From contig NZ_PEJS01000001.1 of NCBI RefSeq assembly GCF_002750975.1, forward strand, positions 1,984,001-2,048,000: 64,000 nt of DNA, in the 5' to 3' direction. A program made the position numbers and the translations under genes. Shown piece after piece: positions 1-64,000 of the stretch. The stretch's first letter is position 1. Every line of letters begins with the position of its first letter. Source of the DNA: Stenotrophomonas indicatrix (lineage in GTDB: Bacteria > Pseudomonadota > Gammaproteobacteria > Xanthomonadales > Xanthomonadaceae). Below the pieces are notes generated by a model, which did not search any database, was not told the origin of the DNA, and saw nothing but the letters and a program-made list of their open reading frames with translations.

Positions 1-119
1 CGATAGTCGCCGTTGCCGACATCGGTATGCACCTGGAAGCCGAGTGTGTTGACGTAGAAATCGAGTGCCGCATCCTGGTCGTGCACATACAGGCCGACCA
101 CATTCACCATGCCAGTCAT
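1..119 (-). CDS. VOC (glyoxalase/bleomycin-resistance fold) protein, 5' part only
   Basis: The reading frame begins at ATG 119-117 on the minus strand and leaves the window at base 1, so only about 39 N-terminal residues are visible. They read MTGMVNVVGLYVHDQDAALD and continue into FYVNTLGF, the first beta-alpha unit of the vicinal-oxygen-chelate fold (VxVxDxxAALDFYxxxLGF). The AraC-family gene just upstream ends at 131, so the two lie in the same direction with an 11-base gap and are probably co-transcribed. The substrate cannot be told from this fragment. Confidence 0.8.
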   Translation of the reverse strand, partial: MTGMVNVVGLYVHDQDAALDFYVNTLGFQVHTDVGNGDY

Positions 120-130
120 AGGATCCTCCC

Positions 131-592
131 TCAGGTGGGATCTACGCTAACAAGGCCGGTGCGGCGGCGCTTCTCCAAAACTGCGATCTTCAGGTCCGGG
201 CGCCGCGCGGCACGCGCATGGCACTCCGGCACCGGGCCCTGCGCCGGGGCATCGGTCCGCTCGCGGTCGCGGAGGGCGCCGGGGCTGTCGCCGGTGATGT
301 CACGAAAGATGCGGCCAAAGGTGCCCAGGCTGGTCCAGCCGGTCTGCAGTGCGATCTCGGTGATCGGCAGGTCGGTATCGCGCAGCAGGGCGACAGCGCG
401 CTCGATGCGGCGGCTGAGCAGATAGCGGTGTGGCGGCACCCCGAAGGCGTCCTTGAAGGAGCGCGCGAAATGGGCCGCGGAAACCGCGCTGATCCCGGCC
501 AGCCGCGCCACCGGCCAGTCCTCATGGCTGGCCCGGTCCATGTGGTCTTTTGCACGCAGCAGGCGGCGCAGCAGTTCCGGGCTCTGGGTCAT
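131..592 (-). CDS. AraC-family helix-turn-helix regulator
   Basis: A 153-residue protein that is almost entirely an AraC DNA-binding domain: two HTH units at about residues 8-105, with the signature LPITEIALQTGWTSLGTFGR. There is no separate ligand-binding domain, only a short basic tail. The start chosen is ATG 592-590, which overlaps the TGA of the upstream LysR gene (ATGA) and suggests translational coupling; a longer in-frame start at 661 lies inside the LysR gene. Its position just before the VOC gene suggests that it controls that gene, which is inference from order only. Confidence 0.85.
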   Translation of the reverse strand: MTQSPELLRRLLRAKDHMDRASHEDWPVARLAGISAVSAAHFARSFKDAFGVPPHRYLLSRRIERAVALLRDTDLPITEIALQTGWTSLGTFGRIFRDITGDSPGALRDRERTDAPAQGPVPECHARAARRPDLKIAVLEKRRRTGLVSVDPT

Positions 593-1518
593 GGCGTGGC
601 CACCCTGCGCAGTAAGGATCGTGCAGCATGCCGGGCCGCTGCTGCCTCGGTGCACAGCCACTCACGGAAGTGCGCGACTTTCGGGGCGTTGCTGCGTCCT
701 GCCGGACTGGCAAACCAGAAGCTGCGGCCATCGCTGGCCACGCCTTCGTGGGCTTGTACCAGGCGCCCCGCATCCAGTTCGGCCTTGAACAGGATCGGCG
801 AGCCGATGGCGATGCCTTGGCCGGCGATCGCTGCGGCTACGTCCAGATGCTCGGCAGCGAAGTTGGTGGCGAAGCGCTCCGCCCCAGGTGCCGGTGTCTG
901 CGCGAATGCCTGGAACCATAGCGCCCACCAGTCCGGACGCCCCAGCAATGGCACATCCGGCAGCCGCGCGCCGCCCAGGCCGGTGGCGGCTTCAAGCAGC
1001 GCGGGCGCGCACAGTGGCGTGAACACGCTGGGGAACAGCTCCACGGCGTGCAGCCCCGGCCAGTCGCCGTGACCGTTGCGGATGGCCGCGTCGAAACGCC
1101 CGCCTGCCAGGTCCTGCGGCTCCGCCGACAGATCAAGCTCCAGCACCTGTTGCGGATGCCGGGCGCGGAAGCCACCCAGCCGCGGCGTCAGCCAACTGGT
1201 GCCCAACGTAGGCAGTGCGGTCAGGCGCAGGCGGGTGGCATCCATGTCGGCGGCACGCATGAAGCTGGCACGCAGGGCATCGAAGGCGCGGGTAGCCTCC
1301 TTTGCGACGCTGGCACCGGCCTCGGTCAGTTCGACGTGCTGGGCGTGGCGCAGGAACAGTCGTGCACCGGTCTGCTCTTCCAGGCGCCGGACGTGATAGC
1401 TGACCGACGCCGCCGTGGTGTCCAGTTCTTCCGCGGCCCGCGCAAAGCTGCCCAGCCGCGCCGCGGCCTCGAAGGCACGGATGGCAACGAGCGACGGCAG
1501 GTGGCGGTGGGCGACCAT
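589..1518 (-). CDS. LysR-family transcriptional regulator (GcvA-like)
   Basis: 309 residues. The N-terminal winged HTH (about residues 7-65: LPSLVAIRAFEAAARLGSFA, then AAEELDTTAASVSYHVRRLE) is followed by a periplasmic-binding-protein-like effector domain (about 90-295). The opening LPxLxAxRAFEAAARxxSF is typical of the GcvA-like subgroup. It reads toward the AraC gene and overlaps its start by 4 bases. It faces away from the exported-protein gene at 1607 across an 88-base gap, so that gene or the downstream AraC-VOC pair may be its target. The inducer is unknown. Confidence 0.9.
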   Translation of the reverse strand: MVAHRHLPSLVAIRAFEAAARLGSFARAAEELDTTAASVSYHVRRLEEQTGARLFLRHAQHVELTEAGASVAKEATRAFDALRASFMRAADMDATRLRLTALPTLGTSWLTPRLGGFRARHPQQVLELDLSAEPQDLAGGRFDAAIRNGHGDWPGLHAVELFPSVFTPLCAPALLEAATGLGGARLPDVPLLGRPDWWALWFQAFAQTPAPGAERFATNFAAEHLDVAAAIAGQGIAIGSPILFKAELDAGRLVQAHEGVASDGRSFWFASPAGRSNAPKVAHFREWLCTEAAAARHAARSLLRRVATP

Positions 1519-1606
1519 AAGTGTGGCTTAGCCTGAGCCTCGATATCCGCGTGGTCAATCCCCCATACGACGCCGAAGATGAGGCCTCGGACAACGGGGA
1601 TCAGAC

Positions 1607-2671
1607 ATGCAGCGACGTGGATTTCTGGGCGGCCTTGCCGCGTTGTACGGTGCCGGCGCCTTCGGGCTGTGCCTTCCGCTGGGCGCCACCCTTGCCCATG
1701 CCGGCAGAGACCATGCCAATGACTGGCGTTGGCTGCAGGGCAACTGGAACGTGCGTCACCGCCGGCTGCAGGAACGCCTGGTGGCCGACACGCGCTGGGT
1801 GGACTTCACCGGCACCAGTGCGGTCTGGCTGACCCTGGGCGGGCTGGGCACGATCGATGACAACCTGATGCAGCTGCCCGGCGGCGCCTACCGCGGCCTG
1901 GGTGTACGTGCTTTCGATCCGGCCTCCGCCACCTGGGCAATCTGGTGGCTGGATGGCCGCGCTCCCAGCCGCTTCGAAGCGCCGGTGCGTGGCGGCTTCA
2001 GCGGTACAGGCGGCAGCTTCCGTGGTGCGGATTCCTTCAAGGGCCAGCCCATCCAGGTCTGGTTCCGCTGGCACGACATCCACGCTGCGCAGCCGTGGTG
2101 GGAGCAGGCATTCTCCGCAGACAACGGCGTGCACTGGGAAGTGAACTGGCGCAACTGGTTCACCCGCACGGCAGCGATACCCTCGTCGTTGCCGCTGCAG
2201 TCGGATGCGCCCCGCGACTTCGACTTCCTGGTCGGCCGTTGGACGGTGCAGCACCAGCGGCTGCGCGAACGCCTGTCTGGCAGCAACCGCTGGGACCACT
2301 TCGATGGCACGTTGCATAACTGGCCGGTGCTGGGCGGCTTCGGCAACGTTGGCGACAACGTCATGTACTTCCCCGCTGCGACGGTACGCGGCATGGGCAT
2401 CCGCGCATGGGATGCCAGCAGTGGCCAGTGGTCGAGCTGGTGGTTGGATGGCCGCGATCCCACGCGGATCGGCGCACCGGTCCGCGGCGGTTTTGTCGAT
2501 GGCGTCGGCACGTTCATGGGAGACGACCAGCTGCGGGGACAACCGATCAGAACGCGGGTGATCTGGTCGCGGATCACCTCGCGTTCCGCACGCTGGGAAC
2601 AGGCGGCATCCGCAGACGGCGGAGCGACCTGGGAGACCAACTGGATCAGCGATTTCGAGCGGCAGGCATGA
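1607..2671 (+). CDS. Tat-exported protein with two tandem copies of one domain
   Basis: 354 residues. The N-terminus MQRRGFLGGLAALYGAG looks like a twin-arginine signal, with cleavage probable near residue 32 (LAHA). The rest is an internal duplication. Residues about 38-187 and 206-350 share, in the same order, RxLQGNWNVRHRRLQERL / FLVGRWTVQHQRLRERL, a LGGLGTIDDNLMQLPGG / LGGFGNVGDNVMYFPAA block, WWLDGR, PVRGGF, FxGxDxxxGQPI and a closing W-rich motif. This resembles DUF1579-like beta-barrels, but I do not recognise a specific family. It overlaps the next gene by ATGA, so the two probably form one operon. Function unknown; a secreted ligand-binding role is only a guess from the fold resemblance. 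Confidence 0.8.
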   Translation: MQRRGFLGGLAALYGAGAFGLCLPLGATLAHAGRDHANDWRWLQGNWNVRHRRLQERLVADTRWVDFTGTSAVWLTLGGLGTIDDNLMQLPGGAYRGLGVRAFDPASATWAIWWLDGRAPSRFEAPVRGGFSGTGGSFRGADSFKGQPIQVWFRWHDIHAAQPWWEQAFSADNGVHWEVNWRNWFTRTAAIPSSLPLQSDAPRDFDFLVGRWTVQHQRLRERLSGSNRWDHFDGTLHNWPVLGGFGNVGDNVMYFPAATVRGMGIRAWDASSGQWSSWWLDGRDPTRIGAPVRGGFVDGVGTFMGDDQLRGQPIRTRVIWSRITSRSARWEQAASADGGATWETNWISDFERQA

Positions 2672-3588
2672 ACGCGCTTGCCTCACTGGTCGCGCTTGCG
2701 GTCGCGGTCGCTGGACTGCTGGGGGGTGATGCCAGCCGGGAGGCGTTGGCACTCGACCCTCGCGCAGAGCGTTTCGCACCAGGCATCGCGTCGACCCGAT
2801 ACAGCGAAATCCGCCTGACGCTGAGCCCCGACGGACGCACAGCGCTCTGGTTCAGCCGTGACCGGCCTGGCGGCGAAGGTGGCCATGACATCTGGGTTTC
2901 GCATCTGCAGCACGGCCAGTGGAGTGCCGCGCGCCCGGTTCCGTTCAACACACCCGGCCGCGATTTCGACCCTGCGTTCACCGCCGATGGCCGCTTCGTG
3001 CTGTTCTGCTCCGATCGCCCCGGTGGCCTGGGCGGCGATGACCTGTACAGGGTGCCCGTGCAGGGCCTGCAGTTCGGTGCCGCCGAGCATCTCGGGTCTG
3101 CCGTCAACAGTCCCGCCAACGAGTTTGCGCCGATGCTCGCGCCCGACGGTGGCACCCTGCTGTTCTCCAGCGACCGAGCAGGTGGCGCCGGTGGCCACGA
3201 TCTGTATGTCGCGCGGGTGGACGATGGCCAACTGCAACCTGCGCGGCCGGTGGCAGGCGCGGTCAACACGGCCGCGCAGGAGTTCGACGCCACCTTCCTG
3301 GGCGATGGGCGGACCATCGTTTTCGCACGTGCACAGGACTTCGGCGGTTCGCGGGTCGAGCAGTTCGCGGCACGCGCGTTCGGTGACCGCTACGCGCCCG
3401 GCATGCGACTGCCCGCACCCGTCAACGACGGTGCGAGCGACAGCTATGGGGCCATGCTCGACTGGTCCCGCCCTGGCACGCTCACCTATTCAGCGCGTCG
3501 CGGCGATGGCGCCAGCCTGGACCTGTACCGGGTGAGCTATCGGCTGCCACCGTCCCTGTCGATTCCGGCCCCCCCGGTTCGTCGATAG
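2668..3588 (+). CDS. Exported PD40 (WD40-like) beta-propeller protein
   Basis: 306 residues from ATG 2668, which overlaps the preceding stop (ATGA). A hydrophobic signal-like segment spans residues 4-22. It is followed by repeated PD40 motifs: LSPDGRTALWFSRDRPGGEG with HDIWV, FTADGRFVLFCSDRPGGLGG with DDLY, and LAPDGGTLLFSSDRAGGAGG with HDLY. These are the Ca/Asp-rich propeller blades seen in TolB-like and OmpA-associated proteins. The protein is probably periplasmic, with no catalytic motif visible. Coupling to the duplicated-domain protein suggests a common exported function. Confidence 0.85.
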   Translation: MNALASLVALAVAVAGLLGGDASREALALDPRAERFAPGIASTRYSEIRLTLSPDGRTALWFSRDRPGGEGGHDIWVSHLQHGQWSAARPVPFNTPGRDFDPAFTADGRFVLFCSDRPGGLGGDDLYRVPVQGLQFGAAEHLGSAVNSPANEFAPMLAPDGGTLLFSSDRAGGAGGHDLYVARVDDGQLQPARPVAGAVNTAAQEFDATFLGDGRTIVFARAQDFGGSRVEQFAARAFGDRYAPGMRLPAPVNDGASDSYGAMLDWSRPGTLTYSARRGDGASLDLYRVSYRLPPSLSIPAPPVRR

Positions 3589-3616
3589 AAAAAGAGCCCC
3601 CGAAGAGAGCATCCAC

Positions 3617-4153
3617 ATGCCTTCCGCACAACAGGTTGCCTGCCGCTGTGGCGAAGTGACGTTGAACCTGACCGGCACACCCATCGCCTGCGTCGACTGC
3701 TGCTGCAACAGCTGCCGCGCCGCAGGCCTGCGCCTGCAGCGCCTTCCCGGCGCCCAGCGGCTGCTCGGACCGCATGGAACTACCCGGTTCGTCATGTATC
3801 GCAAGGACCGGGTGGAGTTCCTGGCAGGAGTGGAGCGCCTGGCCTCGTTCCGCCTCTCAGCCGATGCCGGCACCCGTCGCGTGCTGGCCACCTGCTGCAA
3901 CACGCCCCTGTTTCTTGAACTGACCGGCGGCCACTGGCTGAGCCTGTATGGCGGCCTGTGGCCGGAGGATGCCCGGCCGCCGCTGCAGATGCGCACCATG
4001 GTGGGCGATCTGCCCGATCCCTCCGTGCTGCCCGCCGATGTACCCAACCTCAAGCAACACTCGCTGCGCTTCTATGCCCGGTTGATGAAGGCCTGGATTG
4101 CGATGGGCCTGCGCAGCCCGGATATCCGCATTGAAGGAGAGGTCCATGGCTGA
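3617..4153 (+). CDS. GFA-like zinc-binding protein (DUF6151 type)
   Basis: 178 residues. The N-terminal CRCGEVTL (residues 9-16), the CVDCCCNSCR cluster (25-34) and the later LATCCNTPLFLEL give a cysteine layout like the Mss4/GFA fold, in which paired CxC and CxxC motifs bind zinc. It is shorter and more divergent than true GFA enzymes, and no glutathione-adduct site can be assigned. Its stop overlaps the start of the next gene by 8 bases, so the two are probably translated together. Family placement rests on the cysteine pattern. Confidence 0.75.
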   Translation: MPSAQQVACRCGEVTLNLTGTPIACVDCCCNSCRAAGLRLQRLPGAQRLLGPHGTTRFVMYRKDRVEFLAGVERLASFRLSADAGTRRVLATCCNTPLFLELTGGHWLSLYGGLWPEDARPPLQMRTMVGDLPDPSVLPADVPNLKQHSLRFYARLMKAWIAMGLRSPDIRIEGEVHG

Positions 4154-4472
4154 GCCAGACAAGATCGAGATCGAGAGCATCACCTCGCCCGGCAGGACCC
4201 AGTGGGTCGACCGGGGCAAGTACAGCGCCATGCGCAGCGCCCTGCTCGACGTGCTGCCGCAGGCGCCGCCCGGGGTTTCCATTGCCATTGCCAAGCAGTC
4301 GTTGCTGCCGGCGCTGCCTGCAGATCTGTTCCCCGCAGGCGCGACCGCAGGCTGGTGGCTGAAGGCCGTGCAGCTGGATCTGGAAGCCAAGGGCGTGATC
4401 GAGCGCGCAGCGGGCAAGCCCGTGCGGTTGTTCAAGCATGCGGTCGTCGGTCGAACGGCGGTGACGTCATGA
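4146..4472 (+). CDS. Small conserved protein (DUF6958 type)
   Basis: 108 residues from ATG 4146, preceded by GGAGAGG at a good distance and overlapping the previous stop. It reads as a small alpha/beta protein containing RTQWVDRGKYSAMRSALLDV and a C-terminal GWWLKAVQLDLEAKGVIER, which looks like a small winged-helix-type module ending in a beta strand. I recognise it only as the DUF6958 family found in proteobacteria. Its stop lies 4 bases beyond the ATG of the interrupted hydrolase frame. No function can be assigned. Confidence 0.7.
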   Translation: MAEPDKIEIESITSPGRTQWVDRGKYSAMRSALLDVLPQAPPGVSIAIAKQSLLPALPADLFPAGATAGWWLKAVQLDLEAKGVIERAAGKPVRLFKHAVVGRTAVTS

Positions 4473-4531
4473 GCGGTCCATCCAACGATGCGCCTTCATC
4501 GTCGCGCAGGTCACTGCTGATCGGTGCTTGA
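4469..4531 (+). other. Orphaned Tat-signal start of the hydrolase, closed by an in-frame TGA
   Basis: ATG 4469 opens MSGPSNDAPSSSRRSLLIGA and then meets TGA at 4529-4531. Reading through the TGA in the same frame continues LLLAMGWPPSVRGASAG and the whole hydrolase. Together the two pieces make a normal twin-arginine signal (SRRSLLIGA, hydrophobic core, ASA cleavage region). The ATG also overlaps the preceding gene's stop, as expected of the original start. I infer a single nonsense change in an ancestral exported protein, or a sequencing error. Confidence 0.75.
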
Positions 4532-4543
4532 CTGTTGCTGGCC

Positions 4544-5458
4544 ATGGGATGGCCGCCCAGCGTGCGCGGCGCCAGCGCGGGCCTGCGCGAGCCCATGGAT
4601 GCGGCAGCGTTCGCCGCCCGCCGGCGCTGGGTCCGCACACCGTTCGGGCGCATCGCCTGCGTGCAACAAGGGAAGGGTCCGGCCGCACTGTTCCTGCACG
4701 GGTTCCCGTTGAGCGGCTTCCAGTGGCGGCATGCGATCGCGCAGCTTTCTTCGTCCCGCCGCTGCATTGCACCGGATTTCATGGGCCTGGGCCACAGCGC
4801 GGTGGCGGCCACGCAGGACCTGTCCCCGCAGGCACAGAGCGACATGCTCGTTGCGTTGCTTGATGCGCTGTCCGTTGCGATGGTCGACCTGGTTGCCAAT
4901 GACAGTGGCGGCACCGTGGCCCAGTTGTTCGCTGTGCAGCACCCGAGCCGCGTGCGCACGATGCTGCTGACCAACTGCGACGTGCACCAGAACAGCCCGC
5001 CGGTGCAGATGAAGGACTCACTGGCCGCCGCACGCGCAGGCACCTATCACCAGAAGATTGTGCGCCACCTGCAGGATCGCGGCTACGCGCGATCAGCGGC
5101 CGGTATCGGTGGCTCGGCTTATGTGGATCCGGCACATTTCAGCGATGAGGCCATCGAATACAGTTTCCGCCCGCTGGTATCCTCGCCCCTGCGCCAACAG
5201 CAGCTCAATGACCACCTCGCGGCGTTCGAGCCCAATCCGCTGGTGGCCATCGAAGCCTCGCTGCAACGCAGTACGATTCCCACGCGCATGGTGTGGGGAA
5301 CAGCCGATCCCCTCTTTCCGGGCCGCTGGGCAGAGTGGCTGCACCAGACGCTGCCGGCATCGCGCGGTATCCGCTGGGTGGAAGGCGGACGCCTGTTCTG
5401 GCCTGAGGAACAGCCTGCGCTGCTTGCCGATGAGGCCCGGGCGCTTTGGCGAGCCTGA
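4544..5458 (+). CDS. Alpha/beta hydrolase (dehalogenase-like), N-terminally cut by a nonsense codon
   Basis: The body of an alpha/beta hydrolase follows the in-frame TGA at 4529. Possible restarts are TTG 4535, ATG 4544 and the later ATG in REPMDAAAF. An oxyanion-hole motif LFLHGFPLSGFQWR and a nucleophile elbow VANDSGGTVAQ are present; the elbow has Asp in the nucleophile place, as in haloalkane dehalogenases (xxDxGG). The acid region is MVWGTADPLFPG. The end reads VEGGRLFWPEEQP, where I do not see the usual catalytic His, so activity is uncertain. Without the Tat signal any product would stay in the cytoplasm. It could equally be annotated as a pseudogene spanning 4469-5458. Confidence 0.7.
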   Translation: MGWPPSVRGASAGLREPMDAAAFAARRRWVRTPFGRIACVQQGKGPAALFLHGFPLSGFQWRHAIAQLSSSRRCIAPDFMGLGHSAVAATQDLSPQAQSDMLVALLDALSVAMVDLVANDSGGTVAQLFAVQHPSRVRTMLLTNCDVHQNSPPVQMKDSLAAARAGTYHQKIVRHLQDRGYARSAAGIGGSAYVDPAHFSDEAIEYSFRPLVSSPLRQQQLNDHLAAFEPNPLVAIEASLQRSTIPTRMVWGTADPLFPGRWAEWLHQTLPASRGIRWVEGGRLFWPEEQPALLADEARALWRA

Positions 5459-5477
5459 TAGGCCTGGCTGACCCGAT

Positions 5478-5499
5478 GCGCCAGCCGCTGGGCTGGCGC
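5478..5499. terminator. Hairpin between convergent genes
   Basis: A perfect 9-bp inverted repeat GCGCCAGCC / GGCTGGCGC with a GCTG loop lies in the 48-base gap between the hydrolase and the convergent effector gene. There is no T tract on either side, so it is a candidate bidirectional terminator or mRNA end rather than a textbook one. Confidence 0.55.
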
Positions 5500-5506
5500 G
5501 CCCGAC

Positions 5507-7360
5507 TCAACGCGCCATGGCCCGTGCAGCGTGTTCCTGGGACAACTGCTCCCGCTCCTGCTGCTGGCTCGCCTGCTCAGAGCTTGCCGCCAGCGACTGC
5601 CCCTGCTGCAGCTCGCGCACGTGCTCGCTGACCGGCGTAGCCACTGCCTGCGCAGTATCGGTGCGGGCGATCTGACGATCGGCGGCGTGCGGCTGGCCCT
5701 GCACCGCGAACGCGTACCTGCCGTCGTCACTGAGCACGGCCTCGTCGATCCGCTGCATGCCCTTGGCCTTGGCCGCGACCAGCAGGGCCATGCCCAGCCG
5801 TTCGCTCATCTCATCAGGCTGGCGCCCCATCGCCTGGTCGAGGCTGCTCACAGCGCCTTGGCTCTGCAGCCACATGCCGTGGTCCGGGCTGGCGGTGTGC
5901 CGTGGGTCCTGACGGGGCAGCAGCGGTGAGGGCGGCGCGAGCGACTGCAGGTGCTCGCCCTGCACGGCAGCGTCGATCTTCTGCAGATCCTTGCCGCCCG
6001 CCGCGGCGATATGGAATAGGCGTTCGGCCATGCCATAGGTGGATTGCCCCTGGTTGCGCGCCAGCCCCAGGGCGAAGGCGTCCACATCCTGCTGCGGCCT
6101 GCCGTTGCCGTCCTCTGCAAGCACCTGCCACGATGGCCCCAGCATCGGGTTGCCCCCGACCATCGACTGGGTACGCTCCATCAGCGTGCGCATCTGGGCC
6201 TCGCTGAAGCTCAGGGTAGTGAGCTCACCGGCCTTCACCGGTCCGCGATCACCGCTGGGGTCGCCGGACAGTGCGGCGTTGGCCATTCCGGCAATCTGCT
6301 CACCCTGCGCATGGCCGCGCAGGTCGAAGGTGAATTCATAGCGGCGCTGCGCCCTGTCTTCCTGGCCGTCGGCGCCGTAGGCGCTGACCCGGGTTGCCGG
6401 CAGGTTGCCGTTGTACTGCACGCTGCGCAGTTCGGTGCGGCTGCCGTCCTCGCGACTGACCTGCACCACGTCGCCGCTGTTGCGTGCACCCGCCAGGTCC
6501 AGGCCGAACGTGTCGCCATAGCCGACCTTCAGCCGCGTCTGCGAACTCATGCCCAGCCGCTCGACCGTCGCCAGATCCTGCACGCCCGGGGTCTGGCCGC
6601 TCAGGGTGCCGTTGTCGATGAACTGTTCATAGGCCTGGCGGCCTTCGGCTTGATCCAGGTCGAACGTGGCAGTGCGGACGGCAGCGTGACCGAGCGCGTC
6701 CTGCCGACCGGCAATCGCGCTGAACCTGCCGGCACTGAATCCCATGCCGTTGAAGGCTTCCACCGCCTCGTTCGGCCCGGTGGTGACGCGCACCCGGCCA
6801 TCATCCAGGCGATCCACGCGGTAGCTGGCACCGCTCGCCTCGGTCGTCTGGCTCTGCATGGCGATGTTGCGGAAGCTGCCTTCCAGTGCGGTGCCGGTGA
6901 ACTGCTGGCCATCCAGGGTGACGCTGCCCCCCTTGGGAATGGTCTGCGGATCGAACGGGTTGATGCGGGTGGGATCGACGTCCACCGCCTCGCTGGGCAG
7001 GCTGACCCTGTAGCGCCCGCGTACGCCGGTGCTGCTGGTGTCCTGGAAGCCGGCACCTTTCGCGCTTGCCCTGACCACCGACTCCATCGTGAGCAGGTAA
7101 TCCCTGCCGCCATCGGGCGTCGGGCTGCCGGCCATGTTCAGCGACGTCCCCTGGAACTGCGATGCGAGACTGGACGCTGCGCGCTTGTGCTCGGTACCCA
7201 CTTTCAACGCGCCGTCGCCCTCGTTCAACGTGACCGAGTAACCACCGGCGGCGGCCCGCACCTCGCTGTTGGCCGAGGTGTAGGTCGGATCGAACGACGC
7301 CGAGGCGGCATCGCGCGGCGCATCCTGGGTTGCGCCTTCCTTGCTGGTCCGGGCATTCAT
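5507..7360 (-). CDS. X-T4SS effector with C-terminal XVIPCD secretion domain
   Basis: 617 residues from ATG 7360-7358, which has a consensus AAGGAGGT ribosome site. The last ~115 residues fit the XVIPCD recruitment domain of Xanthomonadales type IV secretion effectors: DPRHTASPDHGMWLQSQGAV, a helix with SERLGMALLVAAKAKGMQRI, DEAVLSDDGRYAFAVQG, ARTDTAQAVATPVSEHVREL, and a glutamine-rich tail. The N-terminal ~480 residues are Gly/Thr/Asp-rich, predicted beta-rich, and carry no motif I recognise as lysozyme, amidase, lipase or nuclease. Known effectors usually sit next to a lipoprotein immunity gene. None is seen here: the neighbours are a convergent hydrolase and a divergent AsmA-like gene. The role in killing rivals is inferred from the tail. 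Confidence 0.85.
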   Translation of the reverse strand: MNARTSKEGATQDAPRDAASASFDPTYTSANSEVRAAAGGYSVTLNEGDGALKVGTEHKRAASSLASQFQGTSLNMAGSPTPDGGRDYLLTMESVVRASAKGAGFQDTSSTGVRGRYRVSLPSEAVDVDPTRINPFDPQTIPKGGSVTLDGQQFTGTALEGSFRNIAMQSQTTEASGASYRVDRLDDGRVRVTTGPNEAVEAFNGMGFSAGRFSAIAGRQDALGHAAVRTATFDLDQAEGRQAYEQFIDNGTLSGQTPGVQDLATVERLGMSSQTRLKVGYGDTFGLDLAGARNSGDVVQVSREDGSRTELRSVQYNGNLPATRVSAYGADGQEDRAQRRYEFTFDLRGHAQGEQIAGMANAALSGDPSGDRGPVKAGELTTLSFSEAQMRTLMERTQSMVGGNPMLGPSWQVLAEDGNGRPQQDVDAFALGLARNQGQSTYGMAERLFHIAAAGGKDLQKIDAAVQGEHLQSLAPPSPLLPRQDPRHTASPDHGMWLQSQGAVSSLDQAMGRQPDEMSERLGMALLVAAKAKGMQRIDEAVLSDDGRYAFAVQGQPHAADRQIARTDTAQAVATPVSEHVRELQQGQSLAASSEQASQQQEREQLSQEHAARAMAR

Positions 7361-7366
7361 GCCGTG

Positions 7367-7374
7367 ACCTCCTT
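7367..7374 (-). promoter_or_regulatory. Strong ribosome-binding site of the effector
   Basis: On the minus strand AAGGAGGT stands 6 bases before ATG 7360. This decides the start over the longer open frame, which extends upstream to 7813 and into the divergent gene. Confidence 0.8.
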
Positions 7375-7390
7375 GAACAGTGACGCGCTG

Positions 7391-7396
7391 ATTATA
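7391..7396 (-). promoter_or_regulatory. Candidate -10 element of the effector
   Basis: A perfect TATAAT on the minus strand lies about 31 bases before the start codon, in an otherwise GC-rich 120-base divergent gap. No good -35 hexamer is visible at 17 bases (the sequence there is near AACGTG), so an activator may be needed. Confidence 0.5.
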
Positions 7397-7480
7397 GGAC
7401 GCGGTGTGCGCAACACGTTCACATCGCGCCGCAGCCGCATCCACGATAGTGATGGCCATCCCATTCCACGCCGAGGGTCC

Positions 7481-9676
7481 ATGCCCCACTCCCTCGCCCG
7501 CCCGCAGCGATGGCGCCGTCACGGCCGCAAGCTGCTGCCGTACCTGCTGGGCCTGTATCTGCTGTACCTGTTGGCAGGCAATGTTTTCCTCAATACGCCG
7601 CTGTTCGATCAGGTCACCAATCGCAAGCCGCACAAGTTCGTGATGACCACTGGCCCGGCGATCACGCTGCTGCCGGGGCATGTCATCGCCTGGAATGTGC
7701 AGATGCGCGGCCACGTCAATCACACGGTGTATGTGCTGCGCGCGGACCGCGCCAGTGCACGCTTGGCATTGCTGCCGCTGTTCCAGCGCGAGGTGCGCGT
7801 GCCGTCGCTGCACGCGACCGGGGTGGCCGCCGAGATCGCGCGCGTGGAGGAGGCCATTCCCTCACCACCGCGCGGCGATCGCGGCTGGACGTTGCGGTTC
7901 GATGCCATTCATAGCGAAACCATCCGCAGCGTCCGCGTGGGCAAGCTGTTGATCGTTGGCCAGGGCAGCGGCACGGTCGGTTTCGTGAAGCAGCTGCGTG
8001 GTGGTCCCTCGGAACTGCTGGACTCGGAGGTGGCGTTCGCTGATGCCGACGTCAGCCTTGACGGCACCCAGCTGCTCGGCGACATGCAGCTGAAGACGCA
8101 GTTCTCCTACCCACGGCATTACCGCGACCAGGCACCCGGGCTGGCAAAGCTGGGGCTGCTGCATGCCGTGCTGGAGGTGCAGGCGCGCAGCCAGGGCCTG
8201 CGCCTGGATACGGACACGCAACGTCCTTCCATTGCCAGCGCCGCCGTGCCGGGGCAGCTGCAGGCCGCGATCACCCTGGACCAGGGCGCGCTTCAGCCCG
8301 GCAGCCATGCGGTCTGGCGGGTTCCCCTGCAGATGGGAGCTGGCGCCCCCGACCGCGGAACGCTGGCAGTGCAGCTGGATACCGCCCGCGACATCCGCCT
8401 GCAGGCGCGGTTGCCGCAGCGCGAGGGCACAGGCGCTGCGCTGGACGCGGATCTGACCATCACCGGGCGGCACATTCCATTCGCCGAACCCAGCGAGATG
8501 CTGGGCCGCACCTCCGGAACGGTCAAGGGCGAATGGACCTTCACCTCGCTCAACTGGATTCCTGCACTGTTCGTGCAGAAACCCTGGTTCCAGCTGCAGG
8601 GTGGTGGCGTGCTGCGCGCCGACCTGCGCCTGCAGAACGGCGAGCTGGCCGCTGGCAGCAGCGTCGACATTCCTGCGGCGCGGGCGGTGGCCGAAGTGGC
8701 CGGCGTGCACATGCAGGGAACGGCCAGCGCCCATGGCCAACTGCAGGCCGGGACGCCGACGCACGCCGTACTGGCAGTGAAGCTTCCCACGTTCAATGCG
8801 CGTGCAGGCGGCGCCAAGGGTGCCACGCTGTTCGATGGGCGCGACCTGGCACTGACACTCACCGGTGACGGTCGCCTGCGCGAGCTGCGCAAGGGCGTGC
8901 GCGCTCAGCTGCGCTTCGATGACGCAAGCATTCCAGACCTCACCGCCTACAACCGCTACCTGGGCAACGGCCAGGTGCGGCTGCTGGGAGGCGCTGGCCA
9001 GGTGAGCGGCGACGTTGAACTCGATACCCAGGGCCGGGTTGGCAATGGCAGTGTCCGCCTGCGCAGCCAACGCGCACGCCTGCAGTTGGCCGGGCTTGGC
9101 CTGCAGGGCGACGCCCGCGTTGATGGCAGGCTGCGGCGTGGCGATTTCAGCCAGCGCCGCTTCGATCTGGGCGGTAGCGTGATCGAGCTGCGCAACGTGC
9201 AGGTGGGTGAGCAGCAGCGTTCACAGCCGTGGTGGGGCCGGGTCACCATCGCCCGCGGTGACATCGATGCGCAGTCACCGTTCCAGGTGGACGCACGCGC
9301 GGACCTTGCCATGCGCGACGCGGGCCCGCTGCTGGCGCTGTTTGCCGAGCGCAGCGATTACCCGCGCTGGGCATTGTCGCTGCTCGACTCCGGCCAGGTG
9401 GATGCACATACCCGCCTGCGCTGGCGCGCCGGGCATCTGGTACTGGATGGACTGCAGGCGGAGAACGAGCGCCTTTCGCTGCGTGCGCGGCTGGATCTGC
9501 TGGACCAGCGCAAGCGTGGCGACCTCTACCTTCGCTGGGGCCTGCTGGGTGCCGGCATCGAGCTGGATGGACAGCGCCGCCAATGGCATCTGGCCGGTGC
9601 GCGGGAATGGTTCGACGGTCGGCCCGCGTTGCTGCCCGGTGCTGCAGCGGCCAGCGACGGTGGCACGGCGGACTGA
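7481..9676 (+). CDS. Large inner-membrane-anchored AsmA/TamB-like protein
   Basis: 731 residues from ATG 7481. One N-terminal transmembrane helix (KLLPYLLGLYLLYLLAGNVF, about residues 17-36) is followed by roughly 690 residues of repeating beta-strand sequence. These include alternating polar/hydrophobic LQL, VRL and LQG strings, and VxGDVELDTQGRVGNGSVRL and GQVDAHTRLRWRAGHL blocks. This architecture matches AsmA-like or YhdP/TamB-like periplasmic bridge proteins that move lipid between membranes. Assignment to a named family is not possible by eye. The longer open frame from 6044 is antisense to the effector and is not coding. Confidence 0.75.
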   Translation: MPHSLARPQRWRRHGRKLLPYLLGLYLLYLLAGNVFLNTPLFDQVTNRKPHKFVMTTGPAITLLPGHVIAWNVQMRGHVNHTVYVLRADRASARLALLPLFQREVRVPSLHATGVAAEIARVEEAIPSPPRGDRGWTLRFDAIHSETIRSVRVGKLLIVGQGSGTVGFVKQLRGGPSELLDSEVAFADADVSLDGTQLLGDMQLKTQFSYPRHYRDQAPGLAKLGLLHAVLEVQARSQGLRLDTDTQRPSIASAAVPGQLQAAITLDQGALQPGSHAVWRVPLQMGAGAPDRGTLAVQLDTARDIRLQARLPQREGTGAALDADLTITGRHIPFAEPSEMLGRTSGTVKGEWTFTSLNWIPALFVQKPWFQLQGGGVLRADLRLQNGELAAGSSVDIPAARAVAEVAGVHMQGTASAHGQLQAGTPTHAVLAVKLPTFNARAGGAKGATLFDGRDLALTLTGDGRLRELRKGVRAQLRFDDASIPDLTAYNRYLGNGQVRLLGGAGQVSGDVELDTQGRVGNGSVRLRSQRARLQLAGLGLQGDARVDGRLRRGDFSQRRFDLGGSVIELRNVQVGEQQRSQPWWGRVTIARGDIDAQSPFQVDARADLAMRDAGPLLALFAERSDYPRWALSLLDSGQVDAHTRLRWRAGHLVLDGLQAENERLSLRARLDLLDQRKRGDLYLRWGLLGAGIELDGQRRQWHLAGAREWFDGRPALLPGAAAASDGGTAD

Positions 9677-9685
9677 CCCGAAGGC

Positions 9686-9716
9686 TGCATCCAGTCGCGA
9701 CGCCTTTACGTACAAC
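9686..9716 (+). promoter_or_regulatory. Predicted SigE (RpoE-ChrR type) promoter of tspO
   Basis: TGCATCC at 9686-9692 is followed after 16 bases by CGTA (9709-9712). The same motif pair, at identical spacing, is found before the sigma gene, the divergent gene at 12764 and the desaturase operon. The start codon lies about 40 bases downstream, a normal leader length. This copy is the most divergent after CGTA (CAAC rather than NAGG). Confidence 0.7.
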
Positions 9717-9756
9717 GCACTACCGCAGTTCGCGATAGTGCAGGAGGAAAGACACC

Positions 9757-10242
9757 GTGAATGTCCGCAGGCAAGCAGTTGGCCTTCTGGGCTGGGCCAT
9801 CGTCACTTTTCTGGCGGCCGCACTGGGCGCGCGTGCCTCGATCTCGGCAGCGGATTTCTACGCAAGCCTGGCGTTGCCGGCATGGGCACCGCCGGCCAGC
9901 GTGTTCGGTCCGGTGTGGACGGTGTTGTACGCATTGATGGCGCTGGCGGCGTGGCTGGTGTGGCGCCAGGGCGGATGGCGCGCGACCGCGCCTGCGCTGT
10001 CACTCTATCTGCTGCAGCTGGCCCTCAACGTGCTGTGGAGCTGGCTGTTCTTCGGCTGGAAACAGGGGGCGTTGGCGTTCGCTGACATCGCACTGTTGCT
10101 GGCGCTGATCGTGGCCACGATCGTCGCCTTCCATCGCGTGCGTCCGGCGGCGGCATGGCTGCTGCTGCCTTACCTGGCATGGGTGACGTTCGCCAGTGCG
10201 CTCAACTACGCGGTGTGGCAGGCCAATCCGGCCGTGCTTTAG
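9757..10242 (+). CDS. tspO: TspO/MBR-family tryptophan-rich sensory protein
   Basis: 161 residues, five predicted membrane helices, GTG start with AGGAGG just upstream. Family marks are present: WAPPASVFGPVWTVLYALMA, in which the PxWxPPxxxFGPVWTxLYxxM signature is clear, then LNVLWSWLFFGWKQ and a final YLAWVTFASALNYAVWQ. TspO proteins bind porphyrins and sterols in the outer or cytoplasmic membrane and are linked to tetrapyrrole and photo-oxidative stress handling. The upstream promoter motif shared with the SigE-ChrR locus suggests co-induction with it. Its stop overlaps the stop region of the convergent small ORF. Confidence 0.92.
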   Translation: MNVRRQAVGLLGWAIVTFLAAALGARASISAADFYASLALPAWAPPASVFGPVWTVLYALMALAAWLVWRQGGWRATAPALSLYLLQLALNVLWSWLFFGWKQGALAFADIALLLALIVATIVAFHRVRPAAAWLLLPYLAWVTFASALNYAVWQANPAVL

Positions 10243-10550
10243 CCGGGCAATGCCTGAGGGCCTTGCGCTGCGGGCCGCCACTGGCGCAGCGCGCTGCCCC
10301 TGAAGGCCTGCTCACCGCAGCCGGTCGGGCAGCGCAGTACACGCGCGGCAGACGTGCTGACAAGCCCATCGCCCTCCTGCGCCTTGAATACGACCTCGCA
10401 GCACAGGCAGCGCGCCACCAGCGAATACAGATGGACGATGCGGCCGCTGCCGGGATCCTGCAGTGCATTGACATCCAGCAGGTCGAAGCGGCCGTTCTCA
10501 GGCGCTGGGCGCGATGGGCGAAGCAGGGAAGACGATGGCTGCAGGTTCAC
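10239..10550 (-). CDS. Small cysteine-containing hypothetical protein
   Basis: 103 residues from a GTG at 10550. It has a CLCCEVVF motif and later RCPTGCGEQ, which together could form a zinc-ribbon-like Cys4 site. Its end overlaps the tspO stop by 4 bases in a convergent arrangement. I do not recognise the family. If it is not real, the space from 10243 to 10621 (about 380 bases) holds no other gene I can support, since the plus-strand frames there look like shadows. Confidence 0.5.
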   Translation of the reverse strand: MNLQPSSSLLRPSRPAPENGRFDLLDVNALQDPGSGRIVHLYSLVARCLCCEVVFKAQEGDGLVSTSAARVLRCPTGCGEQAFRGSALRQWRPAAQGPQALPG

Positions 10551-10621
10551 GTCGATGCGTCACAGAAGGATGAGCGACGACTGTAGTAGGCGCGATGTGC
10601 AGCAGATGTGCACCGCACCCA

Positions 10622-11305
10622 TCAGGCTGCAGCAGCGCCCCCCAGTCGGTTGATCTGCGCACATTCCAGCACCGGCGGCGGGTCCGGCATCGTCGCCAGC
10701 ACGATCATCGCGCGGCCGATGGCTTCGTTGCTGGTCACCAGTGAGGGCAGGACGCGGCCCGCCGCCGCCATCAGGGGGCCGCCAAAGCGATACAGCGGCT
10801 TCAACGCCGCATGACGGGTGCCGGTGCCCGTCACGGGGCGCACCCCGGCGGGACGCAGCATGACGGTGCGCACCGCGAGCTGCGCCAACGCGGCCTCGGT
10901 CTCGCCCTTGATGCGCAGGGGCATGATCCGGCTGTGGGGATTGGCATGGGCGCCGGAGACATACAGGAACCGGCCGTCCGGATTCGCCTCGGCCCATGCT
11001 GCAGCCACGGCAAGGGTGGCATCGAGCGTCACCTTCCGATACTCGTCCTCGGCGGTGCCGACCGGCGGTGCTCCGGCACAATAGAAACACGCATCGAATC
11101 CGGCCAGCTGCGGGCCCACACCACGGGCATGCTGGAAATCGGCCAGCACGATCTGCTCGATACGCGCGTCGAGCCGGGCCTTGCCGCGGACCAGGGCGGC
11201 GGTGCGCGCCACCTGCGGCGAAGCGAGGCAGGCACGGGCAACGCCCTGCCCGACCAGTCCGGTCGCGCCGGTCAGCAGAATCCGCAGCGGGCGTGTTTCG
11301 TACAT
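10622..11305 (-). CDS. NAD(P)-dependent atypical short-chain dehydrogenase / epimerase-like protein
   Basis: 227 residues. The Rossmann start LRILLTGATGLVGQGVARAC has the TGATGxxG nucleotide-binding motif. FDACFYCAGAPPVG and GRFLYVSGAHANPHS follow, but there is no clear YxxxK, as in NmrA/YbjT-like atypical SDRs. The gene lies 19 bases after chrR on the same strand, so it is probably the third gene of the sigma-factor operon. A redox or quinone role under photo-oxidative stress is possible but not shown by the sequence. Confidence 0.8.
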   Translation of the reverse strand: MYETRPLRILLTGATGLVGQGVARACLASPQVARTAALVRGKARLDARIEQIVLADFQHARGVGPQLAGFDACFYCAGAPPVGTAEDEYRKVTLDATLAVAAAWAEANPDGRFLYVSGAHANPHSRIMPLRIKGETEAALAQLAVRTVMLRPAGVRPVTGTGTRHAALKPLYRFGGPLMAAAGRVLPSLVTSNEAIGRAMIVLATMPDPPPVLECAQINRLGGAAAA

Positions 11306-11324
11306 GCGTTGACCTTGAAGAAGC

Positions 11325-11999
11325 CTAGAGTTTCACGAAGCGCTGGATCCGGCGGGCCAGCCAACCACTGAATACCAGCGGCGCATCCAGCGCGGAAACG
11401 CAGATGCACGGTACGCCCGGCGCCGTTACCGGCTGGTGCTCGACCTCCTCGTCCAGGTCGGCAACATCGCCGGGCGCGAACAGACCCAGCGCATCATTGT
11501 AGGAACCCCGCAGGATCTGTGTCAGTTCGCTGCGTCCATGGCTGTGCATCGGCAGGCATTTGCCCGGCGCGATCTTCAGCATGATCAGCGACGGCATCTG
11601 CTCGGCACGGATGCAATGCACTCCCGGCGCCATCCAGCGCCAGTGCAGCCGACCCAGCGAATCGCCGAAGTACGGATGCAGCGACGTCGGCAGATGGTCC
11701 GGATCCGCCTCGGGGCGTTCGCGCGGCATCGACCGCAGCGGGCCTGGCACCGCGTCGGCCTGGACCTCGACGAGCTGGGCAAGCATCGCTTCGCGCAGGC
11801 CCGCCCGCCGCGCCTCGTCCGCCACGGGCTGGGTCTGCTCCAGCAGTGCGGCACCGATGGCCTCCGCTTCGCGCAGCCGCTGGCGGCAGTGCGGGCACTG
11901 CTCCAGATGGGTGCCGGCGACGATGCTCAACGGTGCCGGCAGAGCACCGGCGGCGTAGCTCATCAGTGTCGACTCATGCAGGTGGTGGTGCGGATTCAT
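11325..11999 (-). CDS. chrR: ChrR-family zinc anti-sigma factor with cupin domain
   Basis: 224 residues. The N-terminal anti-sigma domain carries the zinc motif H31-x3-C35-x2-C38. The C-terminal cupin (about 105-205) keeps H152-x-H154-x3-E158 and a later H188, matching the metal site of Rhodobacter ChrR. In that organism the protein holds RpoE inactive and releases it in singlet oxygen. The gene overlaps the sigma gene by ATGA, as in characterised RpoE-ChrR pairs. Confidence 0.93.
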   Translation of the reverse strand: MNPHHHLHESTLMSYAAGALPAPLSIVAGTHLEQCPHCRQRLREAEAIGAALLEQTQPVADEARRAGLREAMLAQLVEVQADAVPGPLRSMPRERPEADPDHLPTSLHPYFGDSLGRLHWRWMAPGVHCIRAEQMPSLIMLKIAPGKCLPMHSHGRSELTQILRGSYNDALGLFAPGDVADLDEEVEHQPVTAPGVPCICVSALDAPLVFSGWLARRIQRFVKL

Positions 12000-12619
12000 G
12001 GTGCACCCCCGACCTTCGACTGCAACTGCAGGAACGCTCGTCGCAGGTGTGATTTGACCGTGCCCAGCGGCATCCCAAGCGCCTGCGCGATCTCGCTGTG
12101 GCTCTTGGCCTCGAAGTAAGACATGCGAACCAGACGCGCCTGCGTGGCCGGCAGTTCATTGATGCGCTGGCGCAGGCGGGCATGGTCGGCAAACTGCTCG
12201 GCGCTGCTGCGCTCGCCGACGTCGGCGGCAGCGGCGTCTTCCACGGCTTCCTGCACCTGCATCCAGCTGCGTTCGCGACGCACGCGGTCGATGTGCAGGT
12301 TGCGACCGATGCGATACAACCAGGTGCTCAGCGCACCTTGGGCAGGATCGAACTCGGCCGCGCGCAGCCACAGGCGCAGCAGGCATTCCTGGGCCAGCTC
12401 TTCGGCCACCGCTGCGGGTGCCCCAAGGCCACGCAGATAAATGCACAGGCGCGGCATGAAATGGTCGTAGATGCGCATGAAGCAGTCACGATCGCGCAGC
12501 CGGGCGACGCCATCCATCTCGCCGTTCCAGTTCGTTGGCTCGTTGCTGGGCTGCTGTGAACTGGACACGATCCGCGCGGTGTCGAAGGGATGGGAGGGAC
12601 TGGCGGGAGGACGGTACAT
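11996..12619 (-). CDS. ECF sigma factor of the RpoE-ChrR (singlet oxygen) type
   Basis: 207 residues. Region 2 reads YDHFMPRLCIYLRGLGAP through AEELAQECLLRLWLRAAEFD and GALSTWLYRIGRNLHIDRVR. Region 4 reads ELPATQARLVRMSYFEAKSH followed by SEIAQALGMPLGTVKSHLRR. Both are intact. Adjacency to chrR places it in the group that answers singlet oxygen and organic peroxides. A promoter motif upstream (12656-12686) is also found before the divergent gene, the desaturase operon and tspO, so it most likely controls its own synthesis. The exact start is uncertain; a methionine at MDGVARLRD is the main alternative. Confidence 0.92.
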   Translation of the reverse strand: MYRPPASPSHPFDTARIVSSSQQPSNEPTNWNGEMDGVARLRDRDCFMRIYDHFMPRLCIYLRGLGAPAAVAEELAQECLLRLWLRAAEFDPAQGALSTWLYRIGRNLHIDRVRRERSWMQVQEAVEDAAAADVGERSSAEQFADHARLRQRINELPATQARLVRMSYFEAKSHSEIAQALGMPLGTVKSHLRRAFLQLQSKVGGAP

Positions 12620-12655
12620 CGGCGGGGGCTGCCGTTGGGTGAAGAGGAGTCCTTC

Positions 12656-12686
12656 CCTCTACGCACGGTGGCGCCTGTTGGATGCA
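12656..12686 (-). promoter_or_regulatory. Predicted autoregulated SigE promoter of the sigma-chrR operon
   Basis: On the minus strand TGCATCC (12686-12680) is followed after 16 bases by CGTA, then GAGG. The transcript would start about 30 bases before the sigma-factor ATG. It lies back to back with the promoter serving the gene at 12764. Confidence 0.8.
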
Positions 12687-12705
12687 CCCGGGATGGGTGC
12701 CAACG

Positions 12706-12736
12706 TGCATCCAGCCGGCGCCGTCGCGCGTACAGG
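12706..12736 (+). promoter_or_regulatory. Predicted SigE promoter of the divergent exported protein
   Basis: TGCATCC (12706-12712), 16 bases, then CGTACAGG. It matches the sigma-gene promoter and the desaturase promoter position by position in both elements, and lies about 28 bases before ATG 12764. Confidence 0.8.
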
Positions 12737-12763
12737 CCCGCAAGCCTCCCATGGATCGCCCCG

Positions 12764-13531
12764 ATGCGTCTTGCCTGGTTGCTGCTCTGCATGCCCTGCG
12801 CCGCTTCGGCCGCCCCTCTTCTGCGTTCGGAGGGCGTGGCCACCCTGGCCAACGGAGTCATTGCCTACCGCGAAGTGCATTGGCAGCGCGGCGCCGGCGA
12901 TGGCAGCGAACGCTGGGTGGAATACCTTTGCCCTGCGGGCCAACCTTTCGCCCGCAAGCAGATGCCCGCCGCCACCCGGCCGCAGGTGCGGGGCTATGTG
13001 CTGCAGGACGCCCGCAGCGGCCAAGCGGCCGATGTGAGGGTCGACCCCGGCGTGGTCCGGGTCGACTGGAAGGAGGACACGTCCACGCCTTCCCGAACCA
13101 GGCAGCTGCCGCTGCCCCCGGATGCCGTGATCGACGCCGGCTTCGATGCCGCCGTGCGGGCCCACTGGCGGACGCTGCAGGGTGGAGCACCGGTCAGCCT
13201 GCCTTTTCTGGTGCCCGGCCGGCAACGCTTCTACCCCGTGCAGGTGCAGTACCAGGGCCCGGTGCGCTGGCAGGGGCTTTCCGCCCATGCGGTGAATGTC
13301 CGCCTTGATACCTGGTTCGGCGCGGTGGCCCCACGTCTGTCGCTGGTCTACGCCGATGCTGATCGCCGCCTGCTCGAGTTCCGTGGTACCAGCAACCTGC
13401 GCGATGCACGTGGCGATTATCCGCAGGTGACCGTGCGCTTTGCCGCGCCCGCAACCGAGCAGCCGGAGCAGCGCTGGCGCACTGAGCTGCAGCGACCGCT
13501 GGTAGCGAGCTGTGGTGTTACGACGAGGTGA
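12764..13531 (+). CDS. Exported protein of unknown function in the SigE regulon
   Basis: 255 residues with a short signal peptide (MRLAWLLLCMPCAASAA). The mature part contains YREVHWQRGAGDGSERWVEY, DPGVVRVDWKED, a block ending in LPFLVPGRQRFYPVQVQYQG, and SLVYADADRRLLEFRGTSNL, suggesting a periplasmic beta-rich domain. I do not recognise a family. The divergent SigE-type promoter and position between the sigma gene and the lipid operon suggest a role in the same membrane stress response. Confidence 0.8.
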   Translation: MRLAWLLLCMPCAASAAPLLRSEGVATLANGVIAYREVHWQRGAGDGSERWVEYLCPAGQPFARKQMPAATRPQVRGYVLQDARSGQAADVRVDPGVVRVDWKEDTSTPSRTRQLPLPPDAVIDAGFDAAVRAHWRTLQGGAPVSLPFLVPGRQRFYPVQVQYQGPVRWQGLSAHAVNVRLDTWFGAVAPRLSLVYADADRRLLEFRGTSNLRDARGDYPQVTVRFAAPATEQPEQRWRTELQRPLVASCGVTTR

Positions 13532-13554
13532 ACATGCAGTCTGATGCAATCCAC

Positions 13555-13585
13555 TGCATCCAACCTGCACTGCAACGCGTATAGG
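13555..13585 (+). promoter_or_regulatory. Predicted SigE promoter of the lipid-modification operon
   Basis: TGCATCC (13555-13561), 16 bases, then CGTATAGG. It lies in the 84-base gap before the desaturase gene, about 31 bases from its ATG. This would drive the whole run of eight genes to 20827. Confidence 0.8.
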
Positions 13586-13615
13586 TAGGCAATCGACTCC
13601 CTCGGGCTTCCGTCC

Positions 13616-14572
13616 ATGGCATCCGCAGCGCCTCCACTCCGCAGACGTTCGCGCCTGTTGCGCACCTTCCAGCGCTGGTTCGACACCGATGCTGGAAGCG
13701 AAGCGGCGATCGACGGCAGCCAGGGTGACCGCATCGACTGGCTGCGCGCCCTGCCCTTCGCGCTGCTGCACGTGGCCTGCCTCGGGGTGATCTGGGTGGG
13801 CGTGTCCTGGACAGCGGTTGCCGTCGCAGTGTTCCTGTACGCGATCAGGATGTTCGCCATCACCGCGTTCTATCACCGCTACTTCTCGCACCGGACGTTC
13901 GAGGCATCGCGCACCGTGCAGTTCGTGTTCGCGGTCATCGGCGCCGCCAGCGTGCAGCGTGGCCCGCTCTGGTGGGCAGCGCACCACCGCCACCACCACC
14001 GCCACGCCGATCAACCGCAGGATCCGCATTCCCCGCGCCAGGGCGGGTTCTGGCGCAGCCATATGGGTTGGTTCCTCACCCGTAGTGCCTTTGCCACCGA
14101 TCTGCAGCGCATTCCCGATCTGGCCCGCTACCCCGAGCTGCGCTGGCTGGACCGGTTCGACACCGTGGTTCCGGTGTTGCTGGCCGCTGCGCTGTATGGC
14201 GTGGGTGCGGTGCTCGAGCGTGTGGCGCCAGGCCTGCATACCTCCGGCCCGCAGCTGCTGGTCTGGGGCTTCTTCATCTCCACCGTGGTGTTGTTCCACG
14301 CCACGGTCACCATCAATTCGCTGGCGCACCGATTCGGCCGGCGCCGCTTCGAGACCCGAGATGACAGCCGCAACAACCTCTGGCTGGCGCTGCTGACCTT
14401 CGGCGAAGGCTGGCACAACAACCATCACTTCTTTCCCGGCACCGCCCGCCAGGGCTTCCGCTGGTGGGAGATCGACATCAGCTGGTATGGCCTGCGCGCA
14501 ATGGCTGCGCTGGGCCTGGTTAAGGGCCTCAAGCCCATCCCGGCCTGGGTACTGGCCAAGGCGAGGCACTGA
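13616..14572 (+). CDS. Membrane fatty-acid desaturase (delta-9 / acyl-CoA type)
   Basis: 318 residues with four or more membrane helices and the three histidine boxes of the di-iron desaturase family: HRYFSH (87-92), HHRHHHRH (123-130) and HNNHH (in GEGWHNNHHFF near 270). It would insert a double bond into lipid acyl chains. It is first in the eight-gene operon, consistent with preparing unsaturated chains for the methyltransferases downstream. Confidence 0.9.
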   Translation: MASAAPPLRRRSRLLRTFQRWFDTDAGSEAAIDGSQGDRIDWLRALPFALLHVACLGVIWVGVSWTAVAVAVFLYAIRMFAITAFYHRYFSHRTFEASRTVQFVFAVIGAASVQRGPLWWAAHHRHHHRHADQPQDPHSPRQGGFWRSHMGWFLTRSAFATDLQRIPDLARYPELRWLDRFDTVVPVLLAAALYGVGAVLERVAPGLHTSGPQLLVWGFFISTVVLFHATVTINSLAHRFGRRRFETRDDSRNNLWLALLTFGEGWHNNHHFFPGTARQGFRWWEIDISWYGLRAMAALGLVKGLKPIPAWVLAKARH

Positions 14573-14573
14573 C

Positions 14574-15851
14574 ATGCGTATCGCGGTCATCGGTTCCGGC
14601 ATCGCGGGTCTGGCCAGTGCGTGGTGGCTGGACGGCGAGCATGACGTCACCCTGTTCGAGGCCAACGACTATCTGGGCGGCCACACCCACACCCACGAGG
14701 TGACAGTGGACGGCCGCAGGATGGCGGTCGACACCGGGTTCATCGTCTTCAATCCGCACCATTACCCGCTGCTGTCGGCGTTGTTCGACGAACTTGGCGT
14801 GGACTCGCAGCCCACCACGATGAGTTTCTCGATGCACAGCGAGCGCAGCGGCGTGGAGTACAACGCCACATCGCTCGATGGCCTGTTCTGCCAGCGCCGC
14901 AACCTGCTCTCACCGCGTTTCTGGGGAATGCTGGCCGACCTGCGGCGCTTCTATCGCGACGCGCCCCTGCTGCTGGGCGAGGAGCAGGGCCCGACGCTGG
15001 GCCAGTACCTGCACAGCCAGCGCTATGGCGAGGCGTTCGTGCAGGAACATCTGCTGCCGATGGCCTCGGCGCTGTGGTCCTCGCCGACCGCGCAGGTGCT
15101 GGATTTCCCGGCCCGTTACCTGGTGCAGTTCATGGCCAATCACCAGATGCTGCAGATGACCGGGCGCGCGCCCTGGCGCGTGGTCAAGGGCGGCTCGGCG
15201 CGCTACGTGGACGCCCTGCGTGCGCGCTGGCGGGTGCACGAGCGGCTGGAATGCCCGGTACACGCGGTCGAACGCATGCCCTGGGGGGCACGCGTACACA
15301 CCGCAACCGGCATTGAAGGCTTCGATGAAGTGATCCTGGCCTGCCATAGCGACCAGGCCCTTGCCCTGCTGGCCGACGCCGATCCTGTCGAGCATGCGGT
15401 GCTCGGCGCGATCCGCTACCAACCCAACGAGGCCGTACTGCACACTGACGCCTCCTTGCTGCCCGCCAACCGCAAGGCGTGGGCGGCGTGGAACGCGCAT
15501 GTACCGCGCGACCCCACCGCACCCTGCACGGTCAGCTACTGCATGAACCTGTTGCAGGGGCTGCCCGGTGATACGCCGCTGGTGGTGACCCTCAACCGCA
15601 GCGAGGCCATCGATCCGGCCAAGGTGCTGCGCCGTTTGCAGTACGCGCATCCGGTGCATGATCCGGCTGCGGTGGACGCGCAGCGGCGCTGGGCCGAACT
15701 GCAGGGCCGGCGGCACACCTGGTTTGCGGGTGCGTACTGGGGCTGGGGCTTCCACGAAGATGGAATCCGCAGTGCCCGCCGCGTAGTGGATGCGCTGCAA
15801 CTGCGCAATGCCGGCGCGCCGCCTCCCCTGCAGGTGGAGGTGGCCGCGTGA
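14574..15851 (+). CDS. NAD(P)/FAD-dependent amine-oxidase-like oxidoreductase
   Basis: 425 residues. The dinucleotide-binding N-terminus MRIAVIGSGIAGLASAWWL leads to an acidic strand end FEANDYLGGH. VDTGFIVFNPHHYPLL and a late GAYWGWGFHEDGIRSA block place it with the flavin amine oxidases that accompany DUF1365 and cyclopropane-synthase genes in many proteobacteria. In characterised furan-fatty-acid and photo-oxidative operons such flavoproteins act on phospholipid acyl chains. The exact reaction here is inferred. It starts one base after the desaturase stop. Confidence 0.9.
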   Translation: MRIAVIGSGIAGLASAWWLDGEHDVTLFEANDYLGGHTHTHEVTVDGRRMAVDTGFIVFNPHHYPLLSALFDELGVDSQPTTMSFSMHSERSGVEYNATSLDGLFCQRRNLLSPRFWGMLADLRRFYRDAPLLLGEEQGPTLGQYLHSQRYGEAFVQEHLLPMASALWSSPTAQVLDFPARYLVQFMANHQMLQMTGRAPWRVVKGGSARYVDALRARWRVHERLECPVHAVERMPWGARVHTATGIEGFDEVILACHSDQALALLADADPVEHAVLGAIRYQPNEAVLHTDASLLPANRKAWAAWNAHVPRDPTAPCTVSYCMNLLQGLPGDTPLVVTLNRSEAIDPAKVLRRLQYAHPVHDPAAVDAQRRWAELQGRRHTWFAGAYWGWGFHEDGIRSARRVVDALQLRNAGAPPPLQVEVAA

Positions 15852-16615
15852 GCGCCAGCGCCCTCTACTTCGGGCAGGTGGTGCACCGCCGGCACCATCC
15901 GCATCCGCATGCCTTCCGCTACCCCATCGCGCAGCTGCTGCTGGACCTGGACGAGTTAGACCAGGTATTTGCCGGGCGCTGGCTGTGGTCGGTCGGGCGC
16001 CGCAACCTGGCAGAGTTCCGCCGCAGCGACTATCTCGGCGATCCCAGGACATCGCTTGCAGACGCCGTGCGTGACCATGCCGCGACCGTGCTGGGGCGGC
16101 GCCCGGACGGCCCGGTGCGGCTGTTGGCGCACCTGCGCTTCGGTGGCCACGTGTTCAATCCGGTCAGCTTCTATTACTGCTACCGGGCCGACGGCAGCAC
16201 CCTGGACTGCATCGTCGCCGACATCACCAACACGCCGTGGAAGGAACGGCACGCCTATGTTCTGCCTGTTGAAAGCGCACAGCCGCAGGGGCGTGCCCTG
16301 CGCTGGCAGTTCGACAAAGCCTTCCACGTTTCCCCCTTCATGCCGATGGATTGCCGCTACGACTGGCGCTTCACCGCGCCCGGCGAGGACCTGCGCGTAC
16401 ATATGCAGGTCTGGCGCGACGGTGTCCGGCAGTTCGATGCCACCCAGGCCATGCAGCGACGCCCGCTTGATGGCCGCGGCCTGGCCCGGGTACTGGCGTT
16501 CTACCCGTTGATGACCGTGCAGGTGGTAGCCGCCATCCACTGGCAGGCACTGCGCCTGTGGCTGAAGCGCAATCCCGTGCATGACCACCCCGCTCTTGCC
16601 GAGAAACCGCGATGA
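15848..16615 (+). CDS. DUF1365 protein
   Basis: 255 residues from GTG 15848, overlapping the previous stop (GTGA). The family opening SALYFGQVVHRRHHPHPHAF is followed by YPIAQLLLDLDEL, LAHLRFGGHVFNPVSFYYCY, and FHVSPFMPMDCRYDWRFTAP. The last ~25 residues include a hydrophobic helix. The family almost always sits between the flavoprotein and the cyclopropane-fatty-acid synthase and is required with them, but its biochemical role is not established. Confidence 0.9.
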   Translation: MSASALYFGQVVHRRHHPHPHAFRYPIAQLLLDLDELDQVFAGRWLWSVGRRNLAEFRRSDYLGDPRTSLADAVRDHAATVLGRRPDGPVRLLAHLRFGGHVFNPVSFYYCYRADGSTLDCIVADITNTPWKERHAYVLPVESAQPQGRALRWQFDKAFHVSPFMPMDCRYDWRFTAPGEDLRVHMQVWRDGVRQFDATQAMQRRPLDGRGLARVLAFYPLMTVQVVAAIHWQALRLWLKRNPVHDHPALAEKPR

Positions 16616-17877
16616 ACGAGCTGAATCCTTCCGTTGCCCTGCCCCGCCCCGGCGCGGTGGACGTATTCCTGCGCCGGAGGCTGCTGGCGGTACTGGCTCC
16701 GCTGCGCGAAGGCGGGCTGCGGGTACGTGACCCCTTGGGCGAGGTCATCCTCGGTGATCGTGCGGGCGCACTGCAGGCCACGGTGACCATCAGCGATATG
16801 GCGTTCTACCGCAAGGTGGCCGCGCAGGGCAGCGTCGGCGCGGGTGAGAGCTACATCCACGGCGATTGGCACTGCGATGACCTGGTGGCCCTGGTGCGGC
16901 TGCTGGTGCGCAACCGCGACCTGCTGGATGGCATGGAACGCGGGCCGGCGCGGATCGGTGGCTGGCTGCTGCGCGGCTGGAACCGCCTGCGGCGCAACAG
17001 CCGCGAAGGCAGTCGCCGCAACATCGCCGCCCACTACGATCTGGGCAATGACTTCTTCGCGCTGTTCCTGTCGCCGGACCTGATGTACTCCTCGGCGGTG
17101 TTCAGCGATGCCGGCGACTCGCTGGAAACCGCCTCGCGCCGCAAGCTGGACCGCATCTGCCAGCAGCTGCAGCTGCAACCCGGTGATCGCGTCGTCGAGA
17201 TCGGTACCGGCTGGGGCGGGTTCGCCCTGCATGCCGCCCAGCACTACGGCTGCCATGTGACCACCACCACCATCTCCGCCGAACAGCACGCGCTTGCCGC
17301 CCAGCGTGTGGCCGAGGCGGGCCTGCAGGAGCGCGTGACCCTGCTGATGCAGGACTACCGTGATCTGCAGGGCCAGTTCGACAAGCTGGTGTCGATCGAG
17401 ATGATCGAGGCCATCGGTGCCGAGTATCTGGACACCTACATGGCGACCCTGCAGCGGCTGCTGAAGCCCGATGGCGTGGCCCTGCTGCAGGCCATCACCA
17501 TCGAGGACCAGCGCTACGAGCAGGCGCGTCGCAGCGTGGACTACATCAAGCGCTTCGTGTTCCCCGGCAGTTTCATTCCCTCGATCAACGCCATCCTGGC
17601 CGCCAAGACCCGGGCCTGCGACCTGCAGCTGATCGCCCAGCAGGATTTCGGCCACTCCTATGCACTCACCCTGCGCGCCTGGCGGCAGCGCTTCCTGGCG
17701 CAGTTGCCGGCGGTACGTGCGCAGGGTTTCGATGACCGCTTCTGCAGGCTGTGGGAGTTCTATCTGGCCTACTGCGAGGGCGGCTTCCTCGAGCGCTCGA
17801 TCGGCGTGTCCCATCTGCTGCTGGCACGGCCGGGCTACCGTCCCGAGACGGACGTCCATGGCCAACGGGCCGGCTGA
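16612..17877 (+). CDS. Cyclopropane-fatty-acid-synthase family SAM methyltransferase
   Basis: 421 residues, ATGA overlap with the DUF1365 gene. A CFA-type N-terminal domain (AFYRKVAAQGSVGAGESYIH with GDW) precedes the SAM-binding core VVEIGTGWGGFALHAAQHYG and the C-terminal YIKRFVFPGSFIPSINAI, all typical of full-length CFA synthases. It would add a methylene or methyl group from SAM to an acyl-chain double bond, using the product of the desaturase or existing unsaturated chains. Confidence 0.93.
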   Translation: MNELNPSVALPRPGAVDVFLRRRLLAVLAPLREGGLRVRDPLGEVILGDRAGALQATVTISDMAFYRKVAAQGSVGAGESYIHGDWHCDDLVALVRLLVRNRDLLDGMERGPARIGGWLLRGWNRLRRNSREGSRRNIAAHYDLGNDFFALFLSPDLMYSSAVFSDAGDSLETASRRKLDRICQQLQLQPGDRVVEIGTGWGGFALHAAQHYGCHVTTTTISAEQHALAAQRVAEAGLQERVTLLMQDYRDLQGQFDKLVSIEMIEAIGAEYLDTYMATLQRLLKPDGVALLQAITIEDQRYEQARRSVDYIKRFVFPGSFIPSINAILAAKTRACDLQLIAQQDFGHSYALTLRAWRQRFLAQLPAVRAQGFDDRFCRLWEFYLAYCEGGFLERSIGVSHLLLARPGYRPETDVHGQRAG

Positions 17878-17878
17878 C

Positions 17879-18421
17879 ATGCGCCGCACCTGGGTCAACG
17901 TAATCGGCAACCAGCTGGTATGGCTGTGCGCCGTTGCCGGAGCCGGCCGCGGCTGGCAATGGCCGGCCCTGCTGTCGGCCACACTCTATGTCGGCAGCCA
18001 GTTGCTTGCCTCGACGCGGCCACGCCTGGAGCTGCGCCTGCTGTTGCTCGCGCTGGGGTGTGCCTGGCTGGTGGATGGCAGCGCTGCAGCCAGCGGTGCT
18101 GTGCAGTATGCCGCCGCACCGCTTGGATGGGTGCCGCCACCGTGGATTTTCGCGCTGTGGGCGGCCTTTGCGATGACGCTGACGGCGTCGATGGCGTTCC
18201 TGCAGCGGCACTGGATGCTGCCGGTGGCCCTGGGCCTGCTGGCGCCGCTGGCGTATCTGTCCGCGGCGCGGGGTTTCCAGGCCGTACATTTCACCGCCCC
18301 GGCCTGGCTGGGCGTGGCAACACTGGCGCAGGGCTGGTGCGTGGCACTGTCGCTGCTGTGCGCCGTCGCCCGTCGCGGAACGCCCAGCAATCGTGACACC
18401 CCATTGATCGGAGCAGCCTGA
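17879..18421 (+). CDS. DUF2878 membrane protein
   Basis: 180 residues from ATG 17879, one base after the CFA-gene stop. An in-frame ATG at 17858 is an alternative, but family members usually begin near MRRTWVNVIGNQLVWLCAV. Five to six hydrophobic helices are visible. DUF2878 proteins travel with DUF1365/CFA genes; function unknown, presumably part of the lipid-modifying assembly. Confidence 0.82.
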   Translation: MRRTWVNVIGNQLVWLCAVAGAGRGWQWPALLSATLYVGSQLLASTRPRLELRLLLLALGCAWLVDGSAAASGAVQYAAAPLGWVPPPWIFALWAAFAMTLTASMAFLQRHWMLPVALGLLAPLAYLSAARGFQAVHFTAPAWLGVATLAQGWCVALSLLCAVARRGTPSNRDTPLIGAA

Positions 18422-19197
18422 TGAGCATTCTGTGGTGGGTACTGCTGTACGCCGTGCTGATCATGGCCTGGGGTTGGACCTGGCAGCGCAGGCACCGCAA
18501 CATCGGCATCGTCGATGTCCTGTGGGCAAAGGGCGTGGCGGCAGGCGCGCTGCTGCTTGCATGGCTGGGCGATGGCGCGCTGCAGCCACGCATCGCGCTG
18601 GCCGTGCTCGGTGGCCTGTGGGGAAGTCGTCTCGCCCTGCATCTGTGGCGCCGCGTACGCAGCGAGGAAGAAGACGGTCGCTACCGCTATCTGCGCGAAC
18701 ACTGGCACGGCCACCAGGGCAGGATCTTCGGCTTCTTCATGGCGCAGGCGCTGTTGGTGGTGCTGTTTGCGCTGCCGTTCACGGCCGTGGCCGGCAATCC
18801 CCACAGTGACATGCCTGGCTGGATCGCAGCGGCGGTCGTCGTGTGGCTGCTCAGCGTGGGCGGCGAAGCACTGGCCGACCGTCAGCTGGCACGCTTCCGT
18901 GCCGTCCCGGCGAACAGGGGCCGGACCTGCCGCCAAGGACTGTGGCGGTACACGCGCCATCCCAATTACTTCTTCGAGTGGCTGCACTGGTTCACCTATG
19001 TACTGCTGGCAGCCGGCTCACCCTTGTGGTGGCTGGCCTGGTCCGGGCCGGTGCTGATGTACGTGTTCCTGCGCTACCTCAGTGGCGTTCCCTTCACCGA
19101 GAAACAGGCGCTGCGCAGTCGAGGCGATGACTATCGCGACTACCAGCGCAGTACCCCGATGTTCTTCCCCTGGTTTCCGCGCAGCCCCAAGGAGTGA
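18421..19197 (+). CDS. DUF1295 membrane protein (steroid-reductase / isoprenylcysteine-methyltransferase-like fold)
   Basis: 258 residues, with a TGATG overlap at the start. Six or so membrane helices are present, and a C-terminal NAD(P)H/SAM-binding style motif TRHPNYFFEWLHWFTYVLLA with FTEKQALRSRGDDYRDYQRS, characteristic of DUF1295. The fold relates to 5-alpha steroid reductases, so reduction of a double bond in the modified chain is possible. It is the sixth gene in the operon. Confidence 0.88.
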   Translation: MSILWWVLLYAVLIMAWGWTWQRRHRNIGIVDVLWAKGVAAGALLLAWLGDGALQPRIALAVLGGLWGSRLALHLWRRVRSEEEDGRYRYLREHWHGHQGRIFGFFMAQALLVVLFALPFTAVAGNPHSDMPGWIAAAVVVWLLSVGGEALADRQLARFRAVPANRGRTCRQGLWRYTRHPNYFFEWLHWFTYVLLAAGSPLWWLAWSGPVLMYVFLRYLSGVPFTEKQALRSRGDDYRDYQRSTPMFFPWFPRSPKE

Positions 19198-19202
19198 TCC
19201 CG

Positions 19203-20279
19203 ATGAACAGCACCCCGTCCCTTGCTCCGGTTGCCGATACGGAAGCCGGCCTTACCGGTTGGGCCGAGCGTGGCTGGCTGCCCGATGCGGCGCTGCGCGC
19301 GGGCATACGCCGCCTGTGTGCGCAACGCCTGGCCGAGGAGTCGAGCGGCAGCATGGAGGAGCAGGCGCAGCGCTTCAGCCGCCGTATCGCCGAGCTCACT
19401 GGCAGCCCACTGGCACTGCACGTGGATGCGGCCAACCGCCAGCATTACGAGGTGCCTGCCGCCTTCTTCCAGGGCTGCCTGGGGCATCGCCTGAAGTACA
19501 GCAGCTGCTACTACCGCACCGGCCGCGAGACGCTGGACCAGGCCGAGGATGCGATGCTGGAGCTGTACGGGCAGCGCGCCGGATTGGCCGACGGCCAGGG
19601 CATTCTTGAGCTGGGCTGCGGCTGGGGCTCGCTGACGCTGTGGATGGCCGAGCGCTACCCGAACGCGCGCATCACCGCCGTGTCCAACTCGCACAGCCAG
19701 CGCAGCCATATCCTGGCGCAGTGCGAGGCGCGCGGGTTCGGCAACGTCGAGGTACTCACCCGGGACGTCAACCAGCTGGACCTGCCTGCCGCTGCGTTTG
19801 ATCGCTGCGTGTCGGTGGAGATGTTCGAGCATGTCCGCAACTACGACCGCCTGCTGGGCCGCATTGCCCGCTGGCTGAAGCCGGACGGTGCGCTGTTCGT
19901 GCACATTTTCGCCCATCGCACGCTGATGTATCCGTTCGAGACCGAGGGCGACGACAACTGGATGGGCCGGCATTTCTTCACCGGCGGCCTGATGCCGGCA
20001 GCGGACACGCTGCTGCACTTCCAGCGCGACCTGGTGCTGGACCAGCGCTGGCTGCTGGACGGCACGCACTACCAGCGCACGGCCAACCATTGGCTGGCCA
20101 ACCAGGATGCTGCCCGTGAACAGCTGCTGCCGGTGCTGGCACAGACCTATGGCGACGGAGCGGCGGCACGCATCTGGTGGCAGCGCTGGCGCATGTTCTG
20201 GATGGCCTGCGCCGAATTGTTCGGCTACGACGACGGCCAGCAATGGCTGGTCGCCCACTACCTGTTCCGCCCGCGTTGA
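19203..20279 (+). CDS. Second CFA-like SAM methyltransferase
   Basis: 358 residues from ATG 19203, preceded by AAGGAG. A GTG at 19194 that overlaps the previous stop is an alternative. The SAM site is LELGCGWGSLTLWMAERYPN with later VEMFEHVRNYDRLLGRIARW and HIFAHRTLMYPFETEGDDNW. It is shorter than the first methyltransferase, lacks its N-terminal CFA domain, and ends in a different C-terminal region. So the operon encodes two distinct methyl-transfer steps rather than a duplicate. Confidence 0.88.
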   Translation: MNSTPSLAPVADTEAGLTGWAERGWLPDAALRAGIRRLCAQRLAEESSGSMEEQAQRFSRRIAELTGSPLALHVDAANRQHYEVPAAFFQGCLGHRLKYSSCYYRTGRETLDQAEDAMLELYGQRAGLADGQGILELGCGWGSLTLWMAERYPNARITAVSNSHSQRSHILAQCEARGFGNVEVLTRDVNQLDLPAAAFDRCVSVEMFEHVRNYDRLLGRIARWLKPDGALFVHIFAHRTLMYPFETEGDDNWMGRHFFTGGLMPAADTLLHFQRDLVLDQRWLLDGTHYQRTANHWLANQDAAREQLLPVLAQTYGDGAAARIWWQRWRMFWMACAELFGYDDGQQWLVAHYLFRPR

Positions 20280-20293
20280 AGGAGACCGCCCTC

Positions 20294-20827
20294 ATGCGTA
20301 TCGCATCGCTGTTCCCGCTGCTGGCCGTTGCCCTGTTCGGCGCAGGCTGCAGCAGCCACGACACCCGCCCCATCCCGCTGCCTCCGAAGGTGGACGTGCC
20401 GCGCTTCATGGGCGACTGGTATGTCATCGCCCATATTCCGTCCCGACCCGAGCGCGAGGCCTTCGACGCGGTGGAAAGCTACGCGCTGCAGGCCGATGGC
20501 CGCATCCAGACCACTTTCACCTATCGCAAGGGCAGCTTCCAGTCGCCACAGAAGTCGATGCACCCGGTGGGCCGTGTGGAAAAACATGGCAATGGTGCGG
20601 TCTGGGGCATGCAGTTCATCTGGCCCATCCAGGCCGAATACCTGATTGCCTGGCTGGATGAGGGCTACACCCAGACCATCGTGGCCCGCAGCAAGCGTGA
20701 CTACGTGTGGTACATGGCGCGCACGCCGCAGGTGAGCGAGGCGGACTACCAGCAGGCGGTCGCCCGCATCAAGGCAATGGGATACGACACCGGCAAGCTG
20801 CGCCGGGTGCCGCAGTCGGTGCGCTGA
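20294..20827 (+). CDS. blc: Outer-membrane lipocalin lipoprotein (Blc-like)
   Basis: 177 residues. The lipoprotein signal ends in a lipobox LFGAGC (Cys near residue 18). The lipocalin signature is VPRFMGDWYVIAHIPSRPER and the family end YDTGKLRRVPQSV matches bacterial Blc. It would carry fatty acids or lysophospholipids at the outer membrane. As last gene of the lipid operon it may handle the modified or damaged lipids. A ribosome site GAAGGAGA stands just upstream. Confidence 0.9.
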   Translation: MRIASLFPLLAVALFGAGCSSHDTRPIPLPPKVDVPRFMGDWYVIAHIPSRPEREAFDAVESYALQADGRIQTTFTYRKGSFQSPQKSMHPVGRVEKHGNGAVWGMQFIWPIQAEYLIAWLDEGYTQTIVARSKRDYVWYMARTPQVSEADYQQAVARIKAMGYDTGKLRRVPQSVR

Positions 20828-20943
20828 GCCCGCGCGAAGCGATGCTGCAGAACAGAATGATGCAAGCGCCGAATCGGCCGTTGCCCCATGAATGGGGGAA
20901 TATAGGGCTGCCCGCCCTTTCACGGATTATCAATCCTGCTTTA

Positions 20944-20959
20944 TGTGATTAATATCACT
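20944..20959. promoter_or_regulatory. CRP/FNR-type palindrome (candidate Clp site)
   Basis: TGTGATTAATATCACT contains TGTGA-N6-TCACT, one base from the CRP/Clp consensus TGTGA-N6-TCACA, and also fits the FNR layout (GTGAT-N4-ATCAC). It sits in an AT-rich stretch (about 20880-20995), unlike the surrounding GC-rich DNA, about 70 bases before the start of the fusion gene. Confidence 0.6.
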
Positions 20960-21028
20960 TAAAGACATTTACTCCCATGCAATAAAGGCGGCGAAGATTC
21001 ACCGGCCTCCGGCCACAGGGAGCGTGCC

Positions 21029-23467
21029 ATGCAGGATGTCTCGCCGCATCAGTGCAAGGTTGTATCCGAACGGAAATGGTCTCTCAGCACGTTCATGGAG
21101 TTCTATGAGCGCGTACTGAGCCAGCGCATTTTCGGTCCCTACGGAAAGCTGTTGGCCGAGGAGATCGCTGGCGACATCCGGGCCGGTTTCAACGCGTCCG
21201 ACGTCCTGGAGGTCGCCTGCGGCACCGGGGTCATCACCGCGAACCTTTACCAGCACCTGAGCAGGCCGCTGGGCCTACGGTTGGTCGCCACCGATCTTTC
21301 AGCGATCGCCGTGAACGTGGCACGCAGCGTGCTGAGCGATGAGGTGCAGCGCAACGTGCCCCTCCTTGCCGATGTGGACATGGCGGAGCTGCCCTTCGCC
21401 GACGCCAGCTTCGACGTCATCGTCTGCGGGTTCGGCCTGATGTTCCCGCCGGACAAGGCGCGCGTCGCCCGCGAGTTCAGGCGCGTGCTCCGCCCTGGCG
21501 GACGGGTCTACGCCACGGCATTCCACTACAACCAGCTGTTCGAGCTGGCCCGCGAACAGTCCCGGCAGCACTTCGGCATGCCCTCCCGGCTGATGGATGC
21601 AGCCCTGAGCCTGACCGACCCGTCGCCCATCACACGCGCGTTCGCGATCGAAGGACTTTCCCCGCAAGAGGGCGAGATGGCTGAACTGCGGCCCCTCGCG
21701 TTTGCCATGGGCGACGCCGATGTGCGCGAGTTCCTGTTCAACGCCTGCATCCTTCTGGAGGAGTTCAACCAGTGCGACGCCCCCAGCAGGGAGCGCTATC
21801 TGGACGCGATGCTGGATGCCGTCCATGCAGCAGTGCCAGACCAGCGTTACCAGGTGGAAGCCTGGTTGCTGCGCGGCTGTGTGGATGCTGCACACACCCC
21901 TGCGCAGGCCGCCCTCCGGGCACCGGATTTCTCACCCCTGCTGGCGTTCCACCTGCCGCTGCAGCAGGATGCGCGCGCGATGCGCGGCTTCGAAAGCGCT
22001 CGCGCACGGTTCCTCGCCGACCACCCCGATTATCCCCATGATCAGGTCGAGGCCATGCGCCAGCAGGAATATGCGCGGCTGGATGAGCAACAGGTGACCT
22101 ATCTGGATCACGTGGGCGGAACATTGCCGCCCGACAGCCTGCTTGAGCAGGATTACCAGGCACTCAAGCGGACGATTCTCGGCAATCCGCACAGCGGATC
22201 GAAAGCATCCCAGGACGCACTTCATAGGGCGTGTGAGCAGATCCACGCCTTCTTCGGAACCACGCCGGAGGAGTACGAGATACTGTTCACCGCCAATGCC
22301 AGCAGCGCAATCCGTTTGGTGGCCGAGTCATTCCCGTTCCAGGCCGGGTCGCAGGCACTGCTGACCAAGGACAATCACACCTCGGTACACGGCTTGCGCG
22401 AGTACGCCACGGCGAAGGGCGCACAGGTGAAGTACATTCCGCTGGATGACGAGCTGCTGTTGCATGAAGGGCTGATGTGGCGCGCGTTGCAGCGGCTGCA
22501 GCCCGGCGCCCCGCATCTGCTCGCCTTTCCCGCGCAATCCAATGCGACCGGCGCCCGGCACGATCTGGCCTGGATCGAGCGGGCCCAGGCGCATGGCGCG
22601 ACGGTGCTGTGTGACGCGGCGGCCCTGGTGCCGCAATACCGGCTTGACTGCTCCCGTCATCACCCCGATTTCGTGGTGGCATCGTTCTACAAGATCTTCG
22701 GTTACCCCACCGGCGCCGGTTGCCTGCTCGCCCGGCGGGCCGCACTCGACCTGCTGAAACCGCCGTCGTTTGCCGGTGGTGGCGTGTGCTACTACTCCGG
22801 GCCATGGTCACCCACCGATCGCCTGCTGTACCGCGATGCGGGCCAGCGATTCGAAGTCGGCACGCCCAACTACGCCGCCTTCCCCGCCATCGCCAGAGGC
22901 TTTGAATTCGTGGCCGCGCTTGGCGGAGTGGAAGCGGTCGCGTTGCGCTCGCGTGCGTTGGCCGAGTGGCTGCAGGCGCAGCTGTCATCGCTTCGCCACC
23001 ACATCGGCGGCGCGTTGCCGCTGTGCCAGATCTATGGCCCGCCCGCTGCGCAGCGGGGCGCGACGCTGATGCTGAACTTCTTCGACTGCTATGGCTCCAT
23101 CCTGCCGCACGCCCGCGTCAAGCGCGCCGCAGACCGGTTCGGCATCACCCTGCGCAATGGCTGCTTCTGCAACCTGGGCGCCGTCCAGCAGGCGACCTAC
23201 GCTACCGCAGGCGCCGAGCACTGTGAACTGGACAAGACCGGGAAGATTCTCGACTGCACCACATTCGACGAGAAGATCCTGGAGAAGGGTGATTGCGGTG
23301 CGGTCAGGATTTCGTTCGGGCTGGGATCGAATTTCACCGATGCCTATCGCTTCCTGCTGTTCGCCACCTGCCTGCTGGACACAGATGCTTCAGGCCTGGA
23401 ATGTGTGATGGAGCAATCATCGGCACCGGCTCCGGAACCCCGGGTTGCCAGCACTGTGCAGGCTTGA
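21029..23467 (+). CDS. Fusion: SAM methyltransferase + Mo-cofactor-sulfurase-like PLP domain
   Basis: 812 residues with two enzyme domains. Residues about 30-290 are a class I methyltransferase (SAM motif VLEVACGTGVITANLY, then DASFDVIVCGFGLMF and FRRVLRPGGRVYATAF). Residues about 350-790 are an aminotransferase-class-V fold. They include YLDHVGGTLPPDSLL, NPHSGSKAS, the probable PLP lysine K555 in ASFYKIFGYPTGAGC, and RNGCFCNLGAVQ with C712 and C714. The last two motifs are those of the N-terminal desulfurase domain of eukaryotic MOCOS/ABA3, not of ordinary IscS/SufS. No MOSC domain follows. It stands alone in its transcription unit. Natural-product or cofactor sulfur chemistry coupled to methylation is inference. 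Confidence 0.85.
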   Translation: MQDVSPHQCKVVSERKWSLSTFMEFYERVLSQRIFGPYGKLLAEEIAGDIRAGFNASDVLEVACGTGVITANLYQHLSRPLGLRLVATDLSAIAVNVARSVLSDEVQRNVPLLADVDMAELPFADASFDVIVCGFGLMFPPDKARVAREFRRVLRPGGRVYATAFHYNQLFELAREQSRQHFGMPSRLMDAALSLTDPSPITRAFAIEGLSPQEGEMAELRPLAFAMGDADVREFLFNACILLEEFNQCDAPSRERYLDAMLDAVHAAVPDQRYQVEAWLLRGCVDAAHTPAQAALRAPDFSPLLAFHLPLQQDARAMRGFESARARFLADHPDYPHDQVEAMRQQEYARLDEQQVTYLDHVGGTLPPDSLLEQDYQALKRTILGNPHSGSKASQDALHRACEQIHAFFGTTPEEYEILFTANASSAIRLVAESFPFQAGSQALLTKDNHTSVHGLREYATAKGAQVKYIPLDDELLLHEGLMWRALQRLQPGAPHLLAFPAQSNATGARHDLAWIERAQAHGATVLCDAAALVPQYRLDCSRHHPDFVVASFYKIFGYPTGAGCLLARRAALDLLKPPSFAGGGVCYYSGPWSPTDRLLYRDAGQRFEVGTPNYAAFPAIARGFEFVAALGGVEAVALRSRALAEWLQAQLSSLRHHIGGALPLCQIYGPPAAQRGATLMLNFFDCYGSILPHARVKRAADRFGITLRNGCFCNLGAVQQATYATAGAEHCELDKTGKILDCTTFDEKILEKGDCGAVRISFGLGSNFTDAYRFLLFATCLLDTDASGLECVMEQSSAPAPEPRVASTVQA

Positions 23468-23539
23468 TCCGCTGCGGGGCCGTGCCCAGGCCGGACTGTC
23501 GCATTGGGGCGATGGGCTCCGGAACGGGTGCCGCTGATC

Positions 23540-23568
23540 GGCCAGGCCTGATCAACCGCAGCCTGGCC
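23540..23568. terminator. Hairpin after the fusion gene
   Basis: Inverted repeat GGCCAGGC / GCCTGGCC (8 bp, 13-base loop) lies 72 bases after the fusion-gene stop. There is no T tract. The rest of the 218-base gap to 23686 holds only a possible -10 (TATAGT near 23628) for the next gene. Confidence 0.4.
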
Positions 23569-23685
23569 TGTGACGTGAGATGAATGGGGGTCCACCCAGC
23601 CGCTAGCCGCATGCAGCCTGCCTCCTCTATAGTCAGCCGAGCACGACAGGCGTGGTGCCTGTCCGGCAACTACAGGGAGTGGGTC

Positions 23686-24834
23686 ATGGGTCTGGTACAA
23701 GCGGTGAAGGGTGCAGTCGGCGGTGTGCTGGCCGACCAGTGGAAGGACTTCTACACCGTGCCGACCGGCCTGCCATCCACGGCAGCCCTGTTCGCGGCGG
23801 TGCCGCAGGGCACCAATGCCGGGCGCGGTTCGAACACCAGCGGCTCCTCCAACATCATCAGCAACGGTTCGAAGATCGTCGTGCCCGAGGGCTACGGCCT
23901 GCTGCTGTTCCAGGATGGCGCGATCACTGCCTTCGTGGCCGAGCCGGGTGGCTACGAATGGCGCTCGGACGATCTGAACTCGCAGTCGATCTTCGCCGGC
24001 GACGGCCTGGTCAGCACCTTCATCAAGCAGAGCTGGGAGCGCTTCAAGTTCGGCGGCCAGCCGGGCTCGCAGCAGGCCGCCTTCTTTGTTTCGCTGAAGG
24101 AACTGCCGGACAACCGCTTCGGCACCCAGTCGGAAATCTACTGGGACGACGGTTTCCTCAACACCCAGGTCGGCGCGGTCACCCGTGGTTCGTACACGCT
24201 GAAGATCGTCGACCCGATCCTGTTCGTGAAGAACTTCGTTCCGGCCAGCTACCTGCGGCCGGGCCAGGTGTTCGACTTCACCGACCTGGACAATGCTGCT
24301 GCCAGCCAGCTGTTCAATGAAGTGGTGGGTTCGCTGGCGCCGGCGTTCAGCCTGTACACCAACGATCCGGGCAAGGGCAACCGCATCACCAAGCTGCAGC
24401 AGGATTCGCTGGGCTTTGCGCAGAGCCTGTCGGCCGCCGTCGAACAGGGCTACCAGTGGAAGTCCGATCGTGGCCTGGCCATCGTCAAGACCGCCATCGT
24501 CTCGATCGAGTACGACGCCAACACCCGCGAGCTGCTGAAGACCGTGCAGCGCGCCGATGCGCTGTCCGGCTCGCGTGGCAATTCCAACCTGCAGGCCAGC
24601 GTCGCCCAGGGCATCCAGTCCGCCGGTGAGAACGGCGGTGCCGCCGGGCTTGTCGGCGTGGGCATGGCATCGGGCATGTTCGGCGCGGGCAACCTGCAGC
24701 AGCCGGCAACCCCGGCCGCCCCTGCCGCCGACGATCCGGTGGCCAAGCTGAAGAAGGCCAAGGAAATGCTCGACCTGGGCCTGATCACCCAGACCGACTA
24801 CGACGCGCTGAAGGCCAAGGCGCTGGGACTGTAA
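23686..24834 (+). CDS. YdjI-like SPFH / virion-core-type protein with C-terminal SHOCT motif
   Basis: 382 residues from ATG 23686 (AGGGAG upstream). The N-terminal part contains SNIISNGSKIVVPEGYGLLL, FVAEPGGYEW and a long SPFH-like middle. The C-terminus KLKKAKEMLDLGLITQTDYD followed by ALKAKAL is a SHOCT oligomerisation helix pair. It resembles Bacillus YdjI, which works with the zinc-ribbon protein YdjG and a PspA-family protein at the membrane. Here a YdjG-like gene follows at 24 bases; no PspA gene is in view. Confidence 0.82.
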   Translation: MGLVQAVKGAVGGVLADQWKDFYTVPTGLPSTAALFAAVPQGTNAGRGSNTSGSSNIISNGSKIVVPEGYGLLLFQDGAITAFVAEPGGYEWRSDDLNSQSIFAGDGLVSTFIKQSWERFKFGGQPGSQQAAFFVSLKELPDNRFGTQSEIYWDDGFLNTQVGAVTRGSYTLKIVDPILFVKNFVPASYLRPGQVFDFTDLDNAAASQLFNEVVGSLAPAFSLYTNDPGKGNRITKLQQDSLGFAQSLSAAVEQGYQWKSDRGLAIVKTAIVSIEYDANTRELLKTVQRADALSGSRGNSNLQASVAQGIQSAGENGGAAGLVGVGMASGMFGAGNLQQPATPAAPAADDPVAKLKKAKEMLDLGLITQTDYDALKAKALGL

Positions 24835-24858
24835 GAAGACGCAGGACGCGCAACCACC

Positions 24859-26208
24859 ATGTCCGATCCCAGAAACACGCCTCCGCCGCTGCCCGGTTCC
24901 GCTTCAGCACCCCCGCCCCTGCCGGCGGCGGTGCTGGACGGCCCCGGTTCGCCGCAGGATGTTCCTCCCTTGCCCGGCAGCTTCCCGCTGGATACTTCCA
25001 GGCTGCCTGAGGCCATCCGCAACGAAGTCGAGGCGCCCGACCCGGTCGCCATCGACACCGCTGCGGCCGAACTGAAAGACGGCCTCAACCGCTGCCCCAG
25101 GTGCGGCGCCACCGACATACGGCCCAAGCTGGGCACCGACATCCTGGTCTGCCTGTACTGCCGTCACCAATGGCATGGCGCGCGGGTGGAGGAGGAATTC
25201 GGGCTGGGCGAAGCCATCGACCAGCTGCGTGGCACCGTCATTGCATCGGGCGCACGCGATATCGATGCCGACACCTCCGCACTGATGACCTTCAAGTGCA
25301 CCGGTTGCGGCGCCGAAGTCACGGTCAACACCGAAAGCACGATGACGGCGCGCTGCCACTGGTGCCGGCATGTGTTCGGCGTGAACGAACAGATCGCCAA
25401 CGGCGCGGTGCCCGACGCCGTGCTGCCGTTCCATATCAAGAAGGAGGATGCGGTCGCGCGCATCCGCCAGTTCGTCGACAAGCGCCGGATGTTCGCGCTC
25501 AAGGCGTTCAAGGAACAGTTCACCCCGGAGAACGTGGTGGGCGTGTACCTGCCCTACATGATCGTCGACGGCAATGTCAGCGCAGCGGTGGCTGGCAAGG
25601 GTGAGATCAAGACCCGCGAATACACCCGTGGCACCGAGAAGAACAAGCAGACCTACTACGACGCGGATATCTACCAGGTGGAACGCCAGGTCGATTTCAC
25701 CGTGGACGACCTGCCGCTGGAATCCTCTGCCGAGCGCGGCAACCTGGACACGCGCGCCAACACCAACAACATCATCAACACGATTCTGCCGTTCGACACC
25801 AAGAACGCGGTGAAGTGGAACGCCTCGTACCTGGCAGGGTTCACTTCGGAAAAGCGCAACCTGGACGTCGAAAAGCTGCGGCCGCGCCTGGAAGACCAGC
25901 TGCTGTCGATCGCCCGCGCGCAGGTGGAAGGCACGGTGCGCCGTTACGACCGTGGCGTGCGCTGGGAACAGGAGCAACTGGAAGTGCACGGCACCCGCTG
26001 GGTGGCCATGTACCTGCCGGTGTGGCTGTATTCGTACCACCAGCCCGGCAAGAACGGCGGCATGCTGCACTACATCGCCGTGAACGGCCGGACCGGTGAA
26101 ACCATGGGCAGCGTGCCGGTGCAGCAGTGGAAGATGCTGCTGGCGGCGCTGACCGCAGGTACGATCATCGAAGCCCTCGCAATTGCCTTCCTGGTGGCCA
26201 GCACATGA
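24859..26208 (+). CDS. YdjG-like double zinc-ribbon membrane protein
   Basis: 449 residues. A proline-rich N-terminus (PPPLPG repeats, residues 8-42) leads to a first zinc ribbon CPRCG...CLYCR near 78-100, and a second CTGCG...CHWCR near 149-173. A long mixed domain follows (FTPENVVGVYLPYMIVDGNV, then WVAMYLPVWLYSYHQPGKNG), and the protein ends in one C-terminal membrane helix (LLAALTAGTIIEALAIAFLV). It matches the TFIIB-type zinc-ribbon partner of YdjI-like proteins, likely tethering or sensing at the membrane. Confidence 0.82.
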   Translation: MSDPRNTPPPLPGSASAPPPLPAAVLDGPGSPQDVPPLPGSFPLDTSRLPEAIRNEVEAPDPVAIDTAAAELKDGLNRCPRCGATDIRPKLGTDILVCLYCRHQWHGARVEEEFGLGEAIDQLRGTVIASGARDIDADTSALMTFKCTGCGAEVTVNTESTMTARCHWCRHVFGVNEQIANGAVPDAVLPFHIKKEDAVARIRQFVDKRRMFALKAFKEQFTPENVVGVYLPYMIVDGNVSAAVAGKGEIKTREYTRGTEKNKQTYYDADIYQVERQVDFTVDDLPLESSAERGNLDTRANTNNIINTILPFDTKNAVKWNASYLAGFTSEKRNLDVEKLRPRLEDQLLSIARAQVEGTVRRYDRGVRWEQEQLEVHGTRWVAMYLPVWLYSYHQPGKNGGMLHYIAVNGRTGETMGSVPVQQWKMLLAALTAGTIIEALAIAFLVAST

Positions 26209-26465
26209 GTGATGACAGTGGTCTTTGGTTGTTGGCCGCAGGCCCGGCCGGCGCAACTGCGCTGTACTGGGCGCTGTACCGCTTCTACCGCAATACCGAC
26301 AAATCGCATTCGTTCGAGCACGAGACCGAGATCGATGCCAAGCCGGTGACCGGCTCGGATCGCCGGGTCGATTCGATCTCGGGCACGCAGGAAAAGCGGA
26401 TCCGCGGCGACAACGTGTATGAGTATCGAAAGCGGGTGGCGCGGGTGAGCAACGGAGACGATTGA
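26205..26465 (+). CDS. Small single-pass membrane protein
   Basis: 86 residues from ATG 26205, overlapping the previous stop (ATGA). One N-terminal hydrophobic helix (LWLLAAGPAGATALYWALYR) is followed by a charged cytoplasmic-type tail rich in Arg, Asp and Glu. It is third in the YdjI/YdjG-like operon. No family is recognised; tight coupling argues that it belongs to the same complex. Confidence 0.75.
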   Translation: MSDDSGLWLLAAGPAGATALYWALYRFYRNTDKSHSFEHETEIDAKPVTGSDRRVDSISGTQEKRIRGDNVYEYRKRVARVSNGDD

Positions 26466-26479
26466 ACGCTCCGCCAGCG

Positions 26480-26512
26480 CTTCGGGGGCTGGGACCATCC
26501 CAGCCTTCGAAG
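26480..26512. terminator. Bidirectional terminator-like hairpin
   Basis: CTTCG and GGCTGGGA pair with TCCCAGCC and CGAAG around a CCA loop, in the 91-base gap between the convergent small membrane gene and the CHAD gene. Confidence 0.6.
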
Positions 26513-26556
26513 CAAACCGGAACGTCAGGTGGCCGTACGTCCCGATGCCCCTCGAT

Positions 26557-27339
26557 TCAGTCCGGCGCCACCTCTCCGTTGATCTGCTGCATCACTGAGC
26601 GCTTGCCGTCACTGGCAGCCATCGCTCGCACCAGGTTGCGCAGCAGCCGCAGGTCCTGCTGCCGGCCAAGCTCGTCGCTGAGCCGATGCAGCGCCTTGTA
26701 ACGATGCCCCGAGGCGTGCAGCGACCTGCTGTGCGGCACGTGCAGCTGCAGGTCGCAGGCGATATCCAGTTGCATGCGCAGCCTGCGCACGCGTCGTCGC
26801 CAGCGGTGGACCGCCGCGGCACCGCCGTCGCGTTTCGCCCGTGCGGCAGCCTTGTCCACGCGGCGCCAGCTGCGCTCAAGATTCTGGCGCAGCGGGCCAC
26901 GCCGCAGCTGATGCCAGGGTTGGACCGCCAACTGCTGCTGCACCGCTACCAGGACACGCAGGCGACGTGCAAACCCCGGGTCACGCTGCAGGGTCGCCTG
27001 CAGCAGCCCCTCACGACGCAGGACCAGCATCCGGATGACGCCGGTCCATCGCGGATCGGCAACCCGCACCTGCAGTTGCCGGGCGACCTCGACCACCACA
27101 TGCGCATCGCGAAGGCGGGACAGGCCATCACCCAGGCGCTTCAATCCCAGGTCGGCAGCCTCGACGTCCAGCGCTGCGTGCTGCAGCAGCGCCAACAGGG
27201 ACCGCAATCGGCGGATGGCCTTGCGCGCGGAGTGGATGGCCGGGTGCGGGTCGGATGCCGACGACAACGCCGCAGCGATCGCGGCACACTCATGCAGCGC
27301 TCTCTGGCGAAAGGCCTCGCCGGCTTCTGCTGCGGACAT
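26557..27339 (-). CDS. CHAD-domain protein
   Basis: 260 residues from ATG 27339; a longer frame to 27402 begins with weak sequence. CHAD features are conserved histidines and arginines on helices: IHSARKAIRRLRSLLALLQH, GDGLSRLRDAHVVVEVARQL, VHRWRRRVRRLRMQLDIACD and YKALHRLSDELGRQQDLRLL. CHAD domains bind polyphosphate and often localise to polyphosphate granules. The usual CYTH triphosphatase partner is absent here. Confidence 0.85.
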   Translation of the reverse strand: MSAAEAGEAFRQRALHECAAIAAALSSASDPHPAIHSARKAIRRLRSLLALLQHAALDVEAADLGLKRLGDGLSRLRDAHVVVEVARQLQVRVADPRWTGVIRMLVLRREGLLQATLQRDPGFARRLRVLVAVQQQLAVQPWHQLRRGPLRQNLERSWRRVDKAAARAKRDGGAAAVHRWRRRVRRLRMQLDIACDLQLHVPHSRSLHASGHRYKALHRLSDELGRQQDLRLLRNLVRAMAASDGKRSVMQQINGEVAPD

Positions 27340-27497
27340 CGGTGTTCCCTGCCGGGATGGGAGCCGCAGTGTAGCCTGCTCCCCGTCGGGCACCGGCACC
27401 ACGCAGCCGTGACGCGGCGCTGCCTAGACTTGCGCCCCTTCGCCCGTGCTGACCCCGCCACGCTGGCGCAGCACCCCTCCTCCCGCTCGAGATCAAC

Positions 27498-30293
27498 GTG
27501 ACGTCCCTGCCCTCATTTGCCACCCGCGACAGCCGGGCCACCGACAGCGTCAACATGGCACTGGCCGCCGGGGCCATCGTCGGCACCTGGTTCTGGGACG
27601 TCCAGGCCGACCAGCTCACGGTCGATGAAGCCCTGGCCCGCGCCTTCGGCCTGGACCCGGCAATGGCGCAGCGGAAACTGCACCTGCAGGACGTACTGGG
27701 CGCCGTGCATCCCGATGACCTGCCCGCGCTGTCGGCGGCGATTGAGCAGACCGTGCAGACGGGCGGGCGCTTTGCCCACCAGTACCGCGCGCGCGCCACC
27801 GATGGCAGCTATCACTGGCTGGAAAGCATCGGCAGGGTCGATCTGGATGCCCAGGGCCGCGCGCTGGGTTTCCCGGGCGTGCTGATCGACATCGATGAGC
27901 GCCTGCGCGTCGAGGCCGAGCGCGACCAGGCGCAGGCGCTGCTGCGCTCGTTCGTGGAGGCTGCACCGGGCGTGATGTATGCCAAGGATCGGCAAGGCCG
28001 GCTGCTGATCGGCAACCACGGCACCACCGAGCTGATCGGCCTGCCGCCGGGGGAATATATCGGGCGCACCGATGCCGAGCTGTTGGGCGACCCCGCCCAG
28101 GCGGCGTCGGTGATGGCGACCGACGAGCGCATCATGTCCAGCGGCAGCAGCGAGCAGCTGGAGGAGGAAGTGAGCTTCCCCGATGGTCGCCGGGCCTGGT
28201 GGCTGTCGACCAAATCGCCGCTGCGCGACGCCGATGGCGCTGTGATCGGCCTGGTCGGTACGTCGCTGGACATCACCGACCGCAAGGCCGCCGAAGCCGA
28301 GCGTCGCGATATCGAAGAGCGCTACCGGCTGGCCGCACAGGCCACCAACGATGCCATCTGGGATTGGCGCATCGCCGATGGCCAGGTGATCTGGAACGAA
28401 GCGCTGGCCAGCCTGTTCGGCCACACGGAAAAGAACACGACCGCGCAATGGTGGCTGCAGCACATCCACCCCGATGACCGCGCGCGCATCGATCACGGCA
28501 TCCACGCCGTGATCGACGGGAACGGCAGCGGCTGGACGGACGAGTACCGTTTCCAGCGCGCGGATGGCAGTTATGCGTCGGTGCTGGATCGCGGAACGGT
28601 CCTGCGCGACGCCGATGGCACCCCCCTGCGGATGATCGGGGCCATGCTGGATCTCTCCGGGCGGAAGGCCGCCGAAGCGGCGCTGGCCGACAGCGAAGAG
28701 CGCCTGCGGCTGGCCACCGAAGCAGGCGAGCAAGGGTTCTGGGACGTGGACATGGTGCAGGACGTGCTGATCTGGCCGGCGCGCACCAAGGCCATGTTCG
28801 GCATCTCCGCCGGTGCTTCGGTGACCATGGACGACTTCCGTGCCGGGCTGCACCCGGACGACCGCGCGGCAACCCTGGCCGCGTTCGCCGCCGCCTGCGA
28901 TCCCGAGCGGCGCGAGACCTATGACGTGGAGTACCGCACCGTCGGCAAGGAGGATGGCATCGTCCGCTGGGTCGCCGCCAAGGGCCGCGGCATCTTCGAG
29001 TTCGGCAGGTGCGTGCGCGTGCTGGGCGTGGCCATCGACATCACCGCGCGGAAGGCCGCCGACGCGCGCCTGCAGGAGCTGAACGGGCAGCTGGAGGCAC
29101 GTGTTCGGGCCGAAGTCGCCGAGCGCCTGCGGGTGGAAGAGGCGCTTCGGCAAAGCCGCAAGATGGAGGCGGTCGGCCAGCTGACCGGTGGTATCGCCCA
29201 CGACTTCAACAACATGCTGGCGACGGTGATCGGGCCGCTCGACCTGCTGGCGCTGCGCCTCGGCGACAGCGACGCGCGCGCCAGCCGGTACATTGAAATG
29301 GCCCTTGATGGCGCGCAGCGCGCCGCCCAGCTGACCCAGCGCCTGCTTGCGTTCTCGCGCCAGCAACCGCTGCAGCCGGTGGCGATGGATGCCAACCGCC
29401 TGGTGGCCGGCATGACCGACCTGCTGGTGCATTCCCTTGGCAGCAGCATCATCCTTGAAACCGCACTCGGCGCGGGCCTGTGGTGGACCCATGCCGACGC
29501 CAACCAGCTGGAGAACGTGGTCCTGAACCTGGCGGTCAACGCGCGCGATGCGATGCCCTCCGGCGGCCGATTGAAGATCGAGACCCGCAACCAGCGCGTC
29601 GACCTCGACACCGCATCGGCGCATGCGGGCGTGCCTGCAGGCGACTACGTCGTGATCGCGGTGACCGACGACGGCAACGGGATGACGCCGGAGGTGATGG
29701 CGCGCGCGTTCGATCCGTTCTTCACCACCAAGCAGGTCGGCCAGGGCACCGGGCTCGGGCTGTCGCAGGTGTATGGCTTCGTCCAGCAATCGGCCGGGCA
29801 TGTGAAACTCGATTCCGCGCCCGGCAAAGGGACGCGGGTACAGGTCTACCTGCCGCGGCTGCTGGCCGACGTCGACATGCCCGCTGCCGCATCGGATGAC
29901 GATGCGCCGGCCCTGCACGGTGGGCGCGAGCACATTCTCGTCGTGGACGATGATGCGGCCGTCCGCGCGTTCTCGGTCGATGCCCTCACTGAACTCGGCT
30001 ATCGGGTACTGGCCGCAGATGGCGCCGCCAGCGCCTTGGCGCTGCTGCAGGCCCATCCAGAGGTCGCGCTGTTGTTTACCGACGTGGTGATGCCCGAGGT
30101 CAATGGACGGCAGCTGGCCGAGCAGGCACGTGCGCGCCATCCGCAGCTGAAGGTGCTGTTCGCCACCGGCAACAGCCGCAACGCGCTGGTCGACAACAAC
30201 GTGCTGGATGCGCAGGTTCACTTGATCGGCAAACCGTTCACCATCGGCGAACTGGCCTCGCGGGTAAGGATCGCGCTGGCCGGCGATGGCTGA
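27498..30293 (+). CDS. Hybrid histidine kinase with four PAS domains and a receiver
   Basis: 931 residues, GTG start. There is no membrane helix, so it is probably a soluble sensor. Four PAS/PAC units span about residues 15-540; each ends in a PAC-like block such as VLIDIDERLRVEAERDQAQA. A HisKA domain with H568 (GGIAHDFNN) follows, then a HATPase (NLAVNARDAMPSGGRLKIET, DDGNGMTPEVMARAFDPFFT, GTGLGLSQVYGF). The receiver domain has phospho-acceptor D862 (LLFTDVVMPE). The final receiver lacks an output domain, so a partner response regulator elsewhere is expected. It faces away from the CHAD gene across a 158-base gap. Confidence 0.92.
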   Translation: MTSLPSFATRDSRATDSVNMALAAGAIVGTWFWDVQADQLTVDEALARAFGLDPAMAQRKLHLQDVLGAVHPDDLPALSAAIEQTVQTGGRFAHQYRARATDGSYHWLESIGRVDLDAQGRALGFPGVLIDIDERLRVEAERDQAQALLRSFVEAAPGVMYAKDRQGRLLIGNHGTTELIGLPPGEYIGRTDAELLGDPAQAASVMATDERIMSSGSSEQLEEEVSFPDGRRAWWLSTKSPLRDADGAVIGLVGTSLDITDRKAAEAERRDIEERYRLAAQATNDAIWDWRIADGQVIWNEALASLFGHTEKNTTAQWWLQHIHPDDRARIDHGIHAVIDGNGSGWTDEYRFQRADGSYASVLDRGTVLRDADGTPLRMIGAMLDLSGRKAAEAALADSEERLRLATEAGEQGFWDVDMVQDVLIWPARTKAMFGISAGASVTMDDFRAGLHPDDRAATLAAFAAACDPERRETYDVEYRTVGKEDGIVRWVAAKGRGIFEFGRCVRVLGVAIDITARKAADARLQELNGQLEARVRAEVAERLRVEEALRQSRKMEAVGQLTGGIAHDFNNMLATVIGPLDLLALRLGDSDARASRYIEMALDGAQRAAQLTQRLLAFSRQQPLQPVAMDANRLVAGMTDLLVHSLGSSIILETALGAGLWWTHADANQLENVVLNLAVNARDAMPSGGRLKIETRNQRVDLDTASAHAGVPAGDYVVIAVTDDGNGMTPEVMARAFDPFFTTKQVGQGTGLGLSQVYGFVQQSAGHVKLDSAPGKGTRVQVYLPRLLADVDMPAAASDDDAPALHGGREHILVVDDDAAVRAFSVDALTELGYRVLAADGAASALALLQAHPEVALLFTDVVMPEVNGRQLAEQARARHPQLKVLFATGNSRNALVDNNVLDAQVHLIGKPFTIGELASRVRIALAGDG

Positions 30294-30437
30294 AGGCCGC
30301 CACGCAGGTTGCGCCGCAGCCGGCAGCGGATGAATGCGCGACCGGGTCATGCTTCACCGCATGCCTACCGCGGCACCGCCATGCTGTCCCGGCATTGAAT
30401 CCGCCAGCCAGCCTGCCGCAGCCAGCGAGGAGCCACG

Positions 30438-31082
30438 ATGAGCCCACCGTCACACCTTCCCCTTTCGCGCCGGGAACTGCTGAAGTTGAGCGCGGGATCG
30501 GCCACCACCATGGCCCTGCCTGCAGTGGTCGCTGCGGCGGAGCCGGACCGGACAGGTGCACGGGCACCGGAACTGATGCAGGTGGACTTCGAGGTGAACG
30601 GAACAGCGCGATCGCTGCGGCTGGACACCCGCGTCACCCTGCTCGACGCCCTGCGTGAGCACCTGCACCTGACCGGCAGCAAGAAGGGCTGCGACCACGG
30701 CCAGTGCGGTGCCTGCACGGTGCTGGTGGACGGCCGGCGCATCAATGCCTGCCTGACGCTGGCGGTGATGCACCAGGGCGCGAAGATCACCACCATCGAA
30801 GGCCTCGGCACGCCAGACCGGCTGCACGCGATGCAGGCGGCCTTCGTCAAGCATGACGGTTTCCAGTGCGGCTACTGCACCCCGGGGCAGATCTGCTCGG
30901 CCGTCGCCGTGCTGCAGGAAATCAAGGCCGGCATACCGAGCCACGTCAGCGCAGCGTTGGACGCGCCCAGCGCCTTCACCGCCGAAGAACTGCGCGAGCG
31001 CATGAGCGGCAACATCTGCCGGTGCGGCGCCTATTCCAACATCATCGAGGCCATCCAGGACGTCGGGGAGGCCAGCGCATGA
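30438..31082 (+). CDS. paoA: Periplasmic aldehyde oxidoreductase, [2Fe-2S] subunit
   Basis: 214 residues. A Tat signal [19 protein letters not shown] exports the folded enzyme. A plant-type ferredoxin domain has [20 protein letters not shown] with its four cysteines. The C-terminal helical domain holds the second cluster ([12 protein letters not shown] and [12 protein letters not shown]). It is first of five overlapping genes paoABCD-mocA. In E. coli PaoABC oxidises aromatic aldehydes in the periplasm. Confidence 0.93.
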
Positions 31083-32035
31083 GAGCTTTCAGCTACGAGC
31101 GCGCCCGGTCTCCCGCCGAGGCGGCAGCGGCAGCGGCGCGTACCCAGGGCGCTCGGTTCATTGCCGGCGGCACCAACCTGCTGGACCTGATGAAGCTGGA
31201 GATCGAGACGCCCGCCCACCTGATCGACGTCAACGGGCTGGATCTGGACACCATCGAGCCCACCAGCGAGGGAGGCCTGCGCGTCGGCGCGCTGGTACGC
31301 AATACCGATCTGGCGGCCGACCGGCGCATCCGGCGCGACTATGCGGTGCTGACCCGCGCACTGGTGTCCGGCGCATCGGGTCAACTGCGCAACAAGGCCA
31401 CCACCGCCGGCAACCTGCTGCAACGCACACGCTGCCCCTATTTCTACGACACCGCACAGCCCTGCAACAAGCGGCTGCCCGGCAGTGGCTGCGGCGCGCG
31501 CGAAGGTTTCAGCCGGCAATTGGCCGTGATCGGTGCCAGCGAGCACTGCATCGCCACCCACCCCAGCGACATGGCGGTGGCGATGATGGCGCTGGATGCA
31601 TCGGTGGAGACCGTCCGCGCCGACGGATCGCGCCGGAACATCGCGCTGGACGCCCTGTATCGCGCTCCTGGCCGTACGCCGCATATCGACACCATGCTGG
31701 ACAAGGGCGAGCTGATCGCCGCCGTGATCCTGCCGCCGCCCCCGGGGGGCGTGCACGTGTACCGCAAGGTACGCGACCGCGCATCGTATGCGTTCGCCCT
31801 GGTGTCGGTGGCGGCGATCCTGCGGCCCGATGGCAGCGGCCGGATCGCCCTTGGCGGTGTCGCGCACAAGCCGTGGCACAGCGCTGCGGCCGATGCGGCC
31901 CTGCCGCAGGGCGCCGCCGCCGTGATGTCGGTGCTGCTGCAGGGTGCTGCGCCCACCGCACAGAACGCCTTCAAACTGGCGCTGGCCGAACGCACATTGG
32001 CTTCCATCCTGCAGGACGTGAGGGCCGAGGCATGA
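31079..32035 (+). CDS. paoB: Periplasmic aldehyde oxidoreductase, FAD subunit
   Basis: 318 residues from ATG 31079 (ATGA overlap). The FAD-binding motif [20 protein letters not shown] and [20 protein letters not shown] are as in PaoB. The cysteine-rich insertion [20 protein letters not shown] with CGAREG supplies the extra [4Fe-4S] cluster that distinguishes PaoB from ordinary xanthine-dehydrogenase medium subunits. It has no signal of its own and is carried out with PaoA. Confidence 0.93.
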
Positions 32036-34233
32036 AATTCGACACCCCCGCAGGTCGCAATCCGATCGATGCGCAGACCGTCGTCGGCAAGCCGCACGAT
32101 CGCATCGACGGCCCGCTGAAGGTCACCGGCAAGGCCACCTACGCACACGAATGGCATGACGCCACGCCTTCCGCCCCCGCCTATGGCGTCGTGGTCGGCG
32201 CGGGGATTGCCACCGGCACCGTGACCCGCATGGAGCTGGAGGCGGCGCGGCGCTCGCCCGGCGTTCTGGCCATCGTCACCGCCGACACCGCCGGGCCGCT
32301 GCATCCGGTCAAGCGCAACGCGGCGCCGCTGCTGGGTGGTCCGAAGGTGCACCACTATCACCAGGCACTGGCGGTGGTGGTGGCCGAAACGTTCGAACAG
32401 GCCCGCGCTGCGGCCGGACAGATCCGCATCCGCTATGCCCCGCAGCGCGGCCACTTCGATCTGGCCGACGCCAAGCAGGCAGGCGCTTCCCTGCAGACGC
32501 CGGAGCCCGATGCGCGCGTCGGCGATTTCGAGAAGGCCTTCAGCCAGGCGGCGGTTACGCTCGATGCGACCTACCACACCCCGGACCAGTCGCACGCAAT
32601 GATGGAGCCGCACGCGACGATGGCCGCCTGGGAAGGCGACCAGCTGACGGTGTGGACCTCCAACCAGATGATCGACTGGGGCCGCACCGATCTGGCCCGC
32701 ACCCTGGGCATCGCCAAGGACAAGGTGCGGCTGGTGTCGCCCTACATCGGCGGCGGCTTTGGCGGAAAGCTGTTCCTGCGCTCCGATGCACTGCTGGCCG
32801 CGCTCGCCGCACGCGCTGCCAAGCGGCCGGTGAAAGTGGCCCTGCAGCGGCCGCTGATCGCCAACAACACCACGCACCGCCCGGCCACGCTGCAGCGCAT
32901 CCGGCTGGGCGCAACGCCGGAAGGAAGCCTGACCGCCATCGGCCACGAATCATGGTCGGGCAACCTGCCAGGCGGCTCGCCGGAGGAAGCGGTGCAGCAG
33001 ACCCGCTTGCTGTATGCGGGGCCCAACCGCTTGGCCGCATTGCGCCTGGCCACCCTCGACCTGCCCGAAGGCAATGCCATGCGCGCGCCGGGCGAAACGC
33101 CGGGACTGATGGCGCTGGAAATCGCCATGGACGAAATGGCCATCAAACTCGGCCTGGATCCGATCGAATTCCGTATCCGCAACGACACCCAGGTCGACCC
33201 GTCCAATCCCGAGCGCCCCTTTTCACAGCGGCAGCTGGTGCAGTGCCTGCGCACGGGCGCCGAACGATTCGGCTGGCAGCGGCGCAGCGCCACCCCGGGC
33301 GCCGTGCGCGATGGACGCTGGCTGGTCGGCATGGGCGTGGCAGCAGGCTTCCGCAACAACCTGGTGATGAAATCCGGCGCACGCGTGCGCCTGGCCGCTG
33401 ATGGCCAGGTCACCGTGGAAACCGACATGACCGACATCGGCACCGGCAGCTACACCATCATCGGCCAGACGGCCGCGGAAATGCTCGGCGTTCCGTTGCA
33501 GCAGGTCACGGTCAAGCTGGGCGATTCCCGTTATCCCATGGCTGCCGGGTCCGGTGGCCAGTGGGGCGCCAACAGCTCCACCGCAGGCGTCTACGCCGCA
33601 TGCATGGCACTGCGTACGAAGGTCGCGCAGGCGCTGGGAATGGACCCGGCGGCAGCGCAGTTCGAAGCCGGCAAGGTGACCGCAGGGGGCCGCAGCCGCG
33701 CCCTTGCCGATGCCGCTCAGGCCGGCGAGCTGGTGGCCGAAGACAGCATCGAGTTCGACACGCTGCAGGAGAAGTACCAGCAGTCGACCTTCGCCGCGCA
33801 TTTCGTCGAGGTGGGCGTGGATGTGGCCTCGGGCGAAAGCCGGATCCGCCGCATGCTGGCCGTGTGCGCAGCCGGCCGCATCCTCAACCCGAAGACCGCG
33901 CGCAGCCAGGTGATCGGCGCGATGACAATGGGCATCGGCGCAGCGCTGTCGGAGGAACTGGTGGTGGATCGGCGGCTGGGGTTCTTCGTCAATCACGACC
34001 TGGCCGGCTACGAAGTACCCGTACATGCCGACGTGCCGCACCAGGAGGTGGTGTTCCTTGATGAAAGCGATGCGGTGTCGTCGCCGATGAAGGCCAAGGG
34101 CGTTGGCGAGCTGGGCCTCTGCGGCGTAAGCGCGGCAGTGGCCAACGCGGTGTACAACGCGACCGGAATCCGCGTGCGCGACTATCCACTGACCCTGGAC
34201 AAGCTGCTCGCCGGCCTGCCGGACATCGCATGA
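32032..34233 (+). CDS. paoC: Periplasmic aldehyde oxidoreductase, molybdenum catalytic subunit
   Basis: 733 residues, the family's usual length. Molybdopterin-binding motifs of the xanthine oxidase family are present: [60 protein letters not shown], and the terminal [18 protein letters not shown] with the catalytic Glu. Enzymes of this family need a sulfurated Mo centre bearing molybdopterin cytosine dinucleotide, which fits the two accessory genes that follow. Confidence 0.94.
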
Positions 34234-35222
34234 CCAGTGCGCTCCACCCTGCCCCGCTGGATCTGGACGGCGGCAACCCGCGCCCGGTGCTGCAGGCCGC
34301 CGCCGACGCGGCGCGAGCCGGCTGCGCGGCTGCGTTGGCAGTGGTGCTGCAGACGGAAGGGTCCAGCTACAGCCGCGCGGGCACCTGTGCGCTGTTCGAA
34401 CCGGGTCGACAGGTGGGCTGGCTGAGCGGCGGCTGCCTGGAACCGGAGCTGGCGCGACAGGCCGCCAACGCGGTGGATGCCGGGCGCATCGCATGGATGG
34501 AGATCGACAACCGCGACGACGCTGCGCTGTTCTCCGGCAATGCCACCGGATGCCGGGGTCGCCAGTGGCTGGCACTGCTTCCGTTGCCGCAGCTCGGCGG
34601 CATCGAACAGCTTCTCGATGCGTGGCTGCAAGGGCCGCACACGCTGCATCTGGCACTGCAGGCTGACGGACGGCTGGACGCCCGCTGCGCCGGCTTCACC
34701 TTCACCCGCACGGTGCCCCCTGCCGCCCCGCAGCCGCTGGACGGCAGCCACCGCTGGCGGCTGCAGTGGCACCGGTCGCCTGTCGTGCACGTGCACGGAG
34801 CAGGCCCGGAGGCGGCGCTTCTGCTGCCCCTGCTGGACCATCTGGGCTGGTGCGCGCATGTCGAAGAACCGAGACTCCGCTGGCGCGAGCATCTGCCCCT
34901 TACCGCTGGTTCGTATTGTTCTTCCGCTGCCGCCGGCGTGGCCGATGCCGCACTCGTGATGCATCACAATTTCGAGCTCGACCGTGACGCGCTCGAACGG
35001 CTGGCAGGCTTGCGCGTACCCTTCATCGGGCTGTTGGGGCCACGCCGTCGCAAGGACGATCTTTTCAGCGTGCTGAATACCCACACGCGCCGCGCGCTGG
35101 AGCCGCGCCTGCGCTCACCGATCGGCCTGGCCCTGGGCGGTCGTGGTCCCGAAGCGATTGCCTTGAGCATCGCCGCGCAGCTGCAGGCGTGGCGGCACGG
35201 AACGCCCTTGGCCACGCCATGA
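34230..35222 (+). CDS. paoD: XdhC/CoxI-family Mo-cofactor insertion chaperone
   Basis: 330 residues, ATGA overlap with paoC. N-terminal XdhC domain: LAVVLQTEGSSYSRAGTCAL with GGCLEPELARQAA; C-terminal Rossmann-like domain: VHVHGAGPEAALLLPLLDHL through FIGLLGPRRRKDDL and RSPIGLALGGRGPEAIALSI. PaoD-type proteins bind the sulfurated cofactor and hand it to PaoC. Confidence 0.9.
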   Translation: MTSALHPAPLDLDGGNPRPVLQAAADAARAGCAAALAVVLQTEGSSYSRAGTCALFEPGRQVGWLSGGCLEPELARQAANAVDAGRIAWMEIDNRDDAALFSGNATGCRGRQWLALLPLPQLGGIEQLLDAWLQGPHTLHLALQADGRLDARCAGFTFTRTVPPAAPQPLDGSHRWRLQWHRSPVVHVHGAGPEAALLLPLLDHLGWCAHVEEPRLRWREHLPLTAGSYCSSAAAGVADAALVMHHNFELDRDALERLAGLRVPFIGLLGPRRRKDDLFSVLNTHTRRALEPRLRSPIGLALGGRGPEAIALSIAAQLQAWRHGTPLATP

Positions 35223-35815
35223 CCGGGCATGCGGCCGTGGTGCTCGCAGCCGGGTGCAGCCAGCGCCTGGGGCAGCCCAAGCAGCTGCTGCGCGCGGGCG
35301 GAGAGGCGCTGTTGCGACGGAGCGTGCGGCTGGCGCTGGAAACATCGCCGGACACGCTGGTGGTGGTACTGCCCCAGCACCCCCACTTCGAAGAAGAACT
35401 GCACGGCCTGCCGGCGCAGCGGCTGCGCAATCCCAACCCTGGGCTCGGCATCGGCGGCAGCCTGTCGCTGGCCGCTCCCCACGTGCACAGCGCCGCCAGG
35501 GTGCTGGTGATGATCTGCGATCAACCGACGCTGCGCGTGGAGCACCTGCACGCACTGCTGGGCGCGGCAGCCGCCGCACCGTCCGGCTGCGCGGCCACGG
35601 TACTGGGCGACACCATCGGCGTGCCGGCGGTGGTGCCGGGCAGCTGGTTTGCCGGCACAGGACCGCAACCTGCAGACGGGGGATTTGGCCGGCGGCTGCG
35701 GCAGACCGAAGGCATTGCGCGCTGCTCCGGCGCCGGGCTGGAATGCGATATCGATACCCCCGAGGACCTGCGCCGGGCGCGCGCGCTCGGCTGGCTGGAT
35801 CCTGCGTCCGCCTGA
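35219..35815 (+). CDS. mocA: CTP:molybdopterin cytidylyltransferase
   Basis: 198 residues from ATG 35219 (ATGA overlap). The nucleotidyltransferase signature is AAVVLAAGCSQRLGQPKQLL, with MICDQPTLRVEHLHALLGAA and a final GLECDIDTPEDLRRARALGW. It would form molybdopterin cytosine dinucleotide for PaoC. With paoD the operon supplies the dedicated maturation steps; sulfur donor and core cofactor synthesis must come from elsewhere. Confidence 0.88.
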   Translation: MTGHAAVVLAAGCSQRLGQPKQLLRAGGEALLRRSVRLALETSPDTLVVVLPQHPHFEEELHGLPAQRLRNPNPGLGIGGSLSLAAPHVHSAARVLVMICDQPTLRVEHLHALLGAAAAAPSGCAATVLGDTIGVPAVVPGSWFAGTGPQPADGGFGRRLRQTEGIARCSGAGLECDIDTPEDLRRARALGWLDPASA

Positions 35816-35845
35816 GGGCGGCGGCAGTTGAACTGGCCAGACCGC

Positions 35846-35884
35846 GCTGCGCGGGCGCTCGGCATACACGCTGCGCGGACGCTC
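35846..35884. repeat. Short direct repeat before the cation-efflux gene
   Basis: GCTGCGCGGGCGCTC (35846-35860) and GCTGCGCGGACGCTC (35870-35884) differ at one base and are 24 bases apart, in the 114-base gap after mocA. No function is apparent. Confidence 0.5.
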
Positions 35885-35929
35885 CGCCGCGCAGGATGGT
35901 GCGCCCGCTACCTGCCAGCATTCCCGCAC

Positions 35930-36880
35930 ATGGCCGCACCCTCAGGCTCCCGCCTTGTCATCTACGCCGCGCTGGCCGGCAACCTCGCCATCGCCGTTGC
36001 CAAGTTCATCGCCGCCGGCCTGTCCGGCAGCTCCGCGATGCTCAGCGAAGGCGTGCATTCGCTGGTCGATACCCTCAACGAGGTGCTGCTGCTGTACGGT
36101 CTGCGCCGTGCCGAAAAGGCCCCCGACACCCTGCACCCGTTCGGCTACGGTCGCGAGCTGTACTTCTGGAGCTTCATCGTCGCCCTGCTGGTCTTTGCCG
36201 CCGGCGCCGGTGTGTCGGCCTATGAGGGCATCCAGCACATCCGCCGGCCGGAACCGGCCACCAACCACGCCATCAGCTACAGCGTGCTGGGTATCTCCAT
36301 CCTGTTCGAAGGCGCCTCCTGGTGGGTTGCACTGCGCGAGTTCCGGCGCAGCAAGGGCACGCTGGGCTATTTCGAGGCGTTCCGCCGCAGCAAGGACCCC
36401 TCCACCTTCACCGTACTGCTGGAGGACAGTGCCGCCCTGCTCGGCCTCGGCTTTGCCCTGGTCGGGTTGCTGGCCGCGCAGCTGCTGGAAATGCCGATAC
36501 TGGATGGGGTCGCCTCGTTGTGCATTGCCGGCGTGCTGGCGCTGACCGCATTCCTGCTGGCGCGGGAAACCAAGGGCCTGCTGGTAGGCGAACCTGCGCA
36601 CCCGGCCGTTGCCCAACGCATCATGGCGGTGGCCGTGACCGATCCGGACCTGCGCCGTGCCAATGGCGTGACCACCATGCAGATGGGCCCGGAGCAGGTG
36701 GTGGCCATGCTCAGTGCCGAATTCGAGGACGACCGCACCACCCCGCAGATCGAAGCCTGCATCACCCGCATCGAGGGTGCGGTGAAGCAGGAGTTCCCGG
36801 AACTGGTGGCGCTGTTCGTGAAACCGCAGACGCCGGAAGTCTTCGCCAGGCGGCGCGCGGCGCTGGCTGACCCGGAGTGA
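35930..36880 (+). CDS. Cation diffusion facilitator family transporter
   Basis: 316 residues from ATG 35930 (MAAPSGSRLVIYAALAGNLA). The frame extends upstream without family similarity. CDF features: SSAMLSEGVHSLVDTLNEVL (first metal-site helix, with Ser-Glu-His-Asp), RAEKAPDTLHPFGYGRELYF, six membrane helices, and the later VLLEDSAALLGLGFALVGLL. The layout with HPFGYG and the TVLLEDSAAL helix resembles the SLC30A9-like branch rather than FieF. It likely exports Zn or a related metal. Confidence 0.88.
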   Translation: MAAPSGSRLVIYAALAGNLAIAVAKFIAAGLSGSSAMLSEGVHSLVDTLNEVLLLYGLRRAEKAPDTLHPFGYGRELYFWSFIVALLVFAAGAGVSAYEGIQHIRRPEPATNHAISYSVLGISILFEGASWWVALREFRRSKGTLGYFEAFRRSKDPSTFTVLLEDSAALLGLGFALVGLLAAQLLEMPILDGVASLCIAGVLALTAFLLARETKGLLVGEPAHPAVAQRIMAVAVTDPDLRRANGVTTMQMGPEQVVAMLSAEFEDDRTTPQIEACITRIEGAVKQEFPELVALFVKPQTPEVFARRRAALADPE

Positions 36881-36884
36881 ATCA

Positions 36885-37586
36885 ATGGCGGCGGCTTCAC
36901 CCGCTGCACGCCACACTGGAGCAGGCTTGGGAAGCGAGCACTGCCGCAACATGATGGATTGGCTGCCGGATACCTGGATACCGATACCCCGCACCTTCTA
37001 CCGGCGCCCGTCGACGGTGGTAGCACCGGACCTGCTCAACAAGCTGCTGGTGCGCAGCGACGGCCGTGCAGCGCGTATCGTCGAAGTCGAAGCCTACGCC
37101 GGCAGTGAGGATCCGGCTGCCCATTCGTATCGTGGCAGGACCGCACGCAACGCCAGCATGTTTGGCGAGGCCGGGCACCTGTATGTGTATTTCACCTACG
37201 GCATGCACTGGGGCAGCAATGTGGTCTGCGGCGAGGTCGGCGAGGGTGTTGCGGTACTGCTGCGCGCGGCAGAGCCGGTTGCCGGACAGGAACGGATGTA
37301 CCCGCTGCGGCCAGCTGCCCGCCACGATCACGACCTCGCCAGCGGTCCCGGCAAACTGTCGCAGGCGTTCGGCCTGGACCGGCGCGTTGATGGCGCCGAT
37401 CTGGTCACCGCCAGCCACGGCATCACCCTCGTGGATGACGGCACGCGGCCCCCCGATGATCCGGTGGTAGGCCCACGCATCGGCATCACCCGGGCAGTGG
37501 ATTTTCCTTGGCGCTGGCATGTTCGCGATCATCGTCACGTTTCAGTGCGCCCTGCCCGTGCCTCAACGCGAAGGAGCCCCCGATGA
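36885..37586 (+). CDS. DNA-3-methyladenine glycosylase (AAG/MPG type)
   Basis: 233 residues from ATG 36885, which has GGAG upstream. ATG 36951 is a shorter alternative, since the first 22 residues are not family-like. Family marks: FYRRPSTVVAPDLLNKLLVR, IVEVEAYAGSEDPAAHSYRG, the active-site region LYVYFTYGMHWGSNVVCGE, GPGKLSQAFGL and GPRIGITRAVDFPWRWHV. It removes alkylated purines in base excision repair. It overlaps the 64-residue gene that follows. Confidence 0.88.
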   Translation: MAAASPAARHTGAGLGSEHCRNMMDWLPDTWIPIPRTFYRRPSTVVAPDLLNKLLVRSDGRAARIVEVEAYAGSEDPAAHSYRGRTARNASMFGEAGHLYVYFTYGMHWGSNVVCGEVGEGVAVLLRAAEPVAGQERMYPLRPAARHDHDLASGPGKLSQAFGLDRRVDGADLVTASHGITLVDDGTRPPDDPVVGPRIGITRAVDFPWRWHVRDHRHVSVRPARASTRRSPR

Positions 37587-37777
37587 CACCTCTCGACAAA
37601 CCGCTGCGCCGTGAACTGACCATCGCCGGCCAGGCCTATACGCTGACCCTGGACCCGAGCGGACTGAAGCTGGTCGAGAAGGGACGGCGGAAGGGCCTGG
37701 AGCTGCGCTGGGAAGACCTCGTCTCCGGGGACGCCGCGTTGGCCAGCGCCCTGCAGGCGTCCCTGCAACAGCCATGA
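37583..37777 (+). CDS. Small conserved protein coupled to the glycosylase
   Basis: 64 residues from ATG 37583, overlapping the previous stop (ATGA). The sequence contains TLTLDPSGLKLVEKGRRKGL, a short beta-hairpin style module seen in many small proteobacterial proteins. There is no recognised function. A ribosome site AAGGAG lies just upstream. Confidence 0.7.
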   Translation: MTPLDKPLRRELTIAGQAYTLTLDPSGLKLVEKGRRKGLELRWEDLVSGDAALASALQASLQQP

Positions 37778-37847
37778 GCGGGCGCATCACGACGGCGTCA
37801 CTGCCGTACGCAGGGCGCTAACAGACCGGGTACTAGCGTGGACAGCC

Positions 37848-39566
37848 ATGGATGAGGCCACCCGACTTCGCGAAATCGAACGGCTGGGCGTGCTCGATAC
37901 GCCGCCCGAGCCGGTGTTCGATGCCATCGTCGCCGCCGCGCGCGCCGCCACCGGCATGCCCATCGGCCTGGTCTCCATCGTTGCCGAACAACGGCAATGG
38001 TTCAAATCCAGCATCGGCCTGGGCGATGTCAGCGAAACGCCGCGCTCCATCTCGTTCTGTACCTACGCCATCGAACAGGACGCGCTGCTGGAGATTCCGG
38101 ATGCGCGGCAGGATCCGCGCTTCGCCCACAACCCGTTGGTCACCGCCGGGCCAAGGGTGCGCCACTATGCCGGCATCCCTTTGGCCACTGCCCATGGCGC
38201 GCGCATCGGCACGCTGTGCCTGCTCGACACCCTGCCTGGCGTGCTGTCACCGTCGCAACGTGAGCTGATGGTCCATCTTGGCCGGGTTACCACCCAGGTG
38301 CTGGAGCAGCGCAGTGCGCTGTTGCGGCAGATCGACCAGGCACAGGCGCTGCATCGCGATCTCAAGCGCAGCGAGGACTTCCTGGAACGTACCAACACTG
38401 CCGCCAAGGTCGGCGGCTGGGAGCTGGAGCTGGCCACCCGCGAAGTGCGCTGGACGCGCGAGACCAAGCAGATCCACGGCGTGCGTTCCAGCTACCAGCC
38501 GACATTCGAATCGGCCTTGTCGTTCTATCGTCCGGACAGCCGCAGCATCATCCAGGCGGCGGTGCAGCGCTGCACCGAACAGGGCACGCCCTGGGAAGTG
38601 CAGCTGCCGATGACCACCGCCGATGGCCGCAGCATCTGGACCCGCGTGGTGGGCACCCGGCAACAGGTGGAGGGCCTGCCACGGCTGGTCGGTGCCATCC
38701 AGGACATCACCGAAGAACGCGCGGTGGTGGACGCGCTGGAAGCCAGCGAGGTGCGTTATCGCCGTCTCTTCCACTACAGCCTGGGCCTGATCTGCACGCA
38801 CACGCTGGACGGCACCGTGACATCGGTGAATCCGGCAGCCGTGCAGTCGCTGGGCTACCCGGAAAGCGAGATGGTTGGCCGCAGCCTGTGCGACCTGATG
38901 CCGCCGGAAAAGCGCGAGGCGTTCAAGGCCTACCTGCGGCGCATCGAAGCCAACCATACCGACGCAGGCGTGATCGAACTGCTCGCCGCCGATGGCACCC
39001 GCCGCTACTGGGCCTACAACAACGTACTGGACACCGAGACCCATCCCCCGTTTGTGCTCGGCCACGCCCAGGACGTGACCGCGCTGCGCCTGCAGGAAGA
39101 GCGCTTGCGCGAACTGTCGCTGAAGGATCCGCTGACCCAGTGCCACAACCGCCGGTACCTGCATCGGCTCGACGACGTCGCCTCACGGTCGTGGGTCTGC
39201 CTGGTGTTCGACCTGGATCACTTCAAACAGGTCAACGACACCCTGGGGCACCGTCGTGGCGACACGGTGCTGGTCGAGTTCGCCGACTTCCTGCGCGCGC
39301 CGCTGCAGGCCAATGAGGCGGCAGTGCGGTTGGGCGGCGACGAGTTCCTGGTGGCGCTGATCGAACCGGCGGCCGGGCGGCTGGCTGCGCTGGAAGCCTG
39401 GTATGCGGGCAACGCCGCGCGTGCTCCCACCGCGTTCTCGATGGGCGCCGCCGTCAACGTCCCCGGCGAACCCGTGGCGGAAACCATCCACAAGGCCGAC
39501 AGCCGGCTGTATCGCACGCGGGCCCGGGTACGTCGCGAGATGCGTCCGCCGGGCAGCGCCGACTAG
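37848..39566 (+). CDS. GAF-PAS-PAS-GGDEF diguanylate cyclase
   Basis: 572 residues. An N-terminal GAF (about 5-155: RLGVLDTPPEPVFDAIVAAA and the downstream TYAIEQDALLEIPDARQDPR) is followed by two PAS/PAC units (about 180-290 and 300-415) and a GGDEF domain (about 425-570). The active-site loop GGDEF is intact at residues 496-500 (RLGGDEF). The usual RxxD inhibitory site before it is not present, so product inhibition may be absent. It should make cyclic di-GMP in response to cytoplasmic signals. Its stop overlaps that of the convergent xthA by 4 bases. Confidence 0.92.
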   Translation: MDEATRLREIERLGVLDTPPEPVFDAIVAAARAATGMPIGLVSIVAEQRQWFKSSIGLGDVSETPRSISFCTYAIEQDALLEIPDARQDPRFAHNPLVTAGPRVRHYAGIPLATAHGARIGTLCLLDTLPGVLSPSQRELMVHLGRVTTQVLEQRSALLRQIDQAQALHRDLKRSEDFLERTNTAAKVGGWELELATREVRWTRETKQIHGVRSSYQPTFESALSFYRPDSRSIIQAAVQRCTEQGTPWEVQLPMTTADGRSIWTRVVGTRQQVEGLPRLVGAIQDITEERAVVDALEASEVRYRRLFHYSLGLICTHTLDGTVTSVNPAAVQSLGYPESEMVGRSLCDLMPPEKREAFKAYLRRIEANHTDAGVIELLAADGTRRYWAYNNVLDTETHPPFVLGHAQDVTALRLQEERLRELSLKDPLTQCHNRRYLHRLDDVASRSWVCLVFDLDHFKQVNDTLGHRRGDTVLVEFADFLRAPLQANEAAVRLGGDEFLVALIEPAAGRLAALEAWYAGNAARAPTAFSMGAAVNVPGEPVAETIHKADSRLYRTRARVRREMRPPGSAD

Positions 39567-40354
39567 CGGGTAACGGTGACCCACGCAGGCGCATGATCGC
39601 TGGCCTTCTCCTGCAGCCGCACCCAACGATCGACACCCGCATCCTGAAGCCCTTTGGCCAGCACCGGGTTCAGCAGCAGATGATCAATGCGCAGGCCGCG
39701 ATCGCGTTCGGCGTGCTGGCGGAAATAGTCCCAGAAGGTGTAGATGCGCTGGTCGCCATGCACCGTGCGCAGGGCGTCGGTCCACCCCTGCGCCAGCAGC
39801 CGCTGGAAGGCATCGCGGACCTCCGGCTGCATGAGCGCATCGCGCCGCCACGAGGCCGGGTCGTACACATCCTCATCGTCTGGAATGACATTGAAATCCC
39901 CCAGCAGCAGTGCCGGGTGCGGAAGATCGACCAGGGTACGCGCATGGCGGATCAGCCGCTGCATCCATCGCAGCTTGTAGTCGAACTTCGGCCCCGGATG
40001 AGGATTACCGTTGGGCAGGTACAGCGCCGCAACCACAACGCCATGCACGGCAGCTTCCAGATACCGGCTCTGCGTATCGGCCGGTTCGCCGGGCAGGTGG
40101 CGCCGGCTTTCGATCGGCAAGGCATCGCGGGCCAGTATCGCCACCCCGTTCCAGCGCGCCTCACCCAGCCACAGTGCGCCATACCCTGCCCGCTCCAGCG
40201 CGTCGACCGGAAAGGCGGCATCGACCGCCTTCAGCTCCTGCAGTGCCACCACGTCGGGCGCTTCACGCTGCAACCAGGACAGCAGATGCGGCAAGCGCGT
40301 GCCGATGCCATTGACGTTGAACGTGGCAATGCGCAGTGTCTTGCGGCGAGCCAT
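39563..40354 (-). CDS. xthA: Exodeoxyribonuclease III / AP endonuclease
   Basis: 263 residues from ATG 40354 (MARRKTLRIATFNVNGI). The exo III motifs are complete: TFNVNGIGTRLPHLLSWL, VALQELKA, WNGVAILAR, YLPNGNP, LLGDFNVIPDDEDVYDP, GLRIDHLLL and KASDHAPAW. It cuts at abasic sites and complements the glycosylases nearby. Confidence 0.92.
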   Translation of the reverse strand: MARRKTLRIATFNVNGIGTRLPHLLSWLQREAPDVVALQELKAVDAAFPVDALERAGYGALWLGEARWNGVAILARDALPIESRRHLPGEPADTQSRYLEAAVHGVVVAALYLPNGNPHPGPKFDYKLRWMQRLIRHARTLVDLPHPALLLGDFNVIPDDEDVYDPASWRRDALMQPEVRDAFQRLLAQGWTDALRTVHGDQRIYTFWDYFRQHAERDRGLRIDHLLLNPVLAKGLQDAGVDRWVRLQEKASDHAPAWVTVTR

Positions 40355-40432
40355 TGCGGAAGTACCCGAGCGGCGGGTCTGCAGTATTGGCGAGGCGGCA
40401 TGCAGGCAGCGTGGAGGACGCCGCACGCAGGA

Positions 40433-41545
40433 TCACGGCGTTGCCGGGCCCGTCCCTGGCAGGAAGTTCGCCATCCGCTCCAGCTCGTCCTCCAGCGCAT
40501 TGCTGAATGCCACGTCCCTTGGTGCGCTGCCGTCGACATAACCGAAGCTGGGCTGCAGCTGCCCATCCTTCGCCGCGACATTGGCCCAGCCGATCACCTG
40601 GTCGCGCCACAACAGCGGCAGCGCGTAGTAGCCGAAGCGACGCTTGGCCGCCGGGGTGTAGGCCTCGAACCGGTACACCCAGCCCCAGAGCAGTTCGAAC
40701 CGTCGCCGATCCCAGGCCACCGGATCGAACGGTGCGAGCAGCCGCACCTGTTCATCGGCCTGGTATCTCCGCGAACGGGGGTTCTCGTCGGCCGGCCAGT
40801 ACCAGGTGGTTCCATCGATGCTGCAGCCCGCCAGCTGCTCGCGCGCCAACCGCAGTGCCTGCTGGATCTCCTCCGCCAGATGCGGTGCGCCGTAGCCCAG
40901 CAGCCGCGCCAGATAGGTGAGGCTCGCCGAAGGCAACGGCGCGTACTTGCGCACCACCAGATCGATCAGTGCGGTGGCACGCTGCAGGCGTGCGGCCTTG
41001 CCGCCATCGGCCGGGGCATGTGCCGCAACCGCATAGATGCGGGTACCGCTGTCACGACGATGGATGCGCAGCATGCCGCGATAGTGCATGCCATCCAGCA
41101 GGTGGGTGCTGGCATTGCTGGTGCCGCCCCAGTAGTTGGTCACCCGGCCATGCGCGAACGCCTGGTCGACTTCGCGCGGATGCACCGCACCCCGCTCCTG
41201 CACGAACGCCAGCACGTCGGCCGCCTTGCGCCGCGTGCTCGCGTCCCATGGCCTGCGGGACACCCGGGGATGCATCAGGGACAGGTGTTCACGCGGCAGG
41301 AAGCCGTAGTTGACCAGGAAGTCTTCCTCGATCGGCAGTCGGCTGTAGCGGCGCTCCAGATCCCCGGCCCGGTAGCCCTTCACCCGGTGCCGCAGGGTCA
41401 GGTCCTGGGCGCGTGCGGGCGCACGGATGGGGTCGGCCTGCACGAAGCCCAGCCGACGGATCGCTGTCAGCAACGTGGTAGGCGTGAACAGCGTGCGGGC
41501 TACGGCGTAGCGGCGCAGATCATCGAGGGTCGGCGAGGTCGGCAT
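40433..41545 (-). CDS. YcaQ/AlkX-family winged-helix DNA glycosylase
   Basis: 370 residues. The N-terminal LGFVQADPIRAPARAQDLTL contains the QxD motif (QADPI) of the YcaQ/AlkZ family, followed by tandem winged-helix modules (EEDFLVNYGFLPREHLSLMH, NYWGGTSNASTHLLDGMHYR, LLAPFDPVAWDRRRFELLWG). YcaQ of E. coli excises bulky alkyl adducts and unhooks interstrand crosslinks. It reads in the same direction as xthA, 79 bases upstream, suggesting a repair operon. Confidence 0.88.
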   Translation of the reverse strand: MPTSPTLDDLRRYAVARTLFTPTTLLTAIRRLGFVQADPIRAPARAQDLTLRHRVKGYRAGDLERRYSRLPIEEDFLVNYGFLPREHLSLMHPRVSRRPWDASTRRKAADVLAFVQERGAVHPREVDQAFAHGRVTNYWGGTSNASTHLLDGMHYRGMLRIHRRDSGTRIYAVAAHAPADGGKAARLQRATALIDLVVRKYAPLPSASLTYLARLLGYGAPHLAEEIQQALRLAREQLAGCSIDGTTWYWPADENPRSRRYQADEQVRLLAPFDPVAWDRRRFELLWGWVYRFEAYTPAAKRRFGYYALPLLWRDQVIGWANVAAKDGQLQPSFGYVDGSAPRDVAFSNALEDELERMANFLPGTGPATP

Positions 41546-41610
41546 GGGCCGATTGTAGGACTGCCGGCCGCCCCGCTGCAGGACGTCATCCGCGCAAGGC
41601 GCGCCTGGCC

Positions 41611-42087
41611 TTACTCGGCCACGATACGGGCATCGTCACCGGTGCCGTCCACGATGACCCGGCTGCCGACCTGCAGGCCTGCGACCTGTTCACGCAACTG
41701 CGTGGTTGACAGCACGCGACCCTCGTCCAGGCGCACCTTCACCATGTAGCGGGTGGTGGGGCCTTCGCCGGCGATCTTCTCGCCGATGGAGCCACCGATC
41801 TTGTCGCCACTGTTGGCGGCGACATTGGTGACCACATAGCCTGCTTCGGTCTGCCCGGCACTGCTGAGGCCGACACCCGCCAGAACACCGCCGATCTTGC
41901 CCAGCCGCTCGCCGATGCTGCGGCCGCGCTTGGTGCGTTCGGAGGTATCCTCGCCTCGATTCTCGATCGGCTGCATGTCTTCGACCACACCATGCCGAGG
42001 CTTGGCCCAGGCCGTCGGCATCAACAGTGATGCGCCGATCGCCAGGCCCAGCAGTCCGGCAACACGGAAGGGGGTGTGCTGTCTCAT
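41611..42087 (-). CDS. Exported glycine-zipper protein (SlyB-like)
   Basis: 158 residues from ATG 42087. A signal peptide (LLGLAIGASLLMPTAWA) is followed by a glycine-zipper stretch (GERLGKIGGVLAGVGLSSAG and SGDKIGGSIGEKIAGE), then a C-terminal beta domain (YMVKVRLDEGRVLSTTQLRE, LQVGSRVIVDG) as in SlyB/PCP-type proteins. There is no lipobox cysteine, so it is periplasmic or membrane-inserted rather than a lipoprotein. It lies one base downstream of the next gene on the same strand. Confidence 0.82.
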   Translation of the reverse strand: MRQHTPFRVAGLLGLAIGASLLMPTAWAKPRHGVVEDMQPIENRGEDTSERTKRGRSIGERLGKIGGVLAGVGLSSAGQTEAGYVVTNVAANSGDKIGGSIGEKIAGEGPTTRYMVKVRLDEGRVLSTTQLREQVAGLQVGSRVIVDGTGDDARIVAE

Positions 42088-42088
42088 G

Positions 42089-42589
42089 TCAGTGTCCTTG
42101 GTTGCGGGAAGCGGTCGGGGTCGACCTGCCTGGGCGACGCGCGTCCGGGCCGACGATATCGGTATCGCAGTGGGGCCCGCGGTGCTGCCAGCGCCGTACC
42201 ACGCCATCACGGTCGGCGATGTAGGTGATGTCGCAGCGGTGTTGCTCGGCATGGTGCACGTCCTCGACGATGATCGGTGCGAACACCGGACGCTCGCCGC
42301 TGGTACCGGTCGGTTCCATGTACAGGAACTCGCCACCGCCCACCTTCACCTGCTCGGTGTAGGCCGGTACGACCGTGCGCCAGGTGTAGCGTGTTTCCAG
42401 CGTTGCATCGTCTTCCTCGATCTGCACGCGGCCGCCATCCACGCGCAGCTGCATCAACAGCTGCGATGCCTCGCGCCCGATCCATCCATCGGCGCTCGCT
42501 CTGGCGGCGGCGCCCAGCGTCTGCGCGCCTGCAGCACCGGCCGCAGCCATCAGGGCGCAGGCGAGAGCGCCCGGCAGGAATCCTTTCAT
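42089..42589 (-). CDS. Exported hypothetical protein
   Basis: 166 residues from ATG 42589 (MKGFLPGALACALMAAAGAA, cleavage near AGA-QT). The mature part contains WIGREASQLLMQLRVDGGRV, ETRYTWRTVVPAYTEQVKVG and HRCDITYIADRDGVVRRWQH. The last repeats the pattern of small Stenotrophomonas exported proteins in which one cysteine precedes a hydrophobic strand. It is upstream of and adjacent to the glycine-zipper gene. Function unknown. Confidence 0.75.
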   Translation of the reverse strand: MKGFLPGALACALMAAAGAAGAQTLGAAARASADGWIGREASQLLMQLRVDGGRVQIEEDDATLETRYTWRTVVPAYTEQVKVGGGEFLYMEPTGTSGERPVFAPIIVEDVHHAEQHRCDITYIADRDGVVRRWQHRGPHCDTDIVGPDARRPGRSTPTASRNQGH

Positions 42590-42857
42590 GTGCACTCGAA
42601 CAGCTCCCGGCTGGGGATGTATCGCGCGTGCCTGCCTTCCCCAGCAGAACACGCCATCCAATAGTGTCGCTATCGCCTCAGTCTAGGCCTCGAACACCCA
42701 GGCAACCATCGGAAACGTCCACGAAACTGCGTAGGGAAATTCCTAGAAGCGGCGTCTCGGGATCTGCGACTGGCCGCACCGCCAGCGCTCGCTGCGCACC
42801 GGATCCGCTGGCCCGCCGCTTACAATCTCCCCAGCAGGCCACAGCCAAGGGAATCGC

Positions 42858-44438
42858 GTGCCACCGTTCAACCTGTTCCAGCGCCTGTCGCAGGCGCCGA
42901 CCAACCCGCGCACCGACACTGCACCGCGCACATTCGATGTGGCCGAGCTGTACGAAGGGCCGGTGCGCCTGCAGGACGATGCAGCCGCCGCGCCGCTGCG
43001 GCTGGACGAGAAACTGCGTCAGGCCTACTTCTGGATCGTCAACAACGCGATCATCAGCCCGCACTACGACATCGAGTACCACGAAGGCCCCTCCGCCTCG
43101 TTCGCGGTGGGTGACACACGGCGGCCGCTGACCCTGCCATCGGCGCAGAGCTATTCCAGTTACGTGCTGCTGCCGCTGCTGACCTTCGCCACCCGCCGCA
43201 AGTGCCTGTTCGTGGGTGGGCCAGGGCGCGGCAAGACCGCCAGCGCGATCCTGATGGGCGTCCTGGCCGGCTATCCGGTCCGCGAGGTGCGCCGGGCGAT
43301 GCAGCACGGGCACCCGCAGATGACCATCGCCGATCTGCTCGGCAACCCCCTGCCCGCCGACCTGGTGGCCGCGCAGGACATGGCGGACATCCGCATTGCC
43401 TGGCGGTCGTGGCTGGGCATGCGGGTGAAGATCATCGACGAATACAACCGCATTCCCACCCGCACGCAGAGCGCGCTGCTGACGGTGATGGGCGACAACT
43501 ACGCCGAGATCCTCAACCACGTCTACGAATGCCCGGAATCGGCCTGGTACCTGACCGCCAACGATGATCGCGGCGGCGGTACCTACCAGGTGATCGAAGC
43601 CCTGCGCGACCGCATCGACGTGGTGGTGCAGGCACTGGCATTCAACCCGCGGTTCCTGGAAGAGATGCTGCTGCGCATCGAGCAGGACATCCGCCCGGAA
43701 GAGGTCGTGCCGCGTGACATCATCTTCAGCGAGGCCGAGGGCGACCAGCTGCTGCAGGAGATCCGCGCGGTCGACGTACCGCAGGACGTGCGCCGCCGCA
43801 TCGAATTCTTCAGCAGCCAGTTCGAGCTGATGGAAACCGCCGGCGCCCAGTTCGAGTACCTGACCAAGGATACCGTGCGCCTGGCCGGCACCGAATGGGC
43901 GCAGGCAACCGCTGCCGACAGCGGCCGCGATCGCATGAAGGACCTGGGTTGCCAGACCCGCAACGGCCTGTCGGTGCGCAACCTGATGACCCTGCTGATG
44001 TTCGCCAAGGCCATGGCGTACTTCCGCGGCAGCCCTGCCGTTGCCCTGGAGGATGTGCGCCAGGTACTGCCCTTCGTGCTGAACGACAAGCTGCAACCGG
44101 ATCTTGATGCTCCCTTCTTCGCCCTGCCGGAGAATGCGCCCTATCGCAGCGATCGGCTCAGCTGGCTGCGCTGGCTGCTCGATGCCTCCAATGCCGAATA
44201 TGACCGGCTGGATCTGGATCGCGACGATCCGGTTGGCGAGCTGTCGGCACAGTTCCAGCGGGGCCTGGATGGGATGACCGAGACGGAAACGCGCAAGCGC
44301 CTGACCCGCATCGAGCGTCTGGTGGAGGAACGGGTGAAGGGACGCAAGCTGTACGGCCATCTGTACGACGACCTGCTGAAGCTGAAGTACCTGCACCAGC
44401 GCTACACCAACTACCTGCATTGGCTGCGGGCACGCTGA
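42858..44438 (+). CDS. MoxR-family AAA+ ATPase
   Basis: 526 residues, GTG start. Walker A GGPGRGKTA (K126), Walker B VKIIDEYNRIP, and the MoxR-type RTQSALLTVMGDNYAEIL and LTANDDRGGGTYQVIEALRD followed by RIDVVV. The C-terminal ~200 residues (FFSSQFELMETAGAQFEYLT, then GCQTRNGLSVRNLMTLLMFA) form the lid and an extra helical region longer than in short MoxR proteins. MoxR ATPases act with VWA proteins in metal insertion or remodelling. Here it starts a five-gene operon. The 268-base gap upstream holds an imperfect palindrome TAGGGAAATTCCTA at 42732. Confidence 0.92.
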   Translation: MPPFNLFQRLSQAPTNPRTDTAPRTFDVAELYEGPVRLQDDAAAAPLRLDEKLRQAYFWIVNNAIISPHYDIEYHEGPSASFAVGDTRRPLTLPSAQSYSSYVLLPLLTFATRRKCLFVGGPGRGKTASAILMGVLAGYPVREVRRAMQHGHPQMTIADLLGNPLPADLVAAQDMADIRIAWRSWLGMRVKIIDEYNRIPTRTQSALLTVMGDNYAEILNHVYECPESAWYLTANDDRGGGTYQVIEALRDRIDVVVQALAFNPRFLEEMLLRIEQDIRPEEVVPRDIIFSEAEGDQLLQEIRAVDVPQDVRRRIEFFSSQFELMETAGAQFEYLTKDTVRLAGTEWAQATAADSGRDRMKDLGCQTRNGLSVRNLMTLLMFAKAMAYFRGSPAVALEDVRQVLPFVLNDKLQPDLDAPFFALPENAPYRSDRLSWLRWLLDASNAEYDRLDLDRDDPVGELSAQFQRGLDGMTETETRKRLTRIERLVEERVKGRKLYGHLYDDLLKLKYLHQRYTNYLHWLRAR

Positions 44439-44440
44439 TC

Positions 44441-45418
44441 GTGGTTTCCGCCGTTCTCGCCGAGCTGCTGGCCGCGCGCCGTTCCGTGCTGAACCAGGCC
44501 GTGGCCGATGCCCGCCACCGCTGGCCCGGCCTGGACATGGCCGCCTTCAGCGCGTTCGTCACCCAGACCATCGACCCCCTCTGCCAGGCCATCCAGCGCC
44601 ACCACCCGTCGGCAACGCAGAGCACGTGCGAGGCCGCCTTCGAGATCGGTCTGGAGCTGGTGGCGCAGGGCCATGCCGGCCCGAAGGCGCGTCTCCCGTG
44701 GGTCGAGCAGGCGTGGCGCTCGCTGGCCCCGGCCCTCGCCCCGTTGCTGGCCGACGCTCCGCGCGAGACCCTCGGCACCATCAGCAATGCGGTGGTGCGG
44801 CTGGGCGCCAGTCCGGACATCCGCGTCGCGCAATGGATCGATGCGATGGCCGCGCATGCAGGCGGGTGTACATCCTTGCCGGAACTGCGCGACATCGGAG
44901 CGCTCTGCGCCTGGCAGGCGGGGATGGTGCAGCTGCGCCGCCCTGCCCTTGCCCGTATCGATGCCCTGCCCGCGAATACGGTCGCCGCCGTGCTGGGCAT
45001 CGATGCGGGTGATCTGGCCTCGGTCCGGGTCCAGCTTGAGCAGGACCGCTGGTGGAATCCGCGGCAGGGTAGCGTTGACCTGCGCGGGCATCGTGTCGGC
45101 AGCTTCAGCGGCCTGGACGGCGCGTTTCCGGCACCGCCACAGGTTCGTGCAGCGACCGAGGGCTTCGTGGTCGAAAGTGCAGGCGGGTACTTCCTGCTGC
45201 TCGCCGATGCCTTCGGTGCCGTCCTGCTGCCTGCCAGCGCCGCCGAATACGCAGCGGGCAGCAGCAGCGGACCGGCGCCGGATGTGACCGCCCGCTTGGG
45301 CGTGCAGTGGATGGCGCCGGCGTTGTCCAAGGACGACCTCTGTGCGGTCTCCGGCGCGTCGGGCATCGCCCTGTTCTCGCCGTGGTCGCACCATGTGCAC
45401 GTGTTGCCACCCCAATGA
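44441..45418 (+). CDS. Unknown protein of the MoxR-VWA operon
   Basis: 325 residues from GTG 44441, two bases after the MoxR stop; a TTG at 44420 is an alternative. The N-terminal half is helical (LAELLAARRSVLNQAVADAR, AFEIGLELVAQGHAGPKARL, LGTISNAVVRLGASPDIRVA). The C-terminal half looks like beta blades (FVVESAGGYFLLLADAFGAV, GASGIALFSPWSHHVHVLPP). Beta-propeller partners (bpX) are known in published MoxR-VWA ternary systems, but I cannot confirm that relationship here. It overlaps the next gene by ATGA. Confidence 0.8.
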   Translation: MVSAVLAELLAARRSVLNQAVADARHRWPGLDMAAFSAFVTQTIDPLCQAIQRHHPSATQSTCEAAFEIGLELVAQGHAGPKARLPWVEQAWRSLAPALAPLLADAPRETLGTISNAVVRLGASPDIRVAQWIDAMAAHAGGCTSLPELRDIGALCAWQAGMVQLRRPALARIDALPANTVAAVLGIDAGDLASVRVQLEQDRWWNPRQGSVDLRGHRVGSFSGLDGAFPAPPQVRAATEGFVVESAGGYFLLLADAFGAVLLPASAAEYAAGSSSGPAPDVTARLGVQWMAPALSKDDLCAVSGASGIALFSPWSHHVHVLPPQ

Positions 45419-47211
45419 GTGTCACGGTCGCTGATCCGCTGCAGCCCTGGCGCGAGGCCTGGCCACAGGCACTGGCCACATGGAGCCGTTTCACCCGGCT
45501 GCAGGACCCGAAGTTGTGCCATTCGCGCATGCAGGCGGCCGCCGAGGGCCTGACCGGCAGCTTCGCGGCCATCCGCCTCGCCGACCAGCGCATCGTCATC
45601 GACCTGGAAGAAGTACAGCGCCTGCAGCTGCAACCCTACGCGCTGGAGATCCTCGCCCACGAGATCGGCCACCACGTGCTGGCGCCTGCCACCGCCAGCG
45701 ACCATGCACGGCTGCTGGCGCGCATCCGCCGTGCGCTGCCGACGCTGGAAGCGCATGCACCGATGGTCGCCAACCTCTACACCGACCTGCTCATCAACGA
45801 TCGCCTGCAGCGCCAGAGCGGGCTGCGCATGGATGCGATCTATCGACGCCTGGCCGGACAACCGGCGCAGGCCAGCTCGCCGGTCTGGCAGCTGTACATG
45901 GGCATCTACGAGGAACTGTGGCAGCAGCCACGCGGCACGCTGGGTGGCTCGACCGACGACAGCGCATTGCAGGGCGATGCCTGGCTCGGTGCACGCGTCG
46001 TGCGCGTCTACGCCAGCGACTGGATGATCGGCGCTGGCCGCTTCGCCACGCTGCTGCTGCCCTGGCTGCTGGAATCACAGCAGGATGCGCGGGTGGATGC
46101 GTTGATGGATACCCGGCACGCCGGCCAGGGAAGCCAACCGGTCGGCCTTGGGCAACTGGAGGACGACGAGCTGGCGCCGGCGCCGCACCCCGCATCCGAC
46201 CCACGCATCACCGGCGATGAGCGAGGCGGCGACGCACCGCAGAAGAGCGATCTGCCTGCGGATGCGCTCGCTGGGGACCCTGCGCACCCGCCAGGACAGA
46301 TGCGCGAGCCGTTCGAGTACGGGCAGATCCTGCGCGCGGCCGGCCTGGACCTGGATGACCATCAGATCGCCGTGCGTTACTACCGCGAGCGCGCGCTGCC
46401 ACACCTGATCCGCTACCCGTCGCGGCCGCAGCCGCAGGCCCTGGAGCCGCTGCCGGAGGGGCTGCAGCCCTGGGAAGCCGGCGATGCACTGGACGCAGTG
46501 GACTGGCTGCAATCGGTGCTGCAGTCCCCCCATGTGATTCCCGGGCTGACGACGGTACAGCGTGTACACGGGCTGGCACCCGGCCGTGAACCCGCTGCCG
46601 AACCGGTGGACCTGGATCTGTACGTTGACAGTTCCGGTTCGATGCCCAACCCGCAGGCATGGACCTCGTTCCTGACGCTGGCCGGCGCCATCATCGCGCT
46701 GTCGGCGCTGCGCGTGGGTGCACGCGTGCAGGCCACGCTGTGGAGCGGCACCGGGCAGCACCTGCACACTGACGGCTTCGTGCGTTCGGAAGACGACATC
46801 CTCAAGGTGCTTACCGGCTATTTCGGTGGCGCCACCGCGTTTCCGATCCACCGGTTGCGTGACACCTACGCAGAGCGTCCGCCGCATGCACGGGCGGTGC
46901 ATATCCTGCACATCTCCGACGACGGCATCACCACGATGTTCGACAAGGATGAGCGCGGCAACAGCGGCTGGGACGTGGCCGCCAAAGCGCTGTGTGTGGC
47001 CGGCGGTGGCGGCACCATGGCGCTGAACCTGTTCAGCCCGCTGCCGTCCCGCATCGCCGATGCCGGCAACGCGGGATGGACCGGCGATCTGCTGCGCGCA
47101 CGCGACGCGGGATGGAACATCCATGTGGTGCGCGACATGGCCGACCTGCTGCAGTTCGCGCGCGCCTTCAGCCAGCAGCACTACGGCCCTGGCGCCATGC
47201 GGGTGCAGTGA
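45415..47211 (+). CDS. Zinc-metallopeptidase-like + VWA domain protein
   Basis: 598 residues. The N-terminal domain has a zincin motif HEIGHH (H82-E83-H86) in LEILAHEIGHHVLAP, then NLYTDLLIND about 35 residues on, the layout of DUF2201-type putative metallopeptidase/VWA proteins. The middle is Pro/Asp-rich and probably flexible (about 235-300). The C-terminal VWA domain has an intact MIDAS start DSSGS (405-409) in DLDLYVDSSGSMPNPQAW and ends with HILHISDDGITTMFDKDERG and LNLFSP. The MoxR partner two genes upstream would remodel or load this protein. Substrate unknown. Confidence 0.88.
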   Translation: MSVTVADPLQPWREAWPQALATWSRFTRLQDPKLCHSRMQAAAEGLTGSFAAIRLADQRIVIDLEEVQRLQLQPYALEILAHEIGHHVLAPATASDHARLLARIRRALPTLEAHAPMVANLYTDLLINDRLQRQSGLRMDAIYRRLAGQPAQASSPVWQLYMGIYEELWQQPRGTLGGSTDDSALQGDAWLGARVVRVYASDWMIGAGRFATLLLPWLLESQQDARVDALMDTRHAGQGSQPVGLGQLEDDELAPAPHPASDPRITGDERGGDAPQKSDLPADALAGDPAHPPGQMREPFEYGQILRAAGLDLDDHQIAVRYYRERALPHLIRYPSRPQPQALEPLPEGLQPWEAGDALDAVDWLQSVLQSPHVIPGLTTVQRVHGLAPGREPAAEPVDLDLYVDSSGSMPNPQAWTSFLTLAGAIIALSALRVGARVQATLWSGTGQHLHTDGFVRSEDDILKVLTGYFGGATAFPIHRLRDTYAERPPHARAVHILHISDDGITTMFDKDERGNSGWDVAAKALCVAGGGGTMALNLFSPLPSRIADAGNAGWTGDLLRARDAGWNIHVVRDMADLLQFARAFSQQHYGPGAMRVQ

Positions 47212-47291
47212 TGATCGTGCTCTGCCTTGCGCCCGCGCACCTCTGACGATTGCCCTTCCACCCAGGTATTTGCCAAGTCTGGAACCTGACC

Positions 47292-47873
47292 ATGCTCTCC
47301 GGCCCCTCCCTTGACGTTCTGCTGCGGCGCCTGCTGGACATGCCGCCCGATTTCCTCGAGCCACCGCGCCGCGCCGGCAGCGGCCGGCTGCACGTCGCGG
47401 CGGTGGTGGGCGATGTGTTTGCCGCACGCTCGCTGCACCTGCCCCCTGCACTGCGGGCAACGCTGTCGGGTGATCTGGCCGGCGTGGATGCAAACCAGCT
47501 CTCGCTTTCAGCGGTCACCGCATGGCTGATGGCAGATGCGTACTGGAATGCACTGGCTATCGCCCCGGAGGCGTGGATGCCCCTGTTCGCCGAAGCAGTG
47601 CCGGCGCTGGCGGCCAGTACCAGCGCAGACCGGTTCGTGTTCGATCCGGAGCGCCGCGAAGAACTGGTGCGCACCGTGGTGGCCCGGCTGGGCCTGCTGC
47701 CGCAGGGTGAAACAGCGGCCCAGGCGACCGATCGCCTGGCCCGGGTCAGCGGCGTGGAACGGCAGCGCCTGCTCGATGCCAGCCGCGCCGCTGAAGCGCG
47801 CGCGCGTGCCATCCGCGAGGCCTTGGCGCGCAAGGCGGCCGAAGAGTCTGCGGACAAGTGGACCCGCGAGTGA
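47292..47873 (+). CDS. Unknown alanine-rich protein of the MoxR-VWA operon
   Basis: 193 residues from ATG 47292 (MLSGPSLDVLLRRLLDMPPD); a TTG at 47250 is possible. Conserved-looking features are FLEPPRRAGSGRLHVAAVVG and DANQLSLSAVTAWLMADAYW. The C-terminus is a charged coiled-coil (AAEARARAIREALARKAAEE). No family recognised. The 80 bases before it hold no other gene. Its stop overlaps the start of the adenylate-forming gene. Confidence 0.75.
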   Translation: MLSGPSLDVLLRRLLDMPPDFLEPPRRAGSGRLHVAAVVGDVFAARSLHLPPALRATLSGDLAGVDANQLSLSAVTAWLMADAYWNALAIAPEAWMPLFAEAVPALAASTSADRFVFDPERREELVRTVVARLGLLPQGETAAQATDRLARVSGVERQRLLDASRAAEARARAIREALARKAAEESADKWTRE

Positions 47874-49225
47874 GCCGCGAGCCGACCGATGCCGATCGCT
47901 ATCCCACGCTGAGCGCGGCGGGCCTGGCGATGCTGCAGCAGATGCGCGAGCATCCGGCGGCGCCGATCTTCCGCAATGCCAGCGGCAACCGCCTGCTTGC
48001 CGATGAGGTGACGGCATTGCGTGGCTACGAACGGGAGATCACCTGCGCGCGCTTCGAGTGGACGCCAGGTCAACCGCCACCGTGGCTGCAGGCGCATGTG
48101 ACCGAGGTGTTTGCGCAGGTGTCGTATTACCGTGCGCAGGCGATGCCAGCCGCCTTCACCGACATTGCACCGGTCCACCGTGGCGACCTCGCAGCGGACA
48201 TCGCCCGTTTCGTGCCAGACCCGGTACCACTGGAGCGGATGATCAATTTCCGCACCACCGGCACCACCGGCCATCCACTGGTGCTGCCATCGCATCCGGT
48301 GGTGGCGGCACGCTATCTGGCCCATCACAAGCGCGCCTTGCAGCGCTTCGGCATCACCCTGGCGCACGGCCGCGGCCAGATGGGGGTGATGTTGCTGGGC
48401 ATGCAGCAGCGGTGCTTCACCTATGTTTCGGTGACACCGACGATGGACGAATCCGGCCTGGCCAAGATCAACCTGCATCCCGATGACTGGCGCCATCCTG
48501 AGGACCGCGCACGCTACATCGACCAGATGCAGCCGGAAGTGATCGCCGGCGATCCGATTTCCTTCGCAGCGCTGCTGGAATTGCCCGTACGGCACCGGCC
48601 GCAGGCGCTGCTGTCGGTATCGATGGCGCTGTCTCCGGGCCTGCGCCAGGCCCTGGCCGCGCGCTTTGGCTGCGCGGTGCTCGATCTGTATTCGATGAAC
48701 GAAGCGGGCCCGCTGGCCGTGTATGACGATGCTGCCGGCGGCCACGTACTGCTGCAGCCGCGCATGTATGTGGAAATTCTCGGGCCCGACGGGGCACCGT
48801 TGCCGCCCGGGGAGATCGGTGAGATCACGCTCAGCGGCGGATTCAACTTCTGCCTGCCGCTGCTGCGCTACCGCACCGGCGACCGCGGCGCGCTGGCCAT
48901 GGCCGGCGATACGCCGATGATCGTCGGCCTGCAGGGGCGACGTCCGGTACGCTATCTGACCGCCGACCAGCAGTGGATCAACAACATCGACCTGACCCAT
49001 GCGCTGGCTGCGCTGCCGTTGTCACGATACGTGGTGCATCAGCACAGCGATGGCCGCGTTGCATTGTTGTTGCCACCTGCAGAGCTGGGCTACTCCGCCG
49101 AGGCGATCCGCTGCCTGCGCGCGGTGTTGCGAGGACAGCCGGTGGATGTCATTGCGCTGCAGCGCGAAGACAAGGTTCTGCAGTACTCCAGCGACGTAGC
49201 CGGGAGCAGTTCGCCGCCGCGATGA
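47870..49225 (+). CDS. Adenylate-forming (phenylacetate-CoA-ligase-like) enzyme
   Basis: 451 residues from GTG 47870 (GTGA overlap). The AMP-binding loop reads NFRTTGTTGHPLVLPSHPVV (about residues 126-145). Later core motifs are LDLYSMNEAGPLAVYDD, GEIGEITLSGGFNFCLPLLR and YRTGDRGALAMAG, as in the PaaK branch of the ANL superfamily. The C-terminal swivel domain appears reduced (final FxxREDKVLQYSSD). It would adenylate a carboxylate, and perhaps form a thioester. Its place in a MoxR-VWA-peptidase operon is unusual. Confidence 0.85.
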   Translation: MSREPTDADRYPTLSAAGLAMLQQMREHPAAPIFRNASGNRLLADEVTALRGYEREITCARFEWTPGQPPPWLQAHVTEVFAQVSYYRAQAMPAAFTDIAPVHRGDLAADIARFVPDPVPLERMINFRTTGTTGHPLVLPSHPVVAARYLAHHKRALQRFGITLAHGRGQMGVMLLGMQQRCFTYVSVTPTMDESGLAKINLHPDDWRHPEDRARYIDQMQPEVIAGDPISFAALLELPVRHRPQALLSVSMALSPGLRQALAARFGCAVLDLYSMNEAGPLAVYDDAAGGHVLLQPRMYVEILGPDGAPLPPGEIGEITLSGGFNFCLPLLRYRTGDRGALAMAGDTPMIVGLQGRRPVRYLTADQQWINNIDLTHALAALPLSRYVVHQHSDGRVALLLPPAELGYSAEAIRCLRAVLRGQPVDVIALQREDKVLQYSSDVAGSSSPPR

Positions 49226-49235
49226 GCGCCCTGCG

Positions 49236-49907
49236 TCAGCGCAGCCAGTGCGCATAGGCGGCCAGCACCGCCAGGTGCGCCACGTAGTAGACGTAGAACG
49301 CCCAGCGCCATCGTGGCAGCCGCCACTGCACGCGCGCGGCCGCCAGCGCCAGCGGGATGGCCAGCAATGCCCATCCATTGCCATTGACCCAGCACAGCCC
49401 ACCGAATCCGAACGCCAGCAGCCAGTAGGCCCGGTGGCGGAATGCGATCCAGCCCAGCATCACGAATGCCACGCCCACCCATTGGTAATCCACCAAGAAC
49501 GGCAGCAGCCCACCCGCCACCAGCAGCAACAGCTGCCGGTTATTGGCCAGCGCGTGCACCGCTACAGCGGCCAGGCCGAAGGTCAACAGGATGTTCAGCG
49601 GCAACCAGTGGCCGAAGGCCAGCATATGCAGGGGTTGCGCGACCAGCCCCCACATCCCGAGCCGGCGGATCGACTTGCGCAGGTCCGCATCCGGTTGCGC
49701 GAGGTTGCAGGCCATCACCAGTGCGAACAGCGGAAAGGCGATGCGCCCCAGCTCGCTGACCACCGGTACATAGCCGCCGAAAACCACTTTGGCGACATGA
49801 TCGCCGGTCATCGACAGCAGCGCGAGCCACTTCAGCAGCTCGCGGGCGCCGCTGCCGAGGGCGCTGCGCGCCGGGGAGTATCGTGCAGCGACGTCCTGCG
49901 CGCTCAT
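49236..49907 (-). CDS. TraX-family membrane protein
   Basis: 223 residues from ATG 49907, chosen because AGGATGG stands at the right distance; an ATG at 49916 also exists. Seven or eight hydrophobic helices are present. The TraX start ELLKWLALLSMTGDHVAKVV is followed by LGRIAFPLFALVMACNLAQP and LPFLVDYQWVGVAFVMLGWI. TraX of F plasmids N-acetylates pilin; chromosomal homologues are mostly uncharacterised. It is convergent with the adenylate-forming gene, 10 bases apart. Confidence 0.85.
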   Translation of the reverse strand: MSAQDVAARYSPARSALGSGARELLKWLALLSMTGDHVAKVVFGGYVPVVSELGRIAFPLFALVMACNLAQPDADLRKSIRRLGMWGLVAQPLHMLAFGHWLPLNILLTFGLAAVAVHALANNRQLLLLVAGGLLPFLVDYQWVGVAFVMLGWIAFRHRAYWLLAFGFGGLCWVNGNGWALLAIPLALAAARVQWRLPRWRWAFYVYYVAHLAVLAAYAHWLR

Positions 49908-50055
49908 GCCATCCATCCTCTGCGTCCTGCAGGGTCGATATCGCCAGGAATCGGCGGCCTTACCCCTTGAACGCAAAGAATACTTGAACCTGGGGCGGAT
50001 GACGCTGGTCGATGTGCCCCGCTATCCTTGTAGTCCCTGCTTGTGAGGCACCGCC

Positions 50056-51003
50056 ATGCGCACGCTGTACCCGCCGATTACCCCGTACCGCGAACACACG
50101 CTGCCCGTGGATGCACTGCACACCCTGCATGTCGAGGAGTGCGGCACGCCCGATGGCATTCCGGTGGTGTACCTGCATGGCGGTCCGGGCGCTGGCATCT
50201 CGCCCACTCACCGCCGCTTCTTCGACCCCAGGCGCTACCGCATCGTGCTGATCGATCAGCGCGGCAGCGGCCGCTCCACGCCCTTCGGCGAGCTTCGCGA
50301 CAACACCACGCAGCATCTGGTGGCCGACATCGAGAAGATCCGCCAACACCTGGGCATCGAGCGCTGGCTGGTCTACGGCGGCTCCTGGGGTTCGACCCTG
50401 TCGCTGGCCTATGCACAGGCGCATCCCGACCGCGCCACCGGGCTGATCGTGCGCGGCGTGTTCCTGGGGCGCGAGGAAGAGAACCGCTGGTTCGCCGAGC
50501 TCAACGGCGGTGCGCGCTGGATCTTCCCGGAGCGCTGGGATCGCTACCAGGCGCACATTCCGGAAAGCGAGCGCGGCAACATGCTCGACGCGTACTGGAA
50601 ACGCCTGGACCACGCCGACGAAGCCATCCGCATCGCCGCGGCACAGGCGTGGCTGGGCTGGGAAGACAATGCCGCCACGCTGCTGCACGACGTCGACGCG
50701 GTGTCCGCGACCGATCCGCTCGATACACTGGCCAAGGCACGCATCGAGGCCCACTACTTCCGTCACAACACTTTCCTCAAGCACGGCCAGCTGCTGCGCG
50801 ACATCGATCGCATCCGCCATCTGCCGGGTGTCATCGTGCAGGGGCGCTACGACATCATCTGCCCGCCGCGCAGTGCCTGGGACCTGGCACAGGCGTGGCC
50901 GGAAGCCCGGCTGGAGATGGTCATCGCTGGCCACAGCGCCAACGAAGCGGCCACGACCGATGCCCTGGTGCGGGCCACCGACGCTTTCGCGGACCACAGC
51001 TGA
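50056..51003 (+). CDS. pip: Proline iminopeptidase
   Basis: 315 residues. Alpha/beta hydrolase of peptidase family S33. Oxyanion region VVYLHGGPGAGISPTHRRFF; DQRGSGRSTP; nucleophile elbow YGGSWGSTLSLAYAQAHP; acid GRYDIICPP; catalytic His in VIAGHSANE. It removes N-terminal proline from peptides in the cytoplasm. A strong terminator follows directly. Confidence 0.94.
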   Translation: MRTLYPPITPYREHTLPVDALHTLHVEECGTPDGIPVVYLHGGPGAGISPTHRRFFDPRRYRIVLIDQRGSGRSTPFGELRDNTTQHLVADIEKIRQHLGIERWLVYGGSWGSTLSLAYAQAHPDRATGLIVRGVFLGREEENRWFAELNGGARWIFPERWDRYQAHIPESERGNMLDAYWKRLDHADEAIRIAAAQAWLGWEDNAATLLHDVDAVSATDPLDTLAKARIEAHYFRHNTFLKHGQLLRDIDRIRHLPGVIVQGRYDIICPPRSAWDLAQAWPEARLEMVIAGHSANEAATTDALVRATDAFADHS

Positions 51004-51005
51004 AC

Positions 51006-51029
51006 AAAAGGGGCCAACGGCCCCTTTTT
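51006..51029 (+). terminator. Rho-independent terminator of pip
   Basis: A perfect 10-bp stem AAAAGGGGCC / GGCCCCTTTT with an AAC loop and a T run starts three bases after the pip stop. The A/T arms make it work in both directions. Confidence 0.92.
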
Positions 51030-51030
51030 C

Positions 51031-51044
51031 TATACCAAGGTATA
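51031..51044. promoter_or_regulatory. Short palindrome upstream of the magnesium locus
   Basis: TATACC-AA-GGTATA is a perfect 6-bp inverted repeat just after the terminator and about 95 bases before the leader ORF. It could be an operator or promoter part for the mgt transcript; no known binding site is matched. Confidence 0.35.
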
Positions 51045-51138
51045 GCCGGGCTAACCCACGGGCCTCTAGGCCTGCTGAATACGAGCGCCGACAATAGCGC
51101 CACTGGCCAGCGACTGGCCGCCCCACGCGGAGACGCAG

Positions 51139-51228
51139 ATGGATCCCGACCCTGCCGGGCGCAACGCGCGCCCCTGCCTGCCTATTTGTTCACTGCTGGC
51201 GACTGACGGCCGGTTCCTGTCCGTGTAA
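51139..51228 (+). CDS. Putative leader peptide of the mgtA transcript (MgtL-like start)
   Basis: A 29-codon ORF, ATG 51139 to TAA 51226-51228, with GGAGA five bases before the start. It begins MDPDP and reads MDPDPAGRNARPCLPICSLL before the last nine residues. Enterobacterial MgtL begins MEPDPTP; its alternating acidic and proline residues destabilise ribosomes when Mg is low and so switch on mgtA. The same Asp-Pro-Asp-Pro pattern at the same place, 40 bases before a hairpin and the mgt genes, suggests the same kind of control. The remaining residues do not resemble MgtL. Confidence 0.6.
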   Translation: MDPDPAGRNARPCLPICSLLATDGRFLSV

Positions 51229-51240
51229 GCGATGGGAGCC

Positions 51241-51259
51241 CCGGGCAGCGCCTGCCCGG
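51241..51259 (+). promoter_or_regulatory. Hairpin touching the ribosome site of the 99-residue ORF
   Basis: CCGGGCAG-CGC-CTGCCCGG is a perfect 8-bp stem. The 3' arm runs directly into the Shine-Dalgarno GGAGGAA (from 51258) of the ORF starting at 51269. Folding would partly hide that site. It begins 12 bases after the leader-ORF stop, so a ribosome on the leader could affect its folding. Confidence 0.6.
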
Positions 51260-51268
51260 AGGAATCCC

Positions 51269-51568
51269 ATGTCCTACAAGATTCTCTACATCACCGTGCG
51301 CCGCCTGATCGGTGAGCGCGATGTTTCCGCCCTGCGCAGCCTGCTGCTGCAGCACGGCCCTGTCCTGTTCGCCCGTTCGCTGGCCCTCGGCTCGCCACGG
51401 GTGGTGGCCGACGCACTGTCGCTGCTGCCGATCAGCGAGCGCATCAACGTGCTGCGCCACCTGCCCTACCCGCTGCGCGATGCGATGAAGCCGCTGTGCA
51501 TCGGCGGCAGCCAACGCTTGCGCATGCAGCCCTGGTCGCCATCGGTGCTGGCCATGCGCCACGCCTGA
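51269..51568 (+). CDS. Small MgtE-N-like protein upstream of mgtA
   Basis: 99 residues. The middle, PRVVADALSLLPISERINVL and RHLPYPLRDAM, matches the superhelical repeat of the MgtE cytosolic N-domain (IAxxLxxLPxxxRxxVLxxLP). That domain senses Mg and gates the MgtE channel. There is no membrane segment or CBS domain, so it would be a free soluble copy of this kind of domain. It lies between the leader ORF and mgtA on one strand and probably on one transcript. The relationship is read from pattern only. Confidence 0.7.
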   Translation: MSYKILYITVRRLIGERDVSALRSLLLQHGPVLFARSLALGSPRVVADALSLLPISERINVLRHLPYPLRDAMKPLCIGGSQRLRMQPWSPSVLAMRHA

Positions 51569-51627
51569 TACCCCCCTTCCGCTCCACGCGCCGGCTGCGC
51601 CCGGCGCCGCTCCAAGAGGACCTTCCC

Positions 51628-54387
51628 ATGAGCCTGCTCAACGCCTGGTTCAACGCCTTCCTGCGCAGCCGTCGCGCGGGCAACCTGTTCGGTCGTCGCG
51701 CGATGCCCGAAGCCGGGTATGGCCGTGGCAGCACGCAGGCCGCGCCCACCGCGCTCACTGCTGGACTGCTCGCGCTTGCACAGGGCAGCGAAGCCGATGC
51801 GCTGGCCACCCTGCAGTCACATGTCGATGGTCTCAGCCCGCACGAGGCCGAAGAGCGCCTGCTGCGCTTCGGCCCCAACGAGGTCGATCACGAGAAGCCG
51901 CTGCCGTGGTGGCGCCATCTGTGGCAGTGCTATCGCAACCCGTTCAACCTGCTGCTGACGGTGCTTGCGGCCGTGTCCTGGCTGACCGAAGACGCCAAGG
52001 CGACGGTGGTGATCGGTGCGATGGTGGTGCTGTCCACCCTGATCCGCTTCGTGCAGGAGGGGCGCTCCAACCGCGCCGCCGAACGGCTGAAGGCGCTGGT
52101 AGGCAACACCGCCCGCGTGCTGCGCCGCGCTGCGGGCACCGAGGCGGCGGAGGTGGCCGACCAGTATTTCGGCGCACAGCTGCACAGCCGGCGGCCGGCA
52201 CGGCTGCTGGACCTGCCCATCCGCGACCTGGTACCGGGTGACCATATCGTGCTGTCGGCCGGCGACATGATCCCGGCTGACTGCCGCGTGCTCGCCGCCA
52301 AGGATCTGTTTGTCGCACAGGCGGCGATGACCGGCGAATCGCTGCCGGTGGAGAAGTTCGTGCAGCCGGGCAACGCCGACGCCGGCCTGATGGAACAGGC
52401 CAACCTGTTGTTCATGGGTACCAATGTGGTGTCCGGCACGGCAACAGCACTGGTGCTGGCCACCGGCAACACCAGCTACTTCGGCACCCTCGCCCAGCGC
52501 AGCAGTGCCAGCGATCGCGCGCCGACGGCATTCCAGGCCGGGGTCAACAGTGTCAGCTGGCTGCTGATCCGCTTTGCCCTGGTGATGGTGCCGTTCGTGC
52601 TGCTGGTCAATGGCTGGACCAAGGGCGACTGGACAGAAGCGTTCCTGTTCGCGCTGTCGGTGGCAGTCGGCCTGACCCCGGAAATGCTGCCGATGATCGT
52701 CACCTCCACCCTGGCCAAGGGCGCGGTGCTGCTGTCGCGGCGCAAGGTGATCGTCAAGCGCCTGGACGCGATCCAGAACTTCGGTGCGATGGAAGTGCTG
52801 TGCACCGACAAGACCGGCACCCTCACCCAGGACAAGATCGCACTGGAGCGGCACACCGATGTGTTCGGGCAGGATTCGGAGGATGTGCTGACCTTCGCCT
52901 ACCTCAACAGCCACTTCCAGACCGGCCTGATCAACCTGCTGGATCGTGCGGTGCTGGAGCATGTGGAGCTGCAGAGCTCGCTGCGCCTGTCGCAGGACTA
53001 CCGCAAGGTCGATGAGATCCCGTTCGACTTCGAGCGCCGCCGCATGTCGGTGGTGGTATCCGAGCGCGAGGACCATCACGAATTGATCTGCAAGGGCGCG
53101 GTGGAGGAAATGCTGGCGGTGTGCAGCACCGTGCGCGAGAACGGCAAGGATATGCCGCTGGATGAGCAGCGCCTGGCCCGGGTGCGGCAGACCACCGAGG
53201 AACTGAACGAACAGGGCCTGCGCGTGGTGGCGGTGGCGATGAAGGAAACCTCCGCCAGCCAGACGGTCTACTCGCAGGCCGACGAGCGGGATCTGACCCT
53301 GGTGGGCTATGTGGCCTTCCTCGATCCGCCGAAGGAATCCGCTGCTCAAGCACTGCAGGCGCTGGCCGCGCATGGTGTGGAAGTGAAAGTGTTCACCGGC
53401 GACAACGAACTGGTCACCGCGAGGATATGCGCCCAGGTCGGCCTGGACGCCGACACGATCGTGACCGGCCCGCAGATCGAGCGCATGGACGACGCTGCCG
53501 TGGCGCGTGCACTGCAGGAGCACCGCGTGTTCGCCCGCCTCACGCCCCTGCACAAGGAACGGCTGGTGCGCGAGCTGCGCGCGCAGGGCAAGGTGGTCGG
53601 CTTTCTCGGCGATGGCATCAACGATGCTCCCGCACTGCGCGCCGCCGATATCGGCATCAGCGTGGACAGTGCGGTGGACATCGCCAAGGAGGCCGCCGAC
53701 ATCATCCTGCTGGAAAAGAACCTGATGGTGCTGGAGGAAGGTGTCATCCAGGGGCGGCGCACCTTCAGCAACATGCTCAAGTACATCCGCATGACCGCCA
53801 GCTCCAATTTCGGCAACGTGTTCTCGGTGCTGGTGGCCTCGGCGTTCCTGCCCTTCCTGCCGATGTTGCCGCTGCAGCTGCTGGTGCAGAACCTGCTGTA
53901 TGACATCTCGCAGATCGCCATTCCGTTCGACAACGTGGATGAGGAGCTGGTGCGCAGGCCGCTGAAGTGGAACCCGGCGGACATCGGCCGCTTCATGGTG
54001 TTCTTCGGTCCGATCAGCTCGATCTTCGACCTCAGCTGCTTCGCCCTGATGTGGTACGTGTTCGATGCACGCACGCCGGCCGACCAGGGCCTGTTCCAGT
54101 CGGGCTGGTTCGTGGTCGGGCTGCTGACCCAGACGCTGATCGTGCACATGATCCGCACGCCCAAGGTACCGTTCCTGCAGAGCATCGCCGCGCCGCCGCT
54201 GCTGCTGATGACCGGGGCGATCATGGCCATCGGCGTGATCCTGCCGATGAGCCCGCTGGCCGGCCACTTCAAGCTGCAAGCATTGCCGGCCGGCTACTGG
54301 CCGTTCCTGGTGGCGATCCTGTTCGGCTATGCGGTGCTGACCACCGCGCTGAAGAAGCTCTACATCCGTCGCTACGGCTGGCAGTAA
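51628..54387 (+). CDS. mgtA: Magnesium-importing P-type ATPase
   Basis: 919 residues, ATG 51628 with AAGAGGA upstream. P-type motifs: TGES in AAMTGESLPVEKF, the phosphorylation loop CTDKTGTLTQDK (D394), KGAVEEM in the nucleotide domain, GDGINDAPALRAADIGISVD, and the type IIIB ending with LPLQLLVQNLLYDISQIAIP. It keeps the FDNVDEE segment typical of MgtA/MgtB. It moves Mg into the cytoplasm and is usually induced by low Mg. Confidence 0.95.
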   Translation: MSLLNAWFNAFLRSRRAGNLFGRRAMPEAGYGRGSTQAAPTALTAGLLALAQGSEADALATLQSHVDGLSPHEAEERLLRFGPNEVDHEKPLPWWRHLWQCYRNPFNLLLTVLAAVSWLTEDAKATVVIGAMVVLSTLIRFVQEGRSNRAAERLKALVGNTARVLRRAAGTEAAEVADQYFGAQLHSRRPARLLDLPIRDLVPGDHIVLSAGDMIPADCRVLAAKDLFVAQAAMTGESLPVEKFVQPGNADAGLMEQANLLFMGTNVVSGTATALVLATGNTSYFGTLAQRSSASDRAPTAFQAGVNSVSWLLIRFALVMVPFVLLVNGWTKGDWTEAFLFALSVAVGLTPEMLPMIVTSTLAKGAVLLSRRKVIVKRLDAIQNFGAMEVLCTDKTGTLTQDKIALERHTDVFGQDSEDVLTFAYLNSHFQTGLINLLDRAVLEHVELQSSLRLSQDYRKVDEIPFDFERRRMSVVVSEREDHHELICKGAVEEMLAVCSTVRENGKDMPLDEQRLARVRQTTEELNEQGLRVVAVAMKETSASQTVYSQADERDLTLVGYVAFLDPPKESAAQALQALAAHGVEVKVFTGDNELVTARICAQVGLDADTIVTGPQIERMDDAAVARALQEHRVFARLTPLHKERLVRELRAQGKVVGFLGDGINDAPALRAADIGISVDSAVDIAKEAADIILLEKNLMVLEEGVIQGRRTFSNMLKYIRMTASSNFGNVFSVLVASAFLPFLPMLPLQLLVQNLLYDISQIAIPFDNVDEELVRRPLKWNPADIGRFMVFFGPISSIFDLSCFALMWYVFDARTPADQGLFQSGWFVVGLLTQTLIVHMIRTPKVPFLQSIAAPPLLLMTGAIMAIGVILPMSPLAGHFKLQALPAGYWPFLVAILFGYAVLTTALKKLYIRRYGWQ

Positions 54388-54412
54388 GCGCATCGGCGCA
54401 GGGAGAACCCTC

Positions 54413-55150
54413 ATGGACTTCAACCCCCACCTGCCCGCGTTCAACGCGGGCGCCACCCTCAGCTCGCTGATCAGCCTGTCCGTCGCCTTCGTGTTGGGTG
54501 CACTGATCGGCCTGGAGCGGCAGTTCCGCCAGCGCACCGCCGGCCTGCGCACCAATACGCTGGTAGCGGTGGGCGCAGCGGTGTTCGTCGACCTGGCCGT
54601 GCGCTTCCACGACCTGTACGGCGGGCCACCGTCACCACTGCACGTGGTGGCCTACGTGATCTCCGGCGTCGGCTTCCTCGGTGCCGGCGCGATCATGAAG
54701 GATGGCGCCCAGGTGTCGGGCCTGAACACCGCCGCCACGCTGTGGGGCTCGGCGGCGGTCGGCGCCTGCGCCGGCATCAAGCTGCTGCCTGAAGCGGTAC
54801 TGGCTGCGGTGTTCGTGCTGGCTGCCAACACCCTGCTGCGGCCGGTGGTGAACCGCATCCAGCGGCAACCGCTGCCGGAAGCGTTCAGCGAGGCCACCTA
54901 TGCCATCAACGTGGTCTGTCAGCGTGAGCAGCAGGCCGAGGTGCTGGACCGGCTGCTGCTGTTGCTGGAGCAGGCGCAGTACCCGGTACGCGCGGTCGAC
55001 CAGCGGCCGTTCGGCGAGCGCGATGTCGAGATCGAAGCGGTGCTGTACGCCACCACGGTCGATGGCGCTGAACTGGATGCAGTGCTGGCAACGCTGGCCG
55101 CCACGCCGGGCGTGCTGCAGGGATTCTGGAACGCCAGCCTGGAGGAGTAG
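54413..55150 (+). CDS. mgtC: MgtC/SapB-family protein
   Basis: 245 residues. The N-terminal membrane domain is typical of MgtC: VLGALIGLERQFRQRTAGLR, TNTLVAVGAAVFVDLAV, GVGFLGAGAIMKDGAQVSGL and NTAATLWGSAAVGACAGI. A C-terminal ACT-like cytoplasmic domain follows (ATYAINVVCQREQQAEVLDR). In Salmonella MgtC inhibits the F-ATPase and aids growth at low Mg; here it follows mgtA by 25 bases. Its TAG stop forms part of the first GTAG palindrome downstream. Confidence 0.93.
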   Translation: MDFNPHLPAFNAGATLSSLISLSVAFVLGALIGLERQFRQRTAGLRTNTLVAVGAAVFVDLAVRFHDLYGGPPSPLHVVAYVISGVGFLGAGAIMKDGAQVSGLNTAATLWGSAAVGACAGIKLLPEAVLAAVFVLAANTLLRPVVNRIQRQPLPEAFSEATYAINVVCQREQQAEVLDRLLLLLEQAQYPVRAVDQRPFGERDVEIEAVLYATTVDGAELDAVLATLAATPGVLQGFWNASLEE

Positions 55151-55222
55151 TGCCGGCCGCTGGCCGGCAACCTCATGAACTGCGGGAACACCCTGCAGAT
55201 GCCGGCCAGCGGCTGGCACTAC
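55147..55222. repeat. Inverted pair of SMAG (GTAG) palindromes
   Basis: Unit 1 (55147-55169) is GTAG plus the hairpin TGCCGGCCGCTGGCCGGCA. Unit 2 (55200-55222) is the same in reverse, TGCCGGCCAGCGGCTGGCA followed by CTAC-type end. Units with a GTAG end and a near-perfect hairpin are the SMAG family typical of S. maltophilia. The GTAG of unit 1 supplies the mgtC stop codon. Confidence 0.85.
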
Positions 55223-55240
55223 CCTGCATCTCTCTGGCGC

Positions 55241-55264
55241 ATGCCGACCAAGGTCGGCATCTAC
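55241..55264 (-). repeat. Third SMAG-like palindrome
   Basis: ATGCCGACC-AA-GGTCGGCAT followed by CTAC, that is GTAG read on the minus strand. It has a different stem sequence from the inverted pair and so belongs to another SMAG subgroup. Confidence 0.8.
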
Positions 55265-55312
55265 TGAACAGCGCTTTGCTATCCTTTCCACCCACGCCAG
55301 GGAGCTATCCCG

Positions 55313-56371
55313 ATGCCATCGTTGTCGCCCCGCCGCCCGCTGGTCGTGCTGGCCCTGATCATCGTGATGGCGGCCATCTTCCTGGTCGATACGGTTACCG
55401 ACTACGCCGTTGCCGCCGCCTGCTTCTACGCGGCGGTCATTCTCGCAGCGTCGCGGCGGCTGCCCGGGCGCGGCCTCATCGCCCTTGCGGCAGTCTGCAT
55501 CGCATTGACCGGCCTCAGCTTCTTCCTGACCCGCTTCGGCACCTACCGCATCGGCCTGGTCAATTCAGCGATCGGCATGCTGGTGATCGGCATCACCACC
55601 TACCTGGCATTGAAGATGGAAGCGGCCAAGGCCGCGGTGCAGGATGCACAGGCGCGCCTGCTGCGGGTGGCCCGCGCCTCCACCGTCGGCGAGCTGACCA
55701 CCTCCATCGCACATGAAGTGAACCAGCCGCTGGCGGCCATCGCCAGCAGCGCCGAAGCCAGCCAGCGCTGGTTGGCCCAGGAACCGCCGAACCTGGACAA
55801 GGCGCGCCAGACCATCGCCCGCATCGTCGCCGACGCCCATCGCGCCAGTGACGTGATTGCCCGCATCCGTGGCCTGACCCAAGGCGCCGCGCCAGAGCGC
55901 CAGGCCTTCGACCTCAACCTGGCCGTGGAGGAAATGCTGGCACTCTCGCGCAGCGAACTGGAACAGCATGGTGTGACGGTGGCGCTGGTGCTGGGCAGCG
56001 ACCTGCCACCCGCCCACGCCGATCGCGTGCAGGTGCAGCAGGTGATCGGCAACCTCATCCTCAACGCCGTCGATGCGATGTCGGACACGCCCGTAAGCGA
56101 GCGCAGGCTGTCCCTGGTAACAGCGTACGATGGCCGCGGCCACGTCAGCCTGAGCGTGCGCGATCGTGGTGTCGGCCTGCCCTCGGAGCAGATTGACCGC
56201 GTATTCGATGCATTCTGGACCACCAAGGCGAACGGCCTCGGCCTGGGCCTCAGCCTGAGCCGCTCCATGATCGAGGCCAACGGCGGCCATATCCGCGCCG
56301 AACGACCGGCCGGTGGCGGCGCCTGCTTCATCTTCGAGCTGCCCACGGCCACGGAGGCTGCGCATGCGTAA
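55313..56371 (+). CDS. Membrane sensor histidine kinase (FixL-like)
   Basis: 352 residues. Three to four N-terminal membrane helices (about 9-100) contain the sensing part; no PAS domain is seen. A HisKA follows with H134 in LTTSIAHEVNQPLAAIASSA, the NQPL form typical of FixL/DctB kinases, then a HATPase (NLILNAVDAMSD, DRGVGLPSEQIDRVFDAFWT, GLGLGLSLSRSMIEANGGHI). It overlaps the response-regulator gene by 8 bases. Confidence 0.92.
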   Translation: MPSLSPRRPLVVLALIIVMAAIFLVDTVTDYAVAAACFYAAVILAASRRLPGRGLIALAAVCIALTGLSFFLTRFGTYRIGLVNSAIGMLVIGITTYLALKMEAAKAAVQDAQARLLRVARASTVGELTTSIAHEVNQPLAAIASSAEASQRWLAQEPPNLDKARQTIARIVADAHRASDVIARIRGLTQGAAPERQAFDLNLAVEEMLALSRSELEQHGVTVALVLGSDLPPAHADRVQVQQVIGNLILNAVDAMSDTPVSERRLSLVTAYDGRGHVSLSVRDRGVGLPSEQIDRVFDAFWTTKANGLGLGLSLSRSMIEANGGHIRAERPAGGGACFIFELPTATEAAHA

Positions 56372-57005
56372 GCCCACCACAACACCTATGGAACCGTCAC
56401 CGATCGTCTACGTGATCGACGACGACGCCTCGGTGCGCGCCGCGCTGGAGGACCTGCTGGCCTCGATGGGCCTGCAGGTGCGGGCCTTCGCCTCCACCGG
56501 GGAATTCCTTGCCCACCCGCGGGACGACGCTCCGTCATGCCTGGTGCTGGACGTGCGCATGCCCGGGCAGAGCGGACTGGATTTCCATCGCAGCATGGCC
56601 AGCCACGATCTGCACCTGCCGGTGGTGTTCATCACCGGCCACGGCGATATCGCCATGGGCGTCAATGCGATCAAGGACGGCGCCATCGAATTCCTGACCA
56701 AGCCGTTCCGCGACCAGGAACTGCTGGACGCGATCCACAGGGGCATCGGGATCGATCGCCAGCGGCGCCGCGAGGGTGATGCGCTGGGCGCGTTGCAGCT
56801 GCGCTGGGGCACCTTGAACGCCGGCGAGCGCGAGGTGGTTGCCGGCGTGGTGCGCGGTCGCCTGAACAAGCAGATCGCCGCCGACCTGGGGGTCAGCGAG
56901 ATCACCGTGAAGGTGCGTCGCGCGCAGGTCATGCGCAAGATGGAAGCACGCACGCTGGTCGATCTGGTGCGCATGTACGACCGGCTGCAGGCCGCTGCGC
57001 CATGA
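56364..57005 (+). CDS. FixJ-family response regulator
   Basis: 213 residues from ATG 56364; ATG 56388 also fits. The receiver has an acidic pocket YVIDDDASVR, phospho-acceptor D63 in LVLDVRMPGQSGLDF, and TGHGDIAMGVNAIKDGAIEF with LTKPF, as in FixJ. The LuxR-type HTH is AGVVRGRLNKQIAADLGVSE followed by ITVKVRRAQVMRKM. It would be activated by the kinase just upstream; its targets are unknown. Confidence 0.93.
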   Translation: MRKPTTTPMEPSPIVYVIDDDASVRAALEDLLASMGLQVRAFASTGEFLAHPRDDAPSCLVLDVRMPGQSGLDFHRSMASHDLHLPVVFITGHGDIAMGVNAIKDGAIEFLTKPFRDQELLDAIHRGIGIDRQRRREGDALGALQLRWGTLNAGEREVVAGVVRGRLNKQIAADLGVSEITVKVRRAQVMRKMEARTLVDLVRMYDRLQAAAP

Positions 57006-57181
57006 CCGCCTGCGTGGCCCTGCTGCGCGCGGCCAATGTCGGCGACACCAGCGAGCTGTTCATCCATTGCGGCGATGGCATGGCCGCTTCACGCCTTCGC
57101 GTACCCTGCATCACACACGGCACGGCACGCAACCTCAACACCGTGGGCAAGCTGGCGATGATGGCCGCTGCCCTTCGCTGA
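57002..57181 (+). pseudogene. Internally deleted DUF1697 remnant
   Basis: ATG 57002 overlaps the FixJ-like gene's stop and opens a 59-residue frame. It begins MTACVALLRAANVGDT, the DUF1697 start (VALLRGINVGG), and passes straight into SELFIHCGDGMAASRL and ITHGTARNLNTVGKLAMMAA, the DUF1697 end (GMGRSKL...TARNWNTVxxL). Intact family members are about 180 residues, so the middle two thirds are missing without loss of frame. It is most likely a non-functional leftover. Confidence 0.75.
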
Positions 57182-57191
57182 GCTGGGGCCG

Positions 57192-58370
57192 TTACGTGCG
57201 CGCCGCTGCGATGTTCCGTTTCAACCGTGTATCGGCCAGCCCCACCACCAGCAGCACGATGCTGGTCAGCCACCCTGCCGCCAGCAGGTGCATCCATGGC
57301 AGCACGAAGCCGAGCACGACCAGAACCCCTGCCCCCACCAGGTGCGAGCGCGGCACGCGGCCGTAGACAGCCCGCTTGTACAGTGCGCTGCCCAGCAGGT
57401 AGATGAGCGGCCCTGCTGCCAGCATCGCGGCATACGCCAGGGTCACCCTCGCCTCCGGTTCGTCCATCACCAGGTCGTTGCCGACGGCGGTGGCGATGAT
57501 GCCGGCGATCAGCAGCGCGTGCACGTAGTGGAAGTAGGCGCCGATGCGGCCCGGGTCGTCGGAACGGGTGATGGTGTCGGTGGCGTCGCGGCTGGAGATG
57601 CCGAAGTACAGCCACCACATCGCGATCGTACCGGCAAAGGTCGCCAGCACTGCCGACACCACCGCGCCACTCCAGTGCCCCACCTCGCTCAGCACGCCGC
57701 CGGTTGCCAGCAACGTCTCACCCAATGCGACGATCACGAACAACTGGCAGCGCTCGGCCAGGTGCCCACCTTCGATGGTCCACTCGCGGGTACGCGAACG
57801 GCCAAGGCCCGGAAACGCGAAGCCGAACATCGGCGAGATGTACTCGCAGGCGACAGCCACCGCCCACAATGCCAGCCGCGCATTGCCCTCGACCGATGCA
57901 CCGGCCAGCCAGAAGCAGGCCGAAACGCTGACCCAGGCCAGCATGCGCCTGAAGTTGGCGGCCAGCGGGTGCGAGCGCCCTACTTCCAGCAGCACAAACA
58001 GCGTCCGCCCTACCTGCATCGTGGCGTAGGCACCGGCGAACATCCAGGCGCGACCGGCAAAGGCCTCCGGGATGGACGAAGACATCAGCAACGCCAGCAG
58101 CATCGTGACGAACAACAGGCCACGGATACGCGGCGCCTCCGGGTCGAACCAGTTGCTGACCCAGCACGCGTACTGCCAGCCAAGCCAGACCGCGAACCAC
58201 AGCACCAGCGTCTGCAACACGCCCAGCAGACCCAGGTGGTGCAGCAGGTGGTGACTGAGCTGGGTAACAGCGAACACATAGACCAGGTCGAAGAACAGTT
58301 CTTCGTAGGTCACCCGTGCATGATGGCCGTCGCGACGACGCAGGGCAGGAAGACGGGGCGTTGCCGGCAT
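57192..58370 (-). CDS. ltrA: Low-temperature-requirement A (LtrA) family membrane protein
   Basis: 392 residues. The LtrA start VTYEELFFDLVYVFAVTQLS is followed by ten or more membrane helices, with WLYFGISSRDATDTITRSDD and IGAYFHYVHALLIAGIIATA typical of the family. It takes its name from a Listeria gene needed for growth in the cold; the biochemical role is not established. It is convergent with the DUF1697 remnant. Confidence 0.9.
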   Translation of the reverse strand: MPATPRLPALRRRDGHHARVTYEELFFDLVYVFAVTQLSHHLLHHLGLLGVLQTLVLWFAVWLGWQYACWVSNWFDPEAPRIRGLLFVTMLLALLMSSSIPEAFAGRAWMFAGAYATMQVGRTLFVLLEVGRSHPLAANFRRMLAWVSVSACFWLAGASVEGNARLALWAVAVACEYISPMFGFAFPGLGRSRTREWTIEGGHLAERCQLFVIVALGETLLATGGVLSEVGHWSGAVVSAVLATFAGTIAMWWLYFGISSRDATDTITRSDDPGRIGAYFHYVHALLIAGIIATAVGNDLVMDEPEARVTLAYAAMLAAGPLIYLLGSALYKRAVYGRVPRSHLVGAGVLVVLGFVLPWMHLLAAGWLTSIVLLVVGLADTRLKRNIAAART

Positions 58371-58384
58371 CACGGATCCTCGGT

Positions 58385-58651
58385 TCAGCGGCCCAGCCGC
58401 CAGAAGATGACACCGGCCACCAGCGCCGGCACGGCAAACACCAGCAGCAGGATCGGCAACTCCTCGCGCACCGTATAGCCCGCCCGGCTGACCCCCACCC
58501 ACATGTTGGCCACCGATACCAGCAGCCAGGTGCCGATGAAGGCCAGCAGCGCCGTTGGCAGCTGGGGGCTGCTTGTGCTCCAGAGCCTGCCGAACAGCGC
58601 GAAGACGGCCAGCAGCAGGAACCCGCCGACGATCACCAGAAGCACGTGCAT
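58385..58651 (-). CDS. Small membrane protein upstream of ltrA
   Basis: 88 residues from ATG 58651, preceded by GGGGAGAG. Three hydrophobic segments (VLLVIVGGFLLLAVFALFGR, LPTALLAFIGTWLLVSVANM, LPILLLVFAVPALVAGVIFW). It ends 14 bases before ltrA on the same strand, so the two probably form an operon. No family recognised. Confidence 0.75.
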   Translation of the reverse strand: MHVLLVIVGGFLLLAVFALFGRLWSTSSPQLPTALLAFIGTWLLVSVANMWVGVSRAGYTVREELPILLLVFAVPALVAGVIFWRLGR

Positions 58652-58771
58652 GGTCACTCTCCCCGATGGCTGCCCTGCAGCCTATCTGCGGCCGAGTGTG
58701 CGCTGCAGAGGGTGATCGTGGATTCACTTTCCGGGCACCGCGAACAATCCCGTCGTCGCTCATCCGATAGC

Positions 58772-58792
58772 AAATGCGAACAGTTCCCATTA
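58772..58792. promoter_or_regulatory. Fur-like inverted repeat before the sigma-receptor triad
   Basis: AAATGCGAA-CAG-TTCCCATTA pairs at 7 of 9 positions and resembles half of a Fur box (AATGxGAAxxxTTCxCATT). It is flanked by GATAG and CTATC, which extend the symmetry. It lies about 66 bases before the sigma-factor ATG, in a 206-base divergent gap. Confidence 0.55.
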
Positions 58793-58857
58793 CTATCGTG
58801 GCGCCGCGCAGGGCTGGCCCTGCCTGGCACCCCTTCCTGCCTGCGCCGCTCTCCCGG

Positions 58858-59391
58858 ATGTCCACGCCACCGCACTCCCCGCCACCTGTGCTGCCGTTGG
58901 TGTCCTCGCTGGTGCGCCACTATGAGGATCTGGTGGATTACCTGCGCCGTCGCTTCGCCTCACCCGGGCTGGCTCGCGAGGTGGTGCACGACGTCTGCGT
59001 ACGCCTGCTGGAGCGCCCCGAACCGGCCGGCGTGCGCCAGCCGATCGCGCTGCTGCGACGGATGGCGCATGACGCGGCGGTTGATCGCTGCCGTGCTGAA
59101 GACCTGCGCCGCCAGTGGGTGGAACCCCGTGCCGAACTGCCCGATGCCGCCTGCGAAGGTGCCGGCCCGGCCAGACAGGCCGTTGCCGCGCAGGAACTGG
59201 CACAGCTTGTCGACGTCATCCGTGCGATGCCCTGTCGACGCCGCCAGGTGTTCATCCTGCACAAGATCCATGACGTTCCGCAGGCCGCGGTTGCCCGCCG
59301 CATGGGCATCGGCCTGAAGGCGGTCGAGCGGCATCTGCGGTTGGCGATGGTCGATTGCCGGCAGGCGCTGCCGGTGAGGGCGCTGACGTGA
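58858..59391 (+). CDS. FecI-type ECF sigma factor
   Basis: 177 residues from ATG 58858. Region 2: HYEDLVDYLRRRFASPGLAR, EVVHDVCVRLLERP, RQPIALLRRMAHDAAVDRCR. Region 4: MPCRRRQVFILHKIHDVPQA, AVARRMGIGLKAVERHLRLA. It is the length and type of sigma factors that act with FecR and a signalling TonB receptor, here in the same order. Iron control is suggested by the Fur-like box upstream. Confidence 0.9.
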   Translation: MSTPPHSPPPVLPLVSSLVRHYEDLVDYLRRRFASPGLAREVVHDVCVRLLERPEPAGVRQPIALLRRMAHDAAVDRCRAEDLRRQWVEPRAELPDAACEGAGPARQAVAAQELAQLVDVIRAMPCRRRQVFILHKIHDVPQAAVARRMGIGLKAVERHLRLAMVDCRQALPVRALT

Positions 59392-60248
59392 CAGCGCCCC
59401 CTCGCCCGCGCCCTCCACTCACGGACAAGGCCGGCACGCCTTCGCCTGATCGTCTGCTGGAGCAACATCGGGACACCCTCAAGGCACTGTTTCCGGTACC
59501 CGATCCGGCGCAACTGTATCGCCCCCACCGCAGCCGGCAGATCGGCGGGGCTGCGCTCTGCCTGCTGCTGGTGGCTGGACTGGGCGGGCTTTACGCTGTC
59601 GATCCCGGCTGGCAACAGCACGATTACCGGACGGTCACCGGCCAACGTCGCAACGTGCTGCTGGCCGATGGCAGCCGTATCCAGCTGGATGCGGGCAGCC
59701 ATCTGCAGGTGCGCAGCCATCTGCGTTCGCGCCGCGTGGTGCTGGTCTCCGGACGCGCCCGCTTCGAGGTGGCGCCCTCGCGCTGGCGCCGGTTCCAGGT
59801 CGATGCCGGGCCCGTGCAGGTGCGCAACTACGGCACGGTGTTCGACGTGGAGCGACGCGGTGACCGCAGTGAAGTCCGCCTGTGGCGAGGCAAGGTCGGC
59901 GTGCGCGTTGCTGGCCGTGACGGCGAGCAGCACCTGCAGCCTGGCCAGCAGCTGCTGGCAGGGACAGGGCCGGTCCAGCTGCCGCAGCCGATCGCCACTG
60001 GCAGCGGGGAATGGACGCAGGGCCGACTGCAGTTCGCGCAGGCCCCGCTGGGCGAGGTGGTACGCAGCCTGCAGCGCTATCACCACGGCGCAATCGTACT
60101 GGACGAACCCGGACTGGCCACGCTGCAGGTATCGGGCGTGTTCGATGGCGACCATGCCGCCACCGCGCTGGCGCTGCTGCCGGAGATCCTGCCCGTCGCC
60201 GTCCACGTCCGCGGCGACGGCAGCGTGCACATCTCCGCACGCCACTGA
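59388..60248 (+). CDS. FecR-family anti-sigma / signal transducer
   Basis: 286 residues from GTG 59388 (GTGA overlap). One membrane helix near 45-65 (GGAALCLLLVAGLGGLYAVD). The FecR domain is RNVLLADGSRIQLDAGSHLQ, VVLVSGRARFEVAPS, VRNYGTVFDVERRGDRSEVR and VRLWRGKVGV. The C-terminal STN-contact region is GRLQFAQAPLGEVVRSLQRY. The cytoplasmic part is short and Pro-rich rather than a classical DUF4880 domain. It passes the signal from the receptor to the sigma factor. Confidence 0.9.
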   Translation: MTAPPRPRPPLTDKAGTPSPDRLLEQHRDTLKALFPVPDPAQLYRPHRSRQIGGAALCLLLVAGLGGLYAVDPGWQQHDYRTVTGQRRNVLLADGSRIQLDAGSHLQVRSHLRSRRVVLVSGRARFEVAPSRWRRFQVDAGPVQVRNYGTVFDVERRGDRSEVRLWRGKVGVRVAGRDGEQHLQPGQQLLAGTGPVQLPQPIATGSGEWTQGRLQFAQAPLGEVVRSLQRYHHGAIVLDEPGLATLQVSGVFDGDHAATALALLPEILPVAVHVRGDGSVHISARH

Positions 60249-60318
60249 ATTCGGCACCGAGGGTGGGTTATGGCCCTGCTCATACGGCTGCTGCATGAAC
60301 CCCTCTGAAGGACCCCGC

Positions 60319-62745
60319 ATGACCCGCATTGCCCTGCCCGCCGCCCTGCGCCGACTGACGCCTGCCCTGCTGGCCGTCAGCCTGTGCGCCGCCCTTCCGG
60401 CGGCGGCGCAGTCCACCCCCACGGCGGTGGACGTCCATCTTCCGGCCGCCCCGCTGCAACAGTCACTCAATGCGGTGGCCAGGCAGAGCGGCATCCAGCT
60501 GCTGTTCGCTGCAGACAGCGTTGCCGGCCGCCAGGCGCCAGCGCTGGACGGCCGCTATGCCCCGCGCGAAGCACTGCAACGGCTGATTGCCGGCCAGGGA
60601 CTGAGCGTCGAGGAACGCTCGCCGGGCGTGTTCGTGATCCGCAGCGCGCTCGCTACGGCAGCTGCGGCGGCAAACACGGACCGCCCGCGCACTGCGCCAG
60701 CGCCGGCAGCCGCAACCTCGCTTGGCAGAGTGACTGTGTCGGCGTCCACCGCGCGCATGCCGCAGGGCGAGACCGCCATGCCAAACACCATCACCGTGCT
60801 CACCCGTGAGGACGTCCAGCAGCAGCTGGCATTGGGCTCGGATGTGTCACGCGTGCTGTCCTCGCAGATCCCGGCCTTCGCTCCGGCACGCGAGAAGATG
60901 TCCAACTATGGCGAAAGCATGCGCGGGCGCGGCATCCTGTACATGGTCGACGGCGTGCCGCAGTCAACCCCGTTGCGCGACGGCTCGCGTGATTCGCATA
61001 CCATCGATCCGGCGATGATCGAACGCATCGAAGTGATCCACGGTGCCAACGCGCTGCAGGGCATCGGCGGCACCGGTGGCATCGTCAACATCATCACCCG
61101 CAGTGCGCCGAGCGAACCGGGTGCTTTCCTGCTGGACAGCAGCCTTTCGCTCACCGCCGCCTCGCCGCGCCGGCGCGATGATGACGGCCAGCGCGCTTCG
61201 GCACTGGTGGGCATCCGCGGTGAACAGTTCGACCTCGTGGCCGGCCTGGCCCATGAACGGCAGGGCCTGTACTACGACGGCGACGGCCGTGCGATCGGCA
61301 CCAACGCGCAGGGCGAACTGATGGATTCGACCTCGACCAACATCTTCGCCAAGCTTGGCTGGAACATCGCCGATGGCCAGCGCGTGCAGTTGATGGCCAA
61401 TCGCTACGAACTGCGTGGCCTGGACAATTACCTGCCTGTGGATGGCAACTTCCGCACCGGTCGCCCGGCCACGTCGGTGCCCGGCGATACGCCGCTCGAT
61501 CCGCCGATGAACCGCTCACGCTCGCTGAGCCTGGACTACGGCAATGCCGATCTGTTCGGCGGCCAGTTCCTGGCGCAGGCCTTCGCGGTCGATTTCGAAG
61601 GGCGTTACGGCGCCAGCCAGTGGGACCCATGGGGCAACACGGGTGCCAACGCCGCCTGGGACCAGACCCAGAATGAATCAGAAAAACGCGGCTTCAAGCT
61701 GACCCAGAGCTGGCGTCGCATCGGCGACACCTCGCTGGACGTGACCCTGGGCCTGGATGGCCTGCGCGACCGCACCCATCAGGTGCTGCTGGCCAGCGGC
61801 CTGAACTGGGTGCCGCTGACCACCTACCAGAGCCTGTCGCCGCTGTTGCAGCTGCAGTGGTGGCCCACCGACCACGTCATGCTGTCCGCAGGCCTGCGTT
61901 ACGAAAAGGGCGAGCTGGAGGTGGGCGACTACACCACCCTGCCCCGCTACGGCGCACGCAAGGTGGCCGGCGGCAAACCGACGATGAGCGAGACGCTGCC
62001 GAACTTCGGCGCGGTCTGGTACATCAATGACCGTCTCAATGCCTACGCGTCGTATTCGGAAGGCTACACCGTGGCCGATGTTGGCCGCGTGCTGCGCGCG
62101 ATCAATCGCGATGGCCAGCGCGTGGACAACCTGGTGGACCTGTCGCCGGTGGTGTCGGACAACCGCGAAATCGGGCTGGAGTATGACGACGGCCGCTTCA
62201 GCGGCGATATCGCGTACTACACCTCCGAATCCAAGCTGGGTTCGGTACTGGTCTATGACGCCGGCATCGATGCCTACAATGTGCAGCGCCAGGCCACGCG
62301 GGTGGAAGGCTTCGAGACCAACCTGCGCCTGCGCCTGGGTGACAGCCACCTCGGCATGGGCTATGCCCGCGCCAATGGCCGCTACGACGCCGACCTGGAT
62401 GGTCGTCTGGAAAGCGACCTGGCAGGCGTCAACATCGCCCCGAACCGTCTGACCGCGTTCTGGGAACAGGGCTGGACCTCGCAGCTCAGCACCCGTCTGC
62501 AGGCCAGCCATGCCTTCGATCGCGACTTCGACCTGCGCGGCGTGCCGGTGGCCAGCTTCAAGGGCTACACCACGTTCGACCTGGTCGCCCGCTATGCGCT
62601 GGGCAAGAGCAGTTTCACCTTGGGCGTGCAGAACCTCGCCAACAAGCAGTACATCACCTACTACTCGCAGACCACGCCATCCAACCCGAGCTATTTCGCC
62701 GGGCGTGGGCGAGTGCTTACGCTGGGGTGGCAGTACCGCTACTGA
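60319..62745 (+). CDS. TonB-dependent receptor with signalling (STN) domain
   Basis: 808 residues from ATG 60319 (GAAGGA upstream). Signal peptide ends AAAQS near 31. An N-terminal STN domain (about 38-110: APLQQSLNAVARQSGIQLLF, GRYAPREALQRLIAGQGLSV) marks it as a transducer for the FecR upstream. The plug domain reads MPNTITVLTREDVQQQLALG, MRGRGILYMVDGVPQSTPL and IEVIHGANALQGIGGTGGIV. The barrel ends in a final W-Q-Y-R-Y, as expected for the last strand. The ligand is likely a siderophore, identity unknown. Confidence 0.93.
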   Translation: MTRIALPAALRRLTPALLAVSLCAALPAAAQSTPTAVDVHLPAAPLQQSLNAVARQSGIQLLFAADSVAGRQAPALDGRYAPREALQRLIAGQGLSVEERSPGVFVIRSALATAAAAANTDRPRTAPAPAAATSLGRVTVSASTARMPQGETAMPNTITVLTREDVQQQLALGSDVSRVLSSQIPAFAPAREKMSNYGESMRGRGILYMVDGVPQSTPLRDGSRDSHTIDPAMIERIEVIHGANALQGIGGTGGIVNIITRSAPSEPGAFLLDSSLSLTAASPRRRDDDGQRASALVGIRGEQFDLVAGLAHERQGLYYDGDGRAIGTNAQGELMDSTSTNIFAKLGWNIADGQRVQLMANRYELRGLDNYLPVDGNFRTGRPATSVPGDTPLDPPMNRSRSLSLDYGNADLFGGQFLAQAFAVDFEGRYGASQWDPWGNTGANAAWDQTQNESEKRGFKLTQSWRRIGDTSLDVTLGLDGLRDRTHQVLLASGLNWVPLTTYQSLSPLLQLQWWPTDHVMLSAGLRYEKGELEVGDYTTLPRYGARKVAGGKPTMSETLPNFGAVWYINDRLNAYASYSEGYTVADVGRVLRAINRDGQRVDNLVDLSPVVSDNREIGLEYDDGRFSGDIAYYTSESKLGSVLVYDAGIDAYNVQRQATRVEGFETNLRLRLGDSHLGMGYARANGRYDADLDGRLESDLAGVNIAPNRLTAFWEQGWTSQLSTRLQASHAFDRDFDLRGVPVASFKGYTTFDLVARYALGKSSFTLGVQNLANKQYITYYSQTTPSNPSYFAGRGRVLTLGWQYRY

Positions 62746-62747
62746 GA

Positions 62748-62770
62748 CATGGCGCCTTATGGGTGCCATG
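62748..62770. terminator. Hairpin directly after the TonB receptor
   Basis: CATGGCGCC and GGTGCCATG pair at 8 of 9 positions with a short loop, two bases after the receptor stop. There is no T tract. Confidence 0.45.
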
Positions 62771-62793
62771 AATTCTATGCGTGACGCGACGAG

Positions 62794-63708
<915 letters not shown>

Positions 63709-63711
63709 CCA

Positions 63712-63738
63712 GGCGCGGCGGCGATCCGCCGCCGCGCC
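63712..63738. terminator. Strong GC hairpin between blaL1 and the DUF411 gene
   Basis: GGCGCGGCGGCG / CGCCGCCGCGCC, a perfect 12-bp stem with an ATC loop, lies three bases after the blaL1 stop and before the convergent DUF411 stop. No T tract; likely a shared transcript end. Confidence 0.6.
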
Positions 63739-63750
63739 CGCTACACCTTG

Positions 63751-64000
63751 TCAGCCACCCTGCCCGTGCTGTGCGAAGGGCTGGGTGCTGCCATCGGCCA
63801 GCACCAGCTCCACGGTATACGGCTGCACATGGCCATCAGGCATTTCCATGCCCGGTGATCCAGCCGGCATCCCCGGCAGCACCAGGCCACGCGCCGTCGG
63901 CCTTTCCTTCAGCAGGCGCTTGATGTCGCTGGCCGGAATATGGCCTTCAACCACATAGCCACCGATCTCGGCGGTATGGCAGGACGCCTTGCCGGCCGGT
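63751..64000 (-). CDS. DUF411 protein (copper-associated), 3' part
   Basis: The frame enters from beyond 64000 and stops at 63751. About 82 residues are visible: ...KASCHTAEIGGYVVEGHIPA, DIKRLLKERPTARGLVLPGM and PAGSPGMEM. These are the DUF411 hallmarks (YxxEGHVPxxDIxRLLxERPxAxGLxVPGMPxGSPGME). Such exported proteins are often found with copper-resistance genes. The ORF start lies outside the window. Confidence 0.9.
   Translation of the reverse strand, partial: PAGKASCHTAEIGGYVVEGHIPASDIKRLLKERPTARGLVLPGMPAGSPGMEMPDGHVQPYTVELVLADGSTQPFAQHGQGG

Follow-up and report, generated by a model that had tools for sequence, protein, structure and literature searches.

Does the short open reading frame (ORF) that begins Met-Asp-Pro-Asp-Pro upstream of mgtA in Stenotrophomonas indicatrix act as a magnesium sensor read by the ribosome, in the manner of the enterobacterial MgtL leader? 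An original prediction had raised this possibility for the window, i.e., the whole 64,000-nt stretch of S. indicatrix DNA analyzed here, in whose numbering all coordinates below are given. We consider it fairly probable that the ORF is a Mg2+-sensing leader that is read by the ribosome and that would control the genes for an MgtE_N-like protein, MgtA and MgtC by way of an RNA hairpin. As judged from the DNA, the locus has a leader, conservation at the level of its peptide, a predicted hairpin over the next start, and linkage to Mg2+ genes. A Mg2+-sensing leader is thus well supported by comparison, whereas the RNA pairing that would do the switching is not.

The leader peptide and its operon

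The predicted 29-codon ORF with a ribosome site and an MDPDP start is real. On the forward strand, the ORF (51139..51228) starts with an ATG at 51139, ends with TAA at 51226-51228, and encodes MDPDPAGRNARPCLPICSLLATDGRFLSV; it is preceded by a Shine-Dalgarno GGAG at 51129..51132. Both features were read directly, and none of the four GGAG positions varies across an alignment of 22 Stenotrophomonas rows. However, the leader does not lie directly before mgtA, and this reading was rejected because a 99-aa ORF (51269..51568, forward strand) intervenes. The gene for MgtA, a Mg2+ P-type ATPase, begins only at 51628 (51628..54387, forward strand; TIGR01524 1327.5 bits, cut-off 610.75) and is followed on the same strand by mgtC for an MgtC family protein (54413..55150; PF02308, E 8.2e-36). 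The arrangement is, therefore, a short ORF with a ribosome site and an M[D/E]PDP start, upstream of mgtA with one gene between.

Two further elements were considered around the leader. The palindrome CTATACCAAGGTATAG (i.e., CTATACCaaGGTATAG; 51030..51045, without strand), which lies ∼100 nt upstream of the leader, is a possible operator. It is conserved, with small changes, across the seven Stenotrophomonas rows printed and is degenerate in group g17; the window genome has one site with ≤1 mismatch to GCTATACCNNGGTATAGC, which is this palindrome, and three with ≤2. An intrinsic terminator inside the leader is unsupported, as a terminator scan of 50900-51700 returned none.

Several lines of evidence argue that selection acts on the leader peptide and, specifically, on its first residues. 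First, the proposed check on conservation was run on 46 distinct leaders from 49 loci, and MxPDP is kept while the remainder varies. Pro3 and Pro5 are present in all 46; residue 2 is Asp in 44 and Asn in two, residue 4 is Asp in 43, Glu in two and Val in one, and the start codon is ATG in 45 and GTG in one, with the qualification that most of these leaders were located by a pattern demanding [D/N]P[D/E]P, even though the loci were fetched via the small protein. Leader length ranges from 16 to 57 codons across loci, and an alignment of 19 leaders has M1, P3, D4, P5, and R8 as invariant. Second, the peptide appears to be what is kept because Pro3 uses all four codons and Ser6 in the leaders of a second order uses AGY as well as TCN codons; Asp uses both of its codons. 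Third, all 23 loci fetched from named records with the 99-aa protein have the leader upstream. It starts MDPDP[A/S]GR in 22 and MNPDPAGR in one (L018), and its second half changes among these loci, in L006 and L022 by frameshift. All 14 loci of groups g7 and g17 likewise have an M[D/N]PDP leader with an otherwise different sequence, e.g., MDPDPHRRGVSAAF, MDPDPHPRGAIATL, and MDPDPDGRFAAS.

An acid is lost in three leaders, namely those of L018 and L037 (MNPDP) and of L158 (MDPVP), and in these loci mgtC follows without an mgtA in between. The 30 leader loci that include mgtA all retain both acids; as these loci are related, they do not count as 30 independent cases. Two loci were dropped from the leader set, L047 and an antisense chance match (L167), and the Stenotrophomonas loci L029 and L095 were left out of the tabulation. 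For L078 and L079, it was the leader pattern, not the small protein, that retrieved the locus.

How often such a start would be met by chance was gauged with the pattern GGAG-N3..10-ATG-GAN-CCN-GAN-CC. It has one match in the window genome, the leader itself, and the backward pattern also has one. Across 299 genomes of the order there are 28 matches in 27 genomes versus 14 for the backward control; 17 of the 28 are the leader, two are leader-like sequences in other families (L078 and L079), and nine are apparently unrelated. The loci fetched by means of the small protein provide stronger evidence than these pattern counts. In a second set fetched with the 99-aa protein, M[D/N]PDP lies upstream in 23 of 24 loci (a set that shares strains with the 23 of 23 above), the sole exception being L047, a marginal match inside an unrelated enzyme frame. 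A class-wide search with the pattern gave matches in 14 of 369 genomes, 12 of them new; in none of these 12 did tblastn detect MgtA, MgtC, or MgtE in the fetched locus. Among the matches listed in the open literature, no paper describes an MxPDP leader in xanthomonads or the small protein.

A small MgtE_N-like protein and the genes behind it

The protein encoded between the leader and mgtA belongs, on the basis of homologue searches and alignment, to a family that we regard as a distant relative of the N domain of MgtE. The N domain of MgtE has a part in Mg2+ gating. An alignment of 25 relatives, 98-143 aa long, has 16 invariant columns. The relationship is most visible in the copy of L144, which matches MgtE_N (PF03448) with E 0.0017 and 19.3 bits and FliG_M equally well (E 0.002); the copies of L044 and L046 give weaker MgtE_N matches. 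MgtE_N was listed for three of nine small proteins scanned, the best of which, at 19.3 bits, stays below the curated PF03448 cut-off of 25.9 bits. The window copy has no Pfam match and was not listed in a PF03448 search of its own genome, and a profile search of ten small proteins against solved structures gave a best E of 0.69. The family thus shares with the MgtE N domain the distant match of the L144 copy, and an MgtE_N protein also stands behind the L079 leader; it differs in being stand-alone and 98-143 aa long. These observations suggest that a stand-alone, small MgtE_N-like protein is an undescribed partner tied to Mg2+ genes.

The leader travels with this protein family and not with mgtA. 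A search of named records with the 99-aa protein found 23 loci, 21 of them titled Stenotrophomonas, and the same query against 297 genomes of the family gave 24 positives, of which nine belong to the window's genus (itself included), 12 to g7, which we presume to be Xanthomonas-like, two to g17, and one, marginal, to g51. Because only 14 of the 297 genomes have an mgtA match above the cut-off, none of them among g7, mgtA is patchy in the family. The gene behind the small protein in g7 is MgtC in 10 of 12 loci (Pfam check on two), and in L043 and L044 the mgtC start apparently overlaps the last base of the stop of the small ORF; in L018, mgtC directly follows the small gene. Overall, 44 of the 49 loci with a leader, drawn from two orders, have at least one of mgtA, mgtC, and mgtE downstream, and five (L038, L042, L078, L079, and L166) have none of the three in the stretch read. 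The leader and small gene stand ahead of mgtA in Stenotrophomonas, in one other genus and in another order, ahead of mgtC in g7 and in the other order, and once ahead of mgtE.

Two peculiarities were observed among these loci. L038 and L042, whose g7 genomes measure 3.5-3.7 Mb, retain the leader and the small protein but have another gene where mgtC would stand; by eye, it reads like an efflux adaptor. One contig, L014, bears the title of a Rickettsia endosymbiont yet contains the Stenotrophomonas operon; it is probably mis-binned.

Starting from mgtA gave a complementary view. Screening 299 genomes of the phylum gave 57 mgtA-type matches. Upstream regions were inspected for 34 that were not previously known, and the 18 matches scoring <900 bits were excluded, as was one located at the end of a contig. 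Seven of the 34 have a leader: six in family f187 (L122-L127), which we take to be enterobacterial and of MgtL type from the RF01056 match of L122 and from the MgtL leader of enterobacteria, and L144. In L144, which belongs to another order than the window, the leader is followed by a 139-aa protein related to the small protein and then by mgtA. When 200 genomes of L144's family were searched with alignment A6, 11 proved to encode the small protein; six have an MDPDP, VDPDP (GTG start), or MDPEP leader, one has MDPVP, and four have no such leader. In this second order, mgtA follows the small protein in L156, L164, and L165, mgtC in L158, L159, and L161-L163, and mgtE in L157. No Mg2+ gene was found behind it in the stretch read of L160 and L166, where the L166 gene reads, by eye, like rho.

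In L078 and L079, from other families of the window's order, leader-like sequences stand ahead of a gene of another kind, and L079 also encodes, on the same strand behind the leader, a 121-aa MgtE_N protein above the Pfam cut-off (31.9 bits). A protein family with [A/G]RP[L/M][L/V]TDDA near its start (L048:538-1263, L078:3-200, and L079:1648-2373) lies ahead of mgtA in L048 (by eye) and behind the MDPDP/MDPEP leaders of L078 and L079; the L078 and L079 copies match by BLAST with E 2e-6, and the L079 copy has no Pfam match. A different element, which includes a tiny ORF of the form (V/M)GT[C/S]S[S/G]DS, is shared upstream by mgtA loci of other families (L133:1001-1330, L134, L135, L138, L132:879-956, and L048 at about 180-360). 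BLAST ties the L133 element to L134, L135, L138, L132, and a short piece of L142, and L048 was added by eye; no Rfam match was found in L048, L132, L133, L138, or L142. This element is perhaps a second kind of Mg2+ leader.

RNA hairpins and the proposed mode of control

Two hairpins are predicted in the leader RNA. The first, H1 (51154..51177, forward strand; stem 51157-51162 with 51168-51173), lies directly 3' of the DPDP codons (roughly ORF nt 16-40) and occurs in Stenotrophomonas, g17, and g7. Its stems differ by lineage (GGGCGC/GCGCCC, GCGGCG/CGCCGC, and GCGUGGCG/CGCCACGC), and 97.7% of its helix cells are paired in the 22 Stenotrophomonas rows. Its shuffle z ranges from +0.6 to −4.4 across rows, is unexceptional in many, and is −1.0 in the window. 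The position also folds in several second-order loci and is weak or absent in L078, L079, and L158, and the L018 and L020 stretches fold otherwise there. Judged by its position, H1 would come into contact with the entry side of a ribosome that holds Pro3 or Pro5 in its P site.

The second hairpin (51232..51270, forward strand; −28.3 kcal/mol) spans both the start of the 99-aa ORF and its Shine-Dalgarno (GGAGG at 51258-51262), so that the ribosome site of the next gene would be hidden in a stem. Each of the 19 folded sequences has a hairpin that covers the small gene's ribosome site (in L078 and L079, that of whichever gene comes next), with z from −0.2 (L020) to −4.4 (the window). It was also found, without shuffle control, in nine of 11 second-order loci, two of which (L160 and L162) have no leader, and is absent at L159 and L161. 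In full-length folds, it stays in the window, L001, and L018 and is replaced in L019 and L034. Across the 22 Stenotrophomonas rows, 94.0% of helix cells pair versus 41.5-53.5% with the partners slid; only one pair is changed on both sides, and 19 of 500 shuffles reach the covariation score. Between lineages, the hairpin differs in sequence and covers the same ribosome site. While the covariation within the genus is modest, this replacement of whole stems is the stronger argument.

We propose a mechanism modeled on published work on MgtL and mgtQ, from which the Mg2+-dependent drop-off and the sense of the switch are inferred. At high Mg2+ concentrations, the ribosome would read the leader to its stop. 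At low Mg2+ concentrations, a ribosome making Met-Asp-Pro-Asp-Pro would become unstable and drop off near codons 3-5. The ribosome site of the downstream cistron, which encodes the 99-aa protein followed by mgtA and mgtC, would be locked in the hairpin, and upon failure of leader translation, the leader RNA would refold and the hairpin would be unlocked or never form. The predicted outcome is that the operon is on when Mg2+ is short.

Some observations speak against this mechanism. Pairing of the leader with the 5' arm of the hairpin is, taken over all 40 distinct sequences, no better than that of shuffled leaders (mean z −0.5; four sequences reach 3/200 or fewer). In 39 of 42 sequences, a free leader lowers the cost of opening the ribosome site, a weak test in that the real leader beats its own shuffled version in only 29 of the 42. 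Also against the mechanism are the hairpin's replacement in some full-length folds, the unexceptional z of H1 in many rows, a spacing between leader stop and next ATG that varies from 36 to 68 nt (Lysobacterales rows), the four second-order genomes with the small protein but no such leader, and the five leader loci lacking a downstream Mg2+ gene. A competing stem that frees the ribosome site, as in mgtQ, was not found to be general.

An MgtL-like outcome, in which leader translation controls Rho-dependent termination before the first gene and the ribosome-site hairpin is secondary, seems unlikely to us. It would fit the MxPDP start and the linkage to mgtA, both as in MgtL-type loci, and a leader that, by eye, is pyrimidine-rich past H1 in several lineages. 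RF01056 has no match in the window or in L156, L165, L033, L036, and L044; this absence says little because, of the two MgtL-type loci searched, L122 matched and L126 did not. However, no RNA feature is more constant than the hairpin over the ribosome site of the small gene, and a C-rich leader exposed at low Mg2+ would be expected to favor Rho in the wrong condition. It is because of the hairpins over the ribosome site that an mgtQ-type outcome is favored.

That the prolines are the sensor, with leader translation slowed by a shortage of charged tRNA-Pro or by missing EF-P, as described for mgtP and MgtL, and with Mg2+ secondary, is in our estimation quite unlikely. Pro3 and Pro5 are the only never-varying residues after Met and more constant than the acids; however, the acids are kept in 44 of 46 (Asp2) and 45 of 46 (Asp/Glu4) leaders, and the leader alignments contain neither an invariant proline past position 5 nor a conserved Pro-Pro. 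Simple coupling, by which ribosomes ending the leader would open the hairpin or re-initiate, making the leader a positive coupling ORF and not a sensor, we hold to be improbable. In its favor, masking to stop+12 cuts the opening cost to 0.2-2.3 kcal/mol in L043-L046 and L078. By contrast, in one g7 type with 65-68 nt from stop to start masking raises it to 8-11 kcal/mol, and coupling leaves the conservation of the first five residues unexplained. Finally, conserved DNA without leader function (an ORF arisen by chance, or selection confined to RNA or promoter) is highly improbable: H1 does constrain codons at the RNA level, with Gly7 being GGG in 26 of 26 Stenotrophomonas rows, but synonymous changes at codons 2-5 with the residues kept occur in two orders, and nearly all loci fetched by the small protein have a leader.

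Origin and relation to known leaders

In a tree of 38 MgtA rows, the MgtAs that accompany the leader and small gene form one supported group and those with MgtL-type leaders another, separate one; both hang from one unresolved fork together with MgtAs for which no MxPDP leader was seen. We lean slightly toward separate recruitment rather than common ancestry with MgtL. More tentatively, and with more doubt than conviction on our part, a ribosome-destabilizing MDPDP leader and a stand-alone MgtE_N-like protein might constitute a mobile Mg2+-control cassette that can be placed before mgtA, mgtC, and mgtE and that arose apart from enterobacterial MgtL; the small protein would then sense Mg2+ a second time, at the protein level, and act on the transporter or on MgtC.

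According to PMC11282234, the ribosome translating MgtL drops off at EPDP at low Mg2+, a finding summarized there from a 2017 paper; substitution of Glu2/Asp4 by Gln/Asn renders expression of an mgtA fusion undetectable, and a toeprint places Pro3 in the P site. The outcome at the mgtA leader, according to PMC11552253, is Rho-dependent termination in the case of Salmonella; for E. coli mgtA, evidence of this kind is lacking. The leader described here shares with MgtL the M[D/E]PDP start, the position ahead of mgtA and an otherwise variable peptide (as in L122-L127). Unlike MgtL, it has an extra gene before mgtA and a hairpin over the ribosome site of that gene, is also found on mgtC and mgtE, and goes with a different MgtA group. 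Thus, the start and the Mg2+ genes downstream bear out the predicted likeness to MgtL, while the intervening gene and hairpin place the locus nearer to Salmonella mgtQ.

Acidic-proline drop-off as a Mg2+ sensor has been worked out in E. coli and Salmonella (PMC11282234, PMC11552253, and PMC8092293). Here, nearly the same five residues occur in two further orders, on three kinds of Mg2+ gene, and with an RNA output that looks different from that of MgtL, which suggests a wider use of the ribosome as a Mg2+ sensor. The loci also offer natural leader variants (MNPDP, MDPVP, and MDPEP).

The passages of PMC8092293 on mgtQ describe, between mgtC and mgtB of Salmonella, an acidic upstream ORF and a stem over the mgtB ribosome site, from which that site is released; they also mention mgtQ-like ORFs in other bacteria, including one upstream of mgtB in Brucella melitensis. 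mgtQ, as described there, has eight codons with Asp2 and Glu5, lies inside its operon and controls mgtB directly, whereas the leader here has 16-57 codons and DPDP, the next gene is MgtE_N-like, and no general counterpart of the competing 2:3 stem of mgtQ was found. Both have a short upstream ORF with early acids, a stem in which the next Mg2+ gene's ribosome site is hidden and a hairpin involving codons of the upstream ORF. In its predicted anatomy, the locus is, therefore, a better match to Salmonella mgtQ than to MgtL.
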